Notes: generated from the sequence alone by a model not told the origin. A DNA stretch of 57,766 nt from Solirubrobacterales bacterium (GCA_035573435.1 DATMZR010000029.1:1-57766), one strand, 5' to 3'. Counted from the first letter of the stretch, positions 1-57,766 are shown. A program made the numbers and translations.

Positions 1-1
1 A

Positions 2-412
2 ATGCTCGTAGAGGTTGAGGGGGAACTGGATGCTCCCGCCCTGACGAGCTGGACGGAGTTACTCAACTTCGCAGTCACAGGAGGCGCGACCGGAGTCACT
101 GTCGACCTTCGCGGCTGTCGGGTCATCGATATCGGTTGCCTTTCCAGAGTGGTGGTGGCCTCCGGCAGGCTCAGAGAACGCGGTGATCCGGGTATCAACC
201 TGGTGATGACGCCCGGGTCGGCCATGGAACGCCGGGTCGGGGCGTCGTCCGCCAAGGGGCTGCCCGGGTACTCCTCCGCTGGCGAGGCGCTCCGATCACT
301 CCGCGACGTGGCGTACACCCCCCGAGCCCCGGGCAGATCGGCCTCTTTCTTGCGGCGCGAGATACTGCGCGGGCGAGGTCGCAGGAGAAACCTCGCGGAT
401 TCGCCTAGGTAG
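2..412 (+). CDS. STAS-domain protein (anti-sigma factor antagonist-like), 5' edge uncertain
   Basis: The 136-residue frame opens at the window edge, so its true start may lie upstream. Residues 1-95 have a STAS-like pattern: EVEGELDAPAL strand, then VTVDLRGCRVIDIGCLSRVV, where anti-anti-sigma factors carry the Asp-x-Ser loop. Here the position reads DIGC, so the usual phosphorylatable serine is not obvious. STAS proteins bind anti-sigma kinases or sense ligands through partner proteins. The last ~20 residues (REILRGRGRRRNLADSPR) do not look like STAS. They are encoded by a forward-oriented copy of the leader sequence that precedes SnoaL genes elsewhere in the window (357-389), so the 3' end was probably replaced by recombination. 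It overlaps the convergent regulator at 405-731 by 8 bases. Family assignment is moderate. Confidence 0.6.
   Translation: MLVEVEGELDAPALTSWTELLNFAVTGGATGVTVDLRGCRVIDIGCLSRVVVASGRLRERGDPGINLVMTPGSAMERRVGASSAKGLPGYSSAGEALRSLRDVAYTPRAPGRSASFLRREILRGRGRRRNLADSPR
357..389 (+). repeat. Forward copy of the SnoaL leader/start element
   Basis: This stretch matches the leader found upstream of several minus-strand SnoaL genes: GCGAGATACTGCGCGGGCG followed by ATGTCGCAGGAGAA. The only difference within the 33 bases is AGG in place of the ATG start. It lies on the opposite strand to the array copies and about 7 kb from the nearest one. It forms the 3' end of the STAS frame, and the reading frame after the lost start quickly reaches a stop, so it no longer starts a gene. 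It is a vestigial element copy. Confidence 0.75.
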
Positions 413-731
413 TCCGCTGGCGTTGCCGTTTGACCGGACCCCGCCCGTCCTCCCCGAGAAGCACTTCCAGCAGGTCGCCAACCCTCCGCTGCTCTAGCTC
501 CTGCACGAGCGGATGATGCAGCGGTCGCTCGCGGTTCACCTTGTAGACGTTTCGCCGACCAATTCGCTCCCTAACGATGTAGCCGTCCTCGACCAGCTGG
601 GAGATGATCCGATGGGCGCTTCGCTCCGTCACCCCCACGGACTGGGCGATATCACGCAGGCGAATGCCGGGGTCGTGCGCCACGCAGAGGAGGACTTGAG
701 CGTGGTTCGTGAGGAATTCGTATTGGGGCAT
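405..731 (-). CDS. Winged helix-turn-helix transcriptional regulator
   Basis: The product has 108 residues. Residues ~12-66 form a winged HTH of the MarR/ArsR kind: a helix around LLCVAHDPG, then LRDIAQSVGVTERSAHRIISQLVEDGYI as the two DNA-contacting helices, and a wing RERIGRRNVYKVN. The acidic/basic C-terminal tail has no visible ligand domain. Such proteins bind operators as dimers. The gene reads divergently from the secreted protein at 931, and the ~200-base spacer contains an unusually AT-rich inverted repeat (801-829) that could be its operator. The DNA-binding class is clear; its target and signal are unknown. Confidence 0.8.
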   Translation of the reverse strand: MPQYEFLTNHAQVLLCVAHDPGIRLRDIAQSVGVTERSAHRIISQLVEDGYIVRERIGRRNVYKVNRERPLHHPLVQELEQRRVGDLLEVLLGEDGRGPVKRQRQRTT

Positions 732-800
732 CTATTTTGCTCCGGTCCGGCCAGTCATGGAGCGAGGTTTAGCGGGTTCCTAGGCATACGTCACTAGATA

Positions 801-829
801 TAGATAACATGATACAGTCTTCTTATCTA
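801..829. promoter_or_regulatory. AT-rich inverted repeat, candidate operator/promoter
   Basis: TAGATAA (801-807) and TTATCTA (823-829) form a perfect 7-bp inverted repeat with a 15-base spacer, so half-sites are centred 22 bp (about two helical turns) apart. The surrounding 790-830 stretch is far more AT-rich than the rest of the window. It lies between the divergent HTH regulator and the secreted protein gene. The position and symmetry fit an operator with overlapping -10 elements; binding by the neighbouring regulator is inference. Confidence 0.45.
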
Positions 830-930
830 CCCTCGTAACGGGTAACGGGCGCGTATAGCAAATGGCCCGAAGCCGCGCCCCATCCAATCGGGTGGCCAAC
901 CCGCCGCCCCGAAAGCAAGGAGATCGATTC

Positions 931-1794
931 ATGCGGACTAGAAGACGCACCGCACTACTTCTGTGCTCGGCCGCGGCACTCGGGGTGGGCTTTTTCGCCT
1001 TCACCGGAAGCGCCGCCGCCGCGCCGCCAGTTGTTCCGACCTGTGCCTTCCCGGCCACCGCGGGCAGCGATTCCTGCGCCTCGCTGCGGACCACCGGGGT
1101 CGCCGCGCCGATCGGTTCGACGCTGGAGCCCATCAAGCTGGGCGTTCGGGTTCGCTCGCAGTTCAGCCCGGCGAACAGCGAGACGACCAGCGTCAAGTTG
1201 CAGTTCGACGAGAACATCGCGCTCAACCTGAGCGGGATCCCGAGCTGTCCCGCGGCGGAACTGGTGAACAAGAACGTCGCCCAGGCCTGGGAGCAGTGTG
1301 GCCCGGGGGCCGACGGCAACCCGCCCAGCGAGGGCAACGCCTACCTGTCGACGGGGCTGGGCTCCGGGACGGCCGCGCAAGTCAGCGGCATCGGGTCGAC
1401 GATCCCGAACGGAGGAGGCGCAGTCGCCTGCACGATGGTCTTCAAGGGTGCAGATAACACCCACGTGACGATCTACGCGCGGGCGCCCGCCAACACCTCC
1501 GGGTGCGACAACCCCGCGACCAACACCGGTGGCACGACCACGGTGCTGTTCACGGGCGCGTTGACACATCAGCCGGCCAGCTCGATCTTCGACTGGACGC
1601 TGACGATCGCCAACACCCAGACCGCGGATCCCGCCCTGGACGACTTCTACGCGACGCTTGCGCGTGGAACCGCCTTCCGGGCGAAGTGCGTGACCAGGAG
1701 CCCGAGCGCCCACAGGATGCAGGGCACCTGGGACTACACCGCCACCGGTGATGCAAACGACAACTTCACCGCGGTGCACGCCTGCCCCCACTAG
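931..1794 (+). CDS. Secreted protein of unknown function
   Basis: I chose ATG 931 because AAGGAGATCGATTC stands directly upstream and the protein then begins with a classical Sec signal: MRTRRRT, a hydrophobic stretch, and an AAAA-type cleavage site near residue 31 (GSAAAAPP). The mature ~255 residues contain several paired cysteines (TCAF, DSCASL, SCPAAE, EQCG, ACTM, GCDN, KCVT, HACPH), suggesting disulfides outside the cell, and a beta-rich pattern without transmembrane segments. I do not recognise a catalytic motif. Similar cysteine-containing secreted proteins are common in Solirubrobacterales, but no function is known to me. It is monocistronic, followed by a strong hairpin. Confidence 0.8.
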   Translation: MRTRRRTALLLCSAAALGVGFFAFTGSAAAAPPVVPTCAFPATAGSDSCASLRTTGVAAPIGSTLEPIKLGVRVRSQFSPANSETTSVKLQFDENIALNLSGIPSCPAAELVNKNVAQAWEQCGPGADGNPPSEGNAYLSTGLGSGTAAQVSGIGSTIPNGGGAVACTMVFKGADNTHVTIYARAPANTSGCDNPATNTGGTTTVLFTGALTHQPASSIFDWTLTIANTQTADPALDDFYATLARGTAFRAKCVTRSPSAHRMQGTWDYTATGDANDNFTAVHACPH

Positions 1795-1837
1795 TGGGAA
1801 CGGATTCCTAGGCTCGAAGGTCGGGCCAAGGACGTAG

Positions 1838-1868
1838 CGAGAGGGGCGGCCAGGTGCCGCCCCTCTCG
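1838..1868 (+). terminator. Hairpin terminator-like structure
   Basis: A perfect 13-bp stem (CGAGAGGGGCGGC / GCCGCCCCTCTCG) with a 5-base loop begins 44 bases after the stop of the secreted-protein gene. There is only a weak T-rich tail (TGTT), as is common for high-GC actinobacterial terminators. Confidence 0.7.
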
Positions 1869-1947
1869 TGTTGGCGACATCCCGCGAGATACTCGCGTCA
1901 CTGCCACCGACCGGGACTACCGGAGCGGCGCCGCCGTCCGACCTGGG

Positions 1948-2055
1948 TCAAAGGTGCTCGAACTCCCGCTGGCGTAACTCGACTCGACGGATCTTGCCGG
2001 TCAATGTCTTCGGCAGTTCGTCGACGAACTCGATCTTTCGCGGATACGCGTATGC
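1948..2055 (-). pseudogene. C-terminal remnant of an acyl-CoA synthetase
   Basis: The last 35 codons read [20 protein letters not shown] and continue [15 protein letters not shown] to a stop. This is the conserved C-terminal end of AMP-forming acyl-CoA synthetases, including the catalytic lysine in [10 protein letters not shown]. The intact relative at 56533 has nearly the same end ([20 protein letters not shown]), but the DNA differs enough that this is a different paralog. Homology stops abruptly at about 2055, where the frame runs into an unrelated membrane-protein fragment. About 90% of the gene is missing, so it cannot be functional. Confidence 0.85.
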
Positions 2056-2302
2056 CGATGATGGGCCTCTCCTCGGCACGGCGCAGCCGCAACCGCCTAA
2101 TGCCGGGACCGAGCACGATGCCGTGTACAACGGCCAGCACGAGCACTCCGATGAACAAGGTGGTTTTCCAGAGGATCAGGGTGCTCGGTTCACCTGAGAG
2201 CTCTTCCCAACCTCCGTACAGATCCTCAACCAAGAGGCTGCCCGAGAGCCCCAGCAATAGGGCCGCGACCAGCCAGGATCCCAGGTAATCCGCGTGCCCT
2301 AG
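2056..2302 (-). pseudogene. Fragment of a small integral membrane protein
   Basis: In a different minus-strand frame from the adjacent synthetase tail, this piece encodes two hydrophobic helices: LGSWLVAALLLGLSGSLLVE and [20 protein letters not shown]. The second is followed by [13 protein letters not shown]. The pattern resembles the end of DUF4149/CopD-type membrane proteins, but that is a guess. It ends exactly where the synthetase fragment begins and has no credible start or ribosome site, so I read it as the other half of a deletion or recombination joint. Confidence 0.5.
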
Positions 2303-2369
2303 GTCAGCGTCCCGCCGAGAGCACATTCCGCTTGGCAATGAGGATTTCGGCCACGTGGCGGTCCGGAAG

Positions 2370-2415
2370 GAGCCGTTTCACACGCGAGAGGTCCCTGGTT
2401 CGAAACCCCGCGCCC
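2370..2415 (+). other. tRNA-like 3' remnant
   Basis: The segment resembles an anticodon-to-T-arm stretch: TTTCACACGCGAGAGGTC, then CCTGG TTCGAAA and CCCCG CGCCCA. The T-loop TTCGAAA is typical, but the T-stem (CCTGG against CCCCG) is mispaired and I cannot find a matching 5' half or acceptor stem. It looks most like a decayed tRNA-Val(CAC) 3' half. It lies 90 bases from the first tRNA-Ser fragment. Low confidence. Confidence 0.3.
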
Positions 2416-2503
2416 ATGGCGTAGCAAGTGGCTGGCATCGAGCGACAGACCATCGAGACGCGACTGATACGAGCGAACAGCCCCAACACCGCTTCGCCGA
2501 GCG

Positions 2504-2577
2504 GAATCTGGCTCTACTAGCGGAGGGGGAGGGATTCGAACCCTTGAGGCGCCTAATCGACGCCTAACGGTTTTCGA
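2504..2577 (-). repeat. tRNA-Ser 3' fragment, copy 1 (candidate attachment site)
   Basis: Read on the minus strand it runs from the anticodon loop (CTCGAAAACCGTTA) through a long variable arm, the T-arm (GGGTTCGAATCCC) and the 3' acceptor half (CCCCTCCG), then ~14 bases of shared flank (TAGAGCCAGATTC type). The variable arm (GGCGTCGATTAGGCGCC) differs from the intact tRNA-Ser at 11518, whereas the other parts match almost perfectly. The 5' half of a tRNA is absent. The breakpoint at the anticodon loop is typical of sites used by tRNA-targeting tyrosine recombinases. Confidence 0.8.
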
Positions 2578-2684
2578 GGGAGTTCCAGCCGGGGCGCTGC
2601 TCCGCATACCTAAGCCCTTTTGCGCCGGCGTCGCCTCCTCCGTGGGTTAGCCCATGGGATAGCCGCCATGTAAATAGGAAGCAG

Positions 2685-2720
2685 CTACTCCCGCAACCCG
2701 GCGGCTTCGAGGGCTGTGAG
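2685..2720 (-). pseudogene. SnoaL gene tail remnant
   Basis: The twelve codons LTALEAAGLRE plus stop match the conserved tail of the array genes, with the same DNA core CTCGAAGCCGCCGGG. Nothing upstream resembles a SnoaL domain. Reading upstream in the same frame, the first stop reached is the TGA of the beta-propeller remnant (2751-2753). The tail thus sits 30 bases downstream of an unrelated gene, the same arrangement as at 6861 and 9147. Confidence 0.8.
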
Positions 2721-2750
2721 CAGTCGGAAATCCAGGCTGCGTCTAGCCGC

Positions 2751-3010
2751 TCACGGTGCCCGGATGAAGCGCGCCACGGCGTCCAAGACGTCCGCGCCGT
2801 GGTAGACGCTCCCCCCGTCCGGGCTCACCGCGACGCCGGGCCCGTTGACCGCGCGGCCATCGGCACAGCCCCCGACCCGTCGTTGAAGATGCAGCCGGTG
2901 GAGCCTGCGGGCTGAATGGTCCCGCCGCTGGTCGTGTTGCGATCGAGGCGCACCAGGTTACCCCTGGCGACGTAGACGTTATTCCCGTCGAGGCTCACCG
3001 AAACCGCCCA
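2751..3010 (-). pseudogene. Beta-propeller (YncE/lactonase-like repeat) protein, C-terminal remnant
   Basis: The minus-strand translation gives AVSLDGNNVYVARGNLVRLD, then TTSGGTIQPAGSTGCIFNDG. After a one-frame shift near 2876 it gives CADGRAVNGPGVAVSPDGGS and VYHGADVLDAVARFIRAP before TGA. SPDG-x-VYV...AVARF repeats are the blades of secreted beta-propeller proteins frequent in this bacterial group. Only about one and a half blades remain, there is a frameshift and there is no start. The 5' part has been lost towards the acyltransferase gene at 3067. Confidence 0.75.
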
Positions 3011-3066
3011 ATTTGCGAAGAACAGGTCGGCCGGCGTGGACGAGGGTGGGTTAAATTGCCGCGGGC

Positions 3067-4323
3067 TTGCAGACGATCAGGCAGGGAAAGCCGGCTAGCG
3101 TGGGAATAGCAACGACCGACCGGAGGGCGGGTGTCGGAGACGCCCAGGGGGCCGATCTCGCGAGCCCCCGACGCGAGGAGTGGGTGACCGATGCCCGCCG
3201 CTTCGCCGAGCTGCGCGATCCCTGGAACCGGCTCGCCACAGACAACCTGTTTCTGACCTGGGACTGGCTGGACTGCTGGTGGCGGTCGTTCGGCATGGGG
3301 GCACGGATGCGGGTCCACGTGAGCTGGGACGGGCCCGAGCTCGCGGGAGGGATCGCCTTCGGCCTGCGGGGGCGCCACCTGGTCGCGATTGCCAATGCAG
3401 CGACGGATCTGTTCCGGCCCGTGGCGCGATCGGAGCCCGACCTCCACCCTGCTCTCCGACCGGTCTCCGAAGGACCCTGGTCTCGGATCACGCTTCGGGG
3501 CCTTCCAGGGGATGACCCCGCGACGCAACGACTCCGGGAGGTGCTGGGGTCTGACGGATGGTTGGTCGATGAGAAGTTTCGGGAACGGTGCCCGATCGTC
3601 AGCACGAAAGGCAAGTTCGAGGACTACTTACGCGGCTTAAGCGCCAAGACGCGGTCCAACGACCGGCGGGCGCGTCGGAGGCTGGAGCGCGAAGGGCGGG
3701 TCGAGCTCCGGGCCATCGAGCCCGTCGGACAGCTCGAGCCGGTGCTCGCAGAGAGCTTTGCGGTTGAGGCCGCGGGTTGGAAAGGGCGCTCGAACAAGGC
3801 CATCCTCTCCTCGGAGCGCCGAGCGCGGTTCTGGCGGGCCCTGTTCGAGCGTTTCCACCGACTCGGAGGCGTTCGATTCTCCGAGCTGCGACTGGACGGC
3901 ACGCTCATCGCCTTCAGCTTGGACGTGGTCCATGAGGGTCGCCTGTACGGTCTGAAGACGAGCTACGACGAGCGCTATGCCTTCCTCGGGCCGGGCAATG
4001 TCCTCCTCATGGAGATGATCGAGCGCGGCTTCAAAGGTGACCTGCAGGCCATCGAGATGCTCGGCCCCACGAGTCCTCGAAAGGAACGCTATGCAACCGA
4101 GGCCCGTGACACGGTGCAGTTGCGCGCCTATCGGCGCCGCCCTGGATCTCTGGCCAGGTACGGGGCGCGACGGTGGATGGTGCCCTGGCTGCGACCGATA
4201 TATGTGAGGCCGCGCAATGCACTCGACCGCGTGGGCGAGCGGGGTCTGCGGGGCCTGCGCGCAACGCAGGACGGTGGGCAATGCCCTCCCAACAGTGGGC
4301 CATGCCGACCGGCCCCCGAATGA
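3067..4323 (+). CDS. FemAB/CelD-like GNAT acyltransferase
   Basis: The product has 418 residues. The conserved core begins near residue 40 (RFAELRDPWNRLATDNLFLTWDWLDCWW) and continues with two GNAT-like halves; the second (~residues 190-350) has the acetyltransf_6/CelD pattern LRLDGTLIAFSLDVVHEGRLYGLKTSYDERY...GNVLLMEMIERG. Proteins of this family transfer acyl or aminoacyl groups during polysaccharide or peptidoglycan synthesis, probably in the cytoplasm. A clear paralog sits at 12607-13764, just outside the tRNA-Ser island. The frame begins at TTG 3067; GTG 3100 is an in-frame alternative and the homologous part starts later, so the start is uncertain. The last ~40 residues (GERGLRGLRATQDGGQ...) extend beyond the paralog. 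The stop is 15 bases before the tRNA at 4338. Confidence 0.8.
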   Translation: MQTIRQGKPASVGIATTDRRAGVGDAQGADLASPRREEWVTDARRFAELRDPWNRLATDNLFLTWDWLDCWWRSFGMGARMRVHVSWDGPELAGGIAFGLRGRHLVAIANAATDLFRPVARSEPDLHPALRPVSEGPWSRITLRGLPGDDPATQRLREVLGSDGWLVDEKFRERCPIVSTKGKFEDYLRGLSAKTRSNDRRARRRLEREGRVELRAIEPVGQLEPVLAESFAVEAAGWKGRSNKAILSSERRARFWRALFERFHRLGGVRFSELRLDGTLIAFSLDVVHEGRLYGLKTSYDERYAFLGPGNVLLMEMIERGFKGDLQAIEMLGPTSPRKERYATEARDTVQLRAYRRRPGSLARYGARRWMVPWLRPIYVRPRNALDRVGERGLRGLRATQDGGQCPPNSGPCRPAPE

Positions 4324-4337
4324 CTCACCGTGATGCT

Positions 4338-4408
4338 GGGGGATTGGTGTAGTGGTAACACGTCGGTTTCCAAAGCCGAAGCCCGAGGTTCGACCCCTTG
4401 GTCCCCCG
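4338..4408 (+). tRNA. tRNA with anticodon CCA (tRNA-Trp-like, atypical body)
   Basis: A 71-base cloverleaf can be drawn. The acceptor is GGGGGAT with GTCCCCC and discriminator G. The D-arm is GTG-TAGTGGTAA-CAC, the anticodon stem TCGGT/GCCGA around TTCCAAA, and the T-arm CGAGG TTCGACC CCTTG. The anticodon reads CCA (Trp). CCA is not encoded. The D-arm sequence GGTGTAGTGGTAACAC is more like tRNA-Gln or -Gly than the usual actinobacterial tRNA-Trp, so charging identity is uncertain. It lies inside the tRNA-Ser-bounded island between the acyltransferase and the stop of the convergent monooxygenase. Confidence 0.8.
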
Positions 4409-4409
4409 C

Positions 4410-5657
4410 TTAGCCTTCGCCACGCGTATCACCCCCTATGTCCGGTCCACCACGACCGCGACCTCGCAGGTCCCCAAGGTGCGAGCTGATCCACTTCCCC
4501 AGCTTCACTAGCAACGGGGCCTTCCTAGCGACCTGGTAGAGCCGCCAAAACCCCCGCGGAGGCAAGTGGGCAAGTAGCGGAGAGAAACGGTAACGGCGAG
4601 CGAGCAGGGTCGCGAATTGCGGGGGCTCGAGATCGATGTAGCGGTGGATGTTCTCAAACCACCGGGCGCTGTACCGCGCCTCGCTCTGCGGCGAGCGCAG
4701 AGCGGCCTTGCGCTCCGTCGCGTACGCGGCAAGGACGGACCGGGCATCCTCGTGGTGATGCAGCCTCGCGGCCAGCCCGATCGCATCTTCCATCGCCAGT
4801 TTCGTACCCGACCCGATCGAGAAATGCGTTGTGTGAGCGGCATCGCCCATCAGCACGATGTTGTCGTGATGCCACGCCCGGTTGGTGACGGTCCGAAAAT
4901 TGAGCCACGGCGTTCCGTCCGGATCCCGCCTGTTGACCATCAGCGGATGACCATCCAGGTACCGCTCGAAGGTTGTCTCCAGAAGCCTGAGGCTCTCGTC
5001 CGTCCCGAGCCTGTTGAACCCGAGACCAGTCCATGTCTCCGGGGAGCACTCGGCTATGCACGTGCTTGTCTCGCTGTTGAAGCCGTACGCGTAAAACCAG
5101 ATCCACCCTGCGTCCGTTTCGACAAATGAATAGGTGAAGGAGTCGAACACCCTGCTCGTCCCCAGCCAGATGTACTTGTTCTGGCTCACCTTGACACTTG
5201 TCTTGAACTGGTCGCCATGGAGCCGCCGTAGCCGGCTGTTGACGCCGTCGCAGGCAACGATCAAGTCGCTGTCTGCAAGTTGGGCGCGGTCCACGACCTC
5301 GCGCTCGAACTGAACCCGGACCCCAAGATCCATCGCCCGCTTGGCGAGGATGTCGAGCAACCGCTGGCGGCTGATGCTGAAGCCGCCGGACCCGCCCAGG
5401 TGAAGCATCTGCTTGCCCTGTACGCCCACTACCTGGCCTTGCCAGCGGAAGGAGCTTTCGCTGATCTGGCGCGCGCTCCGGGGGTCGCTGTCGTGGAGCT
5501 TGCGGAGCAGATCGGCCCACAGCGTCACGCCCCAACCGTAGGACAGTCCGGCGGGGTCGCGCTCGAAGACCGTGATCTCGTGACCAGGGTCCCCCAGCTT
5601 CATCAAGATCGCGAAGTAAAGACCGGCCGGCCCCCCGCCCACGCACGTGATTCTCAT
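4410..5657 (-). CDS. FAD-dependent aromatic monooxygenase-like protein
   Basis: The product has 415 residues and the para-hydroxybenzoate hydroxylase fold. It starts with the Rossmann dinucleotide motif GGGPAG (residues 8-13) and the acidic strand end VFERD. It then has the DG motif (ACDGVNSRLR, ~residue 135) and the second FAD motif GDAAHTTHFSIGSG (~residue 270). The closest known types are single-component hydroxylases such as salicylyl-CoA 5-hydroxylase or related FAD monooxygenases, which use NAD(P)H and O2 in the cytosol. The substrate cannot be read. The gene stands alone in the first island segment, and its stop is two bases from the tRNA on the other strand. The start ATG follows a modest purine-rich stretch. 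Confidence 0.85.
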   Translation of the reverse strand: MRITCVGGGPAGLYFAILMKLGDPGHEITVFERDPAGLSYGWGVTLWADLLRKLHDSDPRSARQISESSFRWQGQVVGVQGKQMLHLGGSGGFSISRQRLLDILAKRAMDLGVRVQFEREVVDRAQLADSDLIVACDGVNSRLRRLHGDQFKTSVKVSQNKYIWLGTSRVFDSFTYSFVETDAGWIWFYAYGFNSETSTCIAECSPETWTGLGFNRLGTDESLRLLETTFERYLDGHPLMVNRRDPDGTPWLNFRTVTNRAWHHDNIVLMGDAAHTTHFSIGSGTKLAMEDAIGLAARLHHHEDARSVLAAYATERKAALRSPQSEARYSARWFENIHRYIDLEPPQFATLLARRYRFSPLLAHLPPRGFWRLYQVARKAPLLVKLGKWISSHLGDLRGRGRGGPDIGGDTRGEG

Positions 5658-5889
5658 GGGTTTCTGCGGTCTCGACTACCTCTTGCGGATCCCGGACGCA
5701 TGCATCCTGCACTGCGGGTGCAGAAGGCGCCGGGGAACCGCCAGCTTACGCGGAGCCCTACTCGCCTGCTGATAGCTGAGGAGCTCCTCGCGGCCGCTGC
5801 CGCCTGAGGCCGCGACGGTCAGCACGGGGCCGACGTCTTGCGCGTAGAACGTGTGGCCTCGGGGCCTGCAAATCAAGTAGCAGAGCCAG

Positions 5890-5964
5890 ATCTGGCTCTA
5901 TCAGCGGAGGGGGAGGGATTCGAACCCTCGATGGACCAAAACGGCCCATAACGGTTTTCGAGAC
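5890..5964 (-). repeat. tRNA-Ser(CGA) 3' fragment, copy 2 (candidate attachment site)
   Basis: Aligned by eye with 11503-11577 (inside and just beyond the intact tRNA-Ser), 72 of 75 positions agree, including 15 bases outside the tRNA 3' end. It contains the anticodon loop, long variable arm, T-arm and 3' acceptor strand, but not the 5' half, so it cannot make a tRNA. It marks the boundary between the first island segment and the SnoaL array. Confidence 0.9.
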
Positions 5965-6054
5965 AGGCGGCGGCGCGGATTGATTCCGCTTGGATAAGCC
6001 ATTTGCACGCCGTCACGAGGAGCCGTGTGCCAATCGGAGGGCCAGTTCGCTCTC

Positions 6055-6452
6055 CTACTCCCGCAGCCCGGCGGCTTCGAGGGCGTCACCCGGTTCATGA
6101 AACCAGGCATACCGGGAAACCTTGCCGTCGCGGAGGGTCCACAAGGCCGACTCTCGCCCCTCCACTTCGAGGCCACTCCCTCGGCCCCGCGCGCGGTAGC
6201 TCAGCACCACCGCCACGTGATCCCCCAGGTCCTTGAACTGCTCCGGCTCCGCCTGCCAGGTCTCCCAGCCTTCGAAGAGTTTTTCAACGCCCTACTGAAC
6301 GCAGCGCGACCACGTCGGGTTCCCGGTTCCACCGCGCCAGCGGGATTGAGGTACTCGATCTCTGGGTCCATGAGCTCGACCGGTCCCGGGAACTCCTCTC
6401 GCCCCCAGGCGTCGTAGAAGCGCCGCACGATCTCCACGTTCTCCTGCGACAT
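6055..6452 (-). pseudogene. SnoaL/NTF2-like protein, single-base frameshift
   Basis: The first frame reads MSQENVEIVRRFYDAWGREE...GRAAFSRALK and then runs out of frame. The expected continuation, KLFEGWETWQAEPEQFKDLG through to DALEAAGLRE and stop, is in the next frame. The switch falls in a run of five A (near 6281-6285); one more A would restore a 132-residue protein, the family length. This is either a real one-base deletion or a homopolymer sequencing error. SnoaL-like proteins are ~130-residue alpha+beta cones acting as small hydrolases, isomerases or ligand binders. This is the last gene of the array, 90 bases from the tRNA-Ser fragment copy 2. Confidence 0.8.
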
Positions 6453-6455
6453 CGC

Positions 6456-6857
6456 CTACTCCGAAAGTCCGGCGGCTTCGAGGGCCTCCGCGCGGCCGGC
6501 AAAGCCTTGACCGTAGGTGAACTTCCCGTTTTGGATCGTCCACGTCTGCCAGAAGGTGAACTTCGCCTCTGCGCCGCTTTGCTTGCCACGGCCGCGAAGA
6601 GTCGACCCGACGACCACCGTGTCGCCAGCGTCGATCAACTCGTCGATCCCAGCTTGCGCATCGTCGAACTCGCTTCGCAGCCAGCCGATGAACTCCTTGT
6701 AGCCCTCGCGTCCATGAAAGACGCCGGTACGGTCGGGGATTGTCCCGGCGGCGGTGTAACGACAGTCGGGGGCAAAGTCCGACACCGCCCCATCAATGTC
6801 TCCCCGGTTGTAGGCCTCGTAGGCCCTACGCACCAGTTCCACGTTCCCCTCCGACAT
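6456..6857 (-). CDS. SnoaL/NTF2-like protein
   Basis: The product has 133 residues: an N-terminal helix MSEGNVELVRRAYEAYNRGD, the HGREGYKEFIGWL helix, a long antiparallel sheet (DTVVVGSTLRGRGKQSG, FTFWQTWTIQNGKFTYGQGF) and the array tail EALEAAGLSE. The TYW/HxGrxg arrangement is typical of SnoaL_2 proteins. The start is fixed by the conserved MS(Q/E)xNVE leader. The stop is followed after three bases by the next start, and the GGAG inside the last codons probably serves as that gene's Shine-Dalgarno. No catalytic residue can be assigned; ligand unknown. Confidence 0.9.
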   Translation of the reverse strand: MSEGNVELVRRAYEAYNRGDIDGAVSDFAPDCRYTAAGTIPDRTGVFHGREGYKEFIGWLRSEFDDAQAGIDELIDAGDTVVVGSTLRGRGKQSGAEAKFTFWQTWTIQNGKFTYGQGFAGRAEALEAAGLSE

Positions 6858-6860
6858 CGC

Positions 6861-6905
6861 TTACTCCGAAAGCCCAGCGGCTTCGAGGGTGTCGCCGTGG
6901 CGCAG
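6861..6905 (-). pseudogene. SnoaL gene tail remnant after the monooxygenase-like gene
   Basis: Directly downstream of the TAG of the 6906-7184 gene, and in the same frame, come LRHGDTLEAAGLSE and TAA. The DNA matches the conserved cassette tail, and its GGAG precedes the next start at 6857. Only the tail of a SnoaL gene is present. A single amber codon separates it from the monooxygenase-like product, so read-through would append the tail. Confidence 0.8.
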
Positions 6906-7184
6906 CTAGCGCCTGATGATGTTGTGGACCTCGAATACCTCCGGCTCGCCAGGCTCAATCCCGATATCGGACAGCACGGGCCTCAGTCGCTCGCCAAACG
7001 CTTCGAACTGCTCCCGCGAGTCCCAGATTTCGCTTACGCGAACGCCGCCGTCTACGAGGAAGGCGACGTGGTACTCCAGCCCCTGCGGTGGAAAGTCACC
7101 GGCCTCTTCCAGGTGACGGACAGTCTCGTCGTATTGCTCGGCCGGCGGCGTAGACGGGGGGGCGTAGCGGACAAGGATGCTCAT
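6906..7184 (-). CDS. ABM/EthD-like small monooxygenase-fold protein
   Basis: The product has 92 residues: MSILVRYAPP, then HLEEAGDFPPQGLEYHVAFL, VSEIWDSREQFEAFGERLRP and PGEPEVFEVHNIIRR. The strand-helix pattern with SEIWDS...F fits a dimeric ferredoxin-like alpha+beta barrel (antibiotic biosynthesis monooxygenase superfamily). Unlike the flanking genes it has its own strong ribosome site, AAGGAGG, 8 bases before ATG, and no MSQENVE leader. It is bracketed by a 14-codon vestigial SnoaL start (7218-7262) and a detached SnoaL tail (6861-6905), so it appears to have replaced the body of a SnoaL gene. Function is not established. Confidence 0.8.
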   Translation of the reverse strand: MSILVRYAPPSTPPAEQYDETVRHLEEAGDFPPQGLEYHVAFLVDGGVRVSEIWDSREQFEAFGERLRPVLSDIGIEPGEPEVFEVHNIIRR

Positions 7185-7217
7185 CAGTCGGTCCTCCTTA
7201 AGTTGGTCGCGCCGACC

Positions 7218-7262
7218 CTATTCGACAGGACGCTCCAGTCCGGCGATGTTCTCCTGCGACAT
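7218..7262 (-). pseudogene. SnoaL gene head remnant (14 codons)
   Basis: ATG TCG CAG GAG AAC opens a frame MSQENIAGLERPVE followed by TAG. The first five codons and the upstream GGAGTAGGCG junction are identical to the array consensus; the rest is unrelated. It lies 33 bases before the monooxygenase-like start and is presumably the left end of a cassette whose body was replaced. It may still be translated as a short leader peptide. Confidence 0.7.
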
Positions 7263-7265
7263 CGC

Positions 7266-7817
7266 CTACTCCCGCAGCCCGGCGGCTTCGAGGGCTTCGG
7301 CGCGATCGGAGAAGTCCCGCTGCCAGACCACCAGGCCGCGCCGCATTCTGAAGAGCTGAACGAGCGGGATGTCCACCGGGACGCCGCTGCCCGACCCGTG
7401 CCCCGTGTAACGAGTTGCGGCGAGAAGCTGGTCACCCAGGTCGATGGCCTCCAGTGGCTCCACACGGAAGTCCTCGAAGGAGTCGATCATCAATCGCCAG
7501 ACCTTTTCGTAGCCGTCGTGGCCGTGCAAAACCGCATCCATATCGAGAGGCAGCTGGTCACCGTTGGGGTAGTACTCGATCCCGGGATCGATGGCGAGGA
7601 ACAAAACCTCGAAGTCGCGTCGATTGACGGCGGCCGCTGCCCGCTCGCTAATCCGGGTGAGGATCAACCGCCGAAGCCGAGACCCGGGTGGCAGCCGCAT
7701 CCACGCATCGGCGACCAGCCGGTAAGCGGCGGGGAACCGGACGAAGAATCGTTCGTCAAGACTCCGGCGCTGGGCGCTTCTCTCGCCGGGAAGGTGAGAT
7801 GCGGTAGCGCACTCCAC
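7266..7817 (-). CDS. SnoaL/NTF2-like protein with N-terminal helical extension
   Basis: From GTG 7817 the product has 183 residues. Residues ~20-60 form an amphipathic helical stretch (RFPAAYRLVADAWMRLPPGS, RLRRLILTRISERAAAAVNR), then a SnoaL domain with DPGIEYYPNG, VLHGHDGYEKVWRLMIDSFE and FRMRRGLVVWQRDF, ending EALEAAGLRE. This longer subfamily is known beside ordinary SnoaL proteins. The start is uncertain: the frame stays open upstream into the neighbouring gene's tail, and a decayed leader with ATG TCG CCG GAG AAC at ~7840 lies in another frame, suggesting that the original head was frameshifted. Ligand unknown. Confidence 0.75.
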   Translation of the reverse strand: MECATASHLPGERSAQRRSLDERFFVRFPAAYRLVADAWMRLPPGSRLRRLILTRISERAAAAVNRRDFEVLFLAIDPGIEYYPNGDQLPLDMDAVLHGHDGYEKVWRLMIDSFEDFRVEPLEAIDLGDQLLAATRYTGHGSGSGVPVDIPLVQLFRMRRGLVVWQRDFSDRAEALEAAGLRE

Positions 7818-7824
7818 GCACGAT

Positions 7825-7858
7825 GTTCTCCGGCGACATTGCCCGCGCAGTATCTCGC
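7825..7858 (-). repeat. SnoaL leader/start element, degenerate copy
   Basis: On the minus strand this is GCGAGATACTGCGCGGGC, then AATGTCGCCGGAGAAC. Relative to the other copies it has two substitutions (one before ATG, one in codon 3). Its frame (MSPENIVRGVRYR...) ends soon after and does not match the SnoaL gene below, so it is a displaced or frameshifted head. It overlaps the tail of the 7858 gene. Confidence 0.75.
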
Positions 7859-8250
7859 TACTCCCGCAGCCCGGCGGCTTCGAGGGCTTGTTCCCGTTGC
7901 GGGAAGATTTGGATTTCAACAATCTCGCCGTCTCGCAGCGTGGTCACTTGCCACCAGCGACCTTCGACGACGCCTGGGCTTCCGCGTGGCCGCCCTCGTT
8001 GATGAAGCGCGATAACCACCTTGTCGCCCGCATCGGTGATCTCGGTCGCTTCCATCGTGAGGTCGTCGAAGGACTCCACCCATGCCGTCATCCAGTTGAT
8101 TGCCGCCCCGCCCCAGTAGGTACCCGCATCTGGCAACTCGGGGCTGGTTACCAGCTTGAAGTCGTCGCGGAGGGTCGCGAACGAGCTGAAGTCACCGTGG
8201 GCGAACTGCTCATAGAAGCCCCGCATGATCTCCACGTTCTCCTGCGACAT
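7858..8250 (-). CDS. SnoaL/NTF2-like protein
   Basis: The product has 130 residues, beginning MSQENVEIMRGFYEQFAHGD and ending EQALEAAGLRE. The middle shows the SnoaL pattern: PDAGTYWGGAAINWMTAWVE (entry helix), EITDAGDKVVIALHQRGRPRG and GRWWQVTTLRDGEIVEIQIF strands. It starts three bases after the stop of the upstream array gene, with GGAG of that gene's last codons as probable Shine-Dalgarno, so translation is likely coupled. There is no enzymatic signature I can name. Confidence 0.9.
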   Translation of the reverse strand: MSQENVEIMRGFYEQFAHGDFSSFATLRDDFKLVTSPELPDAGTYWGGAAINWMTAWVESFDDLTMEATEITDAGDKVVIALHQRGRPRGSPGVVEGRWWQVTTLRDGEIVEIQIFPQREQALEAAGLRE

Positions 8251-8253
8251 CGC

Positions 8254-8655
8254 CTACTCCGAAAGCCCGGCGGCTTCGAGGGCTTCGTTTCGGTCCCGAT
8301 AGCCGCCCTCGTACCGGACCACCTTGCCGTCGCGGAGCGTCCAGACGTTCAAGAGGTGCATGTTCACGTCGATCCCGCTACCGCGCCCCTTTCCGGCTAT
8401 ACGAACCGCGGTGACTACCCGGTCGCCCCCGTCGACGAACTCCTCGACCTGCAGGTCGAACGTCTCCCACATCTCGTCTATTTGATCGACGAAGCGCCGA
8501 AAGCCATCGAGGCCACGATGAACACCAGGGTTGAAGACGTTTCGCGATACGTCGAAGACGAGGTCGGGATCGACCACCTGGGCGAGATAGGCGAAGTCGC
8601 GGCTCCTAAAGAACTCAGAGCATCGACGCACGATCTCCACGTTCTCCTGCGACAT
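8254..8655 (-). CDS. SnoaL/NTF2-like protein
   Basis: The product has 133 residues: MSQENVEIVRRCSEFFRSRD head, HRGLDGFRRFVDQIDEMWET helix, VEEFVDGGDRVVTAVRIAGK and NMHLLNVWTLRDGKVVRYEG strands, and tail NEALEAAGLSE. It is a typical SnoaL-like length and order. Three-base gaps on both sides (GAG TAG GCG ATG) show tight coupling with its neighbours. Paralogs in the array keep the ends almost identical at DNA level while the centre differs strongly. Confidence 0.9.
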   Translation of the reverse strand: MSQENVEIVRRCSEFFRSRDFAYLAQVVDPDLVFDVSRNVFNPGVHRGLDGFRRFVDQIDEMWETFDLQVEEFVDGGDRVVTAVRIAGKGRGSGIDVNMHLLNVWTLRDGKVVRYEGGYRDRNEALEAAGLSE

Positions 8656-8658
8656 CGC

Positions 8659-9060
8659 CTACTCCAGGAGTCCGGCGGCTTCGAGGGCCTCGCTCCAGTT
8701 CCCGTACAACCTGACACACACGACTTTGCCGTCCTGCAAGGTGAAGACCTGCCCCAGGTGCCGCTCGACCTCGACCCCACTGAGCGTGCCACGGCCACGC
8801 TCTTGGGATAGGACAACCACCTCGTCGCCTGCCTGGGCGTAACGGGAAACTTCCAATTTGTACTCCGTCCACTTTTGGGTCCAGCTTTGGACCGCGTCAC
8901 GGAGTTCTTCGGTCCCCGTGTAGGTGGCGACGTCGGGGCCGAGGCTTGGCATCTCCACCCACTCAACGTCAGGGTCGCATCCCGCCAAAATGGTGTCCCA
9001 GTCATTCCGGGCCAAGGCTTCAACGCCGCGACGAACGATCTCGACGTTCTCCTGCGACAT
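8659..9060 (-). CDS. SnoaL/NTF2-like protein
   Basis: The product has 133 residues from the conserved MSQENVEIVRRGVEALARND. It continues DPDVEWVEMPSLGPDVATYT, TEELRDAVQSWTQKWTEYKL, AQAGDEVVVLSQERGRGTLS and LGQVFTLQDGKVVCVRLYGN, ending EALEAAGLLE. The frame is open 12 codons further upstream, but that part is the non-coding leader element, so I use ATG 9060. It is preceded by the leader type without an upstream gene tail, so it may be the first cistron of a sub-operon (8659 down to 6055). Confidence 0.88.
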   Translation of the reverse strand: MSQENVEIVRRGVEALARNDWDTILAGCDPDVEWVEMPSLGPDVATYTGTEELRDAVQSWTQKWTEYKLEVSRYAQAGDEVVVLSQERGRGTLSGVEVERHLGQVFTLQDGKVVCVRLYGNWSEALEAAGLLE

Positions 9061-9079
9061 CGCCCGCGCAGTATCTCGC
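9046..9079 (-). repeat. SnoaL leader/start element
   Basis: Consensus copy: GCGAGATACTGCGCGGGCG, then ATGTCGCAGGAGAAC. CTGCG and CGCAG could pair and place the ATG in the loop. Here it follows an unrelated ~65-base spacer rather than a gene tail. Confidence 0.85.
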
Positions 9080-9146
9080 AGCGGGAAGAGGGCCATACCG
9101 GGTATCCCCCACCAGTCTTGCGAGGTTGATTAGTCCAAAAAACCGC

Positions 9147-9194
9147 CTACTCCGAAAGTCCGGCGGCTTCGAGGACTTCGTCGCTACGGGGCAT
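9147..9194 (-). pseudogene. SnoaL gene tail remnant after the phosphoesterase gene
   Basis: The codons MPRSDEVLEAAGLSE and TAG keep the conserved cassette tail, 65 bases downstream of the metallophosphoesterase stop (9260) and out of its frame. No SnoaL body is present. An AAGGAGG lies ~20 bases before its ATG, so a 15-residue peptide could be made, but I regard it as a leftover cassette end. Confidence 0.75.
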
Positions 9195-9259
9195 CGACCC
9201 CTCGTGCGCCTCCTTGGACCGCGAAGGGCGGAACTGCGGGAGTCGCGCGGCGCTCGTCG

Positions 9260-10042
9260 CTAGTGGACCAGCTGGACGTGGGAGATCAGGTTGGCGTCGA
9301 GGACCGCGTGCAAGGCAAAGCCCGCGGGTCCGGCGACCCACTCGTCCTCCGCCGAGCTGAAGTTCAGCGGCGCCTGTACGTAAGTGCTCGGAACGGTCAG
9401 CACGGCACGGCCCGCGAGCTCGCCGGTCATCGTGCGGTGCACGTGACCGGCAACGAGCCGTCGCAGCTGCTGGTGGCGCTCCACCACTTCGCCGAGTGCT
9501 CGCCGATCGGCAGCAGGCAGGCCGACCTCGTCACACGCCGGTAGGCCAGTGACAAGCGGTGGATGGTGCATCGCGAGCAGGGTGGGCAGCTCTGGCGCCT
9601 TGGCCAGCTCGGCGTCAAGCCAGCCCAGCCGCTCGGCGTCAAGAGCACCAGGGTCCTCGCCGGGGCGCGTGGTGTCGAGCACGACGAGCCGCAGCGGGCC
9701 GAAGTCGACCGAGTACTGCACGGGGTCGCCGTCAGCGCCCGGCACGCCGAAGTGGCGATGGAGGGCGCGGCGGTCGTCAGTGTTGCCCGGCAGGACATAC
9801 AACGGCGCTTGCAGTGGGGCGAGCAGTTGGCGCACCTGCTCGTACTCGGCATCTGTGGCGTTGTCCGCGAGATCGCCGGAGACGAGCACCGCATCCGGCT
9901 GTTGGCGCATCGAGCGGACCGATTCGACCGCCGCCGCGAGCCCCGCCACGGGATCACCGTCGGCCCACTCCGCTCCGATGTGAGGATCGCTCAGTTGCGC
10001 GAGGAAAAACGGGCGGACGATCTCCACGTTCTCCTGCGACAT
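9260..10042 (-). CDS. Calcineurin-like metallophosphoesterase carrying a SnoaL head
   Basis: The product has 260 residues. Residues 14-260 are a class III cyclic-nucleotide-phosphodiesterase/CpdA-like fold. Visible ligands are Asp19 and His21 (LSDPHIG), Asp57 (SGDLAD), Asn87 (GNTDD in place of the common GNHD), AMHHPP and GHVHR. Such enzymes use two metals to cleave phosphodiesters. The first ten residues, MSQENVEIVR, are not part of this family: they are the exact head of the neighbouring SnoaL genes, fused in frame just before FFLAQLSDPHIG, where CpdA-type proteins normally begin. Leader and start are thus borrowed from the array, and a detached SnoaL tail follows at 9147. Substrate unknown. 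Confidence 0.9.
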   Translation of the reverse strand: MSQENVEIVRPFFLAQLSDPHIGAEWADGDPVAGLAAAVESVRSMRQQPDAVLVSGDLADNATDAEYEQVRQLLAPLQAPLYVLPGNTDDRRALHRHFGVPGADGDPVQYSVDFGPLRLVVLDTTRPGEDPGALDAERLGWLDAELAKAPELPTLLAMHHPPLVTGLPACDEVGLPAADRRALGEVVERHQQLRRLVAGHVHRTMTGELAGRAVLTVPSTYVQAPLNFSSAEDEWVAGPAGFALHAVLDANLISHVQLVH

Positions 10043-10061
10043 CGCCCGCGCAGTATCTCGC
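10028..10061 (-). repeat. SnoaL leader/start element
   Basis: Consensus copy, GCGAGATACTGCGCGGGCG before ATGTCGCAGGAGAAC. Its first base overlaps the stop codon of the frameshifted SnoaL gene above, and its ATG starts the metallophosphoesterase. Confidence 0.85.
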
Positions 10062-10454
10062 TACTCCCGCAGCCCGGCGCTTTGAGGGCTTCGGCCATCG
10101 ACTGGAAGACCGTATGGCGAACAGCCTTCCCGTTGCGGAGGGTCCAGACGTGGGCAGTGTGGGCGGTCGTCTCGACTCCGCTCTGCCTTCCGATGCCAAC
10201 GAGACGGACCGAAACCACCACGTCATCCCCAGCATCGACGAACTCTTCAGGCTCGACTCGCAGCGTTGCCCATTGTTGCCGCAAGACGGCCATCCCCTCT
10301 CGCACCCCGTCGTGGCCGTGCAAGACCGAGGGATCGAATTTCGGCGCGACCAGTCGTAGACGATCTCCGAGTCAAGGGCGCTGTAGTCAGGCTCGCCGGT
10401 TCGGTTGTAGTGCTCATAGCCCCGACGCACAACCTCCACCTTCTCCTGCGACAT
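10061..10454 (-). pseudogene. SnoaL/NTF2-like gene with two frameshifts
   Basis: The head MSQEKVEVVRRGYEHYNRTG...DSEIVYDWSR is followed by a one-base frame change near 10346. The body KFDPSVLHGHDGVREGMAVL...VRLVGIGRQSGVETTAHTAH, VWTLRNGKAVRH then lies in another frame. A second change occurs inside the tail (near 10078-10081), where GGCGCTTTGAG replaces the usual GGCGGCTTCGAG. The repaired tail would be EALKAAGLRE. The total length of 394 bases against 399-402 for intact relatives agrees with small deletions. It was probably inactive before or while its neighbour's head was acquired. Confidence 0.8.
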
Positions 10455-10457
10455 CGC

Positions 10458-10856
10458 CTACTCCGAAAGCCCCACGGCTTGCAGCGCCTGGGCGCGGTCT
10501 AGGTAATAGTCGGCCTCCACGATGAGGCCCTCCCGCAGGCGCTGAACGACGGCGAATGATTGGGTGTACGGAGCGTCCGCCCCCTGCCCCACCATGCTCG
10601 TGCAGGCGACGAAACGTCCATCGCCCACGTCGATCAGCTCGTCGAGGCGCACCTCGATCGGCCCGAGCAGACCGATCAGGCTCTGCATGCGAGCGAGCGC
10701 GGCGGCACGTCCTCGGTAGACACCCGCATTGGGCCAACCAGGTCCCTCGCGGTAGACCGCATCCTCAGCCCAGAACTGGCCGGTGAGTGCCTCAGGACCC
10801 GACTCGTTCCAGACCTCATAGGCGCGGCGGATGGTGTCGGCGTCCTCATGCGACAT
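10458..10856 (-). CDS. SnoaL/NTF2-like protein, divergent ends
   Basis: The product has 132 residues, starting MSHEDADTIRRAYEVWNESG and ending RAQALQAVGLSE. The SnoaL order is kept (VYRGRAAALARMQSLIGLLG helix, ELIDVGDGRFVACTSMVGQG, SFAVVQRLREGLIVEADYYL). Its head and tail are the least conserved in the array (CATGCGACATC context is retained, but MSHEDAD replaces MSQENVE), so it may not have exchanged ends recently. Three-base gaps separate it from both neighbours. Confidence 0.9.
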   Translation of the reverse strand: MSHEDADTIRRAYEVWNESGPEALTGQFWAEDAVYREGPGWPNAGVYRGRAAALARMQSLIGLLGPIEVRLDELIDVGDGRFVACTSMVGQGADAPYTQSFAVVQRLREGLIVEADYYLDRAQALQAVGLSE

Positions 10857-10859
10857 CGC

Positions 10860-11282
10860 CTACTCCGAAAGCCCGGCGGCTTCGAGGGCTTCATCAGGGG
10901 TGGCGTACACCTGCCCCCGCTGGATAAGCCCGCCCTCGATTGTGTAGACGATGCCGTAATACATTTCGACCCACGAGTCGCTGCCGCGCGGTTTGCCCCG
11001 CTGGTGGAACGTCGCCGCGACTCGGTTCCCGCCTGCATCGAGAATCTTCTTGACCTCATAGCTGAAGTCGTCATACGCCTCCATCCAGGCGGCGCGGAAT
11101 GCGAGGAACTCGTCCATGCCGCGAAACTCACGTTGCCCCGGCCAGCCCGAGTAGGTCCCCATGTCCCAAGTCGCACCCGGCGCGAGGAACTCGGACAGTC
11201 GCTGAACATCGGCGAGCCCCTCATCCACTTCTATCCACGCGTTGAGCGAATCCCGTACCACCTCGACGTTCTCCTGCGACAT
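10860..11282 (-). CDS. SnoaL/NTF2-like protein, first gene of the array
   Basis: The product has 140 residues from ATG 11282: MSQENVEVVRDSLNAWIEVD, then REFRGMDEFLAFRAAWMEAY, NRVAATFHQRGKPRGSDSWV, YGIVYTIEGGLIQRGQVY and EALEAAGLSE. The frame stays open 55 codons upstream, but those codons cover the leader element and low-complexity spacer, so I reject the longer form. It heads the SnoaL array and is 235 bases from the intact tRNA-Ser. The promoter, if any, should lie in 11302-11500; I see no clear -10. Confidence 0.88.
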   Translation of the reverse strand: MSQENVEVVRDSLNAWIEVDEGLADVQRLSEFLAPGATWDMGTYSGWPGQREFRGMDEFLAFRAAWMEAYDDFSYEVKKILDAGGNRVAATFHQRGKPRGSDSWVEMYYGIVYTIEGGLIQRGQVYATPDEALEAAGLSE

Positions 11283-11301
11283 CGCCCGCGCAGTATCTCG
11301 C
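11268..11301 (-). repeat. SnoaL leader/start element
   Basis: Consensus copy GCGAGATACTGCGCGGGCG before ATGTCGCAGGAGAAC, at the upstream end of the array. Beyond 11301 the similarity to the other copies stops. Confidence 0.85.
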
Positions 11302-11502
11302 GCCAGGGGTGAGGATTCGAGATCTTGACCAGGCGTGCCCGACGACCGCCCGGCTAGCCCTCCGGTCAACCGCCCCTGAGTGCCAGTCGAGTGCCAGTCC
11401 CGCACCTTCTCAGGCGGCTGGTAGAGGAATCGCTTCCAGCGATTCACGGAAACCCGGATGCGGACCCGCTGATGGCGTCCGCTTGCCCCATCAACAAGCC
11501 GA

Positions 11503-11577
11503 ATCTGGCTCTATAAGCGGAGGGGGAGGGATTCGAACCCTCGATGGACCGAAATGGCCCATAACGGTTTTCGAGAC
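11503..11577 (-). repeat. Reference copy of the tRNA-Ser 3' repeat (inside the intact tRNA)
   Basis: This is the third copy of the 75-base repeat. It covers the 3' two thirds of the tRNA-Ser(CGA) plus 15 downstream bases (ATCTGGCTCTATAAG on the plus strand). It differs from copy 2 at three positions and from copy 1 mainly in the variable arm. All three copies have the same orientation. Confidence 0.9.
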
Positions 11578-11607
11578 CGCCGCATTCAACCACTCTGCCA
11601 CCCCTCC
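11518..11607 (-). tRNA. tRNA-Ser(CGA)
   Basis: A 90-base class II tRNA. The acceptor is GGAGGGG paired with CCCCTCC and discriminator G; the D-arm is TGGCAGAGTGGTTGAATGC, the anticodon stem-loop CGGT-CTCGAAA-ACCG with anticodon CGA (codon UCG), followed by a long variable arm and T-loop GGGTTCGAATCCC. CCA is not encoded. Its 3' part recurs at 2504 and 5890, which marks it as the likely integration target that bounds the island. Confidence 0.95.
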
Positions 11608-11654
11608 GGACGGCGGAGCCTAGGCTAGCGGGCGGAGCACCGCCGAATCTGGCG

Positions 11655-11831
11655 CTAGAAGCGCATGCTCACGCCAAGGAGCACGAGCGGCCAGAGCACG
11701 ACGGCGAGCGCCGCCTCAGCGACGTTTTCGATCTTGTTCACGTGTTCGAAGTAGTTGTGATCGGAGGCGATGAATGCCCCGATCACGAGGTAGATGATCG
11801 TCAGGAGGCTCGGGCCTCGGCCGTATCCCAT
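11655..11831 (-). CDS. Small two-helix membrane protein
   Basis: A 58-residue protein: MGYGRGPSLLTIIYLVIGAF starts a first helix, IASDHNYFEHVNKIENVAEA is a short polar loop, and ALAVVLWPLVLLGVSMRF forms a second helix. The composition and the ATG after a purine-rich stretch support translation. Similar GRGPSLLTIIYLVIG proteins are widespread uncharacterised membrane peptides in this group, to my knowledge. It lies between the tRNA-Ser and the DUF6328-like gene on the same strand. Confidence 0.65.
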   Translation of the reverse strand: MGYGRGPSLLTIIYLVIGAFIASDHNYFEHVNKIENVAEAALAVVLWPLVLLGVSMRF

Positions 11832-11906
11832 GCCGCCGTCTTACCCGCCACCCCACGATCAAAACCGTGGGCGGCGGCGCGAACCTGGGCGGCCCACGCC
11901 GCCCGA

Positions 11907-12377
11907 CTAGTCGGACTGCCCCACCGCGCGGGCGAGCGGGAGCGCGTACCAGAGGCCACCGAAGATGAGTACCGCAATCACACCGGACACCACGGTGAGC
12001 GTGTCGCTGAAGACGAAGTTCGCGATCAGCATCACGGCTCCGACCATCGCGATGGCGAGGAAGCCCAGGCCCGCGATGGCCATCCGGTTCGACGTGAGCA
12101 GAATCACCTCCTTGTCCCTGCGGCGGAAGCGGATGCGGTGCCAGGCGGATGGAGCGATCAGAAGCGCGGCCGAGATCGCCGTCGCCGAGAGCACCCCGAA
12201 CAGGAGGTCGCGCTGGAAGGCGGTCGTCTGCGCGAAACCCTGGCTGAACGGCACCGTGAGCAGGAACGCGAACAGAACCTGAACACCGGGAAGGGCTACT
12301 CGAAGCTCGTTGAGAAGCTCGATCAGCTCGCGGTTGACCCGCTGCGATTGGTCCTCGCCCGGCTCTCCGTTCGGCAT
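11907..12377 (-). CDS. DUF6328-like integral membrane protein
   Basis: The product has 156 residues. A charged N-terminus with RVNRELIELLNELRVALPGV is followed by four hydrophobic helices (GVQVLFAFLLTVPFSQGF, DLLFGVLSATAISAALLI, MAIAGLGFLAIAMVGAVM, VVSGVIAVLIFGGLWYAL). The LNELRVALPGVQVLFAFLL signature is typical of DUF6328 proteins, sometimes loosely annotated as antiporter-associated; no function is established. The small membrane gene at 11655 follows on the same strand. Confidence 0.8.
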   Translation of the reverse strand: MPNGEPGEDQSQRVNRELIELLNELRVALPGVQVLFAFLLTVPFSQGFAQTTAFQRDLLFGVLSATAISAALLIAPSAWHRIRFRRRDKEVILLTSNRMAIAGLGFLAIAMVGAVMLIANFVFSDTLTVVSGVIAVLIFGGLWYALPLARAVGQSD

Positions 12378-12493
12378 CCCCGTGGGTTCCGCGCCCCGAG
12401 CGGATCTCCTGCATGCCCATGGAACCGGGACGCCCGGCGAACGGCGGCGCTGGCGTGACCGTCGTCTGGGCGGCCGCTATCGTCAGGGCGCCC

Positions 12494-12582
12494 GGAGAGG
12501 TGACCGAGCGGCTTAAGGTGCGCGACTGGAAATCGCGTGGGCGGGTTAAACCGCCTCGTGGGTTCGAATCCCACCCTCTCCG
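12494..12582 (+). tRNA. tRNA-Ser(GGA)
   Basis: An 89-base class II tRNA. The acceptor is GGAGAGG/CCTCTCC with discriminator G, the anticodon stem-loop CGCGA-CTGGAAA-TCGCG gives anticodon GGA, there is a long variable arm GGGCGGGTTAAACCGCCTC, and the T-arm is GTGGG TTCGAAT CCCAC. It lies on the opposite strand to tRNA-Ser(CGA), 886 bases away, and its 3' end is not duplicated in the window. Confidence 0.95.
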
Positions 12583-12606
12583 CTCAACGACTAAACCGGC
12601 AGTCAG

Positions 12607-13764
12607 TCAAAGAGAGAGCAACCCGCGAACCCGCCCGTAAGCCGGACGCACCCGTGGCAGCAGCAGCCGTCGTCCCCCATACCGAGCCAGGCTTGCGGGA
12701 CGGCGACGGTAGGCCCGCAGGATGCTCGTCTCCCGGGTCTCGGTTGCGTAGCGCTCCTTGAAGGGGCCGGTCGGACCGAGAAGCTCGTGTGCCGCGATCC
12801 CGTCTTCGCAGGAACGCTTGATCATCTCGAGGTACAACAGGTGTCCGGGGGAGAAGGAGGAGTAGCGCTCGTCATAGCTCGTCTTCAGCAGGTAGAGGCG
12901 CCCTTCATGAAGCACATCGAGGCTCATGGCGATGAGCAGGCCATCGAGGCGCAGCCCGGAGAATCGCAGCTTTCCGAGCCGGTGATAGCGCGCGAACACG
13001 GCGTCCCAGAACCGCCTCCTCGGCTCGTCCGAGAGGACGGCTTTTCCGGAGCGGCCCTTCCATCCGGCCGCCTCCAAGGCAAAGCTCTCGGCGAGCACCG
13101 GCCCGAGCTCGCGCACGGGCTCGACCGCCGTGAGTTCGATGCGTCCCTCAGCCGCCAAGCGTTGCCTGCTCCGTCCGAGCTGCTTCCGCGCGTTCCGGCT
13201 CAGGCTTCGGAGGTAGTCGTCGAACGACCCGCTCGTGTCGACGATCGGGCAGATCTCCTCGACGGCCCGGTGTACGAACCACCCCTGTGACCGCAACATC
13301 TCTTCAACGCACTCCGTCGCCGGATCGCCGCTGGGAAGCTTTCGGAGCCTGATCCGGGACCAGGGCCCCGCGGTGATCGGTTCGAGCAGCGCGTCGAGGC
13401 CACGCTGCGATCGCATCACGGGCCGAAACAGATCCGTCTGCCCACCCGCCATCCCGAAAAGGAGGCCATTTCGAAGGCCCAGGGCGAACCCTCCGGCGAG
13501 CTCGGGCCCCTCCCAGCTGACGTGGACTCGCATCTCCGCGCCTTCCCCGAAGGCCCGCCACCAGCAGTCCAGCCAATCCCAACTCAGAAACATGCTGTCC
13601 CCGGCAAGTCTGTTCCAGGGCTCGCGCAACTCGGAGAATCGGTCCGGATCGATAACCAGCTCCTGGCGAACGGGCCGCGGACTCGCGCTGGCGCCCCGCG
13701 TGCGGGCTCGTTGCAGAGCAGTCGCGAGCTCCCCGGACGGGCGCTTTCGGTCCACCGCGGGCAT
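12607..13764 (-). CDS. FemAB/CelD-like GNAT acyltransferase (paralog)
   Basis: The product has 385 residues and is strongly similar over its whole length to the island copy at 3067. Shared blocks include ELREPWNRLAGDSMFLSWDW, GPELAGGFALGL, ESFALEAAGWKGRSGKAVLS, GLRLDGLLIAMSLDVLHEGR and KERYATETRET. Family members act in polysaccharide or cell-envelope acylation in the cytoplasm. The flippase gene directly upstream on the same strand (13863) supports an exopolysaccharide role, which is an inference. ATG 13764 gives a ~35-residue variable N-terminus before the conserved block. Confidence 0.85.
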   Translation of the reverse strand: MPAVDRKRPSGELATALQRARTRGASASPRPVRQELVIDPDRFSELREPWNRLAGDSMFLSWDWLDCWWRAFGEGAEMRVHVSWEGPELAGGFALGLRNGLLFGMAGGQTDLFRPVMRSQRGLDALLEPITAGPWSRIRLRKLPSGDPATECVEEMLRSQGWFVHRAVEEICPIVDTSGSFDDYLRSLSRNARKQLGRSRQRLAAEGRIELTAVEPVRELGPVLAESFALEAAGWKGRSGKAVLSDEPRRRFWDAVFARYHRLGKLRFSGLRLDGLLIAMSLDVLHEGRLYLLKTSYDERYSSFSPGHLLYLEMIKRSCEDGIAAHELLGPTGPFKERYATETRETSILRAYRRRPASLARYGGRRLLLPRVRPAYGRVRGLLSL

Positions 13765-13862
13765 CCGGCTTGACTATCGGCCCGCCGCAGATGCAGCTTG
13801 AGGAATGACGAACGCGCCGGACGTTCGGTTTTGACCTCCCGAAACGATGGCTGACGCCCGTC

Positions 13863-15434
13863 TCACCCGGGAGCGGGGGGTTCGGGAGGCATACGCGGCG
13901 CGCCCCCGGGGGGCTTCGGCTCCGCGGCCCGGTCGCTCGGCGAGCGTCGCCTCGCGCGCAGATGGCTGCTGATGTCTGCCAGCTCCCTGACGGTGGCCGG
14001 CGAGATCGCCGCTAGGGCCGCCAGATAGAGCCCCATGCCCAGCACTCCCTCTGCACCAAGCAGCGCCAAGCCAGCGACCGTGCCATGCCCCTGCGCATCG
14101 AGAACCAGCTCCAGCCCGTACACACCAGCGGCCATGACAGCGGACGCAGCGACCGACGGCCAGGCCTCTTCGAGTATGCGGCGCACCGGAGCACCGATGA
14201 TCGGCGAGACTGCGCGGATCGCATAGGCAGACGTGGCGACCGACGCCACCGAGATCGCAGCTCCGACGGCGGTGACCCCGAACGGGACCGCCGCGACGAT
14301 CAGGCCGCAGGTCGCGACGCCGGAGAAAAGCTGGAGCCTTGGCAGCGCCTCGGGTCGCCCGGACGCCTTGAAGACCTCCCTCGCAATCGAGTTGAAGGCG
14401 CGAGCCGCGGTGAAGGCGAACATCGCGCTCGCGAGATGTCCAGCCTGAAGCCAGACGCCACCGAACACCAGGACGGCGATGGGTGTTCCGAGCGGGAGCA
14501 CTAGGAAGCTCACCGGCACTGCAAGCGAGCAGGTCAATCGAACGGCCCGTAGGTACGCCTGTCTGAATCGCTGAGCATCGGTCGCAATCCGCGAGAAGGC
14601 CGGGAACAGCACGTAGGAACCGGCGTTGACCACTACACCGAGCGGCACCTGCACGAGCCGGAAGCCGTACTCGAACTGCCCCAAGGTGGCCGTGCCCAAG
14701 AAGCGTCCGATGACGCCGGTCTGGACGAACCCGCTGGCTTCAGCGATCCCGCCCGAGGTCAGCACATGACGACCGAAGCCGGCCAGCTCCCGCCACATCG
14801 CTACCGATGCGAGGCGCAGCCGAGGCCGCCATCGAGCCAAGACCCAGGAGGAAATGGCCATGGTCGCGAACTGCGCGTAGTTGCCGAGGACGAGCGCCCA
14901 GACGCCCAGTCCCCGTGCCGCCGCCGTGATCGCAACAGCTCCGAATACGACCATGCCCAGCGGATCAACCACCACGCGGCGGGCGAACGAGAAGCGCCTC
15001 TGCATGAGGGCGTCCGGGACGATCGCGAACGCCCGGACGACGACCCAGCCCGATGCGGCCGCCGCCACCAGGGTGACCTGATGGCTGTGGAAGATGTGAC
15101 CGATCAGTGGGGAGAGCGCAAGGGCCCCCAGCCCGAGTCCGATCCCGGCGAGCACCGTGGCGATCACGGCCGTACTCGCGGCCTCCTCGATCCGGTCGTG
15201 ACGCTGAATGACGGCGGCGCCCATGCCCGAATTGGCGAACACGAGCCCGGCCTGCACTAGGACCGCGCCGGCGGCGAGCTGGCCGAACTCCTCCGGGGTG
15301 AGCAGGCGGGCCAGCACCAGGTAGACGGCGAGGTTGATCAGCTGGAAACCCACGTAGCCGCCCGCGGCCAACCCCACGCCGCGCACGACGGTCCCCGTCA
15401 TGCCGCGGGGTGTGCTGGAGCCTTCGCCGTTCAT
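13863..15434 (-). CDS. Wzx-type polysaccharide flippase (MATE/MOP superfamily)
   Basis: The product has 523 residues with about 12-14 hydrophobic helices. The N-terminus has the classical pattern VGLAAGGYVGFQLINLAVYL, VLARLLTPEEFGQLAAGAVL and SGMGAAVIQRHDRIEEAAS. These are hallmarks of lipopolysaccharide/teichoic-type flippases (Polysacc_synt_3), which move undecaprenyl-linked glycans across the membrane. The charged proline-rich C-terminal ~35 residues are cytoplasmic. It lies 98 bases upstream of the acyltransferase on the same strand, so the two may be co-transcribed. Confidence 0.9.
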   Translation of the reverse strand: MNGEGSSTPRGMTGTVVRGVGLAAGGYVGFQLINLAVYLVLARLLTPEEFGQLAAGAVLVQAGLVFANSGMGAAVIQRHDRIEEAASTAVIATVLAGIGLGLGALALSPLIGHIFHSHQVTLVAAAASGWVVVRAFAIVPDALMQRRFSFARRVVVDPLGMVVFGAVAITAAARGLGVWALVLGNYAQFATMAISSWVLARWRPRLRLASVAMWRELAGFGRHVLTSGGIAEASGFVQTGVIGRFLGTATLGQFEYGFRLVQVPLGVVVNAGSYVLFPAFSRIATDAQRFRQAYLRAVRLTCSLAVPVSFLVLPLGTPIAVLVFGGVWLQAGHLASAMFAFTAARAFNSIAREVFKASGRPEALPRLQLFSGVATCGLIVAAVPFGVTAVGAAISVASVATSAYAIRAVSPIIGAPVRRILEEAWPSVAASAVMAAGVYGLELVLDAQGHGTVAGLALLGAEGVLGMGLYLAALAAISPATVRELADISSHLRARRRSPSDRAAEPKPPGGAPRMPPEPPAPG

Positions 15435-15500
15435 CCCACCGAGGCCACCTTCGAGCTCGCTCCTTCTCCTCTTCTAGATCGGCATCTGCGGCGCGGGTGC

Positions 15501-16172
15501 CTAGGTCGGGAAGAAGCGGTCCGCGTCAGCCGGCTTCCAGCGGTCCGCGAGGATCCCGAACGGGATCCCCAGAAACCAGATGCCGACCGCGAGGGTGGTG
15601 CTGGCGAAGGCCACCGGCACGGAGGCGAGGAAGAACGCAACCGGCGACAGCGACCCGATCACGCCCCAGCGATAGACGTCAGCCGGCATGGCCTCCGCGA
15701 GCAAGCCGTGGCGATGGGCGTGGCGAAACAGGACCACCTCGAGCCCGCTGATGAGCGCCACCATGACCGCGTACAGCGCCACCGAGAGCGGGTTCTCAAT
15801 GTACGTGCCGAGCAGGGCGGTGGGATATGGCAGGAAGGCGATGAAGGCGAGATAGAGGAGGTTGATCCCGACCAGCCGGCTATCCGCACGGGACAGCAGC
15901 GCGAAGAACTGGTGGTGGGCAACCCAGTATCGCCCGATGACCCCGAAGCTGATGAAGAAGCTGATGACGTTCGAGGTCCGGTCGTTGAGCAGGTCGGCGA
16001 GCTGGGCGACGCTGCTGGCGTCGGGGAGCACCGGCACGGTGATCCCGACCACCAACAGCGTCATCGCGATCGCGAACACGCCGTCGCTGAAGGCCAGCAC
16101 CCGCGAGAACTCGACGGAGCTTCGCTCATAGGTCCTCGCTCGAGGCAGAGCGCTCGGGTCAGCCACGGCCAC
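15501..16172 (-). CDS. TMEM175 (DUF1211)-family channel-like protein
   Basis: About 223 residues. After ARTYERSSVEFSRVLAFSDG comes VFAIAMTLLVVGI; RxxxFSDGVFAIA is the signature of the first helix of TMEM175 proteins, which form potassium-permeable channels. Further helices are VISFFISFGVIGRYWVAHHQ, RLVGINLLYLAFIAFLPYPT, LSVALYAVMVALISGLEV, VIGSLSPVAFFLASVPVAF and LAVGIWFLGIPFGIL. Six helices form one repeat of the two-repeat animal protein, as in bacterial homologs. The frame is open far upstream (antisense to pncB); I chose GTG 16172 (or 16166), just before the conserved region. Divergent from pncB. Confidence 0.85.
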   Translation of the reverse strand: MAVADPSALPRARTYERSSVEFSRVLAFSDGVFAIAMTLLVVGITVPVLPDASSVAQLADLLNDRTSNVISFFISFGVIGRYWVAHHQFFALLSRADSRLVGINLLYLAFIAFLPYPTALLGTYIENPLSVALYAVMVALISGLEVVLFRHAHRHGLLAEAMPADVYRWGVIGSLSPVAFFLASVPVAFASTTLAVGIWFLGIPFGILADRWKPADADRFFPT

Positions 16173-16235
16173 GAGGCTAGCCGTCGGGCAGGCGGGAGCA
16201 GGTCCGGATCCTGCGGCGGGACTTAGCCTTTGCCC

Positions 16236-17633
16236 ATGAGCGACCAGCAAGGCAGCCCAGCACCCAGCCCCGATGATCCGGGCCTGCTGAGCGCGTCGCA
16301 GGTTTCGCTGCTGATCGACCAGTACGAGCTGACGATGTCCGCCAGCTACCACACGCAGGGACTCAACGGCCCGGCGGTCTTCGAGCTGTTCGCGCGCCGG
16401 CTGCCGCCCAACCGCGACTGGCTGCTCGCCGCCGGGCTCGGGCCGACGCTCGAGCTGATCCGGGAGCTCCGCTTCGGCGAGCCGGAGCTCGACTACCTGC
16501 GCTCGCTGGAGCTGTTCGGCGACGACTTTCTCGACTACCTCGACTCCTTTCGCTTCAGCGGCGATCTGGAGGCGATGCCCGAGGGAACGATCTGCTTCGC
16601 CAACGAGCCGCTGCTCCGGGTGACCGCCCCGCGAATCGATGCGCAGCTGCTCGAGACCCTGCTGCTGAACCAGGTCAACTTCCAGACGACGGTGGCCACC
16701 AAGGCCGCCCGGGTCGTGCTGGCCGCCGGCGGGGGCGAGCCTGGGGCCGGAGAGCGAGTGATCGACTTCTCGCCGCGCCGCGACCACGGCATCGACGCGG
16801 CGATGAAGGTCGCGCGCTCGGCGGCGGTCGCCGGGTGTGGCGGCACCTCGAACCTCGCCGCCGCAATGCGCTACGGCCTGCAGCCCGTGGGGACCATGGC
16901 CCACTCGTACGTGCTCTCGTTCGCGAGCGAGCAGGCTGCCTTCCGATCCTTCCTGGAGGAGTTTCCCCAGAACGCCACGCTCCTCGTGGACACCTATGAC
17001 ACGCTCGAAGGCGTTCGCAGCGCAATCGCGGCCTCCCGAGATACCGGCATACCGCTGGCGGGCGTGCGGCTCGACTCGGGCGACCTGCTGGCCCTGTCGC
17101 GCGCGGCTCGCCGGCTACTCGACGAGGCGGGCATGAGCAAAACGGGCATCGCCGTCAGCGGCGACCTCGAGGAAATTCTGATCACCGAGCTGGTCGCCGC
17201 GGGCGCGCCGATTGATTTCTGGGGCGTGGGCACCGACCTCGGGACCAGCCGCGACTCGCCGGTCGTGAACGGCGTCTACAAGCTGGTGGCCGACAAGCGC
17301 GCAGACGGGTGGCGGGGTGTCTGGAAGCTGTCGCCGGAGAAGGAGACGGTTCCCGGCCCGAAGCAGGTGTTTCGCCGCTATGACGGGAACGTGATGAGCG
17401 CCGACGTCATCGCTCAAGCCGACGAGACGATCGAGGGCGAGGCGCTGCTCGTACCGGCGATGCGCAACGGCGAGGTGGTGCACCGCGAGTCGCTGGAAGA
17501 GATCCGCCGGCGGTCCGCCGCCCAGCTCGATGCCGTCCCCGAGCGGTTGCGGCGTCCCGGCGGCGAGGACGGGGTTGAACCGCACCCGGTGAGCTACTCC
17601 GAGCGTCTGCGCGCGGCGGTCGACCGGCGCTAG
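16236..17633 (+). CDS. pncB: Nicotinate phosphoribosyltransferase
   Basis: The product has 465 residues. It converts nicotinate and PRPP to nicotinate mononucleotide in NAD salvage. Signature blocks are LLIDQYELTMSASYHTQG near the N-terminus, the central LLNQVNFQTTVATKAARVV, the FSPRRDHGIDAAMKVARSA and GGTSNLAAAMRYGLQPVGTM helices, TLLVDTYDTLEGVRSAIAAS and VRLDSGDLLALSRAARRLL with the phosphate-binding region GVGTDLGTSRDSP. Length fits the bacterial PncB type. ATG 16236 is preferred to TTG 16230. Its end overlaps the convergent tadA stop by four bases. Confidence 0.93.
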   Translation: MSDQQGSPAPSPDDPGLLSASQVSLLIDQYELTMSASYHTQGLNGPAVFELFARRLPPNRDWLLAAGLGPTLELIRELRFGEPELDYLRSLELFGDDFLDYLDSFRFSGDLEAMPEGTICFANEPLLRVTAPRIDAQLLETLLLNQVNFQTTVATKAARVVLAAGGGEPGAGERVIDFSPRRDHGIDAAMKVARSAAVAGCGGTSNLAAAMRYGLQPVGTMAHSYVLSFASEQAAFRSFLEEFPQNATLLVDTYDTLEGVRSAIAASRDTGIPLAGVRLDSGDLLALSRAARRLLDEAGMSKTGIAVSGDLEEILITELVAAGAPIDFWGVGTDLGTSRDSPVVNGVYKLVADKRADGWRGVWKLSPEKETVPGPKQVFRRYDGNVMSADVIAQADETIEGEALLVPAMRNGEVVHRESLEEIRRRSAAQLDAVPERLRRPGGEDGVEPHPVSYSERLRAAVDRR

Positions 17634-18100
17634 CGGCGCGCGGCGAAAAAGGACTCGAGGAGGCCTGCCGCCTCATCCGCCAGCAGGCCGGCGTCCACCC
17701 GGGGACGGTGGTTGAGGCGGGGTTCGCCGAGGACGTCTAGGACGCTGCCCGCGGCGCCCGCCTTCGGATCAGGGGCCCCGTAGACCACCCGAGGCACCCG
17801 GGCGAGCACGATGGCGCCCGCGCACATCGGGCATGGCTCCAGGGTCACGTAGAGGACCGAGTCGGGAATGCGCCAGCCGCCGATCCTGTGCGAGGCCTCT
17901 CGCATCGCCAGCACCTCCGCGTGGGCAGTCGGGTCGGCCCGGAGCTCGCGCTCGTTACCGGCCGCCGCGAGAACCTCGCCCTCGCGAACGACGACGGCGC
18001 CGATCGGCACGTCGTCGTGGTCGGCGGCTCGCTCCGCCTCGCGAAGCGCCAAGCGCATGAAGTGCTCATCGCGCCCGAAGAAGTGTCCGTCGAAGGACAT
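17630..18100 (-). CDS. tadA: tRNA-specific adenosine deaminase
   Basis: The product has 156 residues and a cytidine-deaminase fold. His60 and catalytic Glu62 (HAE), with Cys90 and Cys93 (PCPMCAG), bind the zinc. The PIGAVVV strand and PRVVYGAPDPKAGAAGS are typical of TadA, which converts A34 to inosine in tRNA-Arg(ACG). The start at ATG 18100 gives the usual length with a short N-terminal extension. A free guanine or cytosine deaminase is less likely, given the PCPMCAGAI...YGAPDPKAG block. Confidence 0.92.
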   Translation of the reverse strand: MSFDGHFFGRDEHFMRLALREAERAADHDDVPIGAVVVREGEVLAAAGNERELRADPTAHAEVLAMREASHRIGGWRIPDSVLYVTLEPCPMCAGAIVLARVPRVVYGAPDPKAGAAGSVLDVLGEPRLNHRPRVDAGLLADEAAGLLESFFAARR

Positions 18101-18144
18101 CGCCGGACAAGTATCGCCCAGCCTCCACTGGGCTACGCGAGGGC

Positions 18145-18588
18145 TCAGGTCGTGCGGATGATGAGGACGCCGCAGGGGGCGTGGTGCGAAACCTTGTTCG
18201 GCACGCTGCCGAGCAGGAACCGCTTGGCGCCCGTCATGCCCTTGTTGCCGACCACGATCAGGTCGGCCCCGGTCTCCTCGGCGACGTCCAGGATCGCGTC
18301 GGCGGGATCTCCTTCACGAGGAAAGGCCTCGGCCTCGACGCCCTCCTGCTTGGCCTTGCCGACGGCGCCGTCGAGCGCCACGTTGACGTCCTCCCGGGGA
18401 CCAACCGCGTACTGCACGTCTCCCGGCACCTCACCCCCCTCCTCGCGGAGGCGGCTGGAGGGAACCGGCTCGAAGGCGGCGACAACGTCGAGTCTGGCCC
18501 CCGAGAGCCGGGCGAGCTCGATCGCCTGGCGAACGGCTTCGGTCGCCGTCTCGGAGCCGTCTGTGCCGACCACTATGCGCTTGAACAA
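18145..18588 (-). CDS. Universal stress protein, ATP-binding type
   Basis: The product has 147 residues from TTG 18588, chosen because AAGGGAG lies 5 bases upstream and the protein then starts LFKRIVVGTDGSETATEAV. The C-terminal GNKGMTGAKRFLLGSVPNKV, then HHAPCGVLIIR, matches the G-2x-G-9x-G(S/T) nucleotide-binding motif of UspFG-type ATP binders. These cytoplasmic dimers are linked to stress survival. It stands alone between tadA and the 30-residue membrane peptide on the same strand. Confidence 0.9.
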   Translation of the reverse strand: MFKRIVVGTDGSETATEAVRQAIELARLSGARLDVVAAFEPVPSSRLREEGGEVPGDVQYAVGPREDVNVALDGAVGKAKQEGVEAEAFPREGDPADAILDVAEETGADLIVVGNKGMTGAKRFLLGSVPNKVSHHAPCGVLIIRTT

Positions 18589-18641
18589 CCCGTCTCCCTT
18601 CGTCCGTGACCAACAAACGTCAGGTGGCGCGCATCCTATCC

Positions 18642-18734
18642 TCAGATGAGCTTCACGAGCGCGATCACCATCGACGCAAGCAAGCAGACGATCAGGATCG
18701 CCATCGTGATGATCCAGCTTCTGGGCACCGCCAT
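18642..18734 (-). CDS. 30-residue single-span membrane peptide
   Basis: The frame reads MAVPRSWIITMAILIVCLLA followed by SMVIALVKLI and stop. It is one uninterrupted hydrophobic helix with a basic, positive-inside N-terminus. It lies 54 bases upstream of the universal stress protein start and 18 bases from the divergent hydrolase gene. It is too short for homology judgement; composition is the only support. Confidence 0.45.
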   Translation of the reverse strand: MAVPRSWIITMAILIVCLLASMVIALVKLI

Positions 18735-18751
18735 AGACTAGGCCGCCCTTC

Positions 18752-19741
18752 ATGCCCACCGTCGAGACGGTCACCGGCACGATCAACGCCGACGAGCTCG
18801 GCACCACACTCGTCCACGAGCACCTGATCTATCGCGACGAGGCGGTGACGAATTGGTGGCCACACCTGGGATCCGTGGTCCCCGTCGATCCGCCGCGAGC
18901 ATGCGGGCCGGACGAGCTCCATGGGGTGGCCGTGGAGAGCGCGCGCGCCGTCGTCGAGCGGGGCGGGCGGACGATCTGCGAGCCGACGGGCATGTTCGGC
19001 GGTCGCGACGTCATCTTCTCGCGCCAGGTCTCGGAGGAGACCGGCCTCCAGGTGGTGCCCTGCACGGGCATCTACACCTACGACTACCTGCCGATGTTCT
19101 TCGTCACCCGCGACGCCGACGCGATGGCGGACCTGTTCGTCCACGACATCGAGCAGAGCATCCAGGGCACGGGGATCAAGGCGGCGTTCCTGAAGTGTGC
19201 CGCCGACGAGCCGGGCATCACCGAGAACGTCGAGAAGGTGCACCGCGCGGTGGCGCGCGCCAGCGTGCGCACCGGGGCGCCGATCATGGCTCACTCACGT
19301 CCCGCAAGCAAGACGGGACCGCGACAGATCGAGATCTTCGAGCAGGAGAGCGTCGACCTGTCGAAGGTCCAGCTCGCCCATACCGGCGACACCGACGACC
19401 TGGACTACATAGAGCGCGTGCTCGAGAAGGGCGTCTACATCGGCATGGACCGGTACGGGCTGGAGCTGTTCCTGCCCATCGAGAGGCGAAACGCCACCGT
19501 CACCGCCCTGCTCGAGCGTGGCTACGCCGACCGCATGTTGCTCTCCCAGGATTACTGCGCCACCTTGGACTGGTACTCCGTCGAGACCGAGAAGCAGCTG
19601 CTCGCCGCCGGAGTGGCGAAGGGCTGGAGCATGACGCTCGTTTTCGACGAGGTGATTCCCGCCCTGCGCCAAGCGGGGATGACCGACGACCAACTCCAGA
19701 CGATGATGGTCGAGAACCCGAAGCGCTGGCTGGGACGCTGA
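18752..19741 (+). CDS. Phosphotriesterase-family metal-dependent hydrolase
   Basis: The product has 329 residues. Metal ligands of the PTE/PHP-like amidohydrolase fold are visible. His22 and His24 lie in VHEHL, and the lysine of IKAAFLKCAADEPG (~148) is expected to be carbamylated. His of IMAHSRP and His of LAHTGDTDDL follow, then the Asp of LLSQDYCAT. The family contains true phosphotriesterases, quorum-quenching lactonases (PLL) and unknown hydrolases; the loops do not let me choose. ATG 18752 follows a short purine stretch. The SnoaL-like gene begins at the base after its stop, so they are probably co-translated. Confidence 0.88.
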   Translation: MPTVETVTGTINADELGTTLVHEHLIYRDEAVTNWWPHLGSVVPVDPPRACGPDELHGVAVESARAVVERGGRTICEPTGMFGGRDVIFSRQVSEETGLQVVPCTGIYTYDYLPMFFVTRDADAMADLFVHDIEQSIQGTGIKAAFLKCAADEPGITENVEKVHRAVARASVRTGAPIMAHSRPASKTGPRQIEIFEQESVDLSKVQLAHTGDTDDLDYIERVLEKGVYIGMDRYGLELFLPIERRNATVTALLERGYADRMLLSQDYCATLDWYSVETEKQLLAAGVAKGWSMTLVFDEVIPALRQAGMTDDQLQTMMVENPKRWLGR

Positions 19742-20134
19742 GTGAGCGACCCGGGCCCCGACACGCTCCGCCGCTCCTACCAGGCCCTCAACGACGGTGA
19801 CCTCGACGCCGCCCTCGAGGCGCTGGACGCCGACGCGGTTTGGCACGAGAGCCCGGAGCTGCCTGGCGGCGACGAGTTCCGCGGCCGCGAGGCCGTCCGG
19901 GGGTTCCTAAAGGACTTCCTGGCCGAATGGAAGCAGTTCCACCAGGAGGTGGAGGAGATCGTGGTCGCCGGCGACCGGGTCGCCGTGCTGATCCATTTGA
20001 CTGCGGTCGGGCGCGGCAGCGGCGTCGAGGCCGACACTCACTACGGCCACGTATGGACGATGCGCGGCGGGAAGGGAATCAGGGTGGACGGCTACCGCGA
20101 TCGGGAGGCCGCTCTGCGGAGCCTGGGCTCCTGA
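19742..20134 (+). CDS. SnoaL/NTF2-like protein (stand-alone)
   Basis: The product has 130 residues from GTG 19742, which directly follows the TGA of the hydrolase. SnoaL features are LRRSYQALNDGDLDAALEAL, DAVWHESPELPGGDEFRGRE, EEIVVAGDRVAVLIHLTAVG and HYGHVWTMRGGKGIRVDGYR. In contrast to the 6-11 kb array it has neither the MSQENVE head nor the LEAAGLSE tail (it ends AALRSLGS), which makes it a useful outgroup. Its last 56 bases overlap the convergent membrane-protein gene. Confidence 0.88.
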   Translation: MSDPGPDTLRRSYQALNDGDLDAALEALDADAVWHESPELPGGDEFRGREAVRGFLKDFLAEWKQFHQEVEEIVVAGDRVAVLIHLTAVGRGSGVEADTHYGHVWTMRGGKGIRVDGYRDREAALRSLGS

Positions 20135-20921
20135 CCGCGCCGTAAAGGCCGACCGCGAGCACCGAGGCGCAGGCGGCGACGTAGACGGCGACTCCCATGG
20201 CGGGCGCCGTGAAGTCCTCGCCGTGAAACGCGGCGGCAGCCAGCTCAAGCGCTCCGAGAGTCGCATAGGCCAGCGCCGCGCCGTGCAGGCGGCCGAACTC
20301 GTCGTCTCCGACCGCGAAGGCGGCCGCAGCGCCGAAGCCGACCAGGAATGCTCCGATCGCACGGCCGGTGAGCGGCGTGAGAGCCCAGGGCCACAGCGAC
20401 GAGGCGCCGACCGGGGCCGCGAACAGCGCGACGCCCAGCGCCAGCATGCCCAGCGCCTGGACGCAGAGGACCGCTCGCAGCCAACCAGGGAGCGGGCGAC
20501 ATTCATCCTCGGCCGGCCCAGACCGCCGGACCTGGCTCCAGGTCAGGTAGGCGAGCAGGGGGACCACGACCAGATAGACGGCCTCCCAGAAGCGGCCGAA
20601 CAGATCGTGGTGGAAACGGTCGAGGTGGATCACGGTCGCCACCACGAGCAGCACCGCGATCGTGAACACCGCCGGCAGAGCGGTCCGGGCGCGCGCCCAG
20701 CTCCGCTGGCCCGCGGCCCAAGCCAACAGCACCATCGCCGCCCAGTAGGCCGCCCCCAGGAAGGCCGCCGTCAGGGGCGGATCGATGGTCCAGGAGAAGA
20801 AGCGGTCGGTGTCGGCGGCCCCAACGAACAGCTGGAACCCGGCCACGGCAGCGAGCACCGCGGAGACGCCGAAGAACCAGCGCAGACCGGCGCTCGGACG
20901 CGCTGGATCGGTTGCGTTCAC
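20079..20921 (-). CDS. Multi-span membrane protein of unknown function
   Basis: The product has 280 residues with about eight hydrophobic helices in two similar sets (WFFGVSAVLAAVAGFQLFVG, PPLTAAFLGAAYWAAMVLLA, ALPAVFTIAVLLVVATVIHL, AVYLVVVPLLAYLTW, then VLCVQALGMLALGVALFAAP, GRAIGAFLVGFGAAAAFAV, YATLGALELAAAAFHGEDF and MGVAVYVAACASVLAVGLYG). I recognise no transport or enzyme motif. The C-terminal proline/serine-rich tail is coded opposite the end of the SnoaL gene. It is divergent from the cyclophilin gene, with 27 bases between starts. Confidence 0.8.
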   Translation of the reverse strand: MNATDPARPSAGLRWFFGVSAVLAAVAGFQLFVGAADTDRFFSWTIDPPLTAAFLGAAYWAAMVLLAWAAGQRSWARARTALPAVFTIAVLLVVATVIHLDRFHHDLFGRFWEAVYLVVVPLLAYLTWSQVRRSGPAEDECRPLPGWLRAVLCVQALGMLALGVALFAAPVGASSLWPWALTPLTGRAIGAFLVGFGAAAAFAVGDDEFGRLHGAALAYATLGALELAAAAFHGEDFTAPAMGVAVYVAACASVLAVGLYGAVRSPGSAERPPDRGSRPP

Positions 20922-20948
20922 GCAGCAAGCTAGAGTGACAGCTTCGAC

Positions 20949-21407
20949 GTGTCGAGCGCAACCCTCCAGACGAGCGCCGGGCCCGTGTCGGTCGAACTAC
21001 ATGACGAGGCGGCCCCGAATACCGTCGCCAACTTCCGCAAGCTGGCCACGGAAGGCTTCTACGACGGCCTCACCTTTCACCGTGTCATCCCAGACTTCAT
21101 GATCCAGGGAGGCTGCCCGGAGGGAACCGGAACGGGCGGGCCCGGCTATGTGTTCGAGGACGAGATCAACGATCACAAGGTGGTCCGGGGCGCGCTCGCG
21201 ATGGCGAACGCGGGACCGGACACGAACGGCTCGCAGTTCTTCATCGTCACCACCGAGGCGGCACCCTGGCTCGACGGCAAGCACACCGTGTTCGGCCGCG
21301 TCACGGACGGTATGGAGGCCGTCGAAGCGATCGAGGCGGCTCCCACCGGCGGCAACGACCGTCCGCTCGAGCCACAAGTGATCGAGCAAATCGACCTGGC
21401 CGATTAA
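20949..21407 (+). CDS. Peptidyl-prolyl cis-trans isomerase, cyclophilin type
   Basis: The product has 152 residues from GTG 20949. The core begins [20 protein letters not shown]; active-site residues are visible as [13 protein letters not shown] (His44, Arg45, Phe50, Gln53), NGSQFFIVT and [12 protein letters not shown]. It is a single-domain, cytoplasmic PpiB-like protein without signal peptide that catalyses prolyl isomerisation. It is followed 38 bases later by the glycosyltransferase gene on the same strand. Confidence 0.93.
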
Positions 21408-21445
21408 ACGCGGCCGCAGGTGGCGTGGCTACCATGGCCGGCTGA

Positions 21446-22504
21446 ATGAAGCTGGTCATCCAGGTTCCGTGCCTCAACGAGGAGGCCACTCTGCCGCAGG
21501 TCCTGCGCGAGCTTCCGCGCGACGTGCGTGGCTTCGACGAGGTCGAATGGCTCTTGGTCGACGACGGGTCGAGCGATCGGACGGTGGAGGTCGGGCGAGC
21601 TCACGGAGTCGACCACGTGGTGAGGCTGACCAACAACAAGGGCCTGGCCGCTGCCTTCCAGGCCGGGATCGATGCGGCCCTGAAGCTGGGGGCAGACGTG
21701 ATCGTCAACACGGATGCCGACCACCAGTACCGGGCGAGCGACATCCCGAAGCTGGTCGAGCCGATCCTGGCCGGTCGCGCGGACATGGTGGTCGGAGACA
21801 GGCAGGTCAAGGACATCGAGCATTTCTCCGCTTCGAAGAGGTGGCTTCAGCGGCTGGGGAGCTGGGTGGTGCGGCGCGCCTCGGGCACCGCGGTCCCTGA
21901 CACGACGTCCGGCTTCCGCGCGTACAACCGAGAGGCGGCGCTGCAGCTTCAGGTCGTCTCCAACTACACCTACACGCTGGAGAGCCTGATTCAGGCGGGC
22001 AAGATGCTGGTCGCGGTCGAGCACGTCCCGATTCGGAGCAACCCGGAGCTCCGCGAGTCCCGGCTCGTCGACTCGACGCCTGCCTACGTGCGCCGCAACG
22101 CGCTCGCAGTCTTCCGAGCCTACGTCCTGTATGAGCCGCTGCGAGTGTTCACGGTCGTCGCCTGCGCATTCGGTGTGGCCGCCCTGATCGCCTGGATGCC
22201 GTTCTTGCTCGACTGGATTTTCAACGGCGACCGAAGCGGGCACGTGCAATCGCTGATCCTCGGCGCGGTCATGGCGCTGATTTCCGTCCAGATGTTCGGG
22301 CTCGGGGTGGTCGGCGACGCGATCGCCGGCCAGCGCGTGATCGCGCAGCGGACCTTCGAGCGCGTGCGGAGGCTGGAGCTCGAGTTGGGCATCCAGCCAT
22401 CGCACTACGAGGCGGGCGAGCCGACCGGCCGCGGGCCTGCCGAGAACGGACTCCGCCGGCGGGACGGAGTGCGGGTCGAGCATCCCGGCGAGGTGGGCGA
22501 CTGA
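21446..22504 (+). CDS. Family 2 glycosyltransferase with C-terminal membrane helices (DPM1-like)
   Basis: The product has 352 residues. The GT-A domain (1-225) has VIQVPCLNEEATLPQVLREL, LVDDGSSDRT (nucleotide site), VVRLTNNKGLAAAFQAGID, the metal-binding NTDADHQY and TTSGFRAYNREAAL. Two helices follow (VFTVVACAFGVAALIAWMPF and LILGAVMALISVQMFGLGVV). Such enzymes load polyprenyl phosphate with sugars at the inner membrane. The last ~50 residues are charged and cytoplasmic. It begins a tight three-gene operon with the methyltransferase at 22510 and the membrane protein at 23121. Confidence 0.9.
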   Translation: MKLVIQVPCLNEEATLPQVLRELPRDVRGFDEVEWLLVDDGSSDRTVEVGRAHGVDHVVRLTNNKGLAAAFQAGIDAALKLGADVIVNTDADHQYRASDIPKLVEPILAGRADMVVGDRQVKDIEHFSASKRWLQRLGSWVVRRASGTAVPDTTSGFRAYNREAALQLQVVSNYTYTLESLIQAGKMLVAVEHVPIRSNPELRESRLVDSTPAYVRRNALAVFRAYVLYEPLRVFTVVACAFGVAALIAWMPFLLDWIFNGDRSGHVQSLILGAVMALISVQMFGLGVVGDAIAGQRVIAQRTFERVRRLELELGIQPSHYEAGEPTGRGPAENGLRRRDGVRVEHPGEVGD

Positions 22505-22509
22505 CCCGG

Positions 22510-23124
22510 GTGGCGACCTTGCCGCCGGCCCCCGGTGGCAACGTCTACGACAAGTACGGGTCGCGCCATCCAGTGGAACGGCGGCTGGTCCGTGGGTTCT
22601 GCGACGAGCTCGAGCGCCTGGCGATCGACACCGGCGCGCGTGACGTGCACGAGGTGGGGTGCGGCGAAGGGGAGTTGGTGCTTCGCCTGGCCAGACGCGG
22701 GCTGCGCGCTCGGGGGTCCGACGTCTCCGAGTCGGTGATCGACGAGGCGCGCCGGCGTGCCGCCAGGGCGCAGCTCGACGTGTCCTTCAGGGCGGCGCCG
22801 ATCGAGGTGCTCGATCCCAGCGAGGATGCCGCCGAGCTCATCCTCTGTTGCGAGGTGATGGAGCACCTGGATGATCCCGAGGCCGGTCTCGAGATCATCG
22901 CCCGGCTGGCGAGGCCGTGGGCGATCGTCAGCGTGCCGCGGGAGCCGCTTTGGCGCCTCCTGAACCTGGGACGGCTGAAGTACCTGCGGGAGCTCGGCAA
23001 CACCCCGGGCCATCTTCAGCATTGGTCGAGGGGCTCATTCCTCCGCTTCCTCGAACGGCGCCTGGAGATCGTCGCTGTCCGCAACCCGCTCCCCTGGACA
23101 ATGGCTCTGTGCCGGAGCGCATGA
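22510..23124 (+). CDS. SAM-dependent class I methyltransferase
   Basis: The product has 204 residues from GTG 22510, six bases after the glycosyltransferase stop. Motif I is VHEVGCGEGELVLRLARRGL (~residues 46-65), motif II follows GSDVSESVIDEARRRA, and ILCCEVMEHLDDPEAGLEII is the post-II region typical of Methyltransf_11/23 proteins. The position between a GT2 enzyme and a membrane glycosyltransferase-like protein suggests a role in lipid- or glycan-linked methylation, but the substrate is unknown. Its stop overlaps the next start by ATGA. Confidence 0.9.
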   Translation: MATLPPAPGGNVYDKYGSRHPVERRLVRGFCDELERLAIDTGARDVHEVGCGEGELVLRLARRGLRARGSDVSESVIDEARRRAARAQLDVSFRAAPIEVLDPSEDAAELILCCEVMEHLDDPEAGLEIIARLARPWAIVSVPREPLWRLLNLGRLKYLRELGNTPGHLQHWSRGSFLRFLERRLEIVAVRNPLPWTMALCRSA

Positions 23125-24839
23125 GCCGGGCGAGCGTTCGAGCACGGGCCGGCCTGCTCGCCATCGCCTCGCTGGGCATTGCTTGGGGCCTGGTGATGCA
23201 CTCCATGGGCTGGGCGCAGCAATCCAACTACGCACAGGTTCGGGCTCTCGCCGCCGGACAAGCGGAAATCGACCGCTGGCACTGGGAGACGAAGGACAAG
23301 GCGTGGTTCGACGGCCACTTCTACTCCGTCAAGGCGCCGGGCCTGGCGGCGTTCACCCTTCCCGCCTATCTGGCGCTCGACGCCGCCGGCGCCAAGGCGA
23401 TCGCCCGGGATGCGGCCGCCAACGCGAGGGAGACGGAGCATCCCCGGTGGACGCCACCCGACCACCCCGACCTGAGCGAGTACGCGTTCAGCACCCAGCG
23501 CGCACACCGGATAGAGGTCCGGGTGGAGCACGAGGCGCCCATGATCTGGGCGCTGACCCTGGTGGGCGCCGTGATCCCGGCGATCGCGCTCTTGTTCCTG
23601 GTCCGCTGGGTTGCCGAGCGGATCGAGCCGGGGTACGGCACCGCAGCGGCGATCACGCTCGGACTGGGAACGATCGTGATGACTTTCGCCGCAGAGTACT
23701 TCTCCCACGTGGCCGCCGCGACACTCGGGTTCGCCGCCTTCGCGCTGCTGTTTCGCGAACGCGAGGGGCCAGCAAGAATCGGCCTGGTGGGTGCCGCCGG
23801 GCTGCTGGCCGGCCTCGCGGTCACCTTCGAATATCCGCTCGGGATCCTGGGGGCGATCCTGTTGGTCTACGCCGCGGCCCGCCCGCGTCGTCTGCACCGG
23901 GCCACGGCCTACGCTGCCGGCGCAGCGATAGGCGCGGCCCCCGCGCTCGCCTTCAACCTGTGGGCGCTGGGATCCCCGCTCGAGTTCGCCTATTCGCATG
24001 CCGTCGCGGTGCAGGGGCTCACCGGCCACGCCGAGCTGGGCTTGAACTCGAGCGGCTTCTTCGGAATCGAGCTCCCACGCCCAGGCGCCGCGGTGGATTT
24101 GCTGATCGCCAGCCGTGGGCTGTTGACCCTGACGCCGGTGCTCGCAATGGGAGTCGTCGGCGCAATCATGATCCGCAGGGAGGGCCGACCGGCCGAGGGA
24201 GCCGTGATCGCCGCGGTCTTCATCGCGTACTTCCTCTACAACGCGGGGTACTGGCTCCCGTTCGGCGGCGGTTCGCCCGGACCTCGCTTCCTCATACCCG
24301 TGCTGCCCTTCGTCGCGGTGGGACTCGCGCCCGCCTACAGACGCCTTCCCTCCCTCACCCTGGCGCTGGCGATTCCCTCTGTCACCTTCATGGTCGCTGG
24401 AGCGCTCAGCTTCCCGCTGATCGGCGACAGCGGCACGGGACGGTGGGCGAATGAGCTCGGCAGCGGGGCCCTGGAGCACACCCTGCTCACGGTGCTCGGG
24501 GTCCACAACGGCTGGCTCGCGGCCGCTCCCGTAATCGCCGCGGTGACCGCCGCGGTGGCTTTCTGCGCGCTGGCCACGCCGCCACTCGAGGTTTCCGACT
24601 TGCGGCCGGCCGTAGGCGCAGTAATGGCGTGGGCGGTGATCTCGGTCGTTGGGCCCAGCGTGGCGGGAGACGCGATCACTCCTCTCGGCAACGGTCCGGC
24701 GGCGCTGACCCTGGTGGGGGTCGCGATGGCCACCTCCCTGGGCACGCTGCTCGCTCTGCGCTACCGCGAGGGCCGCGCCGAAGGCGGGCGCGAGCGGCTG
24801 GTTGCGCCAACGTCGGCGGTCGGCGAGCGGATCTCGTAG
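23121..24839 (+). CDS. Polytopic membrane protein, PMT/GT39-like topology
   Basis: The product has 572 residues with ~12 hydrophobic helices. A first helix is followed by a ~130-residue non-cytoplasmic loop (QQSNYAQVRALAAGQAEIDR...FDGHFYSVKAPGLAAF). A D-x-x-H-F-Y-S-V-K-A-P-G block is common in C-type (polyprenyl-phosphate-sugar dependent) glycosyltransferase-like proteins of actinobacteria. It would use the lipid-linked sugar made by the GT2 enzyme in this operon. ATG 23121 overlaps the methyltransferase stop by four bases. Its last 79 bases overlap the convergent gene. No acidic ExD-type loop is certain, so the enzymatic role is tentative. Confidence 0.8.
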   Translation: MSRASVRARAGLLAIASLGIAWGLVMHSMGWAQQSNYAQVRALAAGQAEIDRWHWETKDKAWFDGHFYSVKAPGLAAFTLPAYLALDAAGAKAIARDAAANARETEHPRWTPPDHPDLSEYAFSTQRAHRIEVRVEHEAPMIWALTLVGAVIPAIALLFLVRWVAERIEPGYGTAAAITLGLGTIVMTFAAEYFSHVAAATLGFAAFALLFREREGPARIGLVGAAGLLAGLAVTFEYPLGILGAILLVYAAARPRRLHRATAYAAGAAIGAAPALAFNLWALGSPLEFAYSHAVAVQGLTGHAELGLNSSGFFGIELPRPGAAVDLLIASRGLLTLTPVLAMGVVGAIMIRREGRPAEGAVIAAVFIAYFLYNAGYWLPFGGGSPGPRFLIPVLPFVAVGLAPAYRRLPSLTLALAIPSVTFMVAGALSFPLIGDSGTGRWANELGSGALEHTLLTVLGVHNGWLAAAPVIAAVTAAVAFCALATPPLEVSDLRPAVGAVMAWAVISVVGPSVAGDAITPLGNGPAALTLVGVAMATSLGTLLALRYREGRAEGGRERLVAPTSAVGERIS

Positions 24840-26515
24840 ATCACCAGGCCGTCCCGACTCCGCCGGCTGAGCGGGAGCCCGGCGACCGGGCGGGTCGCCG
24901 CGGCCTCCCACGGCGTTCCCCTGGCGCGATTCGTGTGCAGGATCACGCTGTTCACGCCGAGCCTCTGCAGGCGCGCCGCCGTGTGCCGGTCGGGGAACGG
25001 CTCCATGCTCTCGATGAGGCGCCCGGTGAAGGCAGGATTCAGGCTCGATCGCCCGTTGACGATCGCCGGGAAGCCGTCCGTCGACCACAGCAGGTAGCGG
25101 CGGTTGTCGGTCGCTCGCTCGGCTGGCAAATGGAGTTGCGGCGGAGTGACCGAGGCCACGGAGGGCGGCACCGCGGGCACCTTGGGCTGCGCCTGGTTGT
25201 CGAACGGGTCGAACGGAAGCCCCCTTCCCTCGACCAGGATGGCCAGAACCAGGAGGCCCGCGACCGCGGCACCTCCTCCCCATCCGGACAGCCTCCGGCC
25301 GGGGCCACCCAGGATCGCCCTCTGCGCGCCGGCGCCTGCGAGCAGCGCCAGCCCCAACGAGGCGAACGTAACCAGCCTGCCGGGGACCCTGATCGCATCC
25401 CAGCCAGGCAAGAGCTCATAGACGACGCGGTATGGCCACAGGAGGCCGCCGCCTTCCCTGAACCCCAGGGCCAGGACAAGGAGTGCCAGGACCGCCACAG
25501 CAAGACCGCGCCGTAACCAGCGCGGATACGAGGAAGAGGTCAGCCCGGCGACCGCCAGGGCGAGGATCAGGAGGCCGGGAAACAGGGTCTTCTCGGCCAC
25601 ATTCGTCAGCTCGTCCCGCAGCGGCGCCGTGGCCCCGCCCCAGACCAGGTTCTCGGCGGGCGCGACGAAAAGGATCCAGGGTGGCCCCGAGAACGCCGCC
25701 ACGTCCGCGGGGGTTCGATGGGCTTCCGGGTGTGCGTCGGCGACCCGCATGTAAGGTCGGCTGAGCAGGAGCCCGGCGGCGAGGAAGATCGCCGCGCCCG
25801 CGACGGTGGCGATGACCAACCCCCGGTGGGGGCGGGCGCGTGCCCCGCGCAGCCAGACGACCAAGGCGATCAGCCCGAGCGTCGCCAGCAGGTAGGTGAG
25901 CGGGAGGCCGAGGGTGAAGCCGATCGAGAGCTGCCAGGCGGCGATCGCCCATCCCGCGAGCACCCACCCAGGTCGGCGGAGGCGATAGCCGCGCAGGCCG
26001 AGGGCAAGGGCCAGTGGGATCCCGCCGCTCGAGATGACCTGCATGTGCCCGTCCTGCTCCAGCCGGAAGGGGGCGAACGCGAACGCCGCCCCGGCGACCG
26101 CCGCTCCCCCCCGTCCCAGTCCGAGCTCGCGCGCTAAGAGGTAGGCGCCGGCGAACGCCAGCGCATAGGCGAACAGGAAGGCCAGGTCATAGCGGGACAC
26201 TGCCGCTTCCGGACCCGATCCAATGAGCCCCGCGGGCGCGTACCCAACCAGGGCATCGGAGAAGGCAAGCGTGTCGGCGAAGGGCCAGAACTGGTTCGAC
26301 TGAAAGAAGTCGAGCGGCTGGTGCGCGAGGGCGTGGCCGTCCCACGCCACCTGCCACGACTGTGCGAGCGGATCCCCGAGGTCCTTGGGGATGTTCCCTC
26401 CGAGGTGCAGCACCAGCGGCCAGTGCATGACGATCGCGAGCAGGCATGCGCCCGCGGCGAGCGCGACCAGCTCGCGTGCCGTGACCCGCTCACCGGCCTC
26501 TGGCATCCGCGGCAT
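24761..26515 (-). CDS. Polytopic membrane protein, glycosyltransferase-like
   Basis: The product has 584 residues from ATG 26515 (26506 is an alternative). There are about ten helices. After the first (LVALAAGACLLAIVMHWPLV) comes LHLGGNIPKDLGDPLAQSWQ...NQFWPFADTLAFSD, with the GDP-x-x-x-x-W/acidic loop seen in YfhO- and GT-C-like membrane proteins. A soluble C-terminal ~130-residue domain follows (RRYLLWSTDGFPAIVNGRSS, LQRLGVNSVILHTNR). It is probably an envelope glycan enzyme. The open frame extends 120 codons further upstream over the divergent oxidase gene; I reject that part. Convergent overlap with 23121-24839. Confidence 0.8.
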   Translation of the reverse strand: MPRMPEAGERVTARELVALAAGACLLAIVMHWPLVLHLGGNIPKDLGDPLAQSWQVAWDGHALAHQPLDFFQSNQFWPFADTLAFSDALVGYAPAGLIGSGPEAAVSRYDLAFLFAYALAFAGAYLLARELGLGRGGAAVAGAAFAFAPFRLEQDGHMQVISSGGIPLALALGLRGYRLRRPGWVLAGWAIAAWQLSIGFTLGLPLTYLLATLGLIALVVWLRGARARPHRGLVIATVAGAAIFLAAGLLLSRPYMRVADAHPEAHRTPADVAAFSGPPWILFVAPAENLVWGGATAPLRDELTNVAEKTLFPGLLILALAVAGLTSSSYPRWLRRGLAVAVLALLVLALGFREGGGLLWPYRVVYELLPGWDAIRVPGRLVTFASLGLALLAGAGAQRAILGGPGRRLSGWGGGAAVAGLLVLAILVEGRGLPFDPFDNQAQPKVPAVPPSVASVTPPQLHLPAERATDNRRYLLWSTDGFPAIVNGRSSLNPAFTGRLIESMEPFPDRHTAARLQRLGVNSVILHTNRARGTPWEAAATRPVAGLPLSRRSRDGLVIYEIRSPTADVGATSRSRPPSARPSR

Positions 26516-26600
26516 GCTCGCGGATCCCGCACAGTGGCGACGCTCCGAGTGGATCGGCGCCGCTTGCACCCCAGACGTGATATTCACCTGGAGGTCACCG

Positions 26601-28091
26601 ATGACCGACCACGCGATCAGCCGTCGCCGGTTCTTGGGCTCGTCGGCCGCTGCGGGCCTGGGGACGATGCTGGGGCGAGTCCCCGGGGCCACGGCCGCCA
26701 CCGCCTCGAGCCTCAGTGCGGACGTCGTGGTCGTCGGCGCCGGGTTCTCCGGACTCATGGCCGCCCGGAAGTTGGTCAAGAACGGACGCTCGGTGATCGT
26801 CTTGGAGGCTCGCAACAGGGTCGGCGGCCGGGCCCTGAACCGGCCGATCGGCGGCGGCGAGGTCTCCGAGCGGGGCGCCACCTTCGCGGGCCCCACCCAG
26901 AATCACATCCTCGATCTGGCGAAGGAGCTCGGGGTCGCCAAGTTCCCAACCTTCAACGACGGCGACAACGTCTATGTCAACTCCCAAGGACAGCGAAGCA
27001 CCTACAGCGACACGGGACCGCTGGGGACGGCGCCACCGGACCCGCTGATCCTCGGCGAGCTCACCGCCGCGGTGCTGCAGCTCGACGACATGTCGACCGA
27101 CGTCCCGGTCGGCGCCCCATGGCAGGCCTCCCAGGTCGAGGACTGGGACGGACAGACACTCGAGACCTGGATTCGCGACAACAGCCAGACCCAGCAGTTC
27201 CGCGACCTCGTGCCGCTGGCGACGCGGCCGATCTTCGGCGCCGAGCCGCGCGATCTGTCGCTTCTGTTCGTGCTCTTCTACATCGCCGCCTCGGGCAACG
27301 AGCAGAACCCCGGCACCTTCGAGCGGAACTTCAACACCCGCAACGGCGCCCAGATGTGGCGCTTCGTCGGCGGCGCCCAGCTGCTGGCGCTGAAGATGGC
27401 CAGCCGGCTCGGGAGCCGGATCGTGCTCAGCTCCCCGGTGGAGCGGATCGTCCAGCAATCAGGCGGGGTCACGGCCCACACGCGGGGAGGGCTCCAGGTG
27501 CAGGCCAAGCGGGCAATCGTGGCCATCCCGCCCACGCTCGCCGGCCGGATTCAGTACAGCCCAACGCTCCCTCCGGAGCGCGACCAGCTCACCCAGCGCC
27601 TCCCCCAGGGCACGCTGGTCAAGGTGACCGCCGTATATGACCAGCCCTTCTGGCGCGACGCTGGGCTGAACGGGACCGCGGTCTCCTACACCGGTCCGGC
27701 GAACGTCACCTTCGACGACTCCCCCCCGGACGGGTCCGCTGGCGTCATCTTCGGCTTCGTCGGAGGCGACGAGGCCCGGCACTTCATGCGACGGTCGGCG
27801 GCCAGTCGCCGCGCCGCCGTGCTCGCCAACTTCACGACCTACTTCGGTGCGCAGGCCGCCCATCCGCGCTCATACTTCGAGTCCAACTGGACCACCGAGG
27901 AATGGACGCGTGGCTGCCCGGTGGCGATCGCCGCGCCGGGCACCCTGCTCGCCTATGGCCCGGCGCTTCGGAAGCCGGTCGGCCGCATCCACTGGGCGGG
28001 AACGGAGACGTCGACTTACTGGAACGGCTACATGGACGGCGCGGTTCGCTCCGGCAAGCGGGCGGCAAGCGAGGTGCTCGCCCTCCTCTAG
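26601..28091 (+). CDS. Tat-exported flavin amine oxidase
   Basis: The product has 496 residues. The ATG at 26601 follows GGAGG and yields a twin-arginine signal (SRRRFLGSSAAAGLG), cut near ATAATA. The FAD Rossmann motif VVVVGAGFSGLMAARKL, VLEARNRVGGRAL and RGATFAGPTQNHI are classical for monoamine oxidases, as is the C-terminal flavin loop RIHWAGTETSTYWNGYMDGA. The usual flavin-linked cysteine just before that loop is not evident. Such enzymes oxidise amines with O2, here outside the membrane. The substrate is unknown. Divergent from the membrane gene with an 85-base gap. Confidence 0.9.
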   Translation: MTDHAISRRRFLGSSAAAGLGTMLGRVPGATAATASSLSADVVVVGAGFSGLMAARKLVKNGRSVIVLEARNRVGGRALNRPIGGGEVSERGATFAGPTQNHILDLAKELGVAKFPTFNDGDNVYVNSQGQRSTYSDTGPLGTAPPDPLILGELTAAVLQLDDMSTDVPVGAPWQASQVEDWDGQTLETWIRDNSQTQQFRDLVPLATRPIFGAEPRDLSLLFVLFYIAASGNEQNPGTFERNFNTRNGAQMWRFVGGAQLLALKMASRLGSRIVLSSPVERIVQQSGGVTAHTRGGLQVQAKRAIVAIPPTLAGRIQYSPTLPPERDQLTQRLPQGTLVKVTAVYDQPFWRDAGLNGTAVSYTGPANVTFDDSPPDGSAGVIFGFVGGDEARHFMRRSAASRRAAVLANFTTYFGAQAAHPRSYFESNWTTEEWTRGCPVAIAAPGTLLAYGPALRKPVGRIHWAGTETSTYWNGYMDGAVRSGKRAASEVLALL

Positions 28092-28165
28092 GCGCTCAAG
28101 TGCTTCTGAGCTGGTGACTGGCGAGTTTGGGGCGGTATGCGCCACAAACGCGCCACCCCGGCGGG

Positions 28166-28834
28166 CTATCCCTGCTTGAGGCCGAAGTCCGCCGTGTAGG
28201 TGGCCGCCCGGGCGCCCGGGTTCGAGGGGCTTCCCCAAACCAGCCCGATTCCCACGTTCCTGAGCCTCCTGTCGAGGATCACATGGCGATGGGCGTAGCT
28301 GTGCATCCACGCCTTGACGATCGCCCGCGGCGTCCCGAGTCCCCTCGCTCCCCAGGCGAGCGTCTCACCCACTCGCCACGTGCAGTTGCAGGGCAGGTAA
28401 CTGGTGGCATAGATCCTCCCCACCAGGTCCCTCTCGCCGGCACACTGGTGCGCGAAGCAGTTGTGGCGCTGCATGTACGTCGAGTGTCGCCTTCCCGCCT
28501 TGCGGAGCGCGTACTTCGTGTTGACGGCCTTGAGCCCGTGCTTGCGTCGCTTCTTGTTGATCTGGCAGACGACCGCGTGACGGGCATGGCTCGGAGACAC
28601 GTGGCGTGGACCGCGGTGGGCCCACCTGCACTTCGCCGCGTCGGCGCTCGCGACGCCGAGGTCGGCGACCGCGGCCGTGACCAGCATCACCATCGAGGCC
28701 AGCAATGCCGCGGTGATGACGCCGACCACTGCGCCGAGCATCACCCGGATCGTCGTTGCCCTGCCGCGCGACCCGCCACCCTGCACATGGGCCTTGGGGT
28801 CCGCCTGACAGCCTGGGAGCCGTCCCTGCATCAT
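28166..28834 (-). CDS. CAP-domain (SCP/PR1-like) secreted or membrane-anchored protein
   Basis: The product has 222 residues from ATG 28834, preceded by GAGAGGAA. A hydrophobic anchor (VMLGAVVGVITAALLASMVM) lies at residues ~31-60. The CAP domain follows: ICQINKKRRKHGLKAVNTKY-type helix, RHSTYMQRHNCFAHQCAGER (the first His site), CNCTWRVGETLAWG (conserved Glu) and WMHSYAHRHVILDRRLRNVG (second His site). Bacterial CAP proteins are extracellular, and some act on the cell wall. The upstream region holds a c-di-AMP riboswitch, the regulator typical of wall-remodelling genes in actinobacteria, which supports a wall-linked role. Confidence 0.88.
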   Translation of the reverse strand: MMQGRLPGCQADPKAHVQGGGSRGRATTIRVMLGAVVGVITAALLASMVMLVTAAVADLGVASADAAKCRWAHRGPRHVSPSHARHAVVCQINKKRRKHGLKAVNTKYALRKAGRRHSTYMQRHNCFAHQCAGERDLVGRIYATSYLPCNCTWRVGETLAWGARGLGTPRAIVKAWMHSYAHRHVILDRRLRNVGIGLVWGSPSNPGARAATYTADFGLKQG

Positions 28835-28847
28835 TTCCTCTCTGTCG

Positions 28848-28978
28848 CTTTCGGGGTTAGCTGACGGGCTCGCGCCGAAAGGACTGGCGCTACGCGGGTC
28901 GGCCCCGCGATTCGCCCCGTTAAAAGGGATCTGGGTCCCCCGATCCCCGCGGATATGTGGCGGGAATTCAGCGGGTAA
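28848..28978 (-). ncRNA. c-di-AMP (ydaO/yuaA-type) riboswitch
   Basis: On the minus strand, just upstream of the CAP-domain gene, the order of conserved blocks is GGGGATCGGGGGACCCA, AACGGGGCGAATCGCGGGGC, a GGCGCGAGCCCGTCA region and CAGCTAACCCCGAAAGCG. These correspond to the GGGGGAACC, GGGGUGAAU and CCCGUCAGCUAACC hallmarks of the ydaO family. The 3' end lies ~14 bases before the start codon. The known class binds cyclic di-AMP and usually turns genes off when it is abundant. I assigned it by eye; a covariance search was not possible. Confidence 0.75.
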
Positions 28979-29278
28979 GTCACGCCATCCTAACAGGACG
29001 CTAGGACGATCTTCGCCGGTTGACAGTACGACGCTAACATCGCTCCTCCTGCATTCGGCGCCCTTCGAGCGGGGCGCGGTGGAAAACGCCTGCTGAGGCT
29101 GCAGTCCGGTGACAGACCCCCGCGAAGTCCCCGTTTTCAGGTATCGACTCCCCAGCAGAACCTGAGTAGACTCGCGAAAACTTGAGGTGCAAACGGGCCG
29201 GCCGTGAAGGGACCGAGTCGGCTCACTTTGAGGGCGGGGGATGCAGGCCTCTACCTCCGCCCCCCCCGGGGGATTCAC
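28979..29278. other. Intergenic region without recognisable gene
   Basis: About 300 bases between the riboswitch and the next gene. I find no tRNA, no repeat shared with other parts of the window and no conserved reading frame. A promoter for the riboswitch-controlled gene must lie here on the minus strand and one for the 29279 gene on the plus strand; neither has a clear -35/-10. Confidence 0.4.
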
Positions 29279-30439
29279 ATGAGAGCCAAAGAACTCTGGC
29301 GCCTGGCGCCGCGGACGCAAACGAGAAAGGAGCCCAAACGGGCGGCCGCCCTGCCGCCCGAGTCGATTCCTGCCCTGCCGCCCGAATCGATCCCATCAGA
29401 GCTCCAGGCGAAGATGGTGGCCGCCTTCGAGCGTGCACGCGCCGAGCGCCTGGCGCCGCAGACCTCGGAAGGGGGGGTCCGCGCGGCCGGCGATCCGCGG
29501 ATGAGTGCGAACGCGGCTGCGTTCCTGACCCTGGAGCGCGAACGCCTGGATGTCGCGACGCGCCTTTCACGTCCTTACCGGCGTCGCGGAGACCGCTACC
29601 GGGACCTGGTCCTGATCACGGAGCTGATTCGGATGGAGTACGAGCACGTTTCAGGGCGAGCCGGCGAACCGGCGAGCAGCCCGTCGGCCACCAACGGGCT
29701 CCACGGCGACATGCCCGCTGATTGGGCTCGGCGATGGGGGGCGGGTCGGATGGCCGAGATGGGCACCGCCTTCGCGTTCTACCGGGATCAGTGCGACCGA
29801 ATGGCCAGGTGGCTGCCGAGCGCAAGCCGGCGCAGCGCTGCTGCAGCGGCAGACGTGCAGCGGGCCCGCATCGTGAGCCGTGTCCAGAGGGCCAAGGGCG
29901 GGCGAATGCTCCGGCCCGAGCCCCTCACCGAGCCGGAGTCCCACCGGGCGCACACGTGGGCGGGCCTTCGCTTCCCAAGGCGGGCGGCGGGCGTCGCTGT
30001 CGTGGTCGCGGCGATCGGGACCGCCGGAATCCTCGCTGGGAACCGGGGCGGCGAGTCCCTGGACACCGTCAGCGCCCCGAGCCGGGCCGTCGTCGCCGTG
30101 CCCGAGGCGGTGGCCGCCGTGAACGAGCGGCCACATGAGCCCCGGTCCGCTGGTGGCTCGGATGATCAGTCGAAGGCCGTCGTACACGAAGCGCGAGAGG
30201 GCCCGAGTGTGAGCCAGACTGAGCTGGCCACGTCGCAGACACCGCATCGGGACAAGCCCGCGCCCGCGCTCGAGCCGGCCGCCGCCCCCGCTCCCACGCC
30301 TGCGCCCACTCCGTCATCGGAGCCCCAGCCCAACCCCGACGCTCAGCCCGATCCGAAGCCCGGACCCGTCGGCTCACTGCCGCCCCCCGTCGGCTCCCTG
30401 CCTCCTCCGGGCGACGACTCTGGAGCTGGGGCAGGATGA
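29279..30439 (+). CDS. Membrane-anchored protein with proline-rich extracellular tail
   Basis: The product has 386 residues from ATG 29279 (GGGGGA 7 bases upstream; GTG 29204 would add 25 residues). The cytoplasmic N-terminal ~225 residues are charged, with repeats of ALPPESIP and a helical stretch RMSANAAAFLTLERERLDVA. One transmembrane helix follows (AAGVAVVVAAIGTAGILAGN, ~residue 235). The rest is a low-complexity tail rich in Pro, Ala and Glu (PAAAPAPTPAPTPSSEPQPN) that could span the wall. No enzymatic motif is seen. The stop overlaps the next start (ATGA), so the pair is coupled. Confidence 0.75.
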   Translation: MRAKELWRLAPRTQTRKEPKRAAALPPESIPALPPESIPSELQAKMVAAFERARAERLAPQTSEGGVRAAGDPRMSANAAAFLTLERERLDVATRLSRPYRRRGDRYRDLVLITELIRMEYEHVSGRAGEPASSPSATNGLHGDMPADWARRWGAGRMAEMGTAFAFYRDQCDRMARWLPSASRRSAAAAADVQRARIVSRVQRAKGGRMLRPEPLTEPESHRAHTWAGLRFPRRAAGVAVVVAAIGTAGILAGNRGGESLDTVSAPSRAVVAVPEAVAAVNERPHEPRSAGGSDDQSKAVVHEAREGPSVSQTELATSQTPHRDKPAPALEPAAAPAPTPAPTPSSEPQPNPDAQPDPKPGPVGSLPPPVGSLPPPGDDSGAGAG

Positions 30440-31467
30440 TCCGAGCTGGTGTTAGGGCCCGCCTGGCCGCGCTTGCCATAGCTGGGGGCTTGGCGCTGGC
30501 CGCCACCCCGGAGGCGCTGGCCGACCCCATTCCGCTCGCGCCGGACGACGGCGCGACGCTCACGGCGCGCGTTGACCAGCCTGCCTTCCAGGCGTCCACC
30601 GCCCTGAGCCCGGCACCGACCCGGATCGACTTCTACGTCGCGCGGAGCGCCGCCGCAGTGCTCTCGAGCCCCATCGACAGCTTCTCGGCTGGTCCCGACG
30701 CGAGCCTGCCTCCCGTCTATGGGGCCGGGCCGGACTCGGACGCCGGCTGGCCCAACAAGCCGGATACGTACTACTGGCAGGCGCTCTACCACAACTGCGC
30801 CCTGGCCGATCCCAACTGCTTCAGCCCGATCCAATCGTTGACCATCGAACCGCTGGCGCCGCCAACCCAGACCTCGCCGGAGGACGACGCGAAGATCCCG
30901 TACGGCGCCGATGCGACCTTCACGGTCCAGGACGTTCCCTCCTATACGCGCGACGGCACGCGCATCTACATCGAGTTCTCCAAGAGCACTGATCTGGCCC
31001 CCGACGGGACGTTCGCCAATCGATACCTCCTCGTGCAGCCGAGCTCGGTGGGAGATGGCGTCTACGAACACAAGGCGACCGAGCCCATCACAGACAGGGC
31101 GGGGACCTACTACTGGATGGTCGAGCGCCTCGATTGCTCCGCCGAGCCCGACTGCGACGTGACCGATGGCGAGATTCGATCCCTCACGGTCGCGAAACCG
31201 GTCGCCGCCGGGGCGCCCAACACCTTCTTCACGCGCCATCCAGCCCGGCGGACCCACAAGCGCAGGGTCAGGTTCGCCTTCTCCTCCACCGTCTCCGGCG
31301 CCTCCTTCCAGTGCTTCTACACCGGCGGTTGGTCAAGGTGCCGATCGCCGCAGCGGTTCCGGCGGCTCAAGCCGGGCCGCTACCGGTTCAAGGTTCGGGC
31401 CGTAGCCAACGGGAAGAGGGATCCGACCCCGGCCTCGTGGCTGTTCAGGGTCGTCCGGCGCGACTAG
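30436..31467 (+). CDS. Secreted protein with Ig/FN3-like domains
   Basis: The product has 343 residues. The Sec signal is MIRAGVRARLAALAIAGGLA with cleavage near ALADP. Two similar ~110-residue beta domains follow (PLAPDDGATLTARVDQPAFQ...YYWQALYHNCA and TSPEDDAKIPYGADATFTVQ...YYWMVERLDCS), each ending in a tyrosine-tryptophan strand as in fibronectin III folds. The C-terminal part has RVRFAFSSTVSGASFQCFYT and GRYRFKVRAVANG, as in Ig-like repeats of the cluster at 47 kb. It probably functions outside the cell together with the preceding anchored protein (ATGA overlap). Exact role unknown. Confidence 0.8.
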   Translation: MIRAGVRARLAALAIAGGLALAATPEALADPIPLAPDDGATLTARVDQPAFQASTALSPAPTRIDFYVARSAAAVLSSPIDSFSAGPDASLPPVYGAGPDSDAGWPNKPDTYYWQALYHNCALADPNCFSPIQSLTIEPLAPPTQTSPEDDAKIPYGADATFTVQDVPSYTRDGTRIYIEFSKSTDLAPDGTFANRYLLVQPSSVGDGVYEHKATEPITDRAGTYYWMVERLDCSAEPDCDVTDGEIRSLTVAKPVAAGAPNTFFTRHPARRTHKRRVRFAFSSTVSGASFQCFYTGGWSRCRSPQRFRRLKPGRYRFKVRAVANGKRDPTPASWLFRVVRRD

Positions 31468-31508
31468 GGGCCGCAGCCACCCTCCGTTCGCGGTAGGCTC
31501 GCGCTCCG

Positions 31509-32771
31509 ATGCCCGCGCCTCCCAATCCCGAGGCTTCGGCGACCGGCGACCGGCCAACGCTCGGGGGACTGCTTCTCACCGAGCGCGAGCGCTGGCCCGA
31601 CGGGCCCCCGCACGAGCTGTTCCGGCAGCTGCGAAGGGAGTGCCCGGTTCACTGGACGGCCCGGATCGGGGAGTACCCGGAAGAGGCGGGCTACTGGTCG
31701 CTCACCCTGGCAGACGACGTCCACGAGGTGAGCCACGACTGGGAGACGTACTCCTCCGAGCGCGGTGGAGTGACGGCTCTCACCCATTCGATCATGCCCC
31801 TCGAGCTTCAACAGGCGATGTTCATCGGCATGGACCCGCCCAAGCACGACCGGCTGAAGATGCTCTTCCAGCGCGGTTTCACGCCGCGGCGGATCGCCGA
31901 GCACGAGGACGCGATCCGCGCGATAGCGGTTGGAGCGTTGGAGGGGATCGCCGGCCGGCAGACCTGCGATCTCGTCACCGAGGTCGCCCAACCGGTGGTT
32001 TCGCGCGTCATCGGCAGCTTCGTGGGAACCCCTCCCGAGGACGATGAGGTCTGGGCGCGGCTGATGAACACCACACTCGGCGCGGGCGATCCCGACCTCA
32101 ACCCGGAGGGCGTCGAGGCGGTCATGGAGCGGGACGTGCCCGAGATCTTCGAGCGCTGCCGAAAGCTGATCGCGGAACGCCGCGAGCGACCCACCAGCGA
32201 CCTCACCAGTGTCCTGGTGCACGCCGAGGTGGACGGAGAGCGCCTCGAGGAACACGAGATCGTGATGGGCTTCTTCCTCCTGGTTGCCGCCGGCAACGAC
32301 AGCACCAAGGCGACCTTCTGCAGCGGCATGCGGGCCCTGATGGAGCATCCGGAGCAGCGTCAGCTCCTGCTCGACGAGCCGTCGCTGATCCCGAGCGCAG
32401 TCGAGGAGTCGCTGCGAATGTTCCCCGCCTTCGGCCACTTCCGCCGCACCGCGACGCGCGACACCGAGCTGGGCGGGCAGCCGATCCGCGAAGGCGAGAA
32501 GGTCGTGATGTGGTACGTGTCGTCGAACCGGGACGATTCCCGCTACGAGGACCCCGACCGCTTCGACGTAACCCGCAATCCCGAGCACCAGGCTTTCGGT
32601 GCCGGCGGCCGCCACTTCTGCCTGGGGGCTGCTCTGGCCCGGCTCGAACTGCGCATCCTCTTCGAGGAGACGCTGGCTCGCTACCCCACTATGCAGCTCG
32701 ACGGTAAGCCCGAGTTCGCCGAGTCGCCGTTCATCAACCAGCTGAAGACCCTGAAGGTCAGGCTGCGATGA
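31509..32771 (+). CDS. Cytochrome P450
   Basis: The product has 420 residues and is soluble. The I-helix is FFLLVAAGNDSTKATF (oxygen-activating AGN-D-S-T, with Asn replacing the common Gly-His/Glu). The ExxR is EESLRM, and the heme loop FGAGGRHFCLG has Cys371 as iron ligand. It resembles bacterial CYP124/125/142-type enzymes that hydroxylate steroid or isoprenoid chains; assignment below family level is not possible here. Its stop overlaps the start of a carotenoid oxygenase (ATGA), a strong hint of a joint apocarotenoid/terpenoid pathway. Redox partners are not encoded nearby. Confidence 0.92.
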   Translation: MPAPPNPEASATGDRPTLGGLLLTERERWPDGPPHELFRQLRRECPVHWTARIGEYPEEAGYWSLTLADDVHEVSHDWETYSSERGGVTALTHSIMPLELQQAMFIGMDPPKHDRLKMLFQRGFTPRRIAEHEDAIRAIAVGALEGIAGRQTCDLVTEVAQPVVSRVIGSFVGTPPEDDEVWARLMNTTLGAGDPDLNPEGVEAVMERDVPEIFERCRKLIAERRERPTSDLTSVLVHAEVDGERLEEHEIVMGFFLLVAAGNDSTKATFCSGMRALMEHPEQRQLLLDEPSLIPSAVEESLRMFPAFGHFRRTATRDTELGGQPIREGEKVVMWYVSSNRDDSRYEDPDRFDVTRNPEHQAFGAGGRHFCLGAALARLELRILFEETLARYPTMQLDGKPEFAESPFINQLKTLKVRLR

Positions 32772-34177
32772 GCACCGTCACCAAGGCCCCCGTCGCGTCC
32801 GCACGCCGGGGATTCGACTCGCTCGCGAATGAGACCCAGGTCGACGCCCTCCCGGTCCGAGGCCAGCTTCCGCCCTGGCTCGAGGGGTCTTTGCTTCGCA
32901 CAGGCCCCGCCAAGTGGGAGATCGGCGGCCGGAGCATGAACCACTGGTTCGACGGGTTCGCGATGCTGCACCGGTTCTCGTTTGCGGATGGAGAGGTCTC
33001 CTACGCGAACCGATTCCTGGAGAGCCGCGCCTACCGAGAAGCGCGGGGCAAAGGGCGTATCGCCTACTCGGAGTTCGCAACGGACCCGTGCCGCTCGCTC
33101 TTCGCGCGGGTGAGCGCCATGTTCTCGCCGAAGCTGACCGACAACGCCAATATCAACCTCACCAAGCTCGGCGAGCGGTTCATCTCGATGACGGAGACGC
33201 CGATCCCGGTGGAGTTCGACGCCCAGACGCTCGCCTCGGCGGGCGTTCCCTACAAGCCGCCGGGGCATCTGTCCACGGCCCATCCGCACCTGGACCGCGC
33301 CACCGGGGGACTGCTGAACTATGCGGCGAAACTCGGCCCTCGGACCAGCTACCGGTTCTTCCTCCTGCGCCCCGGGAGCTCGGAGCCGGAGGTGCTTGCG
33401 ACGAAGCCGGTTCGCGAGCCCGCTTACATGCATTCCTTCGGGCTCACCCAGCGCTGGCTCGTGCTCGCCGAGTTCCCGCTCGTCGTCAATCCGCTGCGGC
33501 TCGCGTTCAGCGGCCGGCCCTACATCGAGAACTACCGCTGGAAGCCGGAGCTGGGGACCACCTTCACCCTGTTCGACCGCGCGACCGGGGAGAGCCTCGG
33601 CCCGTTCGAGACCGAGGCGCGGTTCGGCTTTCACCACGTCAACTCCTATGAGGAAGACGGCGAGGTGGTCGTCGACCTCTGCACCTTCCCCGACGGGGGC
33701 ATCGTCGAGGACTTCTACATGGAGCGGCTGCGGGCCGGGAAGCAGATCGCCGCGTCATACCTGGAGCGCTTCCGCATCTCGCCCAGAGCGGGAGACGTGA
33801 GCAGGGAGCGGCTGATCGAAGACACGATCGAGCTGCCCCGGATCAACTACGGCAAGTGCAACGAGCGGCCCTACCGCTATGCCTGGGGCGTCGGCATCGG
33901 CGGCGGCTGGTTCGACCGGATCGTCAAGGCCGACGTGCTCGAGCGGCGCTCAATCACGTGGTCCGAGCAGGGGTGCTTTCCCGGTGAGCCGGTCTTCGTA
34001 GCCGCCCCCGACGCGGACGGCGAGGACGAGGGGGTGTTGCTGTCGATCGTTCTCGACGGACGCAAGGGCAACTCCTTCCTCCTGGTGCTCGACGCCCGCT
34101 CGCTCGACGAGCTCGCCCGGGCGGAGGTCCCGCACCACATCCCGTTCGGCTTTCACGGTCAGTTCGCCCAGACCTAG
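32768..34177 (+). CDS. Carotenoid cleavage oxygenase family protein
   Basis: The product has 469 residues. It has the seven-bladed propeller pattern of RPE65/CCD enzymes, with candidate iron-binding histidines in TAHPHLD, YMHSFGLT, GFHHVNSYEE and the C-terminal FGFHGQF. The second-shell glutamates are also plausible (AEFPLVV). N-terminal blocks PVRGQLPPWLEGSLLRTGPA and HWFDGFAMLHRFSFADGEVS are typical. These enzymes split carotenoid or stilbene double bonds with O2, giving apocarotenals. Translationally coupled to the P450 upstream. No carotenoid biosynthesis gene lies in the window, so the substrate may come from elsewhere. Confidence 0.92.
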   Translation: MSTVTKAPVASARRGFDSLANETQVDALPVRGQLPPWLEGSLLRTGPAKWEIGGRSMNHWFDGFAMLHRFSFADGEVSYANRFLESRAYREARGKGRIAYSEFATDPCRSLFARVSAMFSPKLTDNANINLTKLGERFISMTETPIPVEFDAQTLASAGVPYKPPGHLSTAHPHLDRATGGLLNYAAKLGPRTSYRFFLLRPGSSEPEVLATKPVREPAYMHSFGLTQRWLVLAEFPLVVNPLRLAFSGRPYIENYRWKPELGTTFTLFDRATGESLGPFETEARFGFHHVNSYEEDGEVVVDLCTFPDGGIVEDFYMERLRAGKQIAASYLERFRISPRAGDVSRERLIEDTIELPRINYGKCNERPYRYAWGVGIGGGWFDRIVKADVLERRSITWSEQGCFPGEPVFVAAPDADGEDEGVLLSIVLDGRKGNSFLLVLDARSLDELARAEVPHHIPFGFHGQFAQT

Positions 34178-34178
34178 C

Positions 34179-35519
34179 TCACGCGGTCCGGACCGGCTCG
34201 CGCTGCGGCGCCGACAGCGTCACGCGCGACCCCGCGTCCGGAGTGATCGTGATGTTGCGCCGTCTGGCGCGCTCCGGGAGCGGCCCGGCGGGCGCAACCT
34301 CTTGGCGCTCCAGCACGCTGCGGATCACGATCTTCATCTCGAGCATCGCAAAGCTGGCGCCGATGCACCGCCGCCTGCCGCCGCCGAACGGGATCCAGGT
34401 GTAGGTGCCGGGCGACTGTTTCAGGAACCGCTCCGGCCGGAAGGTGTACGGATCCGAATAGATCTCCGGGTCGTGGTGGACCAGGTAGGCGTTGGGCACC
34501 AGGCACACGTCCACGGGGTAGCTCCACCCCCCAACCTCGATCGGTTGCTTCACCAGGCGGGGCGCAGCGTTGGGCAGCACGGGTCTGCGCCGCAGCGCCT
34601 CCTGCACGGTTGCGGTGATGTAGGCGTCTCCGTCCGAGCCGCCGATCTCCTGGCGGAGTCGACCAAGGACGTCGGGGAGGCGGACCAGGCGCTCGAAGGT
34701 CCAGGCCAGCGTCGACGCCGTGGTCTCGTGGCCGGCGATCAACAAGGTCATCAATTCGTCGCGCAATTCCTGAGGGGACATCGGCGATTCGTCCTCGTGG
34801 CGCGCATCGAGCAGCAGGCTGAGGATGTCGTCGCGCTCGGCGTGCTCGGCCCGTCGCTCGTCGATGAGCTCGAAAAGCAGCTCGTCCGCCTGCTCCTGCA
34901 GCCGGACGAAGCCCGCGAACGGCCCGCGTCGCTCGAGGATCGCTTGGAGGCGCCCGGGGGGCGGGGGCAGCAGGCTGATCGGCCGATCGCCGAAGGCGAG
35001 CATTGCCGACAGACGCTCCCGCAACCCATCCAGGCGCTCGCCGGGATCAAGGCCGAATACCGCCCGCAGGATGATCTCCATCGTCAGGCGCTGGAGGCGA
35101 GGCCCGAGCCGGAATGGCTCTCCGCGAGGCCAACTCGCAACCTCTCGGTCGGCCACCTCCGCGATCAGGTCGCTGAGACGCTCCATCTTCTCGCCGTGGA
35201 AAGCGGGAAGCATCAGCTTGCGTTGCTCCAGGTGCGCGGCCTCGTCCAAGAGGATGACCGAGCTCGTCCCGACGACTGGCTCGAGCACCCGGGCTCCCTC
35301 ACCGGGGTGGAGAACATCAGGTGGCGCCGTGAATACGCGCTTGACCTCGTCCGGGTCGGAGATCATCACGAAGGGCGGCGCCAGCGGCAGGCGAATCGTG
35401 AATCTCTTGCCGTATCGCGCGCGGCAGCGCTCCAGGAAGGCAAGCGGCCGCGTCCAGAAGCCGATGCTCTGGATCCAGGACGGATATGACGGACCTGGGG
35501 GGATTCCCGAAGGCATCAC
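34179..35519 (-). CDS. Cytochrome P450
   Basis: The product has 446 residues. PPGPSYPSWIQSIGFWTRPL at the N-terminus, I-helix LLIAGHETTASTLAW (AGxET), ExxR in QEALRRRPV, PERF, and heme loop FGGGRRRCIG with Cys385. This is the fold type of bacterial CYP102/CYP110/CYP138-like enzymes, with AGHET rather than AGND as in the neighbouring P450. It is convergent with the carotenoid oxygenase, one base between the stops. It is clearly related to the P450 at 38065 (shared YGKRF/RFG, LLPxFHGE, AGHETTA, WIPFGGG). Confidence 0.92.
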   Translation of the reverse strand: MMPSGIPPGPSYPSWIQSIGFWTRPLAFLERCRARYGKRFTIRLPLAPPFVMISDPDEVKRVFTAPPDVLHPGEGARVLEPVVGTSSVILLDEAAHLEQRKLMLPAFHGEKMERLSDLIAEVADREVASWPRGEPFRLGPRLQRLTMEIILRAVFGLDPGERLDGLRERLSAMLAFGDRPISLLPPPPGRLQAILERRGPFAGFVRLQEQADELLFELIDERRAEHAERDDILSLLLDARHEDESPMSPQELRDELMTLLIAGHETTASTLAWTFERLVRLPDVLGRLRQEIGGSDGDAYITATVQEALRRRPVLPNAAPRLVKQPIEVGGWSYPVDVCLVPNAYLVHHDPEIYSDPYTFRPERFLKQSPGTYTWIPFGGGRRRCIGASFAMLEMKIVIRSVLERQEVAPAGPLPERARRRNITITPDAGSRVTLSAPQREPVRTA

Positions 35520-35615
35520 GCGCTCTCCTCCTGGTGTTCGTGTGGAGCCTTCCGCACAAGCGGACAGCGCTGTGTGAGCATAGACACACTCAGGCCCAGC
35601 CCATGAAATTGAGAA

Positions 35616-36623
35616 TCAGCGTGTTCTCTGGTGCTTCGGCTCTGAGCGCGGTTCGAGCTGGATCTCGCGCTCGGCCCCGAGCTTGCCCTCCCGGAGCTCG
35701 AGGCTCCGCTCCCGCTCGGCATTCAGCTGGTGTCCAAAGAGAATCGCCACGTTGGTGATCCAGAACCAGATCAACAAAACCACCAAACCGCCGAGAGCGC
35801 CGTACGTCTCGTTGTAGGAGCCGAAGTTGGCGACGTAGAACGCAAACGCCGCGGAGGCGACGACCCAGACGACCAGGGCGAGAATGCTGCCGGGGGTCAC
35901 CCATTTGAAGCCGCGCAGCCTCACGTTCGGCGAGGCGTAATAGAGGACAGCGATGATCAGCGTGAAGAGCCCCGCCAGCGCCGGCCACTTGGCGAAGCTC
36001 CAGATGGTCGTGGCCGTGGAAGAGAGCCCGATCGGGCCCGCGACATCGTCCACGATCGGCCCCGTCAGCACAAGCCCAAGCGCGACGATGGCCATCAGGA
36101 CCACCATCGCCAGCGTCAGCAGCAGCTGGAGCGGTCGCAGCTTCCAGAAGGACCGCCCCTCCGGAGTCTCGTAGATCACATTCGAGGCCCGGATGAACGC
36201 GCCGACATAGCCCGATCCCGACCAGAGCGCAGTCACCAATGCGATGACAAGCGCAATTCCCGCGCCGCTTCGGTTCGACGTGATCGATTCGATCGGGCCT
36301 TGAAACGTCTGTGCGGCTGAGTCGGGGCCGATTGACGTCACCACGTCGGTGATCGTGGAGGTGGTTGTGCGGGGATCTCCGAACAGGCCGACGATCGCCA
36401 CCAGCGCGATCAAGACCGGGAACAGTGACAGCAACGCGTAGTAGGTGAGCGCCGCGGCCCAGTCGCTGAGGTTGTCCTCGCGAAACTCGGCCACCGTTCG
36501 CTTCAGGGTGGCGAACAGTCCCGTGCCCTTGGCGGTACTGACAGAACGGGCATCGCACCGCGGGGCGTCGTTGGTTCGCTCCCGGTGCGGCCCGTGCGGG
36601 ATCTCGGTCGTTCTCGTCGCCAT
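35616..36623 (-). CDS. YihY/BrkB-family membrane protein
   Basis: The product has 335 residues from ATG 36623 (GAGGCG upstream; the frame is open 22 codons further). The signature EFREDNLSDWAAALTYYALL, SLFPVLIALVAIVGLFGD is the first helix of the family, followed by SGSGYVGAFIRASNVIYETP and four or five further helices, with TYGALGGLVVLLIWFWITNV near the end. The family, once annotated as RNase BN or virulence factor BrkB, has no proven activity. Its charged C-terminus is cytoplasmic. The similarly oriented small membrane gene at 36673 lies 49 bases upstream. Confidence 0.9.
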   Translation of the reverse strand: MATRTTEIPHGPHRERTNDAPRCDARSVSTAKGTGLFATLKRTVAEFREDNLSDWAAALTYYALLSLFPVLIALVAIVGLFGDPRTTTSTITDVVTSIGPDSAAQTFQGPIESITSNRSGAGIALVIALVTALWSGSGYVGAFIRASNVIYETPEGRSFWKLRPLQLLLTLAMVVLMAIVALGLVLTGPIVDDVAGPIGLSSTATTIWSFAKWPALAGLFTLIIAVLYYASPNVRLRGFKWVTPGSILALVVWVVASAAFAFYVANFGSYNETYGALGGLVVLLIWFWITNVAILFGHQLNAERERSLELREGKLGAEREIQLEPRSEPKHQRTR

Positions 36624-36672
36624 GGATCGCCTCGCGGTTCGTCCACTATTCGCTTGCCTAATGAGTAACTGA

Positions 36673-37152
36673 TCAGGCGCGACGCACACGTAGCGGGGCG
36701 GTTCCGATCCACTCGATCAACCGGGCGATCAGCGCGCCCGCGATCAGGTACACCAGTGCCGCAATGCCCCAGTTGACTGCCACGGCCGTCTTGGCGTTGT
36801 CGAACGAGAACATGTCGTCGAATGGACCCACCAGGGCGCGAGCCGCGTCGTCCACCGTTGAAACGATGTCGTTGCTGGAGTTGGCGTCAAGCACGATGAA
36901 CAGGATGCCCGCGACGATGATCGCGGCGACCACAGCCGCTGCCAGGCGAACGAGTCGCCCGAGCCCATGGGCGGCAAACGCAAGCGGCGCTGCACCCGTG
37001 GGGTGATCGTCAACCGGCCGCCTGCGGAATCGCCGACGCCTAACCGGGCGGTCATCCGCCACCTCAGCATCCGAATCCACGTCTCTCGGGGCGCGATCCA
37101 TCTCTGCGCGCGCCTCTGCGTCTGTGTCTGTGCGTGTGCGAGTAATCGACAT
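36673..37152 (-). CDS. Two-span membrane protein of unknown function
   Basis: The product has 159 residues from ATG 37152, chosen because GAGAGGAG precedes it. The N-terminal 55 residues are highly charged (DRPVRRRRFRRRPVDD). One helix at LVRLAAAVVAAIIVAGILFI is followed by the outside loop SSNDIVSTVDDAARALVGPF, DDMFSFDN, and a second helix VNWGIAALVYLIAGALIARL. Similar proteins of unknown function are common in actinobacteria. It lies just upstream of the BrkB-like gene, perhaps in one transcript. Confidence 0.75.
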   Translation of the reverse strand: MSITRTRTDTDAEARAEMDRAPRDVDSDAEVADDRPVRRRRFRRRPVDDHPTGAAPLAFAAHGLGRLVRLAAAVVAAIIVAGILFIVLDANSSNDIVSTVDDAARALVGPFDDMFSFDNAKTAVAVNWGIAALVYLIAGALIARLIEWIGTAPLRVRRA

Positions 37153-37281
37153 TTCCACTCCTCTCAGACCGCGGTTTCCCGGCATCGAGGTCCGCAAACG
37201 GGTGGTCAGCTTGATAACTGGCCCGATTGCTTACGGCCGTCTCGAGCGGCCGACGACGGGCCCACGTGGGCGATGAAGCAG

Positions 37282-37312
37282 CCGGCCGACGGGTTTTCTT
37301 CGGGTCGGCCGG
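37282..37312. other. Perfect 9-bp hairpin in the divergent intergenic region
   Basis: CCGGCCGAC and GTCGGCCGG flank a 13-base loop GGGTTTTCTTCGG. It ends 14 bases before the start of the 46-residue membrane peptide. No gene on the plus strand ends near it, so it is not an ordinary terminator for that strand. It could shape the 5' end of the small gene's message. Confidence 0.5.
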
Positions 37313-37326
37313 GGTAAGGGCCGAGC

Positions 37327-37467
37327 ATGGAACTACCGCTGCTACTGATCATCATCGGGATCGTTTTGGCGATCCTGGTCCATTACGCGCTGGGAATTCT
37401 CTGCATCCTGATCGGCTTGGTTCTGCTGATCTGGCCGAGGCTGACGGCCTCGCGCAGTCGCCCCTAG
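37327..37467 (+). CDS. 46-residue membrane peptide
   Basis: The frame reads MELPLLLIIIGIVLAILVHY, ALGILCILIGLVLLIWPRLT and ASRSRP, then stop. It forms two short or one long hydrophobic hairpin with a basic end that should stay inside. The pattern (GIVLAILVHYALGILCILIGLV) is like DUF-type small proteins widespread in actinobacteria. It is followed 57 bases later by the acetyltransferase on the same strand. Supported by composition only. Confidence 0.55.
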   Translation: MELPLLLIIIGIVLAILVHYALGILCILIGLVLLIWPRLTASRSRP

Positions 37468-37524
37468 CGCACGCCCTCTGAGTCGCGCCGAGGTCCCGCT
37501 CGAGTCGGTGCCAGACTCCCCGCC

Positions 37525-38037
37525 ATGGAGGTTCCAACCCTCCACGGCGAACGCGTGACCCTGCGCCCGCTGAGCGAAACGGACATCGACCAGCTCGCCG
37601 CGGTCATCGCCAGCCCCGGGGTTCGCGAGTGGTGGAGCGCGAGCGAGCTCAACGCGGAGCGGCTGCGCGACGGGCTGCGCAACGATGGTGCGGCCTTCGC
37701 CGTCGACGCCGAAGGTGAGCTCGCTGGCTGGCTCGGCATCGATGAGGAGACCGATCCCGACTACCGCCATGCCGGCCTGGACATCAGCTTGGCCCCGCCC
37801 CATCAGGACCGTGGTCTCGGGCGCGACGCGCTTCGAACGGCGATCAGGTGGCTGATACGAGAACGGGGGCACCACCGCTTCACCATCGATCCCGCACTCC
37901 AAAACGAGCGCGCCGTCCGCTCCTACAGCGCGGTCGGGTTTCGCCGGGTTGGCGTGCTGCGCCGATACGAGCGCGGGGCCGACGGTGCCTGGCACGACAA
38001 CCTGCTCATGGAGCTGATCGCCGAGGACTTGCGCTAG
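37525..38037 (+). CDS. GNAT acetyltransferase (RimJ/AAC(6')-like)
   Basis: The product has 170 residues and a complete GNAT fold: LHGERVTLRPLSETDIDQLA at the start, AGWLGIDEETDPDYRHAGLD as beta-strand 4 and ISLAPPHQDRGLGRDALRTA as the acetyl-CoA pyrophosphate loop (Q/RxxGxG/A seen as QDRGLG). The later helix is ALQNERAVRSYSAVGFRRVG. It resembles aminoglycoside 6'-acetyltransferases of the AAC(6')-I side group and RimJ-like N-acetyltransferases; substrate not determined. ATG 37525 is 57 bases after the small membrane gene. Confidence 0.88.
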   Translation: MEVPTLHGERVTLRPLSETDIDQLAAVIASPGVREWWSASELNAERLRDGLRNDGAAFAVDAEGELAGWLGIDEETDPDYRHAGLDISLAPPHQDRGLGRDALRTAIRWLIRERGHHRFTIDPALQNERAVRSYSAVGFRRVGVLRRYERGADGAWHDNLLMELIAEDLR

Positions 38038-38064
38038 GCCCGGCTCCCCTAGAGTCAAGGTGCG

Positions 38065-39411
38065 ATGGAGCACGCAGCCTCGGCCCCGCGATCCGCCGTC
38101 GTCGCGCCGGACCTTCCGCCCGGCCCACGAGCTCCAGCGATCGTGCAGGGGCTCCGATACGCCCGCGATCCGCTGCGCTTCTTCACCCGCCTTCACCGTC
38201 GCTTTGGCAACGTCTTCTCGCTGTCGTTCCCGTACTTCGGTCGAATCGTCTACGTGGCCGATCCCGGAATCGTCAAGCGGGTCTTCACCGGCGACGCGGC
38301 TCTGTTCCACGCGGGCGAGGCCAATGCGACGGTGCTCGAGCCGACGCTCGGTCCAGGTTCGGTGCTGACGCTCGACGAGGCCGAGCACCTCCGCCAGCGC
38401 AAACTTCTGCTGCCTCCCTTTCACGGAGAGCGCGTGACCGGCTACGGCGACCTGATCCGCGAGATCACCGAGCGGGACGTGGAGAGCTGGCCGCTCGGCG
38501 AGCCATTTGCCCTGCGTCCGCACACCCAGCGGATCACGCTGGCTGTGATCCTGCGGGCTGTATTCGGCATCCGCGACGACGAACGATTCGCGCGCGCGGC
38601 CGTGCTCGTCGGCCAATTCGCCCGTCGGGCCGACCTGATCACACAAGCTCCCTGGCTGCGACGAAACCTCGGCCGCTTCAGCCCCTGGTCGCGCTTCCAG
38701 CGCGCCCGCGCCGGGCTCGACGAGTTCATCTATGAGGAGATCGCCGCGCGTCGCGCAGAGCCGAGCGGCGCCGAGCACGACGATGTCCTCTCGCTGCTCC
38801 TGGAAGCCAGGCACGACGATGGGCGCCCGATGAGCGACGAGGAGCTTCGCGACGAGCTGGTGACCGTGGTCGGGGCGGGCCACGAGACCACGGCCACGGC
38901 CCTCGCCTGGGCGGTCGAGCGGATTCTCCGAACCCCGCGGGTCCTAGCGCGCCTGCGGGCATCAGTCGAGGCCGGCGAGGACGATTACCTGGACGCCACC
39001 ATCAAGGAGACGTTGCGAGCGCGCCCCGTGATCGTCGACGTTGCGCGCAAACTCACCGCCCCGGCCGAGATCGGCGGCTACGAGCTTTCGCCCGGGACCT
39101 TCGTCCTTCCAGCGATCGCCGCCCTGCACTACCGGGAGGACCTCTATCCGGAACCTCACGAGTTCCGGCCCGAGCGCTTCTTGGACGGGAAGGTCGACAA
39201 CTATGCCTGGATCCCGTTCGGGGGCGGAGTCCGTCGCTGCGTTGGCGCGGCATTTGCCCAGTACGAGATGCGCGTCATCCTGAGGACGCTCCTCGAGCGG
39301 GCAGAACTGAGCGCGCCCGACCCGCGTCCCGAGCGGGTGAAGATCCGCAACGTGACGCTGGCGCCCGGAAAGGGCTGCCGGGTTGTGCTCGAGCGGCGGC
39401 TGCCTGGTTGA
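38065..39411 (+). CDS. Cytochrome P450
   Basis: The product has 448 residues. LPPGPRAPAIVQGLRYARDP at the N-terminus, I-helix VVGAGHETTATALAW, ExxR in KETLRARPV, PERF and heme loop FGGGVRRCVG with Cys392. It is a close relative of the P450 at 34179, which lies on the other strand. The gene end overlaps the TTG candidate of the ICMT-like gene, so the two are probably in one operon. Substrate unknown; lipids or terpenoids are common for this type. Confidence 0.92.
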   Translation: MEHAASAPRSAVVAPDLPPGPRAPAIVQGLRYARDPLRFFTRLHRRFGNVFSLSFPYFGRIVYVADPGIVKRVFTGDAALFHAGEANATVLEPTLGPGSVLTLDEAEHLRQRKLLLPPFHGERVTGYGDLIREITERDVESWPLGEPFALRPHTQRITLAVILRAVFGIRDDERFARAAVLVGQFARRADLITQAPWLRRNLGRFSPWSRFQRARAGLDEFIYEEIAARRAEPSGAEHDDVLSLLLEARHDDGRPMSDEELRDELVTVVGAGHETTATALAWAVERILRTPRVLARLRASVEAGEDDYLDATIKETLRARPVIVDVARKLTAPAEIGGYELSPGTFVLPAIAALHYREDLYPEPHEFRPERFLDGKVDNYAWIPFGGGVRRCVGAAFAQYEMRVILRTLLERAELSAPDPRPERVKIRNVTLAPGKGCRVVLERRLPG

Positions 39412-39419
39412 ATCGCACG

Positions 39420-40025
39420 ATGGCGTGGGTCTCGCTTGGGCTGTCAGGGCTGTTCGGCGTACTTGGCATCGGCCTGCGCACCTGGCTTCACGCTCGCCGC
39501 ACCGGCCGCTCGCCCATCCGGGGGGGAGCCGGCATGAGCGGATGGATTGCCCTGGGCGCTCTGACGCTGCTGTTCATAGCTGGACCAGTCGCCGAGCTCG
39601 CCTTCGGCGCGCCACGGCTCGTCGACAGCGACTGGCTGTCGGCCCTGGGGCTCGTTCTGTCGGTGGTCGGCCTTGCGGCGATGGTCTGGTCGCAGTCGTC
39701 GATGGGAAACAGTCTGCGAATCGGCGTCGATCCCACCGAGCGAACCGAACTGGTCACGGCCGGTCCGTTTCGCTGGGTGCGCAACCCGATCTACACCGCC
39801 ATGCTCATCTACGTCGGCGGCGTTGCGCTGCTGGTCCCCAACGCGTGGAGCCTCGCCGCCTTCGGACTGCTCGCGCTCGGGGTCGACCTGCACGTGCGGT
39901 TGGTCGAGGAGCCGTACCTGGCCGCAACCCACGGACGCGCCTATGCCACCTACGCCGCGCGTGTGGGGCGCTTCGTGCCCTTGGCGGGCAGGCTAAGCCC
40001 GCTCGCTAAGGGATCTGAAACCTGA
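39420..40025 (+). CDS. Isoprenylcysteine carboxyl methyltransferase-like membrane protein
   Basis: About 201 residues from ATG 39420 (TTG 39408 is an alternative overlapping the P450 stop). Four to five helices are seen, with the family signature LVTAGPFRWVRNPIYTAMLI, YVGGVALLVPNAW and then RLVEEPYLAATHGRAYATYA, where the E-E-P loop and Y-x-x-Y bind S-adenosylmethionine. Bacterial members methylate lipids, isoprenoids or other acids; some are only PEMT/ICMT-like. It follows a P450 directly. Its last 20 bases overlap the convergent RTX-like gene. Confidence 0.88.
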   Translation: MAWVSLGLSGLFGVLGIGLRTWLHARRTGRSPIRGGAGMSGWIALGALTLLFIAGPVAELAFGAPRLVDSDWLSALGLVLSVVGLAAMVWSQSSMGNSLRIGVDPTERTELVTAGPFRWVRNPIYTAMLIYVGGVALLVPNAWSLAAFGLLALGVDLHVRLVEEPYLAATHGRAYATYAARVGRFVPLAGRLSPLAKGSET

Positions 40026-41013
40026 ACTCGCAGTCGAACCGCGCATCGTCGTGCCCGTCGCCACCGGCGCAGATGTCGTGATCTCCCGGCCCGCCGAACA
40101 GGTGATCGTCGCCGGCCGCCCCGGCGAGCGAGTCGTTCCCCCCGTCGCCCGCATCGAGCCCCTGGGCGCCGCTGCCGGCGAAGTTGTCGCCGTAGATGAA
40201 GTCGTCTCCCGTTAGTCCGTGCAGCTTGTCGCGCCCGTCGCCTGTGGCTCGGCCGGATCTCGTGTAGCTGTCCCCAACCATGACATCGCCCTTGAAGCCC
40301 GCGTTCAGGATGTCTCGGCCGCCGCCTGACGCCCACCCCCTGCGGGAGTAGCTGTCTCCGATCACCAAGTCGCGGCCCCGCTCGCCGTACGGCTTGTCCT
40401 TACCGCTTCCCCTCGCCCGACCGCTGCCCGTGACCGCGCTGTCGCCGATCACGGTGTCGCTTCCCTTCGCGCTCAGCATCTTGTCGTTGCCGCTGCCGGT
40501 CGCGTTGTAGCGGGAGTAGTTGTCGCCCACCATGAAGTCCTGGCCGCCGGCGCCACCGAGCTCGTCGTTACCCGCGTGCCCGATGGCGTCGCCGAACAGG
40601 TTCGCCAGGTCCCCGACCATCAGGTCGTTGCCCCTGTTGCCCTTGATGTAGTCGCTGCCGGCCCCGCCGATCAGCTTCTCCCGGTCGTTGTTGCCGATGA
40701 TCCTGTCGGCACCCGGCCCGCCGCAGATGATGTCGTCGCCGTGATCGGCCTTGTTGTTCTTGCCCCGGATCACGTCGTTGCCACCGAGCGCGACGATCAC
40801 GTCGCTATGGGCAGTGCCGCTGATGTGGTTGCTGCGCTGGTTGCCGACGATGGTCGCCTTCTTGCCCAGGCAGGTGGGACGCGCGTTGGCGGCCGAGGCC
40901 GCTGCCAACGTCAGGGCCGCGATCAGGCAGAGGACCGTTGCCAGGCGCGCACCGCGCGCAGGGATCCATTCGCCGCCACCAGGTGGGGGCAGAGCGGGTT
41001 TCCGGTAGTGCAC
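40006..41013 (-). CDS. Secreted RTX-like calcium-binding repeat protein
   Basis: The product has 335 residues from GTG 41013. The Sec signal is ARLATVLCLIAALTLAAASA, cut near ANARP. The mature part is built of hemolysin-type nonapeptide-like units: GGNDVIRG, GDDIICGGPGADRIIG, GGAGSDYIKGNRGNDLMVGD and later GTGSGNDKML-type variants. They form calcium-stabilised beta-rolls. Some insert a repeated DSYSRRG / DSYTRSGRAT / DNYSRYNAT spacer, an uncommon larger unit of ~35 residues. Export is by a normal signal peptide, not type I secretion. Function unknown. Confidence 0.85.
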   Translation of the reverse strand: MHYRKPALPPPGGGEWIPARGARLATVLCLIAALTLAAASAANARPTCLGKKATIVGNQRSNHISGTAHSDVIVALGGNDVIRGKNNKADHGDDIICGGPGADRIIGNNDREKLIGGAGSDYIKGNRGNDLMVGDLANLFGDAIGHAGNDELGGAGGQDFMVGDNYSRYNATGSGNDKMLSAKGSDTVIGDSAVTGSGRARGSGKDKPYGERGRDLVIGDSYSRRGWASGGGRDILNAGFKGDVMVGDSYTRSGRATGDGRDKLHGLTGDDFIYGDNFAGSGAQGLDAGDGGNDSLAGAAGDDHLFGGPGDHDICAGGDGHDDARFDCEFRFQIP

Positions 41014-41101
41014 ACACGTCTACTCGGCCGCGTTGGGCCACGCATTGAGCGTGCCTGGCGAGGCTCGACGAATGGCCCAGCGGGCTACGAGGGCACTTGG
41101 A

Positions 41102-41911
41102 TCAGCGGGGCCCGGCGCTCGGCTTCGTGGCGACCACGATGTCCTTCTTCCCGATGCGCGGGCCGGATGCCTCCCGCCCCGGCCACGCTCCGTAGCGCAC
41201 CTGCTCGATCTCCAGCCCGGCCGCGGCGTGAGCTGTGCGGACGAGCTGCTCGTCGAGGGCGATCCACGCCTCCGGCCGCTCGGGCTTCTTGACCAACGCC
41301 AAGTCGCCCAGCTCATGAAGGACGCCCTGCGGTGAGTCCCCGCCGCGGACCAGGGCAAGCGATTCCTGATTGAGCAGGAAGATGGTGTTCATGGTCCTGC
41401 CTCCCGGCCTCAGCACCCTCCCGATCTCGCCGAGATAGTTGCGAGCGTCATCGGGAACCAGATGGGTGAACAACGAGTTCGAGAACACGAAGTCGAAGTC
41501 GTCGTCGTCGAACGGGAAGCGGTACTGGGCCGCCTTGGCCTCGGCGCTCGGGTTGTAAGCGGTGTTGTAGACGTCGGCCCAGACGAAGCTGAAGTGCGGC
41601 AGCTTCGAGCCGATCCACTCGTCGCAGACCCGGATCGCCTTGCGATCGGTGTCCAAGCCAACGTAGCGGCCGCCGTCGTCGAGGTACTGCGAAAGCGCGA
41701 TCGCAAGGCGGCCGACCCCGCAGCCCAGATCGAGGAGCCGGTGTTGGGGCTCGAGGCCGGCGGCCACCGCCGCCCGCAGAAACCGCGCGCCAGCCTTTGT
41801 GAAGTTGCCCTTTCGCGTGTAGGGGGGCAATACGCGTTTGGGCGGGATGAGTTCCTCGATGTCAGGCGTCCGGGCGGGCGAGCGTCGGAGGCGAGGCATG
41901 GGCTCGCGCAT
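41102..41911 (-). CDS. SAM-dependent class I methyltransferase
   Basis: The product has 269 residues. Motif I is LLDLGCGVGRLAIALSQYLD (~residues 60-80), then YVGLDTDRKAIRVCDEWI (motif II) and DFDFVFSNSLFTHLVPDDAR with the RVLRPGGRTMNTIFLLNQE region. This is a Methyltransf_25/11-type protein. The N-terminal ~40 residues (PDIEELIPPKRVLPPYTRKG) are specific to this subgroup. The target cannot be inferred; the gene is divergent from mreB with 67 bases between starts. Confidence 0.88.
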   Translation of the reverse strand: MREPMPRLRRSPARTPDIEELIPPKRVLPPYTRKGNFTKAGARFLRAAVAAGLEPQHRLLDLGCGVGRLAIALSQYLDDGGRYVGLDTDRKAIRVCDEWIGSKLPHFSFVWADVYNTAYNPSAEAKAAQYRFPFDDDDFDFVFSNSLFTHLVPDDARNYLGEIGRVLRPGGRTMNTIFLLNQESLALVRGGDSPQGVLHELGDLALVKKPERPEAWIALDEQLVRTAHAAAGLEIEQVRYGAWPGREASGPRIGKKDIVVATKPSAGPR

Positions 41912-41978
41912 GATAAGAGACCCCCAAGAGGGTGCCTAGGATTCTGGCGACCGCCGGAGCCCTCGGCAGCCGGTCCGT

Positions 41979-43064
<1,086 letters not shown>

Positions 43065-43105
43065 GCGCGCCGGGCTGCTCTCGGTCAGCGTGGGGGCGAG
43101 TGCGC

Positions 43106-44266
43106 TCAGTAGCCGCCCGCGTACACGAGCCTGATCGAGCGCCCGTCCTTGCTCCGGGTGCCAGGGCTCATCGCGTTGGCCTTGAGCTGTGACTCGACCT
43201 GTGCCGGCGCCGTGGTCGTGTGCGACGAGAGGTACAGAGCGCCGGTCCCGGCGACGTGGGGCGAGGCCATCGAGGTCCCCGACATCGTCGTCGTCCCGCC
43301 GCCCTTGCGCGTGGAGAGGATGCTCACGCCCGGCGCCCACAGGTCGACGCATGATCCGTAGTTGCTCCACGAGACCTCCTGGTCGAGGCTATTCGTGGCG
43401 GCGGTGGTGACGATGCCGTTGTTCGTCCCGGCTCCCGCCCGCGCCGGGGAGCTGGTGCAGGCCTCGGCGCCGTCGTTGCCGGCGGCCAGCGAGTAGAAGA
43501 CGCCGCTTGCGGCCGACCTGCGAACGGCGTCGTCCAGCGCCTGGCTGGGACCGCCGCCGAGGCTCATGTTGGCGACGGCCGGCTTGACCGCGTTCGCGGT
43601 GACCCAGTCGACACCCTTGATCACTCCCGCGGTCGACCCGGTCCCGCCACAGCCGAGGACCTTGACGCCGATCAGACGTAGGCCTGGTGATGCCCCGACG
43701 ACATCGCTCGCGTTGTCTCGCGCCGCGATCGTCCCGGCCACGTGCGTCCCGTGACCGTTGCAGTCGTTGTTCTGGCCGCCCGCGAAGTTGACGTGATTGA
43801 CGACATTGAGGTCGGGATGTGAGCGATAGATGCCGGTATCGATGACATAGGCCCGCGCGTTGCTGATCGCCCCTGATCCGTTGCCCGCGAGGGTCGAGCT
43901 GATGTCCGCGTCGATCCGGTTGATTCCCCAGGGAAGCGTCTGGGCCAGTGCGGACACCGTGCCGTCACGCTCCACGTAGGCGACCCGATCGTCGGCTCGC
44001 AGGGAGTGGACCTCGCTGGTAGGGATGGTGGCCGCGTATCCCGTGAGGGCAGACCGGTAGACGTAGGTCGTCTTGGTCCCATAGCTGCGGGCTTGCTTGG
44101 CGGCCACGTGACCTGGATGATCGACGCGATCCTTGAAGACGACGATGTACCGGTTTGCGGACGCGAGCGCGGAAGCGCCCGACGCCGGCAGCACTAACAC
44201 CATCGCAAGCAGCAACGAGAGGCCGGCGATCCAGCCAAGCCTTCCAGCACCCCGCATGTCCCTCAT
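43106..44266 (-). CDS. Subtilisin-like serine protease (S8)
   Basis: The product has 386 residues. Signal sequence (LGWIAGLSLLLAMVLVLPAS), inhibitor-type propeptide (RYIVVFKDRV...YAATIPTSEVHSLRADDR, ~39-105), then the catalytic domain. Asp143 is in VIDTGI, His172 in NGHGTHVAG and Ser332 in GTSMASPHVAG; the oxyanion Asn is in LAAGNDGAEACT. Length and order match secreted proteinase K-like enzymes without C-terminal extras. It lies downstream of the RCC1-repeat gene on the same strand (gap 116) and could cleave cell-surface proteins; the substrate is unknown. Confidence 0.93.
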   Translation of the reverse strand: MRDMRGAGRLGWIAGLSLLLAMVLVLPASGASALASANRYIVVFKDRVDHPGHVAAKQARSYGTKTTYVYRSALTGYAATIPTSEVHSLRADDRVAYVERDGTVSALAQTLPWGINRIDADISSTLAGNGSGAISNARAYVIDTGIYRSHPDLNVVNHVNFAGGQNNDCNGHGTHVAGTIAARDNASDVVGASPGLRLIGVKVLGCGGTGSTAGVIKGVDWVTANAVKPAVANMSLGGGPSQALDDAVRRSAASGVFYSLAAGNDGAEACTSSPARAGAGTNNGIVTTAATNSLDQEVSWSNYGSCVDLWAPGVSILSTRKGGGTTTMSGTSMASPHVAGTGALYLSSHTTTAPAQVESQLKANAMSPGTRSKDGRSIRLVYAGGY

Positions 44267-44382
44267 GAACGTTGCACTCCCCCCAGGCCCCGTTGGCTCG
44301 TCAGGGTACTGGTCGAACGTCGCGTTGTCCAGCCGGGAATGCCCCTACATCGGCATTCCAAACCGGAGGCCGTGGCTACTTG

Positions 44383-46932
44383 CTACCCAAAGGGCGCGCC
44401 GGATTGGCTTGAATCGTTGGCGCCCCAGCAGGCCAGCGTGCCGTCCGTCCTCACCCCGCAGGTGTGGAACTCGCCGGCGGAGATGGAGCTGAAGGTGCCC
44501 GCCGGGGGGTTGCTCTGGCCGAAGGAATTGGCGCCCCAGCAGGCGAGTGTGCCATTTGTCTTCACTCCGCAACTGTGGGAGCCGCCGGCGCTGACCGCGG
44601 TGAACGTCCCGCCAGGCGGGCTGGCCTGGCCGGAGGAGTTGGCGCCCCAGCAGTCCAGTGTGCCGTCCATCGCCACCCCGCAGCTGTGGGAGCCGCCCGC
44701 GGAGACGGAGCTGAAGGTGCCCGCCGGCGCCCCGCTGACCTGACCAGAGTCGTCATTGCCCCAGCAGGCAAGCGTGTCATCGGTCTGCACCCCGCAGCTG
44801 TGAGCGCCGCCCGCGGAGACGGAGTTGAAGGTGCCCGCGGGCGCACTCGCCTGGCCGGATGAGTCGTCACCCCAGCACTCGATCGTGGCGTTCGTCCTTC
44901 GCCCGCAGCTGTGGGAGCCGCCGGCGGAGACGGAGCTGAAGGTGCCAGTTGGCGGGCTGGACTGGCTGGAGGAGTCGTCACCCCAACAGGCGAGCGTCCC
45001 GTCGCCCTTCACCCCGCAGCTGTGGGAGGCGCCGGCGGAGACGGAGCTGAAGGTGCCCGCCGGCGGGCTGGCCTGGCCCGCGGAGTCTTCGCCCCAACAG
45101 GCAAGGGTGCCGGTCGTCCTGCGCGCACAGCCATGTGAGCCGCCGGCGGAGGCCGAGCTGAAGGTGCCCGACGGTGGGACGGTGGCCTGACCGGAAAGGT
45201 TCCTGCCCCAACATCCGCCGGTGCCGGCCGACCTCATAGCGCAGGCGTGTGCGCCCCCGGCGGAGATGGAAGTGAAGGTGCCTCCCAAGGGCGTGGCCTG
45301 GCCGTTGAAGTTGTCGCCCCAGCAGGCGGCGGTCCCAGTCGACCTCAGCCCGCAGCTATGGGAGTCGCCCGCGGATAGAGCAACGAAGGTGCCCCCGGCG
45401 GGCGCGGCTTGGCCATAGAAGTTCGCGCCCCAGCAGGCGAGGGTGCCGTCGATCTTGATGGCGCAGCTATGGGAGTCGCCGGCGGCGACCGCGCTGAAGT
45501 TACCGGCCGGAGGAGTGGCCTGGCCAGAGAAGTTCTTGCCCCAGCAGGCGATCGTGCTATCCGGCTTTCGACCGCAGGTATGAGCGTCGCCCGCAGAGAC
45601 CGAGGTGAAGGTGCCGCCTGGCGAAGCGCCCTGGCCGGAGGAGTTCTTTCCCCAGCAGGCGACCGTGGCATCCGCCCTCACCCCGCAGCTGTGGGCGCCA
45701 CCGGCGGAGACGGAGCTGAAGGTGCCCCCGGGCGGGCTGGACTGGCCGCTCCCGTTGGCGCCCCAACAGGCGAGAGTTCCGTTCGTCCTCACCGCGCAGC
45801 TGTGCAACTCGCCGGCGGAAATGGCGATGAAGGTGCCCGTTGGCGGGCTGGACTGCCCATTTCCATTCGCGCCCCAGCAGCTCAGGGTGCCGTCGTGCCT
45901 GATGCCACACGTATGAGATCCCCCTCCGTCCAGAGCCGGGCCGACAAACGGGCCCGTTGGCGGGCTGGACTGACCGCTCCCGTTGGCTCCCCAGCAGTCG
46001 AGCGTGCCGTTTGTCTTCACCCCACAGGTGTTGGAGCCGCCTGCGCTGACTGCGGTGAAGGTTCCGGCCGGCGGGTTGGCCTGGCCGGCGCTGTTGGCGC
46101 CCCAGCAGGCGAGATTGCCGTTTGCCCGCAGGCCGCAGGTGTGGGACGTGCCCGCGCTCACCGCCCTGAAGCTGCCCACCGGCGGGGTCGACTGGCCAGC
46201 GTTGTTGGCGCCCCAACAGGCGACAACGCCGCTCGTTCTCACTGCACATGTGTACGACGTGCCGGCGCTAACCGACCTGAATGAGCCGGCGGGCAGGGCT
46301 GACTCGCCGTTGGTGTTGGTGCCCCAGCAGTTGACGCCGCCGTTCGTCTTGACGCCACAGCTGTGGGTGGCGCCGGCGCTGACCGCCGTGTATGTGCCCG
46401 ACGGCGGGCTCGACCGCCCGCTGCCATTACTGCCCCAGCACTCGGCCGCGCCGCTCGTCCTGACGGCGCAGGTGTGAGCGCCTCCGGCGCTCACCGACTT
46501 GAAAGCGCCCGACGGCGGGGTGGACTGGCCGTTGGAATTGGCTCCCCAGCAGGTGATGGAGCCGCTCGTCCTGATGGCGCAGGTGTGCGAGCCACCGGCG
46601 CTGACTGCGGTGAAGGTTCCAGCCGGCGGGGTCGACTGCCCGCTGCTATTCGCCCCCCAACAGGCAACGGCGCCGCTCGTCCTGATGCCGCAGGCGTGCA
46701 AGCTACCCGCGTCCACGCTCCCGGCCACCACGCCCGCAGGGACACCGGCGATCGAAGCACTGGCGTCCCCGGTGGACGGGGCAGCGCCGCGGGCCGAGCC
46801 GGCGAGGCTCAGGGAAAGCAGGAAGGCCGCGAGGGCGATCGCGCCCCAGATGGCGCGGGAGTGGGGACAACCACAAACGCGCTCCATGGCGATATCTCGC
46901 ATCCGCGTTGGCCCGCGTTGTGCCGTATCCAC
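44383..46932 (-). CDS. RCC1-like repeat surface protein (20 repeats)
   Basis: The product has 849 residues from GTG 46932, which has AGGAGG four bases upstream. The N-terminus has a hydrophobic export segment (AIWGAIALAAFLLSLSLAGS, cut near ARGA). The rest is 20 tandem ~37-residue units of the form CWG-N-GQ-SPP-GTF-SVSAGGSHSCG followed by a 21st partial CWG. They are bacterial RCC1-type propeller repeats with two conserved Cys per unit, suggesting disulfide-stabilised extracellular blades. Unit 7 (GTGPFVGPALDGGGSHTCG) is irregular. No wall anchor motif is visible, so it may be released or bound non-covalently. Binding partner unknown. Confidence 0.9.
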   Translation of the reverse strand: MDTAQRGPTRMRDIAMERVCGCPHSRAIWGAIALAAFLLSLSLAGSARGAAPSTGDASASIAGVPAGVVAGSVDAGSLHACGIRTSGAVACWGANSSGQSTPPAGTFTAVSAGGSHTCAIRTSGSITCWGANSNGQSTPPSGAFKSVSAGGAHTCAVRTSGAAECWGSNGSGRSSPPSGTYTAVSAGATHSCGVKTNGGVNCWGTNTNGESALPAGSFRSVSAGTSYTCAVRTSGVVACWGANNAGQSTPPVGSFRAVSAGTSHTCGLRANGNLACWGANSAGQANPPAGTFTAVSAGGSNTCGVKTNGTLDCWGANGSGQSSPPTGPFVGPALDGGGSHTCGIRHDGTLSCWGANGNGQSSPPTGTFIAISAGELHSCAVRTNGTLACWGANGSGQSSPPGGTFSSVSAGGAHSCGVRADATVACWGKNSSGQGASPGGTFTSVSAGDAHTCGRKPDSTIACWGKNFSGQATPPAGNFSAVAAGDSHSCAIKIDGTLACWGANFYGQAAPAGGTFVALSAGDSHSCGLRSTGTAACWGDNFNGQATPLGGTFTSISAGGAHACAMRSAGTGGCWGRNLSGQATVPPSGTFSSASAGGSHGCARRTTGTLACWGEDSAGQASPPAGTFSSVSAGASHSCGVKGDGTLACWGDDSSSQSSPPTGTFSSVSAGGSHSCGRRTNATIECWGDDSSGQASAPAGTFNSVSAGGAHSCGVQTDDTLACWGNDDSGQVSGAPAGTFSSVSAGGSHSCGVAMDGTLDCWGANSSGQASPPGGTFTAVSAGGSHSCGVKTNGTLACWGANSFGQSNPPAGTFSSISAGEFHTCGVRTDGTLACWGANDSSQSGAPFG

Positions 46933-47099
46933 GCTCCCTCCTCTTACCCCCGAGTGCCTAGAGCCGCGAACCTACCATCGGAGCCAGAAACGGTCAACGT
47001 CAACCCCGAAAACAGGTAACGACCCCCAAAGACTAGCGTGGAGCGCCGGACCTGGCTCCACCCCGCCCTGGGGCCGTCGATCAGGGCGGGAGAGCCTGC

Positions 47100-49043
47100 T
47101 TAGAAATCGACCGTGAAGGTGCGGATGGCAGGGGTCGGATCGGTGTTCTTCGCCCTGTCGGTGGCCTGGACCTCGAAGGTGTGAGTCCCGATGGAGAGCG
47201 GAGCCGAGGGCGTGTGGCTGGCGCCTGGCCCCGAGCAGGCCGCGAACGGGTCGGAGTCGAATCGACACTTGAAGGCTGAGCCCGACTCGGTAGAGGAGAA
47301 CGTGAAGGTGGGGGTGTCGTCGGTGCTCGAGTCCGGCGGCCCGCCGGTGATCGTCGTCTGCGGAGGAGTCGAGTCCTCAACATAGGCGCGCGCCTCAGAG
47401 CAGGGCGAGATGTTTCCGGCCGCGTCTCTGGTCGAGGCGCGGAAAACCGTGGTCGAGTTGTCGGGCACCGAGACGCCGAGTCCCGGTGATGCGAACTGGG
47501 CGGCGGTCCCGGTGACAACTGGAGCGCCCGCACAGCCCGCCGTCTTGTACAGCCTCACGGTCGTGCCCGCCGGGGCCACGCCCTTGACCCTTGGGACGTT
47601 GTGGTTTGCGGGCGAATTTGGGTCGGTGTCGGTGATCTGTGGTGCGGGAGGGGGCTGGGTGTCGACCGTGAACGACCTCGAAACCACTGCGCTCTCGTTT
47701 CCGGGGGCGTCGATGGCCTTGACGTAGAAGGTGTGGGGGCCGTCTGACAGCCGCACGGCTGGGATCAGCGGCGAGCCGCAGGGCTTGAACGGCGCCGTGC
47801 CGAAGTGGCAGACGAAGGTCGAGCCGGCCTCGTTCGACCCAAAGAAGAAGGTCGGGGTCGGGTCGTTCGTCCTGCTTCCCGGCTTTGGGCCCCCCGGGAT
47901 GCTCGCGACGGGCGGCGTGGTCTCGGCCGTGAAACTCTTGAAGGCGGTGTAGGCGGGCTTCGGGGTCCGGTCGTTGCGCATCAGCCCCGCGCTGCCACAG
48001 ATGCTGCACAACTTGGCGTAGTAGGACCCTGGTCGCGGATCGCGCCACAGGAACCAGAAGACGCGCTGCACATTCCAGGGCTTGCGGTTCTTCAGGATCA
48101 TCCTGAAGGAGCTGACGAGCAGGCTGCGCTGGCCCGTTTCACCTTTGTTCTTGCAGAACTGGTCGGGGGGACCGGATCCCCAGGCGAACTCGGTCAGCCA
48201 CAGCGGTGTTGGCCCGTCGCCGTGACTCTTCATCGCCGTCCTGAACCTGGTAATCGCGTCTTCAGTCCGCTCCAGGTCGCATCCGTACGGATGCAGAGCG
48301 GCCACGTCGAAGTCACCCTGGACCCCAGTCACGTTGTAGAGGTAGTTGAGGAACTTCCAGGCCGTCACGTCCCCGAAGCTCGGCATTCCGGCCAACACGA
48401 TCGTGGCCCCGGGATTCGTTGCCGTGATCGTGTCGTGGGAGATCGTCAGCAGCCTGGCGTACTTTTGGGTCACCTGCTGGATTGTTGATCCCGGGCTGAA
48501 GTACTTCTTCAGATTGGGCTCATTCCAGACCTGCCAGGACTTGACCGGCAGCGGCGTGGCGCTCGTTCCGTAGTCCTGGTCGTATTTCCCCCCGGGTGCC
48601 CAGTAAGTGCCGCCGGGCCCGTAGCGCGACGCCGCAGCCTTGAGGAAGTTCCGCCAGGACTGAATCTCAGCCGCGGTGGCGAGCGGCGGAGTGCCTGGAG
48701 CCCCGTTCCCCACCCACTTCGGAGACCCCCATACGAACGGCACGGATCGGATTCCCTGCGAGGCAAGACCCCCGATGAACCAGTCCCGGTCGCTCCAGTC
48801 GTAGGAGCCCGGGGACTTCTCTATGTCCCGCCACTTGAGCATGAAGCGGGCCGTTTGGACCCGGGCGGCCGCCATTCCCTGACGATCCTGAACATCGAGC
48901 TGCCCAGCGGCAATGCCGAAGAACTCCGTCCGGACTCTCGCGCCCGCCGCGGGTGCGGCGAACAGGCACAGCGAGAGCGCAGCGATAACGCCCGCGAGGT
49001 ACCGCACTCCTGGCACCCTCCTTCGCACCCTGGCTACACCCAT
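47100..49043 (-). CDS. Secreted glycosidase-like protein (clan A TIM barrel) with Ig-like tail
   Basis: The product has 647 residues from ATG 49043 (AGGGAGG upstream). Signal: YLAGVIAALSLCLFAAPAAG. The barrel (~40-390) has acid/base candidate Glu175 in WQVWNEPNLKKYF and nucleophile candidate Glu285 in LWLTEFAWGSG, as in GH5/GH39-type retaining enzymes. Three Ig-like modules follow (TPTFFFGSNEAGSTFVCHFG, NHNVPRVKGVAPAGTTVRLY, FSSTESGSAFKCRFDSDP), probably for binding. A close relative follows at 49113. Substrate unknown; polysaccharide is assumed from the fold. Confidence 0.85.
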   Translation of the reverse strand: MGVARVRRRVPGVRYLAGVIAALSLCLFAAPAAGARVRTEFFGIAAGQLDVQDRQGMAAARVQTARFMLKWRDIEKSPGSYDWSDRDWFIGGLASQGIRSVPFVWGSPKWVGNGAPGTPPLATAAEIQSWRNFLKAAASRYGPGGTYWAPGGKYDQDYGTSATPLPVKSWQVWNEPNLKKYFSPGSTIQQVTQKYARLLTISHDTITATNPGATIVLAGMPSFGDVTAWKFLNYLYNVTGVQGDFDVAALHPYGCDLERTEDAITRFRTAMKSHGDGPTPLWLTEFAWGSGPPDQFCKNKGETGQRSLLVSSFRMILKNRKPWNVQRVFWFLWRDPRPGSYYAKLCSICGSAGLMRNDRTPKPAYTAFKSFTAETTPPVASIPGGPKPGSRTNDPTPTFFFGSNEAGSTFVCHFGTAPFKPCGSPLIPAVRLSDGPHTFYVKAIDAPGNESAVVSRSFTVDTQPPPAPQITDTDPNSPANHNVPRVKGVAPAGTTVRLYKTAGCAGAPVVTGTAAQFASPGLGVSVPDNSTTVFRASTRDAAGNISPCSEARAYVEDSTPPQTTITGGPPDSSTDDTPTFTFSSTESGSAFKCRFDSDPFAACSGPGASHTPSAPLSIGTHTFEVQATDRAKNTDPTPAIRTFTVDF

Positions 49044-49112
49044 CGACCTCCCTAGCGTACCGGCGCCGCAGATTCGGCGTAGCACGATCCCGGTTAGGCA
49101 AGTGACCGTGGT

Positions 49113-50513
49113 CTAGGGCGCCGCGGCTTCGATGGTGAAGGAGCGCGAGACGACCTGGCTCTCGTTGCCGGGGGCGTCGATCGCCTTCACGGAGAAGGTG
49201 TGGGCGCCGCTGGTGAGCGACCGCGTGTACGGGGAGGAGCAGGTCGCAAACGGATTGGAGTCATACCGGCAGACAAAGGTCGAGCCAGCCTCGCTGGAGG
49301 CGAAGGAAAAGGTCGGCGTCGGGTCCGTGGTGAAGCTCCCCCCAGTCGGCCCCCCGGTGATGCTCGCCACCGGCGGCGTGGTCTCGGCCGTGAAGCTCCT
49401 GAAGGCGTAGTAGGCGGGCTTCGGGCTGCGGTCGTGCCGCAGTATCCCCGCGGTGCCGCAGAAGCTGCAGTAGGTCACGTAGGTGGAGGTGGGATCCGGA
49501 TCGCGCCACAGGAACCAGTAGACCCGCTGGATGTTCCAGGCCTTGCGATTTTGCAGGAACATCCGGTAGGAGCTGATGAGCAGGTCGCGCTGGCCCGTTT
49601 CCCCTTTGTTCTTGCAGAATGAATCGGGTTTCCCCGATCCCCAGGCGAATTCGGTCAGCCACAGCGGCGTCGCCCCGTCGCCGTGGTTCTTCATCACCGC
49701 GCTGAACTTCTGGAGCCCGGTGCGGACCTGATCCAGGTCGCACGCGTAGGGATGCAGCGCGGCGGCGTCGAAGTCTGTCGTGACGCCGGCCACCCTGTAG
49801 AGGGCGTTGAGGAAGTCCCAAGCGGTCGAGCTTCCGGCCACGTGCGAGGTGTTGGGCATGCCGGCGAGCACGATCTTGGCCTTGGGGTCCTTGGCCTTGA
49901 TCGCATCGTGGGAGATCGCCAGCAGATTGGCGTACCTATTGGCCGCCTGCTGAGTTGTCGATCCCGGGCTGAAGTACTTCTTCAGATTGACCTCGTTCCA
50001 GACCTGCCACGACTGAATCGGCAGCGGCGTGGCGCTCGATCCGTAGTCCTGCTCGTACTTCCCCCCTGGGGCCCAGTAGCTGCCGCCGGGCCCGTAGCGC
50101 GCCGCCGCCGCCCTGAGGAAGTTCCGCCAGGCCTGTCTGTCGGCCGCCGTGAGCGGGGGCTGTCGGGGATCCCCGTCGCCCACCCATTTCGGCGACCCCC
50201 ACACGAACGGCAGGGGTCGGATGCCCTTCGAGGCAAGGCCGCCGATGAACCAGTCCCTCGCGCTCCAGTCGTAGGAACCCGGGGACTTCTCGATGTCGCG
50301 CCACTTGAGCATGAAGCGCTCCGTTTGGACCCGGACGCCCGCCATCCACGCGCGATCCGTGGCGTCCAGCTGTCCCGCGGCGATGCCGAAGAACTCCGTC
50401 CGGACTGCCGCGCCGGCCGCGGGCGCTGCGAACAGGGACAGCGCGAGGGCAGCAAAAACGGCTGCGAGGCGCGAAACTCTTGGCGCCCTGCTTCGCACCC
50501 CAGCTACACCCAT
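49113..50513 (-). CDS. Secreted glycosidase-like protein, tandem paralog
   Basis: The product has 466 residues and is nearly collinear with the 47100 protein over the signal peptide, the barrel and the first Ig-like module, after which it stops. The acid/base block reads WQVWNEVNLKKYF (Glu174, with Val after it instead of the usual Pro), and the nucleophile block LWLTEFAWGSG is kept. Because the NEP proline is commonly conserved, activity may differ. The pair arose by tandem duplication; gene order on the minus strand is this one first, then the longer one 69 bases downstream. Confidence 0.85.
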   Translation of the reverse strand: MGVAGVRSRAPRVSRLAAVFAALALSLFAAPAAGAAVRTEFFGIAAGQLDATDRAWMAGVRVQTERFMLKWRDIEKSPGSYDWSARDWFIGGLASKGIRPLPFVWGSPKWVGDGDPRQPPLTAADRQAWRNFLRAAAARYGPGGSYWAPGGKYEQDYGSSATPLPIQSWQVWNEVNLKKYFSPGSTTQQAANRYANLLAISHDAIKAKDPKAKIVLAGMPNTSHVAGSSTAWDFLNALYRVAGVTTDFDAAALHPYACDLDQVRTGLQKFSAVMKNHGDGATPLWLTEFAWGSGKPDSFCKNKGETGQRDLLISSYRMFLQNRKAWNIQRVYWFLWRDPDPTSTYVTYCSFCGTAGILRHDRSPKPAYYAFRSFTAETTPPVASITGGPTGGSFTTDPTPTFSFASSEAGSTFVCRYDSNPFATCSSPYTRSLTSGAHTFSVKAIDAPGNESQVVSRSFTIEAAAP

Positions 50514-50630
50514 CGACCCTCCAAGCCTACCGCCGCCGCAACTCCCACGCAGCCGATCCCCGATAGATGGCCAGATAAGACCACCCCGTCAGATTCCATC
50601 CAGGCGACACCTTGACGCGCCAGGCCTGGA

Positions 50631-52088
50631 GTGGTAGGCAACCACATCGCGTCCTGGCCGCGCCAACCCTCCCCGCTACTCGCAATGCTGGCCGTGTTCG
50701 GCGCCTTGGCGGTCGCCGCGATGCTCCCGACGCTCGCCGATCGAACACAGGCGGCTGAGGCGCGGCCCAACGTACTCGTCATCGAAACCGATGACCAGAC
50801 GGTCGAGTCGATGCGGGTCATGACAAATGTGAACTCGCTGATCGGCGCCCAGGGCGCGACCTTCCAGAACAGCTTCGTCAACTTCTCGCTCTGCTGTCCC
50901 TCGCGAGCCACCTTCCTGACGGGGCAGTACGCCCACAACCACAACGTCCTCGAAAACAAGGCCCCCACCGGAGGCTTCGACCGCTTCGAGTCCTTGCACG
51001 GGGACAACAACCTCGCCGTCTGGCTCCAGGATGCGGGCTATCACACCGCCATGATCGGCAAGTACCTGAACTACTACGCGAACGACCCGCCGGTGCCTCC
51101 CGGCTGGTCGGAGTGGCACGCGGTCTCCCAAGGCTCGTCGAAGGTCTACGACTACACGCTGAACGTGAACGGGGTGCTGGTCAAGCACGACGACCGGCCC
51201 AGCGAGTTCCTGCAGGACGTGCTCACCGCCAAGACGGTGCGTTTCATCGACCGCCGCGCCTCGAGCTCACAGCCATTCTTCCTCTGGCTCAACTACACGT
51301 CGCCCCACGTCGCCGGCCCGGACCCGAACCCCAACCCACCATCGGACTGCTATGGAGCCGCGAAGCCGGCGCCGCGCCACGCCCACGCGTTCGACTCCGA
51401 GCCGCTGCCGATGCCTCCGAACTTCAACGAGGCCGACGTCTCCGACAAGCCGGCTGAGATGCGCAACCGCCCGCTCTTGAGGCCCACCCCTGAGATCGCC
51501 AACATCAAGCGCCACTACCGGTGCGCCCTCGAGTCGCTCCTGTCGGTGGACGAGGGGGTCAAGAAGATCGTTGACGCGCTCGTGGCTGACAACGAGCTCG
51601 ACAACACGTTGATCATCTACACCTCCGACAACGGGTTCTTCTATGGAGAGCACCGGCTCTTCTTCATCAAAAGGCACATCTACGAGGAGTCGATCCGGGT
51701 GCCGCTCATGATGCGCGGCCCGGGAATACCGGCCGGAGTGACCATCCCTGACCTGTCGATCAACGCCGACCTGGCGCCCACGATCGTTGACGCCGCGAAT
51801 GCCACCCCCGGCCTGGTGATGGACGGCAGGTCGCTGATCCCGGTCGCCCGGCAACCCGGCAGTGGGCGGGGACGCGAGCTCTTGATCGAGGAGCCGGGCT
51901 TCAAGGCGATCCGTACGGAGCGCTACATGTACGCGGAGCACAGCACAGGCGAGAAGGAGCTCTATGACCTGCTGAAGGACCCGTTCGAGCTTCAGAGCCG
52001 CCAGAACGCGTCGGCATACGCATCCGTCAAGTCCCTGCTTGCGGCCCGCTTGGACCAGCTGCGGGACTGCACCGGCTCCGACTGCTGA
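50631..52088 (+). CDS. Secreted sulfatase
   Basis: The product has 485 residues. A hydrophobic export segment covers residues 18-43 (MLAVFGALAVAAMLPTLADR). Asp54 and Asp55 start the metal site (IETDDQTVES). The formylglycine motif CCPSR has Cys88 as the residue to be modified, and the C-terminal metal site is LIIYTSDNGFFYGEHRLFFI. The group releases sulfate from sulfated glycans or esters. GTG 50631 is the frame start; an ATG at 50682 lies just before the hydrophobic segment. The gene is divergent from the glycosidase-like pair. No formylglycine-generating enzyme gene is nearby. Confidence 0.9.
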   Translation: MVGNHIASWPRQPSPLLAMLAVFGALAVAAMLPTLADRTQAAEARPNVLVIETDDQTVESMRVMTNVNSLIGAQGATFQNSFVNFSLCCPSRATFLTGQYAHNHNVLENKAPTGGFDRFESLHGDNNLAVWLQDAGYHTAMIGKYLNYYANDPPVPPGWSEWHAVSQGSSKVYDYTLNVNGVLVKHDDRPSEFLQDVLTAKTVRFIDRRASSSQPFFLWLNYTSPHVAGPDPNPNPPSDCYGAAKPAPRHAHAFDSEPLPMPPNFNEADVSDKPAEMRNRPLLRPTPEIANIKRHYRCALESLLSVDEGVKKIVDALVADNELDNTLIIYTSDNGFFYGEHRLFFIKRHIYEESIRVPLMMRGPGIPAGVTIPDLSINADLAPTIVDAANATPGLVMDGRSLIPVARQPGSGRGRELLIEEPGFKAIRTERYMYAEHSTGEKELYDLLKDPFELQSRQNASAYASVKSLLAARLDQLRDCTGSDC

Positions 52089-52204
52089 CCTGTCAGGTCG
52101 GTAACTACCGGATTTCTTGATGGCCCTACCGGCGCCGGGGTTACAACCTGGTGGACCGGGTAGCGGGCGCGAGGCCACCACGGCACCGGGACAGGAGGAG
52201 AGGC

Positions 52205-53143
52205 ATGCGACGAGTCGCATTGGTGCCGGCACTGGCGTCGCTCGGAGCGATGCTTCTGCTTGCCGGTACCCAGGACTCAGTGCGCGGTCAGACGGCGGAG
52301 GACTCGGCTCACCGCACCTACAAGGGCGTCATGGTTTCCGATCTGGACACGTCCCCGCGACGTCTGGCCGCGGCTCGAGTGGGAGTCGTTCGGATCAACG
52401 CCGGCAAGGCCAGCCCCGCGCGTGGCTACGGGGACATAGGCCTGTACACCGCGCGGCTCAGGGCCTGGGGAATCCGGCCGCTCCCCATGCTGCAGCAGAA
52501 CCTGAGCCTGACGGACCGTCAATGGAAGCGTGCCGTCAGGGCCTTTGCGACAAACGTTCGGGCCGTATTTCTGGAGATCGGCAACGAGCCCGGACCCCGA
52601 GCCTGGCCCCGCTATTTCCACCTGGTGCGGCTGGCGGCGCCGATCATCCACAATCACGGCAAGAAGGTGGTTCTCGCCGGCTCGGAGAACGTGGACACGA
52701 ACAGGTACTTGACGGCGGCGAAGGCGGCCGGCGACATCTTTCCTCGCGTGGACGGCGTGGCGATCCATCCCTACGCGCCCACGCCCTACCTGGTCCAGCA
52801 GCGCATCGTCGAGGCGCGAAGGATCGTTCCCTGGAGGCTGCCGTTCTGGATCACCGAGGTCGGCTGGGGCACCGGGCCGAACCAGGAAAGGGGATATGGG
52901 GGCTTGGACGTGACCCCCAGGGCGCAGGCGCGTCACGTCGGCAGGCTCTACTACAGGCTCTTCCGGCTCGGCAGGCTTTTGAACCTGGCCTCGATTGGCT
53001 ACTTCATCTGGAAGGACTACGGCCCTGGGGACCGACAGGGCGACGAGTGGTTTCACCATTCCGGGTTGCTCCGCATCGACGGAACCCGCAAGCCCGCCTT
53101 TGCAACGTACGCGAGCCGTCCGCGCACCCGTGTACAGGGCTGA
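52205..53143 (+). CDS. Secreted glycosidase-like protein (clan A)
   Basis: The product has 312 residues from ATG 52205, with AGGAGGAG upstream. Signal: LVPALASLGAMLLLAGTQDS. The barrel is shorter than in the 47100/49113 proteins but has the same pair of glutamates: Glu128 in EIGNEPG and Glu218 in FWITEVGWG. It ends without Ig-like modules. The sulfatase stop is 116 bases upstream and on the same strand. This suggests joint attack on a sulfated or complex glycan, which is an inference from neighbourhood. Confidence 0.85.
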   Translation: MRRVALVPALASLGAMLLLAGTQDSVRGQTAEDSAHRTYKGVMVSDLDTSPRRLAAARVGVVRINAGKASPARGYGDIGLYTARLRAWGIRPLPMLQQNLSLTDRQWKRAVRAFATNVRAVFLEIGNEPGPRAWPRYFHLVRLAAPIIHNHGKKVVLAGSENVDTNRYLTAAKAAGDIFPRVDGVAIHPYAPTPYLVQQRIVEARRIVPWRLPFWITEVGWGTGPNQERGYGGLDVTPRAQARHVGRLYYRLFRLGRLLNLASIGYFIWKDYGPGDRQGDEWFHHSGLLRIDGTRKPAFATYASRPRTRVQG

Positions 53144-53156
53144 CGCGGGCGCTTGC

Positions 53157-53918
53157 TCACCGTCTGCTTGGCTTGACGTAGGCCTCAGTCGCGAACTGGA
53201 CGCGGCGCGCATAGATGATCCGCCTGAGCCTCGCCGTGAAGAGCATGAGGGCGATCAGCACCACGGCGCCGATCCATAGCACCGGATCGGTTGCCGAGAG
53301 CTCCTCGAGCTGGCTGCCCAGGTACACGAAGATCGCGGTCAGCGGCAGATATCCGATCGCGGTCGTCCAGACGAAGCGGCCGACCGGAACCTTCGCGGCG
53401 CCCGCCGCATAGCTGAAGAGGCTGAAGGGGACAATCGGGACCAAGCGCATCGAGAGCAGGAGGGTCACCCCGCCTCGCTCGGCGAGCAGCTCGAAGCGGT
53501 CGAAGCGCTCCCTGTTGATCAGCCGGTAGAGGATGGGGCGAGTGGCATGGCGCCCGATCCAGTACGCAACCAGGCCGTTGACCAGCCACACCGCCATGAT
53601 CAGCGGCATCGCCACCCAGAAGCCGTAGACGTAGCCCACCGCGGCGTCGAGGATCTCGGCCGGATACCAGACGACGACATGGACAAGGCCGAGAACGAGC
53701 ACGATCAGGACTCCGCTGACACCGAGCCCTCGCAGATCCTCCCGAAGCCCGCCGGTGTCGCCGGCGATGGCGTCGGAGACGCCGCTTCGAAGCGGTTCGA
53801 TCGCGAATACAAGGCCAGCGAGCACCGCGATGCCCGCAAGCGCGACTACGACCCCCGTAAGCGGCGGCAGGCCCTCAGAGCGCGCGGCACCCTCCCCGGT
53901 TGCCGGTTTCTCGGACAC
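53157..53918 (-). CDS. VTT-domain (TVP38/TMEM64, DedA-like) membrane protein
   Basis: The product has 253 residues with about six helices. The hallmark block is PAEILDAAVGYVYGFWVAMP, followed by LVAYWIGRHATRPILYRLIN and RLVPIVPFSLFSYAAGAAKV, the VTT region. Bacterial TVP38/DedA proteins are linked to lipid flipping and membrane integrity. The end (RRIIYARRVQFATEAYVKPS) is basic and cytoplasmic. Convergent with the glycosidase-like gene at 52205 (13-base gap). Confidence 0.88.
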   Translation of the reverse strand: MSEKPATGEGAARSEGLPPLTGVVVALAGIAVLAGLVFAIEPLRSGVSDAIAGDTGGLREDLRGLGVSGVLIVLVLGLVHVVVWYPAEILDAAVGYVYGFWVAMPLIMAVWLVNGLVAYWIGRHATRPILYRLINRERFDRFELLAERGGVTLLLSMRLVPIVPFSLFSYAAGAAKVPVGRFVWTTAIGYLPLTAIFVYLGSQLEELSATDPVLWIGAVVLIALMLFTARLRRIIYARRVQFATEAYVKPSRR

Positions 53919-53992
53919 CCCGACCAGTGTAGGACGCGAGCGCGGCCACCCCTCCAGGCAAGCCCCGCGGCAGCCCGGTTATCGTCCGATCG

Positions 53993-54373
53993 GTGCCAAG
54001 CTTGATCCACACCTGCTACCGGGTCCTGGATCTCGATCGCTCGGTTGGCTTCTACGAGAAGCTCGGCCTGGAGGAGATCGGCCGAGTGCCCATTCGCGAT
54101 GAGGCGATCAACGTCTTCATGGGCCTGCCCGACGACGGGCCGCGACTCGAGCTCACCTACAACCGCGGCCGCACCGAGCCGTACGAGGTCGGGACCGGCT
54201 ACGGCCACATCGCGATCACCGTTGATGACCTGGACGCCACTCTGGAGCGGCTGGCCACCGTGGGCATCGAGCCCGAGCGCCCTCCTTACTCGGTAAGGGA
54301 GGGCGGCTCGCGCTTATGTTTCGTTCGCGATCCCGACGATTACCGAATCGAGCTGATCGAGTCCGATAGCTGA
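53993..54373 (+). CDS. Glyoxalase I family (VOC) protein
   Basis: The product has 126 residues from GTG 53993. Metal ligand positions of lactoylglutathione lyase are all present: His6, Glu53 (RLELTYN), His72 (YGHIAITVDD) and Glu120 (RIELIE). LIHTCYRVLDLDRSVGFYEK is the typical first block. The length matches the nickel-type GloA. In actinobacteria without glutathione the true substrate may be a mycothiol or other adduct, or the protein may be another VOC enzyme. Confidence 0.88.
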   Translation: MPSLIHTCYRVLDLDRSVGFYEKLGLEEIGRVPIRDEAINVFMGLPDDGPRLELTYNRGRTEPYEVGTGYGHIAITVDDLDATLERLATVGIEPERPPYSVREGGSRLCFVRDPDDYRIELIESDS

Positions 54374-54443
54374 CGGACGACCTGAGCGCGTCGGGCACCG
54401 GCGTAAAGCAGTCCGCCGCCACCTCGAACATCTGGGGTTCCCG

Positions 54444-54980
54444 ATGGGACCGCGATCGTCATCAGGCACCAAGCAGGCGGTGCAGACACGGCGGCCCGCG
54501 AGCTATTACTGGGTCGCGGGCGTGGACCTGCGAAGCGAGATGGACCGGCTTTGCCGGCTGCCCGCCTTCGGTGGAGAGACGGGACCCCTCCGGCGCCGCC
54601 CGCCCACCCTGACCGTTCGCCGAGCCTCGAGGCGGCCCCGCAGCCAGCTGGGATTCGCGATCCCGGACGAGTGGCGGATCTCGGTGACCGCCTTCCCGGG
54701 TCAACGGATGGGGGACGCCGAGGAGACCCTCGTTCACGAGCTGGTCCATCTGTTCGTCGGGACCTCCCCGGGCACCCATCGCTGGCATGGGCGCCAGTTC
54801 AAGGCAACGATGGCGCGAGCGATGCAAGAGGGCTACGGGGTTGGCGACGTGAAGCCGAACGGCAGCTATCACGGCGTCTACGCCGATGCCCTCGAGCGGA
54901 TCCGTTCCCAGGCGCGGACAAGGCGGTCGCGGACACTCCACCCGGGCCAGCTCGCCCTGGTCGGATCAGGGGGCCCATAG
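54444..54980 (+). CDS. SprT-like zinc metallopeptidase domain protein
   Basis: The product has 178 residues. The zinc motif is VHELVHLFVGTSPGTHRWHG, with His98, Glu99 and His102 and a third ligand at His112 or His115. This matches SprT/SprT-like peptidases, which include the Spartan protease relatives. The N-terminus (YYWVAGVDLRSEMDRLCRLP) fits the first helix of the domain. No DNA-binding zinc ribbon follows, and the C-terminus is basic. The start ATG 54444 is 70 bases after the glyoxalase stop. Substrate unknown. Confidence 0.75.
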   Translation: MGPRSSSGTKQAVQTRRPASYYWVAGVDLRSEMDRLCRLPAFGGETGPLRRRPPTLTVRRASRRPRSQLGFAIPDEWRISVTAFPGQRMGDAEETLVHELVHLFVGTSPGTHRWHGRQFKATMARAMQEGYGVGDVKPNGSYHGVYADALERIRSQARTRRSRTLHPGQLALVGSGGP

Positions 54981-54997
54981 CTGGACCCGCCCGAGCC

Positions 54998-55489
54998 TCA
55001 GCTCACCTCCCGAAGCTCGCCACTGCCGACGTCGTAGACGAAGCCGCGCACGCTGTCCGTGTGAGGGATGAACGGGCTGGACTTGATGCGGTGGATCGAG
55101 TCCCGGACGTCTTGGTCGAGGTCGGGAAACGAGTGCGCTTCCCAATCGGGGCGCTGGCCGGTCTCCGCCTCGAGCCTGTCAGCGAACTCCTGATCATTGA
55201 AGGTCAGCATCCCGCAGTCCGTGTGGTGGATCAGCATGATCTCCTCCGTCCCCAGGAGGTGCTGGGAGATCGCCAGCGAGCGGATCTCGCCGTCGGTGAT
55301 CACCCCGCCGGCGTTCCGGATCACGTGGGCATCCCCCAGCTCGAGCCCCAGGATCGGATAGGGGTTCAGGCGGGCGTCCATGCAGGCCACGATCGCGATC
55401 TTCCGCGCCGGAGGCAGTGGCAGGTCGCCCTGGTCGAAGCTCTGCGCGAATCTCTCGTTGTTTTCAAGCAGCTCGTCTGTAGTGCTCAT
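54998..55489 (-). CDS. Beta-class carbonic anhydrase
   Basis: The product has 163 residues from ATG 55489, with CAGGAGGAGAG directly upstream. Zinc ligands are Cys36 (IAIVACMDARL, with Asp38 and Arg40 as the dyad), His89 and Cys92 in MLIHHTDCGML. The short form matches the Rv1284-like type. It interconverts CO2 and bicarbonate in the cytosol. The frame continues far upstream antisense to the reductase gene; I ignore that part. Divergent from 55544 (54 bases between starts), convergent with the SprT-like gene. Confidence 0.92.
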   Translation of the reverse strand: MSTTDELLENNERFAQSFDQGDLPLPPARKIAIVACMDARLNPYPILGLELGDAHVIRNAGGVITDGEIRSLAISQHLLGTEEIMLIHHTDCGMLTFNDQEFADRLEAETGQRPDWEAHSFPDLDQDVRDSIHRIKSSPFIPHTDSVRGFVYDVGSGELREVS

Positions 55490-55543
55490 CTCTCCTCCTG
55501 TCGAACCGGGACCGGAACATCGGCGTTGGGTAGGGTGCGCCGG

Positions 55544-56536
55544 GTGAAGTTTCGCAAGCTCGGGGATTCGGACCTCGAGGTCTCGGAGATCTCGCTCGGC
55601 TCCTGGCTCACCTACGGCGGTGGGCTGGTCCAAGAGCAGACTGAGGCATGCACCCGTGCGGCCTTCGACGCCGGGATCAACTTCTTCGACACCGCCAACG
55701 TCTACGGCGGCGGCGCGGCCGAGTCCGTCTGGGGCGAAGTACTGAAGGAGTTCGACCGGGGCTCCTACGTGCTCGCCACCAAGGTCTTCTTTCCGATGTC
55801 GGAGACCGACCACGGCCTCTCCCGGGAGCAGATCCACAAACAGATCGACGCCTCACTCGCGCGCCTGCAGACGGACTACGTCGACCTCTACCAGTGCCAC
55901 CGTCCCGATCCGGAGACGCCGATCGAGGAGACGATGGAGGCGCTTACCGAGGTCTGCGAAGCCGGCAAGGCGCGAGAGATCGGCTTCAGCGAATGGACCA
56001 TTGAGCAGATCGAGGCCGGTCTCGAGGTCCCGAACGCAAAGAAGTTCGTCTCCTCGCAACCGCAGTACAACATGATCTGGCGCGCGCCCGAGGCCGAGCT
56101 GATCCCCTTTTGCGAGCAGCACGGGATCTCGCAGATCGTCTGGTCGCCGCTCGCCCAGGGGGCGCTGACCGGCAAGTACGCGCCGGGCGAGCCGCCCCCC
56201 AAGGACTCCCGCGCCGCCAGCGCCGAGATGAACTGGGCGATGGACAGCTACCGCTCAGACGATCTGCTCGAGGCGGTCCAGCGGCTGGTACCGATTGCCG
56301 ATGGTGCCGGCCTGCGCATGGCGACCATGGCGCTCGCGTGGGTCCTGCGCCAGCACAACCTCGCCTCGGCGATCGTCGGCGCCTCCCGGCCCGAGCAGGT
56401 CTACTCCAATGTGGACGCCTCCGGCGTGGAGCTCTCGCAGGACACCATCGACGCGATCGACGACGCGCTGGGCGATCTACCGATTGCCGAGGCGCGGCTC
56501 GCGAACTTCGTGCAGGAGGGTGTGAAGCACCGCTAG
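55544..56536 (+). CDS. Aldo/keto reductase (Kv-beta-like)
   Basis: The product has 330 residues from GTG 55544 (GTG 55535 is an alternative). The tetrad is visible as Asp49 (FFDTANVY), Tyr54, Lys80 (LATKVFFP) and His119 (YQCHRPDP). The C-terminal block VGASRPEQVYSNVDASGVEL binds NADP. Similar proteins (AKR family 6/14-like, YghZ and potassium-channel beta-like) reduce aldehydes such as methylglyoxal. It is divergent from the carbonic anhydrase and its end overlaps the stop of the acyl-CoA synthetase by four bases. Confidence 0.9.
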   Translation: MKFRKLGDSDLEVSEISLGSWLTYGGGLVQEQTEACTRAAFDAGINFFDTANVYGGGAAESVWGEVLKEFDRGSYVLATKVFFPMSETDHGLSREQIHKQIDASLARLQTDYVDLYQCHRPDPETPIEETMEALTEVCEAGKAREIGFSEWTIEQIEAGLEVPNAKKFVSSQPQYNMIWRAPEAELIPFCEQHGISQIVWSPLAQGALTGKYAPGEPPPKDSRAASAEMNWAMDSYRSDDLLEAVQRLVPIADGAGLRMATMALAWVLRQHNLASAIVGASRPEQVYSNVDASGVELSQDTIDAIDDALGDLPIAEARLANFVQEGVKHR

Positions 56537-57766
56537 CGCCCCGGGGTCGAACGCGAGAACTCCTCCTCGCGCAGCTCGATCCGGCGGATCTTCCCCGTCA
56601 GCGTCTTCGGCAGTTCGTCGACGAAGCTGACCTTGCGGGGATAGGCGTACGCGGACAGGTGCTCGCGGACGAAGCTCTGTATGTCGCCTGCCAGCTCATC
56701 GGAAGGCTCGTGGCCTTCTGCGAGGACCAAGAACGCCTTCACGACATGGCCTCGCTTCTCGTCGGGTGACGCCACCGCCGCCGCCTCGAGCACCGCCGGG
56801 TGTTCGATGCAGGCCGACTCGACCTCGAAGGGCCCGATCCGGTAGCCGGCAGAGATGATCACGTCGTCTGCTCGGCCCGCGTACCAGAAGTAGCCGTCCT
56901 GGTCCCGTTGTGCGGCGTCCTTGGTGTGGAACCACTCGCCCCCGAAGGTCTCCTCGGAGTCCTCAGGGTTGTTCCAGTAGCCGAGCGGGTAGTGCGGGTT
57001 GGATCGGGCGCGCAGGCAGATCTCGCCGCGCTCCCCCTCTGCGACGGGGTCTTCGTCCTCATCGAGGATCTGCACGTCCCAGCCCGGCATGGACTTGCCC
57101 ATCGATCCCTCGCGCACCTCCATGAAGGGGTAGTTGGCGCAAAGCGGGTACGACTCGGTGAGCCCGTAGTAGTCGAGCACCGTGAGGCCGTACTGCTCCC
57201 GGAACCAGCGGATCGCCTCGGGGTTCAGTGGTTCGCCCGCCGAGCAGACGATCCGAAACTTCTGCGGATAGCGCTCGCCGGCGTCCCCGACGGCCATCAT
57301 TGCCCTCATCGCGGTGGGCGTCGTGAAGACGTTGGTAACTCCGTGCTTGGACAGCACCTCGAGCTGCTTCGCGGGGTCAAAGCCGCCCTCGCGCTGGTAG
57401 ACGAATTGGGTTGCACCAAGGCGCCACGGACCCAGAAGCGGAGCGATCCCCGCGGCCCAAGCCCACTCCCCCATCCCGTGGAAGAGCTCGCCGTCGCGGA
57501 CGTCGTGGCAGTAGACGAACTCCTCGTGGGCCAGGATGTAGCGGTGGGCGTGGAGGATTCCCTTCGCCAGCCCGGTCGTCCCTGAGGAGTAGTACAGCTG
57601 CGCCGGGTCGTCGGCCGAGGTGTCGACCGCGTCGAACGCCGGATCGCCGCTCGCGAGCAGCTCGTCGTCGAGGATCAGGATCTGGTCGTGCTGCACGCGC
57701 GACGCGTTCGCCGCGTTGGTGACGACGACCGTCGGGTCCGAGTCGTTGACGCGATGGCGGATGCCA
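56533..57766 (-). CDS. AMP-forming acyl-CoA synthetase, cut by the window edge (N-terminus missing)
   Basis: About 410 residues are visible, and the frame stays open to the end of the window. Motifs are the P-loop LYYSSGTTGLAKGILHAHRY, DYYGLTES (A5), GKSMPGWDVQILDEDED, FHTKDAAQRDQDGYFWYAGR (A7/A8) and ADDVIISAGYRIGPFEVESA. The end is [19 protein letters not shown] with the A10 lysine. The family activates fatty or acetyl groups with ATP and CoA; the pattern is near the medium-chain (ACSM-like) or acetyl-CoA-synthetase group. A remnant of a different paralog is at 1948-2055. Confidence 0.92.
   Translation of the reverse strand, partial: GIRHRVNDSDPTVVVTNAANASRVQHDQILILDDELLASGDPAFDAVDTSADDPAQLYYSSGTTGLAKGILHAHRYILAHEEFVYCHDVRDGELFHGMGEWAWAAGIAPLLGPWRLGATQFVYQREGGFDPAKQLEVLSKHGVTNVFTTPTAMRAMMAVGDAGERYPQKFRIVCSAGEPLNPEAIRWFREQYGLTVLDYYGLTESYPLCANYPFMEVREGSMGKSMPGWDVQILDEDEDPVAEGERGEICLRARSNPHYPLGYWNNPEDSEETFGGEWFHTKDAAQRDQDGYFWYAGRADDVIISAGYRIGPFEVESACIEHPAVLEAAAVASPDEKRGHVVKAFLVLAEGHEPSDELAGDIQSFVREHLSAYAYPRKVSFVDELPKTLTGKIRRIELREEEFSRSTPGR

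Follow-up and report, generated by a model that had tools for sequence, protein, structure and literature searches.

How genes with almost identical ends and divergent middles came to lie head to tail, with unrelated genes between the same ends, was the question raised by a 57,766-nucleotide stretch of DNA, here called the window (GCA_035573435.1, DATMZR010000029.1:1-57766). The host, a small actinobacterium of soil or groundwater belonging to the Solirubrobacterales, has a genome of 2.58 Mb (97% complete), which was found to contain about 26 arrays of this kind, many of them with a single cassette. About eighty single-gene cassettes, mainly SnoaL-like and some unrelated, share near-identical ends and have been moved between islands adjacent to tRNA genes. 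All array-bearing genomes were draft MAGs, and several of their contigs were found to stop inside arrays.

Organization of the SnoaL array

Between 11299 and 6055 the minus strand of the window was found to contain eight SnoaL genes, of which two carry frameshifts, together with a longer relative, and all nine genes of the one-strand array reported in the preliminary description were located there. Three conserved blocks were recognized. The P block, GCGAGATACTGCGCGGGCG, lies immediately 5′ of the first ATG and also precedes some later genes, the H block, or head, is ATGTCGCAGGAGAAC, and the T block, or tail, is CTCGAAGCCGCCGGGCT-NNN-GGAGTAG. The H and T blocks were repeated in register along the array and their codons were frozen, and the earlier claim that the ends are near-identical at the DNA level was thus borne out.

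The array, all on the minus strand, was found to begin with an exact P block (11283-11299), a possible leaderless promoter with GATACT 9 nt before the ATG, followed by SnoaL gene 1 (10860-11282), which showed the order P-H-body-T and has an 81% relative in another context in the genome G041. This gene was followed by SnoaL gene 2 (10458-10856) and the frameshifted SnoaL gene 3 (10061-10454), whose tail was directly followed by the P block (10043-10059) of a metallophosphoesterase (9260-10042, Pfam PF00149), and residues 1-10 of the latter, MSQENVEIVR, were found to be supplied by the head block. A non-coding T block (9147-9176) was present downstream, followed by a P block (9061-9077) and by SnoaL genes 4 (8659-9060), 5 (8254-8655) and 6 (7858-8250). 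Gene 5 matched SnoaL-like models (PF12680, 1.2e-14; PF07366, 7.7e-10), which places it in the SnoaL/NTF2-like group, and in gene 6 the tail is of the LRE type, with a P block behind it (7840-7856, 1 mismatch). The longer SnoaL relative (7266-7922, PF12680, 1.5e-10) contained a head block at 7839 that was out of frame. A head remnant (7243-7262) was found ahead of a small monooxygenase-like ORF (6906-7184), which had no Pfam match and has a relative outside any cassette in the genome G361, followed by a non-coding T block (6861-6890), SnoaL gene 7 (6456-6857) and the frameshifted SnoaL gene 8 (6055-6452), which has a terminal GCG-type tail and an 83% relative in another island of G361. The two unrelated genes that had been claimed to lie between the same ends, the metallophosphoesterase and the monooxygenase-like ORF, were therefore present, and each was trailed by a non-coding T copy. 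An isolated P block was also found on the plus strand (359-375), where the start codon after P reads AGG.

Conservation of the P, H and T blocks

Across the genome, heads were matched at 80 places with ≤2 mismatches and tails at 64 places with ≤3 mismatches, and reversed patterns gave 0 matches, so that chance was excluded. The codons of the ends were compared with those of the bodies in 59 intact SnoaL genes. The Ser2 codon was found to be TCG in 95% at the ends versus 26% in bodies, the Glu-8 codon GAA in 96% versus 20% (p 2e-32) and the Gly-5 codon GGG in 83% versus 26%, and the Ser-3 codon was TCG in 100%. Comparably conserved interior residues, in contrast to the frozen ends, were found to show mostly ordinary codon usage.

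About 14 T copies in the genome were not in frame with any SnoaL gene. Such non-coding copies follow unrelated genes, among them those for the metallophosphoesterase, for a CAP protein and a delta-60 repeat protein, for secreted proteins and for a TolB/PD40 protein, the last of which was found in reverse orientation between P and T. Conservation in the non-coding copies was as strong as in the coding copies and was found to set in sharply at CTC, with near-background information upstream. The frozen end codons together with the non-coding T copies exclude protein constraint as the sole cause of the conservation. G361 and G041 also contained non-coding T copies, as did three further MAGs, and the contrary outcome named in the preliminary description, an absence of foreign bodies from other genomes, was thus not seen.

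The P block with the head was also found fused to a ClC channel. The heads of foreign genes were found to break off at variable points, 7-36 nt past the ATG, whereas the edge of T was sharp, and the sequence upstream of P was unrelated in nearly every copy. Eight tails directly abutted P and many abutted H. The ends and P were uniform within one genome and partly different between genomes; the GATACT nine bases 5′ of the ATG was almost constant across the P variants of three genomes. The P block is probably a -10 element, or leaderless promoter, of the first gene, and the GGAG within T is a putative ribosome site of the following gene, so that inserted genes would be expressed.

Among 399 genomes of the class, P with the head was found in 18 and the joint of tail and head in 8, with zero matches for the controls. 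In a scan of named genomes the exact T was confined to MAGs of Solirubrobacterales, of other actinobacteria and of further bacteria, which, going by record titles, came from soil, groundwater and Lake Baikal. Neither T nor P was matched in IMG/VR or in phage records, and a viral origin was rejected on that ground. Searches of the literature on SnoaL with cassettes and on islands of Solirubrobacterales found nothing.

Movement of single units between contexts

Related SnoaL bodies, 22 pairs with 70-85% nucleotide identity, were found in unrelated contexts within and between genomes. The flanks were unshared in 21 of the 22 pairs, the exception being a 51-bp match upstream, and ordinary neighbouring genes of the same genomes were still collinear at about 76-82% identity. 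In the alignments inspected, the homology of the bodies was found to stop at P/H, or within P, and at T. SnoaL gene 8, for example, the final one in the window, adjoins tRNA-Ser here and its G361 relative adjoins tRNA-Gly. Free-standing relatives of the metallophosphoesterase were found to align only from residue 11, the preceding ten residues being the head, and the joint between the two falls exactly at the native start of the metallophosphoesterase. The claim that bodies are swapped between common ends was supported by these 22 non-syntenic pairs and by the unrelated genes at P and/or T, while neither a precise before/after pair nor a circular intermediate of a single cassette was seen among the draft MAGs.

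The SnoaL bodies were found to be under purifying selection (dN/dS 0.2-0.7), and the divergence of the ends was without relation to that of the bodies. Ends diverged at synonymous sites like the centres would speak against such swapping; the ends were instead found to stay alike despite synonymously diverged bodies.

Islands at tRNA genes

The SnoaL island is attached at a tRNA-Ser(CGA) gene, which was found intact on the minus strand at 11517-11607 (ARAGORN; Rfam RF00005). A duplicate of its 3′ half, att-like and on the same strand, marks the far end of this island (5884-5969, 86 nt at 92%; also delimited as 5884-5953), with 62 nt identical to the tRNA-Ser of G361, and a second 3′-end duplicate (about 2500-2578, minus strand, 48 nt at 92%; 60 nt at 85% against the G361 tRNA-Ser) closes another island that lies in tandem with the first. 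The 3′ half was thus duplicated twice, and of the two tandem islands one is filled by the array. In the other, a lone non-coding T block was found just inside the far end, on the minus strand (2685-2714). This lone T block, the tRNA-Ser 3′-half duplications and the P block had been overlooked in the preliminary description.

Duplications of 3′ ends bounding arrays were found for tRNA-Ser, Gly, Cys, Arg(CCG) and two Val in this genome and for tRNA-Arg, His and Cys in G041, and the tRNAs checked away from arrays were without 3′ duplication. In the control of the flanking-repeat scan, random pairs gave 35 of 149 hits at an equal threshold, so that the analysis relied solely on the long repeats of tRNA genes and of gene ends. 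The tRNA-Val island was found to measure only about 1 kb, with P, two SnoaL genes and T as its content. Some islands of G361 and G041 are closed by a repeat of the 3′ end of a protein gene (xerD in G041). The genes for tRNA-Arg and tRNA-His lie 73 bp apart here and contain an island between them in G041. Integrase genes, degraded or intact, adjoin arrays in relatives, and an element of G361 (phage-like) was found to contain two P-SnoaL units along with genes for an integrase, for a helicase-like protein and for a major head protein.

The islands therefore share with tRNA-targeted elements a second copy of the tRNA 3′ end at their distal limit, and an own integrase gene was not found in this genome. 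The anatomy shows that the arrays are carried within small islands, which were inserted where tRNA genes, and in a few cases protein genes, end; direct repeats of the target 3′ end lie on both sides of such an island, and tandem stacks of islands are frequent.

Recombinases and integron features

The tyrosine recombinases of the 97% complete genome were found to be XerC and XerD only, and a dedicated tyrosine integrase was rejected on this basis. With the integron-integrase model XerD scored 153 and XerC 131 bits against a cut-off of 265, so that an IntI-type integrase gene was absent. The only large serine recombinase of the genome, a protein of 531 aa, was rejected as a candidate, its relatives not tracking the presence of cassettes, and no enzyme linked to T was found among the tyrosine recombinases and the large serine recombinase of this genome.

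The folds of T and of the T-H joint were equal to those of shuffles (z -0.1 to -0.6). Fold-conserved palindromes of the attC kind were not found, T being nearly invariant in sequence instead. An inverted repeat seen by eye (AGCCC/GGGCT) was rejected as an attC-like hairpin, as it folded no better than shuffles and its left arm varies in non-coding copies. Single-gene cassettes in one direction with a 3′ site were found, as in integrons, with T as the putative recombination site: T ends each unit on the same strand, and one gene within a cassette is reversed. Two features that define integrons, IntI and the attC fold, are both lacking, and on these grounds the system is not an integron. Terminal inverted repeats of the transposon kind between P and T amounted to a loose likeness by eye, and the only Rfam elements above cut-offs were tRNAs.

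Proposed mode of cassette exchange

Anatomy and comparison show that the cargo of the islands consists of single-gene cassettes, that SnoaL and unrelated genes use the same slots, and that each cassette contains T at its 3′ end, with H or P-H at the 5′ end of SnoaL cassettes. The reading preferred here, judged from sequence comparison to have about an even chance of being correct, is a two-level mobile structure in which single-gene cassettes are inserted at T within integrase-less tRNA islands. Recombination within CTCGAAGCCGCCGGGCT, the leftmost 17-20 bp of T, would let a cassette enter or leave; the 3′ end of the target SnoaL gene would be supplied by the incomer and a T copy would be left at the far side, an outcome comparable to gene-3′-end attachment sites or to integron cassettes. 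It is likely that the enzyme for T either works in trans or is no longer present. The P blocks that open islands were found without T upstream, so that recombination at T alone leaves these P blocks unexplained.

The position of the joint was indicated by the NNN of T, which was found to be mainly GCG at array ends and before P, and mainly TTC, CTC or GTC before the head. Positions 20-22 of T were associated with the downstream class (p 3e-5, 2e-9 and 1e-7) and positions 0-19 showed no strong association, although the power to map a joint among the latter was low because most of these positions are nearly invariant. In most pairs of related bodies with differing downstream context NNN was found to switch accordingly. 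Since NNN tracks the downstream sequence, the joint would lie to its left, within the left 17-20 bp of T.

The main rival is homologous recombination, or gene conversion, among some 80 repeats, to which an appreciable probability, well short of even, is given. Exchanges would fall within the conserved ends because the bodies are too diverged to pair, the ends would be homogenised by these exchanges, and foreign genes would have entered through rare illegitimate joints and then been carried along. This rival agrees with the uniformity of the ends and P per genome and their partial difference between genomes, with end similarity independent of body divergence, and with a genome that contains no dedicated tyrosine recombinase and one large serine recombinase that does not follow the cassettes; the linkage of NNN to the downstream sequence is accounted for as well. 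The homology blocks, however, measure just about 20-50 bp, and the non-coding T copies begin at nearly one nucleotide, which random illegitimate joints would not produce. Most of the facts can be accounted for by homologous recombination at the ends, but the left edge shared by the non-coding T copies cannot, and the evidence leans to a defined crossover within T.

The sharp outer boundaries of P and of the terminal T, with unrelated flanks, could also suggest that P..T units are the ends of a transposon-like element copied by an unrecognised transposase, but a terminal inverted repeat or target duplication was not evident, tails directly abut P or H, and the islands are accounted for by the tRNA duplications, which makes this origin very unlikely. 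An artefact of short-read metagenome assembly, with contigs joined at 30-50 bp repeats, is more improbable still: the genomes are all MAGs with contigs that stop inside arrays, yet equal structures were found in independent MAGs from different sites, unit boundaries match between genomes, and whole arrays are enclosed by tRNA duplications. Tandem SnoaL duplication with divergence, in which the ends are kept by protein need and by promoter and ribosome-site constraint, would fit the head-to-tail order, the purifying selection on the bodies and the likeness of P and GGAG to expression signals, but with relatives non-syntenic, unrelated and reversed genes in the slots and freezing of codons at the ends only it is highly improbable, and as a full account it is refuted by the non-coding T copies and the frozen end codons.

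If cassettes are indeed inserted at T, arrays of gene cassettes have originated independently of integrons on at least one occasion, a recombination site doubles as protein-coding sequence and expression signal, and the presence of some 80 near-identical-ended genes in a streamlined 2.6-Mb genome is explained. The metallophosphoesterase, joined at its native start, would be a tractable case of an ordinary gene turned into a cassette, and the role of dozens of NTF2-like enzymes in these bacteria is a question that is raised. It is possible, though rather doubtful, that a capture system unrelated to integrons is present in an actinobacterial order without integrons, in which an undescribed recombinase would act on a recombination site in SnoaL coding ends and move single genes between tRNA islands and species.

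Comparison with known systems

The units resemble phage morons as stand-alone cargo genes with their own promoter, two P-SnoaL units being present in the phage-like element of G361, but they differ in the lack of any IMG/VR or phage-record match and were mostly found outside recognisable phage elements.

The islands belong to the known tRNA-targeted kind (CIME/IME-like, tycheposons, phage satellites), with which they share the duplicated tRNA 3′ half at the far end, tandem accretion, variable cargo and, in relatives, integrase remnants. Unlike such islands, they were found without an integrase in this genome, measured down to about 1 kb, with a content of one or two genes, and contained the same P/H/T cassette ends at many different tRNAs. 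Entry by tyrosine integrases at the 3′ ends of protein genes, an anatomy found at xerD in G041 and at one protein gene in G361, is similar in that the incomer restores the gene end and a non-coding copy is left at the far side. It differs in that no integrase is known for T and in that the cassettes themselves carry the repeated target T, so that arrays grow.

Actinobacteria were without complete integrons in a published survey, and attC sites are variable in sequence with the fold kept (PMC9024848). CALINs are mobilised in trans (PMC11389934), and the arrays are like them in their head-to-tail single-gene units with a recombining block at each 3′ end and in the presence of unrelated genes in the same slots without a nearby integrase. 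They are unlike CALINs in lacking an IntI-class integrase and in a nearly invariant T that folds no better than shuffles, and T, unlike attC, doubles as the coding sequence of the SnoaL C-terminus. In logic, CALINs and hitchhiking elements (PMC11389934) are alike to the cassette arrays found here.

Further sequences and elements observed

The left flank of the minus-strand array at locus L035 was found to contain the 5′ half of a tRNA-Gly without its 3′ half (strand coordinate ~17700), and a complete tRNA-Gly with a duplicated 3′ end was present at locus L033, on a separate contig. The occurrence of the 5′ half alone together with an intact copy on another contig suggests rearrangement through the islands.

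Mutually related leaders of the CGCTTTGCATNGAAAGCGACAC type were found upstream of P, the block directly before the first ATG, at L035 (-18007), L037 (4488) and L039 (5015), three arrays that were unrelated in other respects. A GTGACCTTCGATGAGGCCCTCGCCGC-type gene start, located immediately 3′ of the tail block T, was common to three islands (L033, 8936; L035, 13460; L038, 6345) and was truncated in two of them. The window was found to encode two paralogous proteins of 385-418 aa with similar sequences (3067-4323 and 12607-13764), both immediately adjoining tRNA genes (Trp, Ser-GGA).

Two P-SnoaL units were carried by a phage- or satellite-like element in the related draft genome G361 (contig C113, L077 6041-13400), which also encodes an integrase, a helicase/primase-like protein and a major head protein. 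The only large serine recombinase found in the genome holding the window (531 aa; contig C21, L170 1396-2991) was located ~4.4 kb away from a single-cassette array.

The short direct repeats ACTGGCACTCG, GTGCCCATTGG and CGTGGCAACGG were found to adjoin arrays at window 11390-11410, L033 ~13045 and the right flank of L052, and resemble integrase arm sites.
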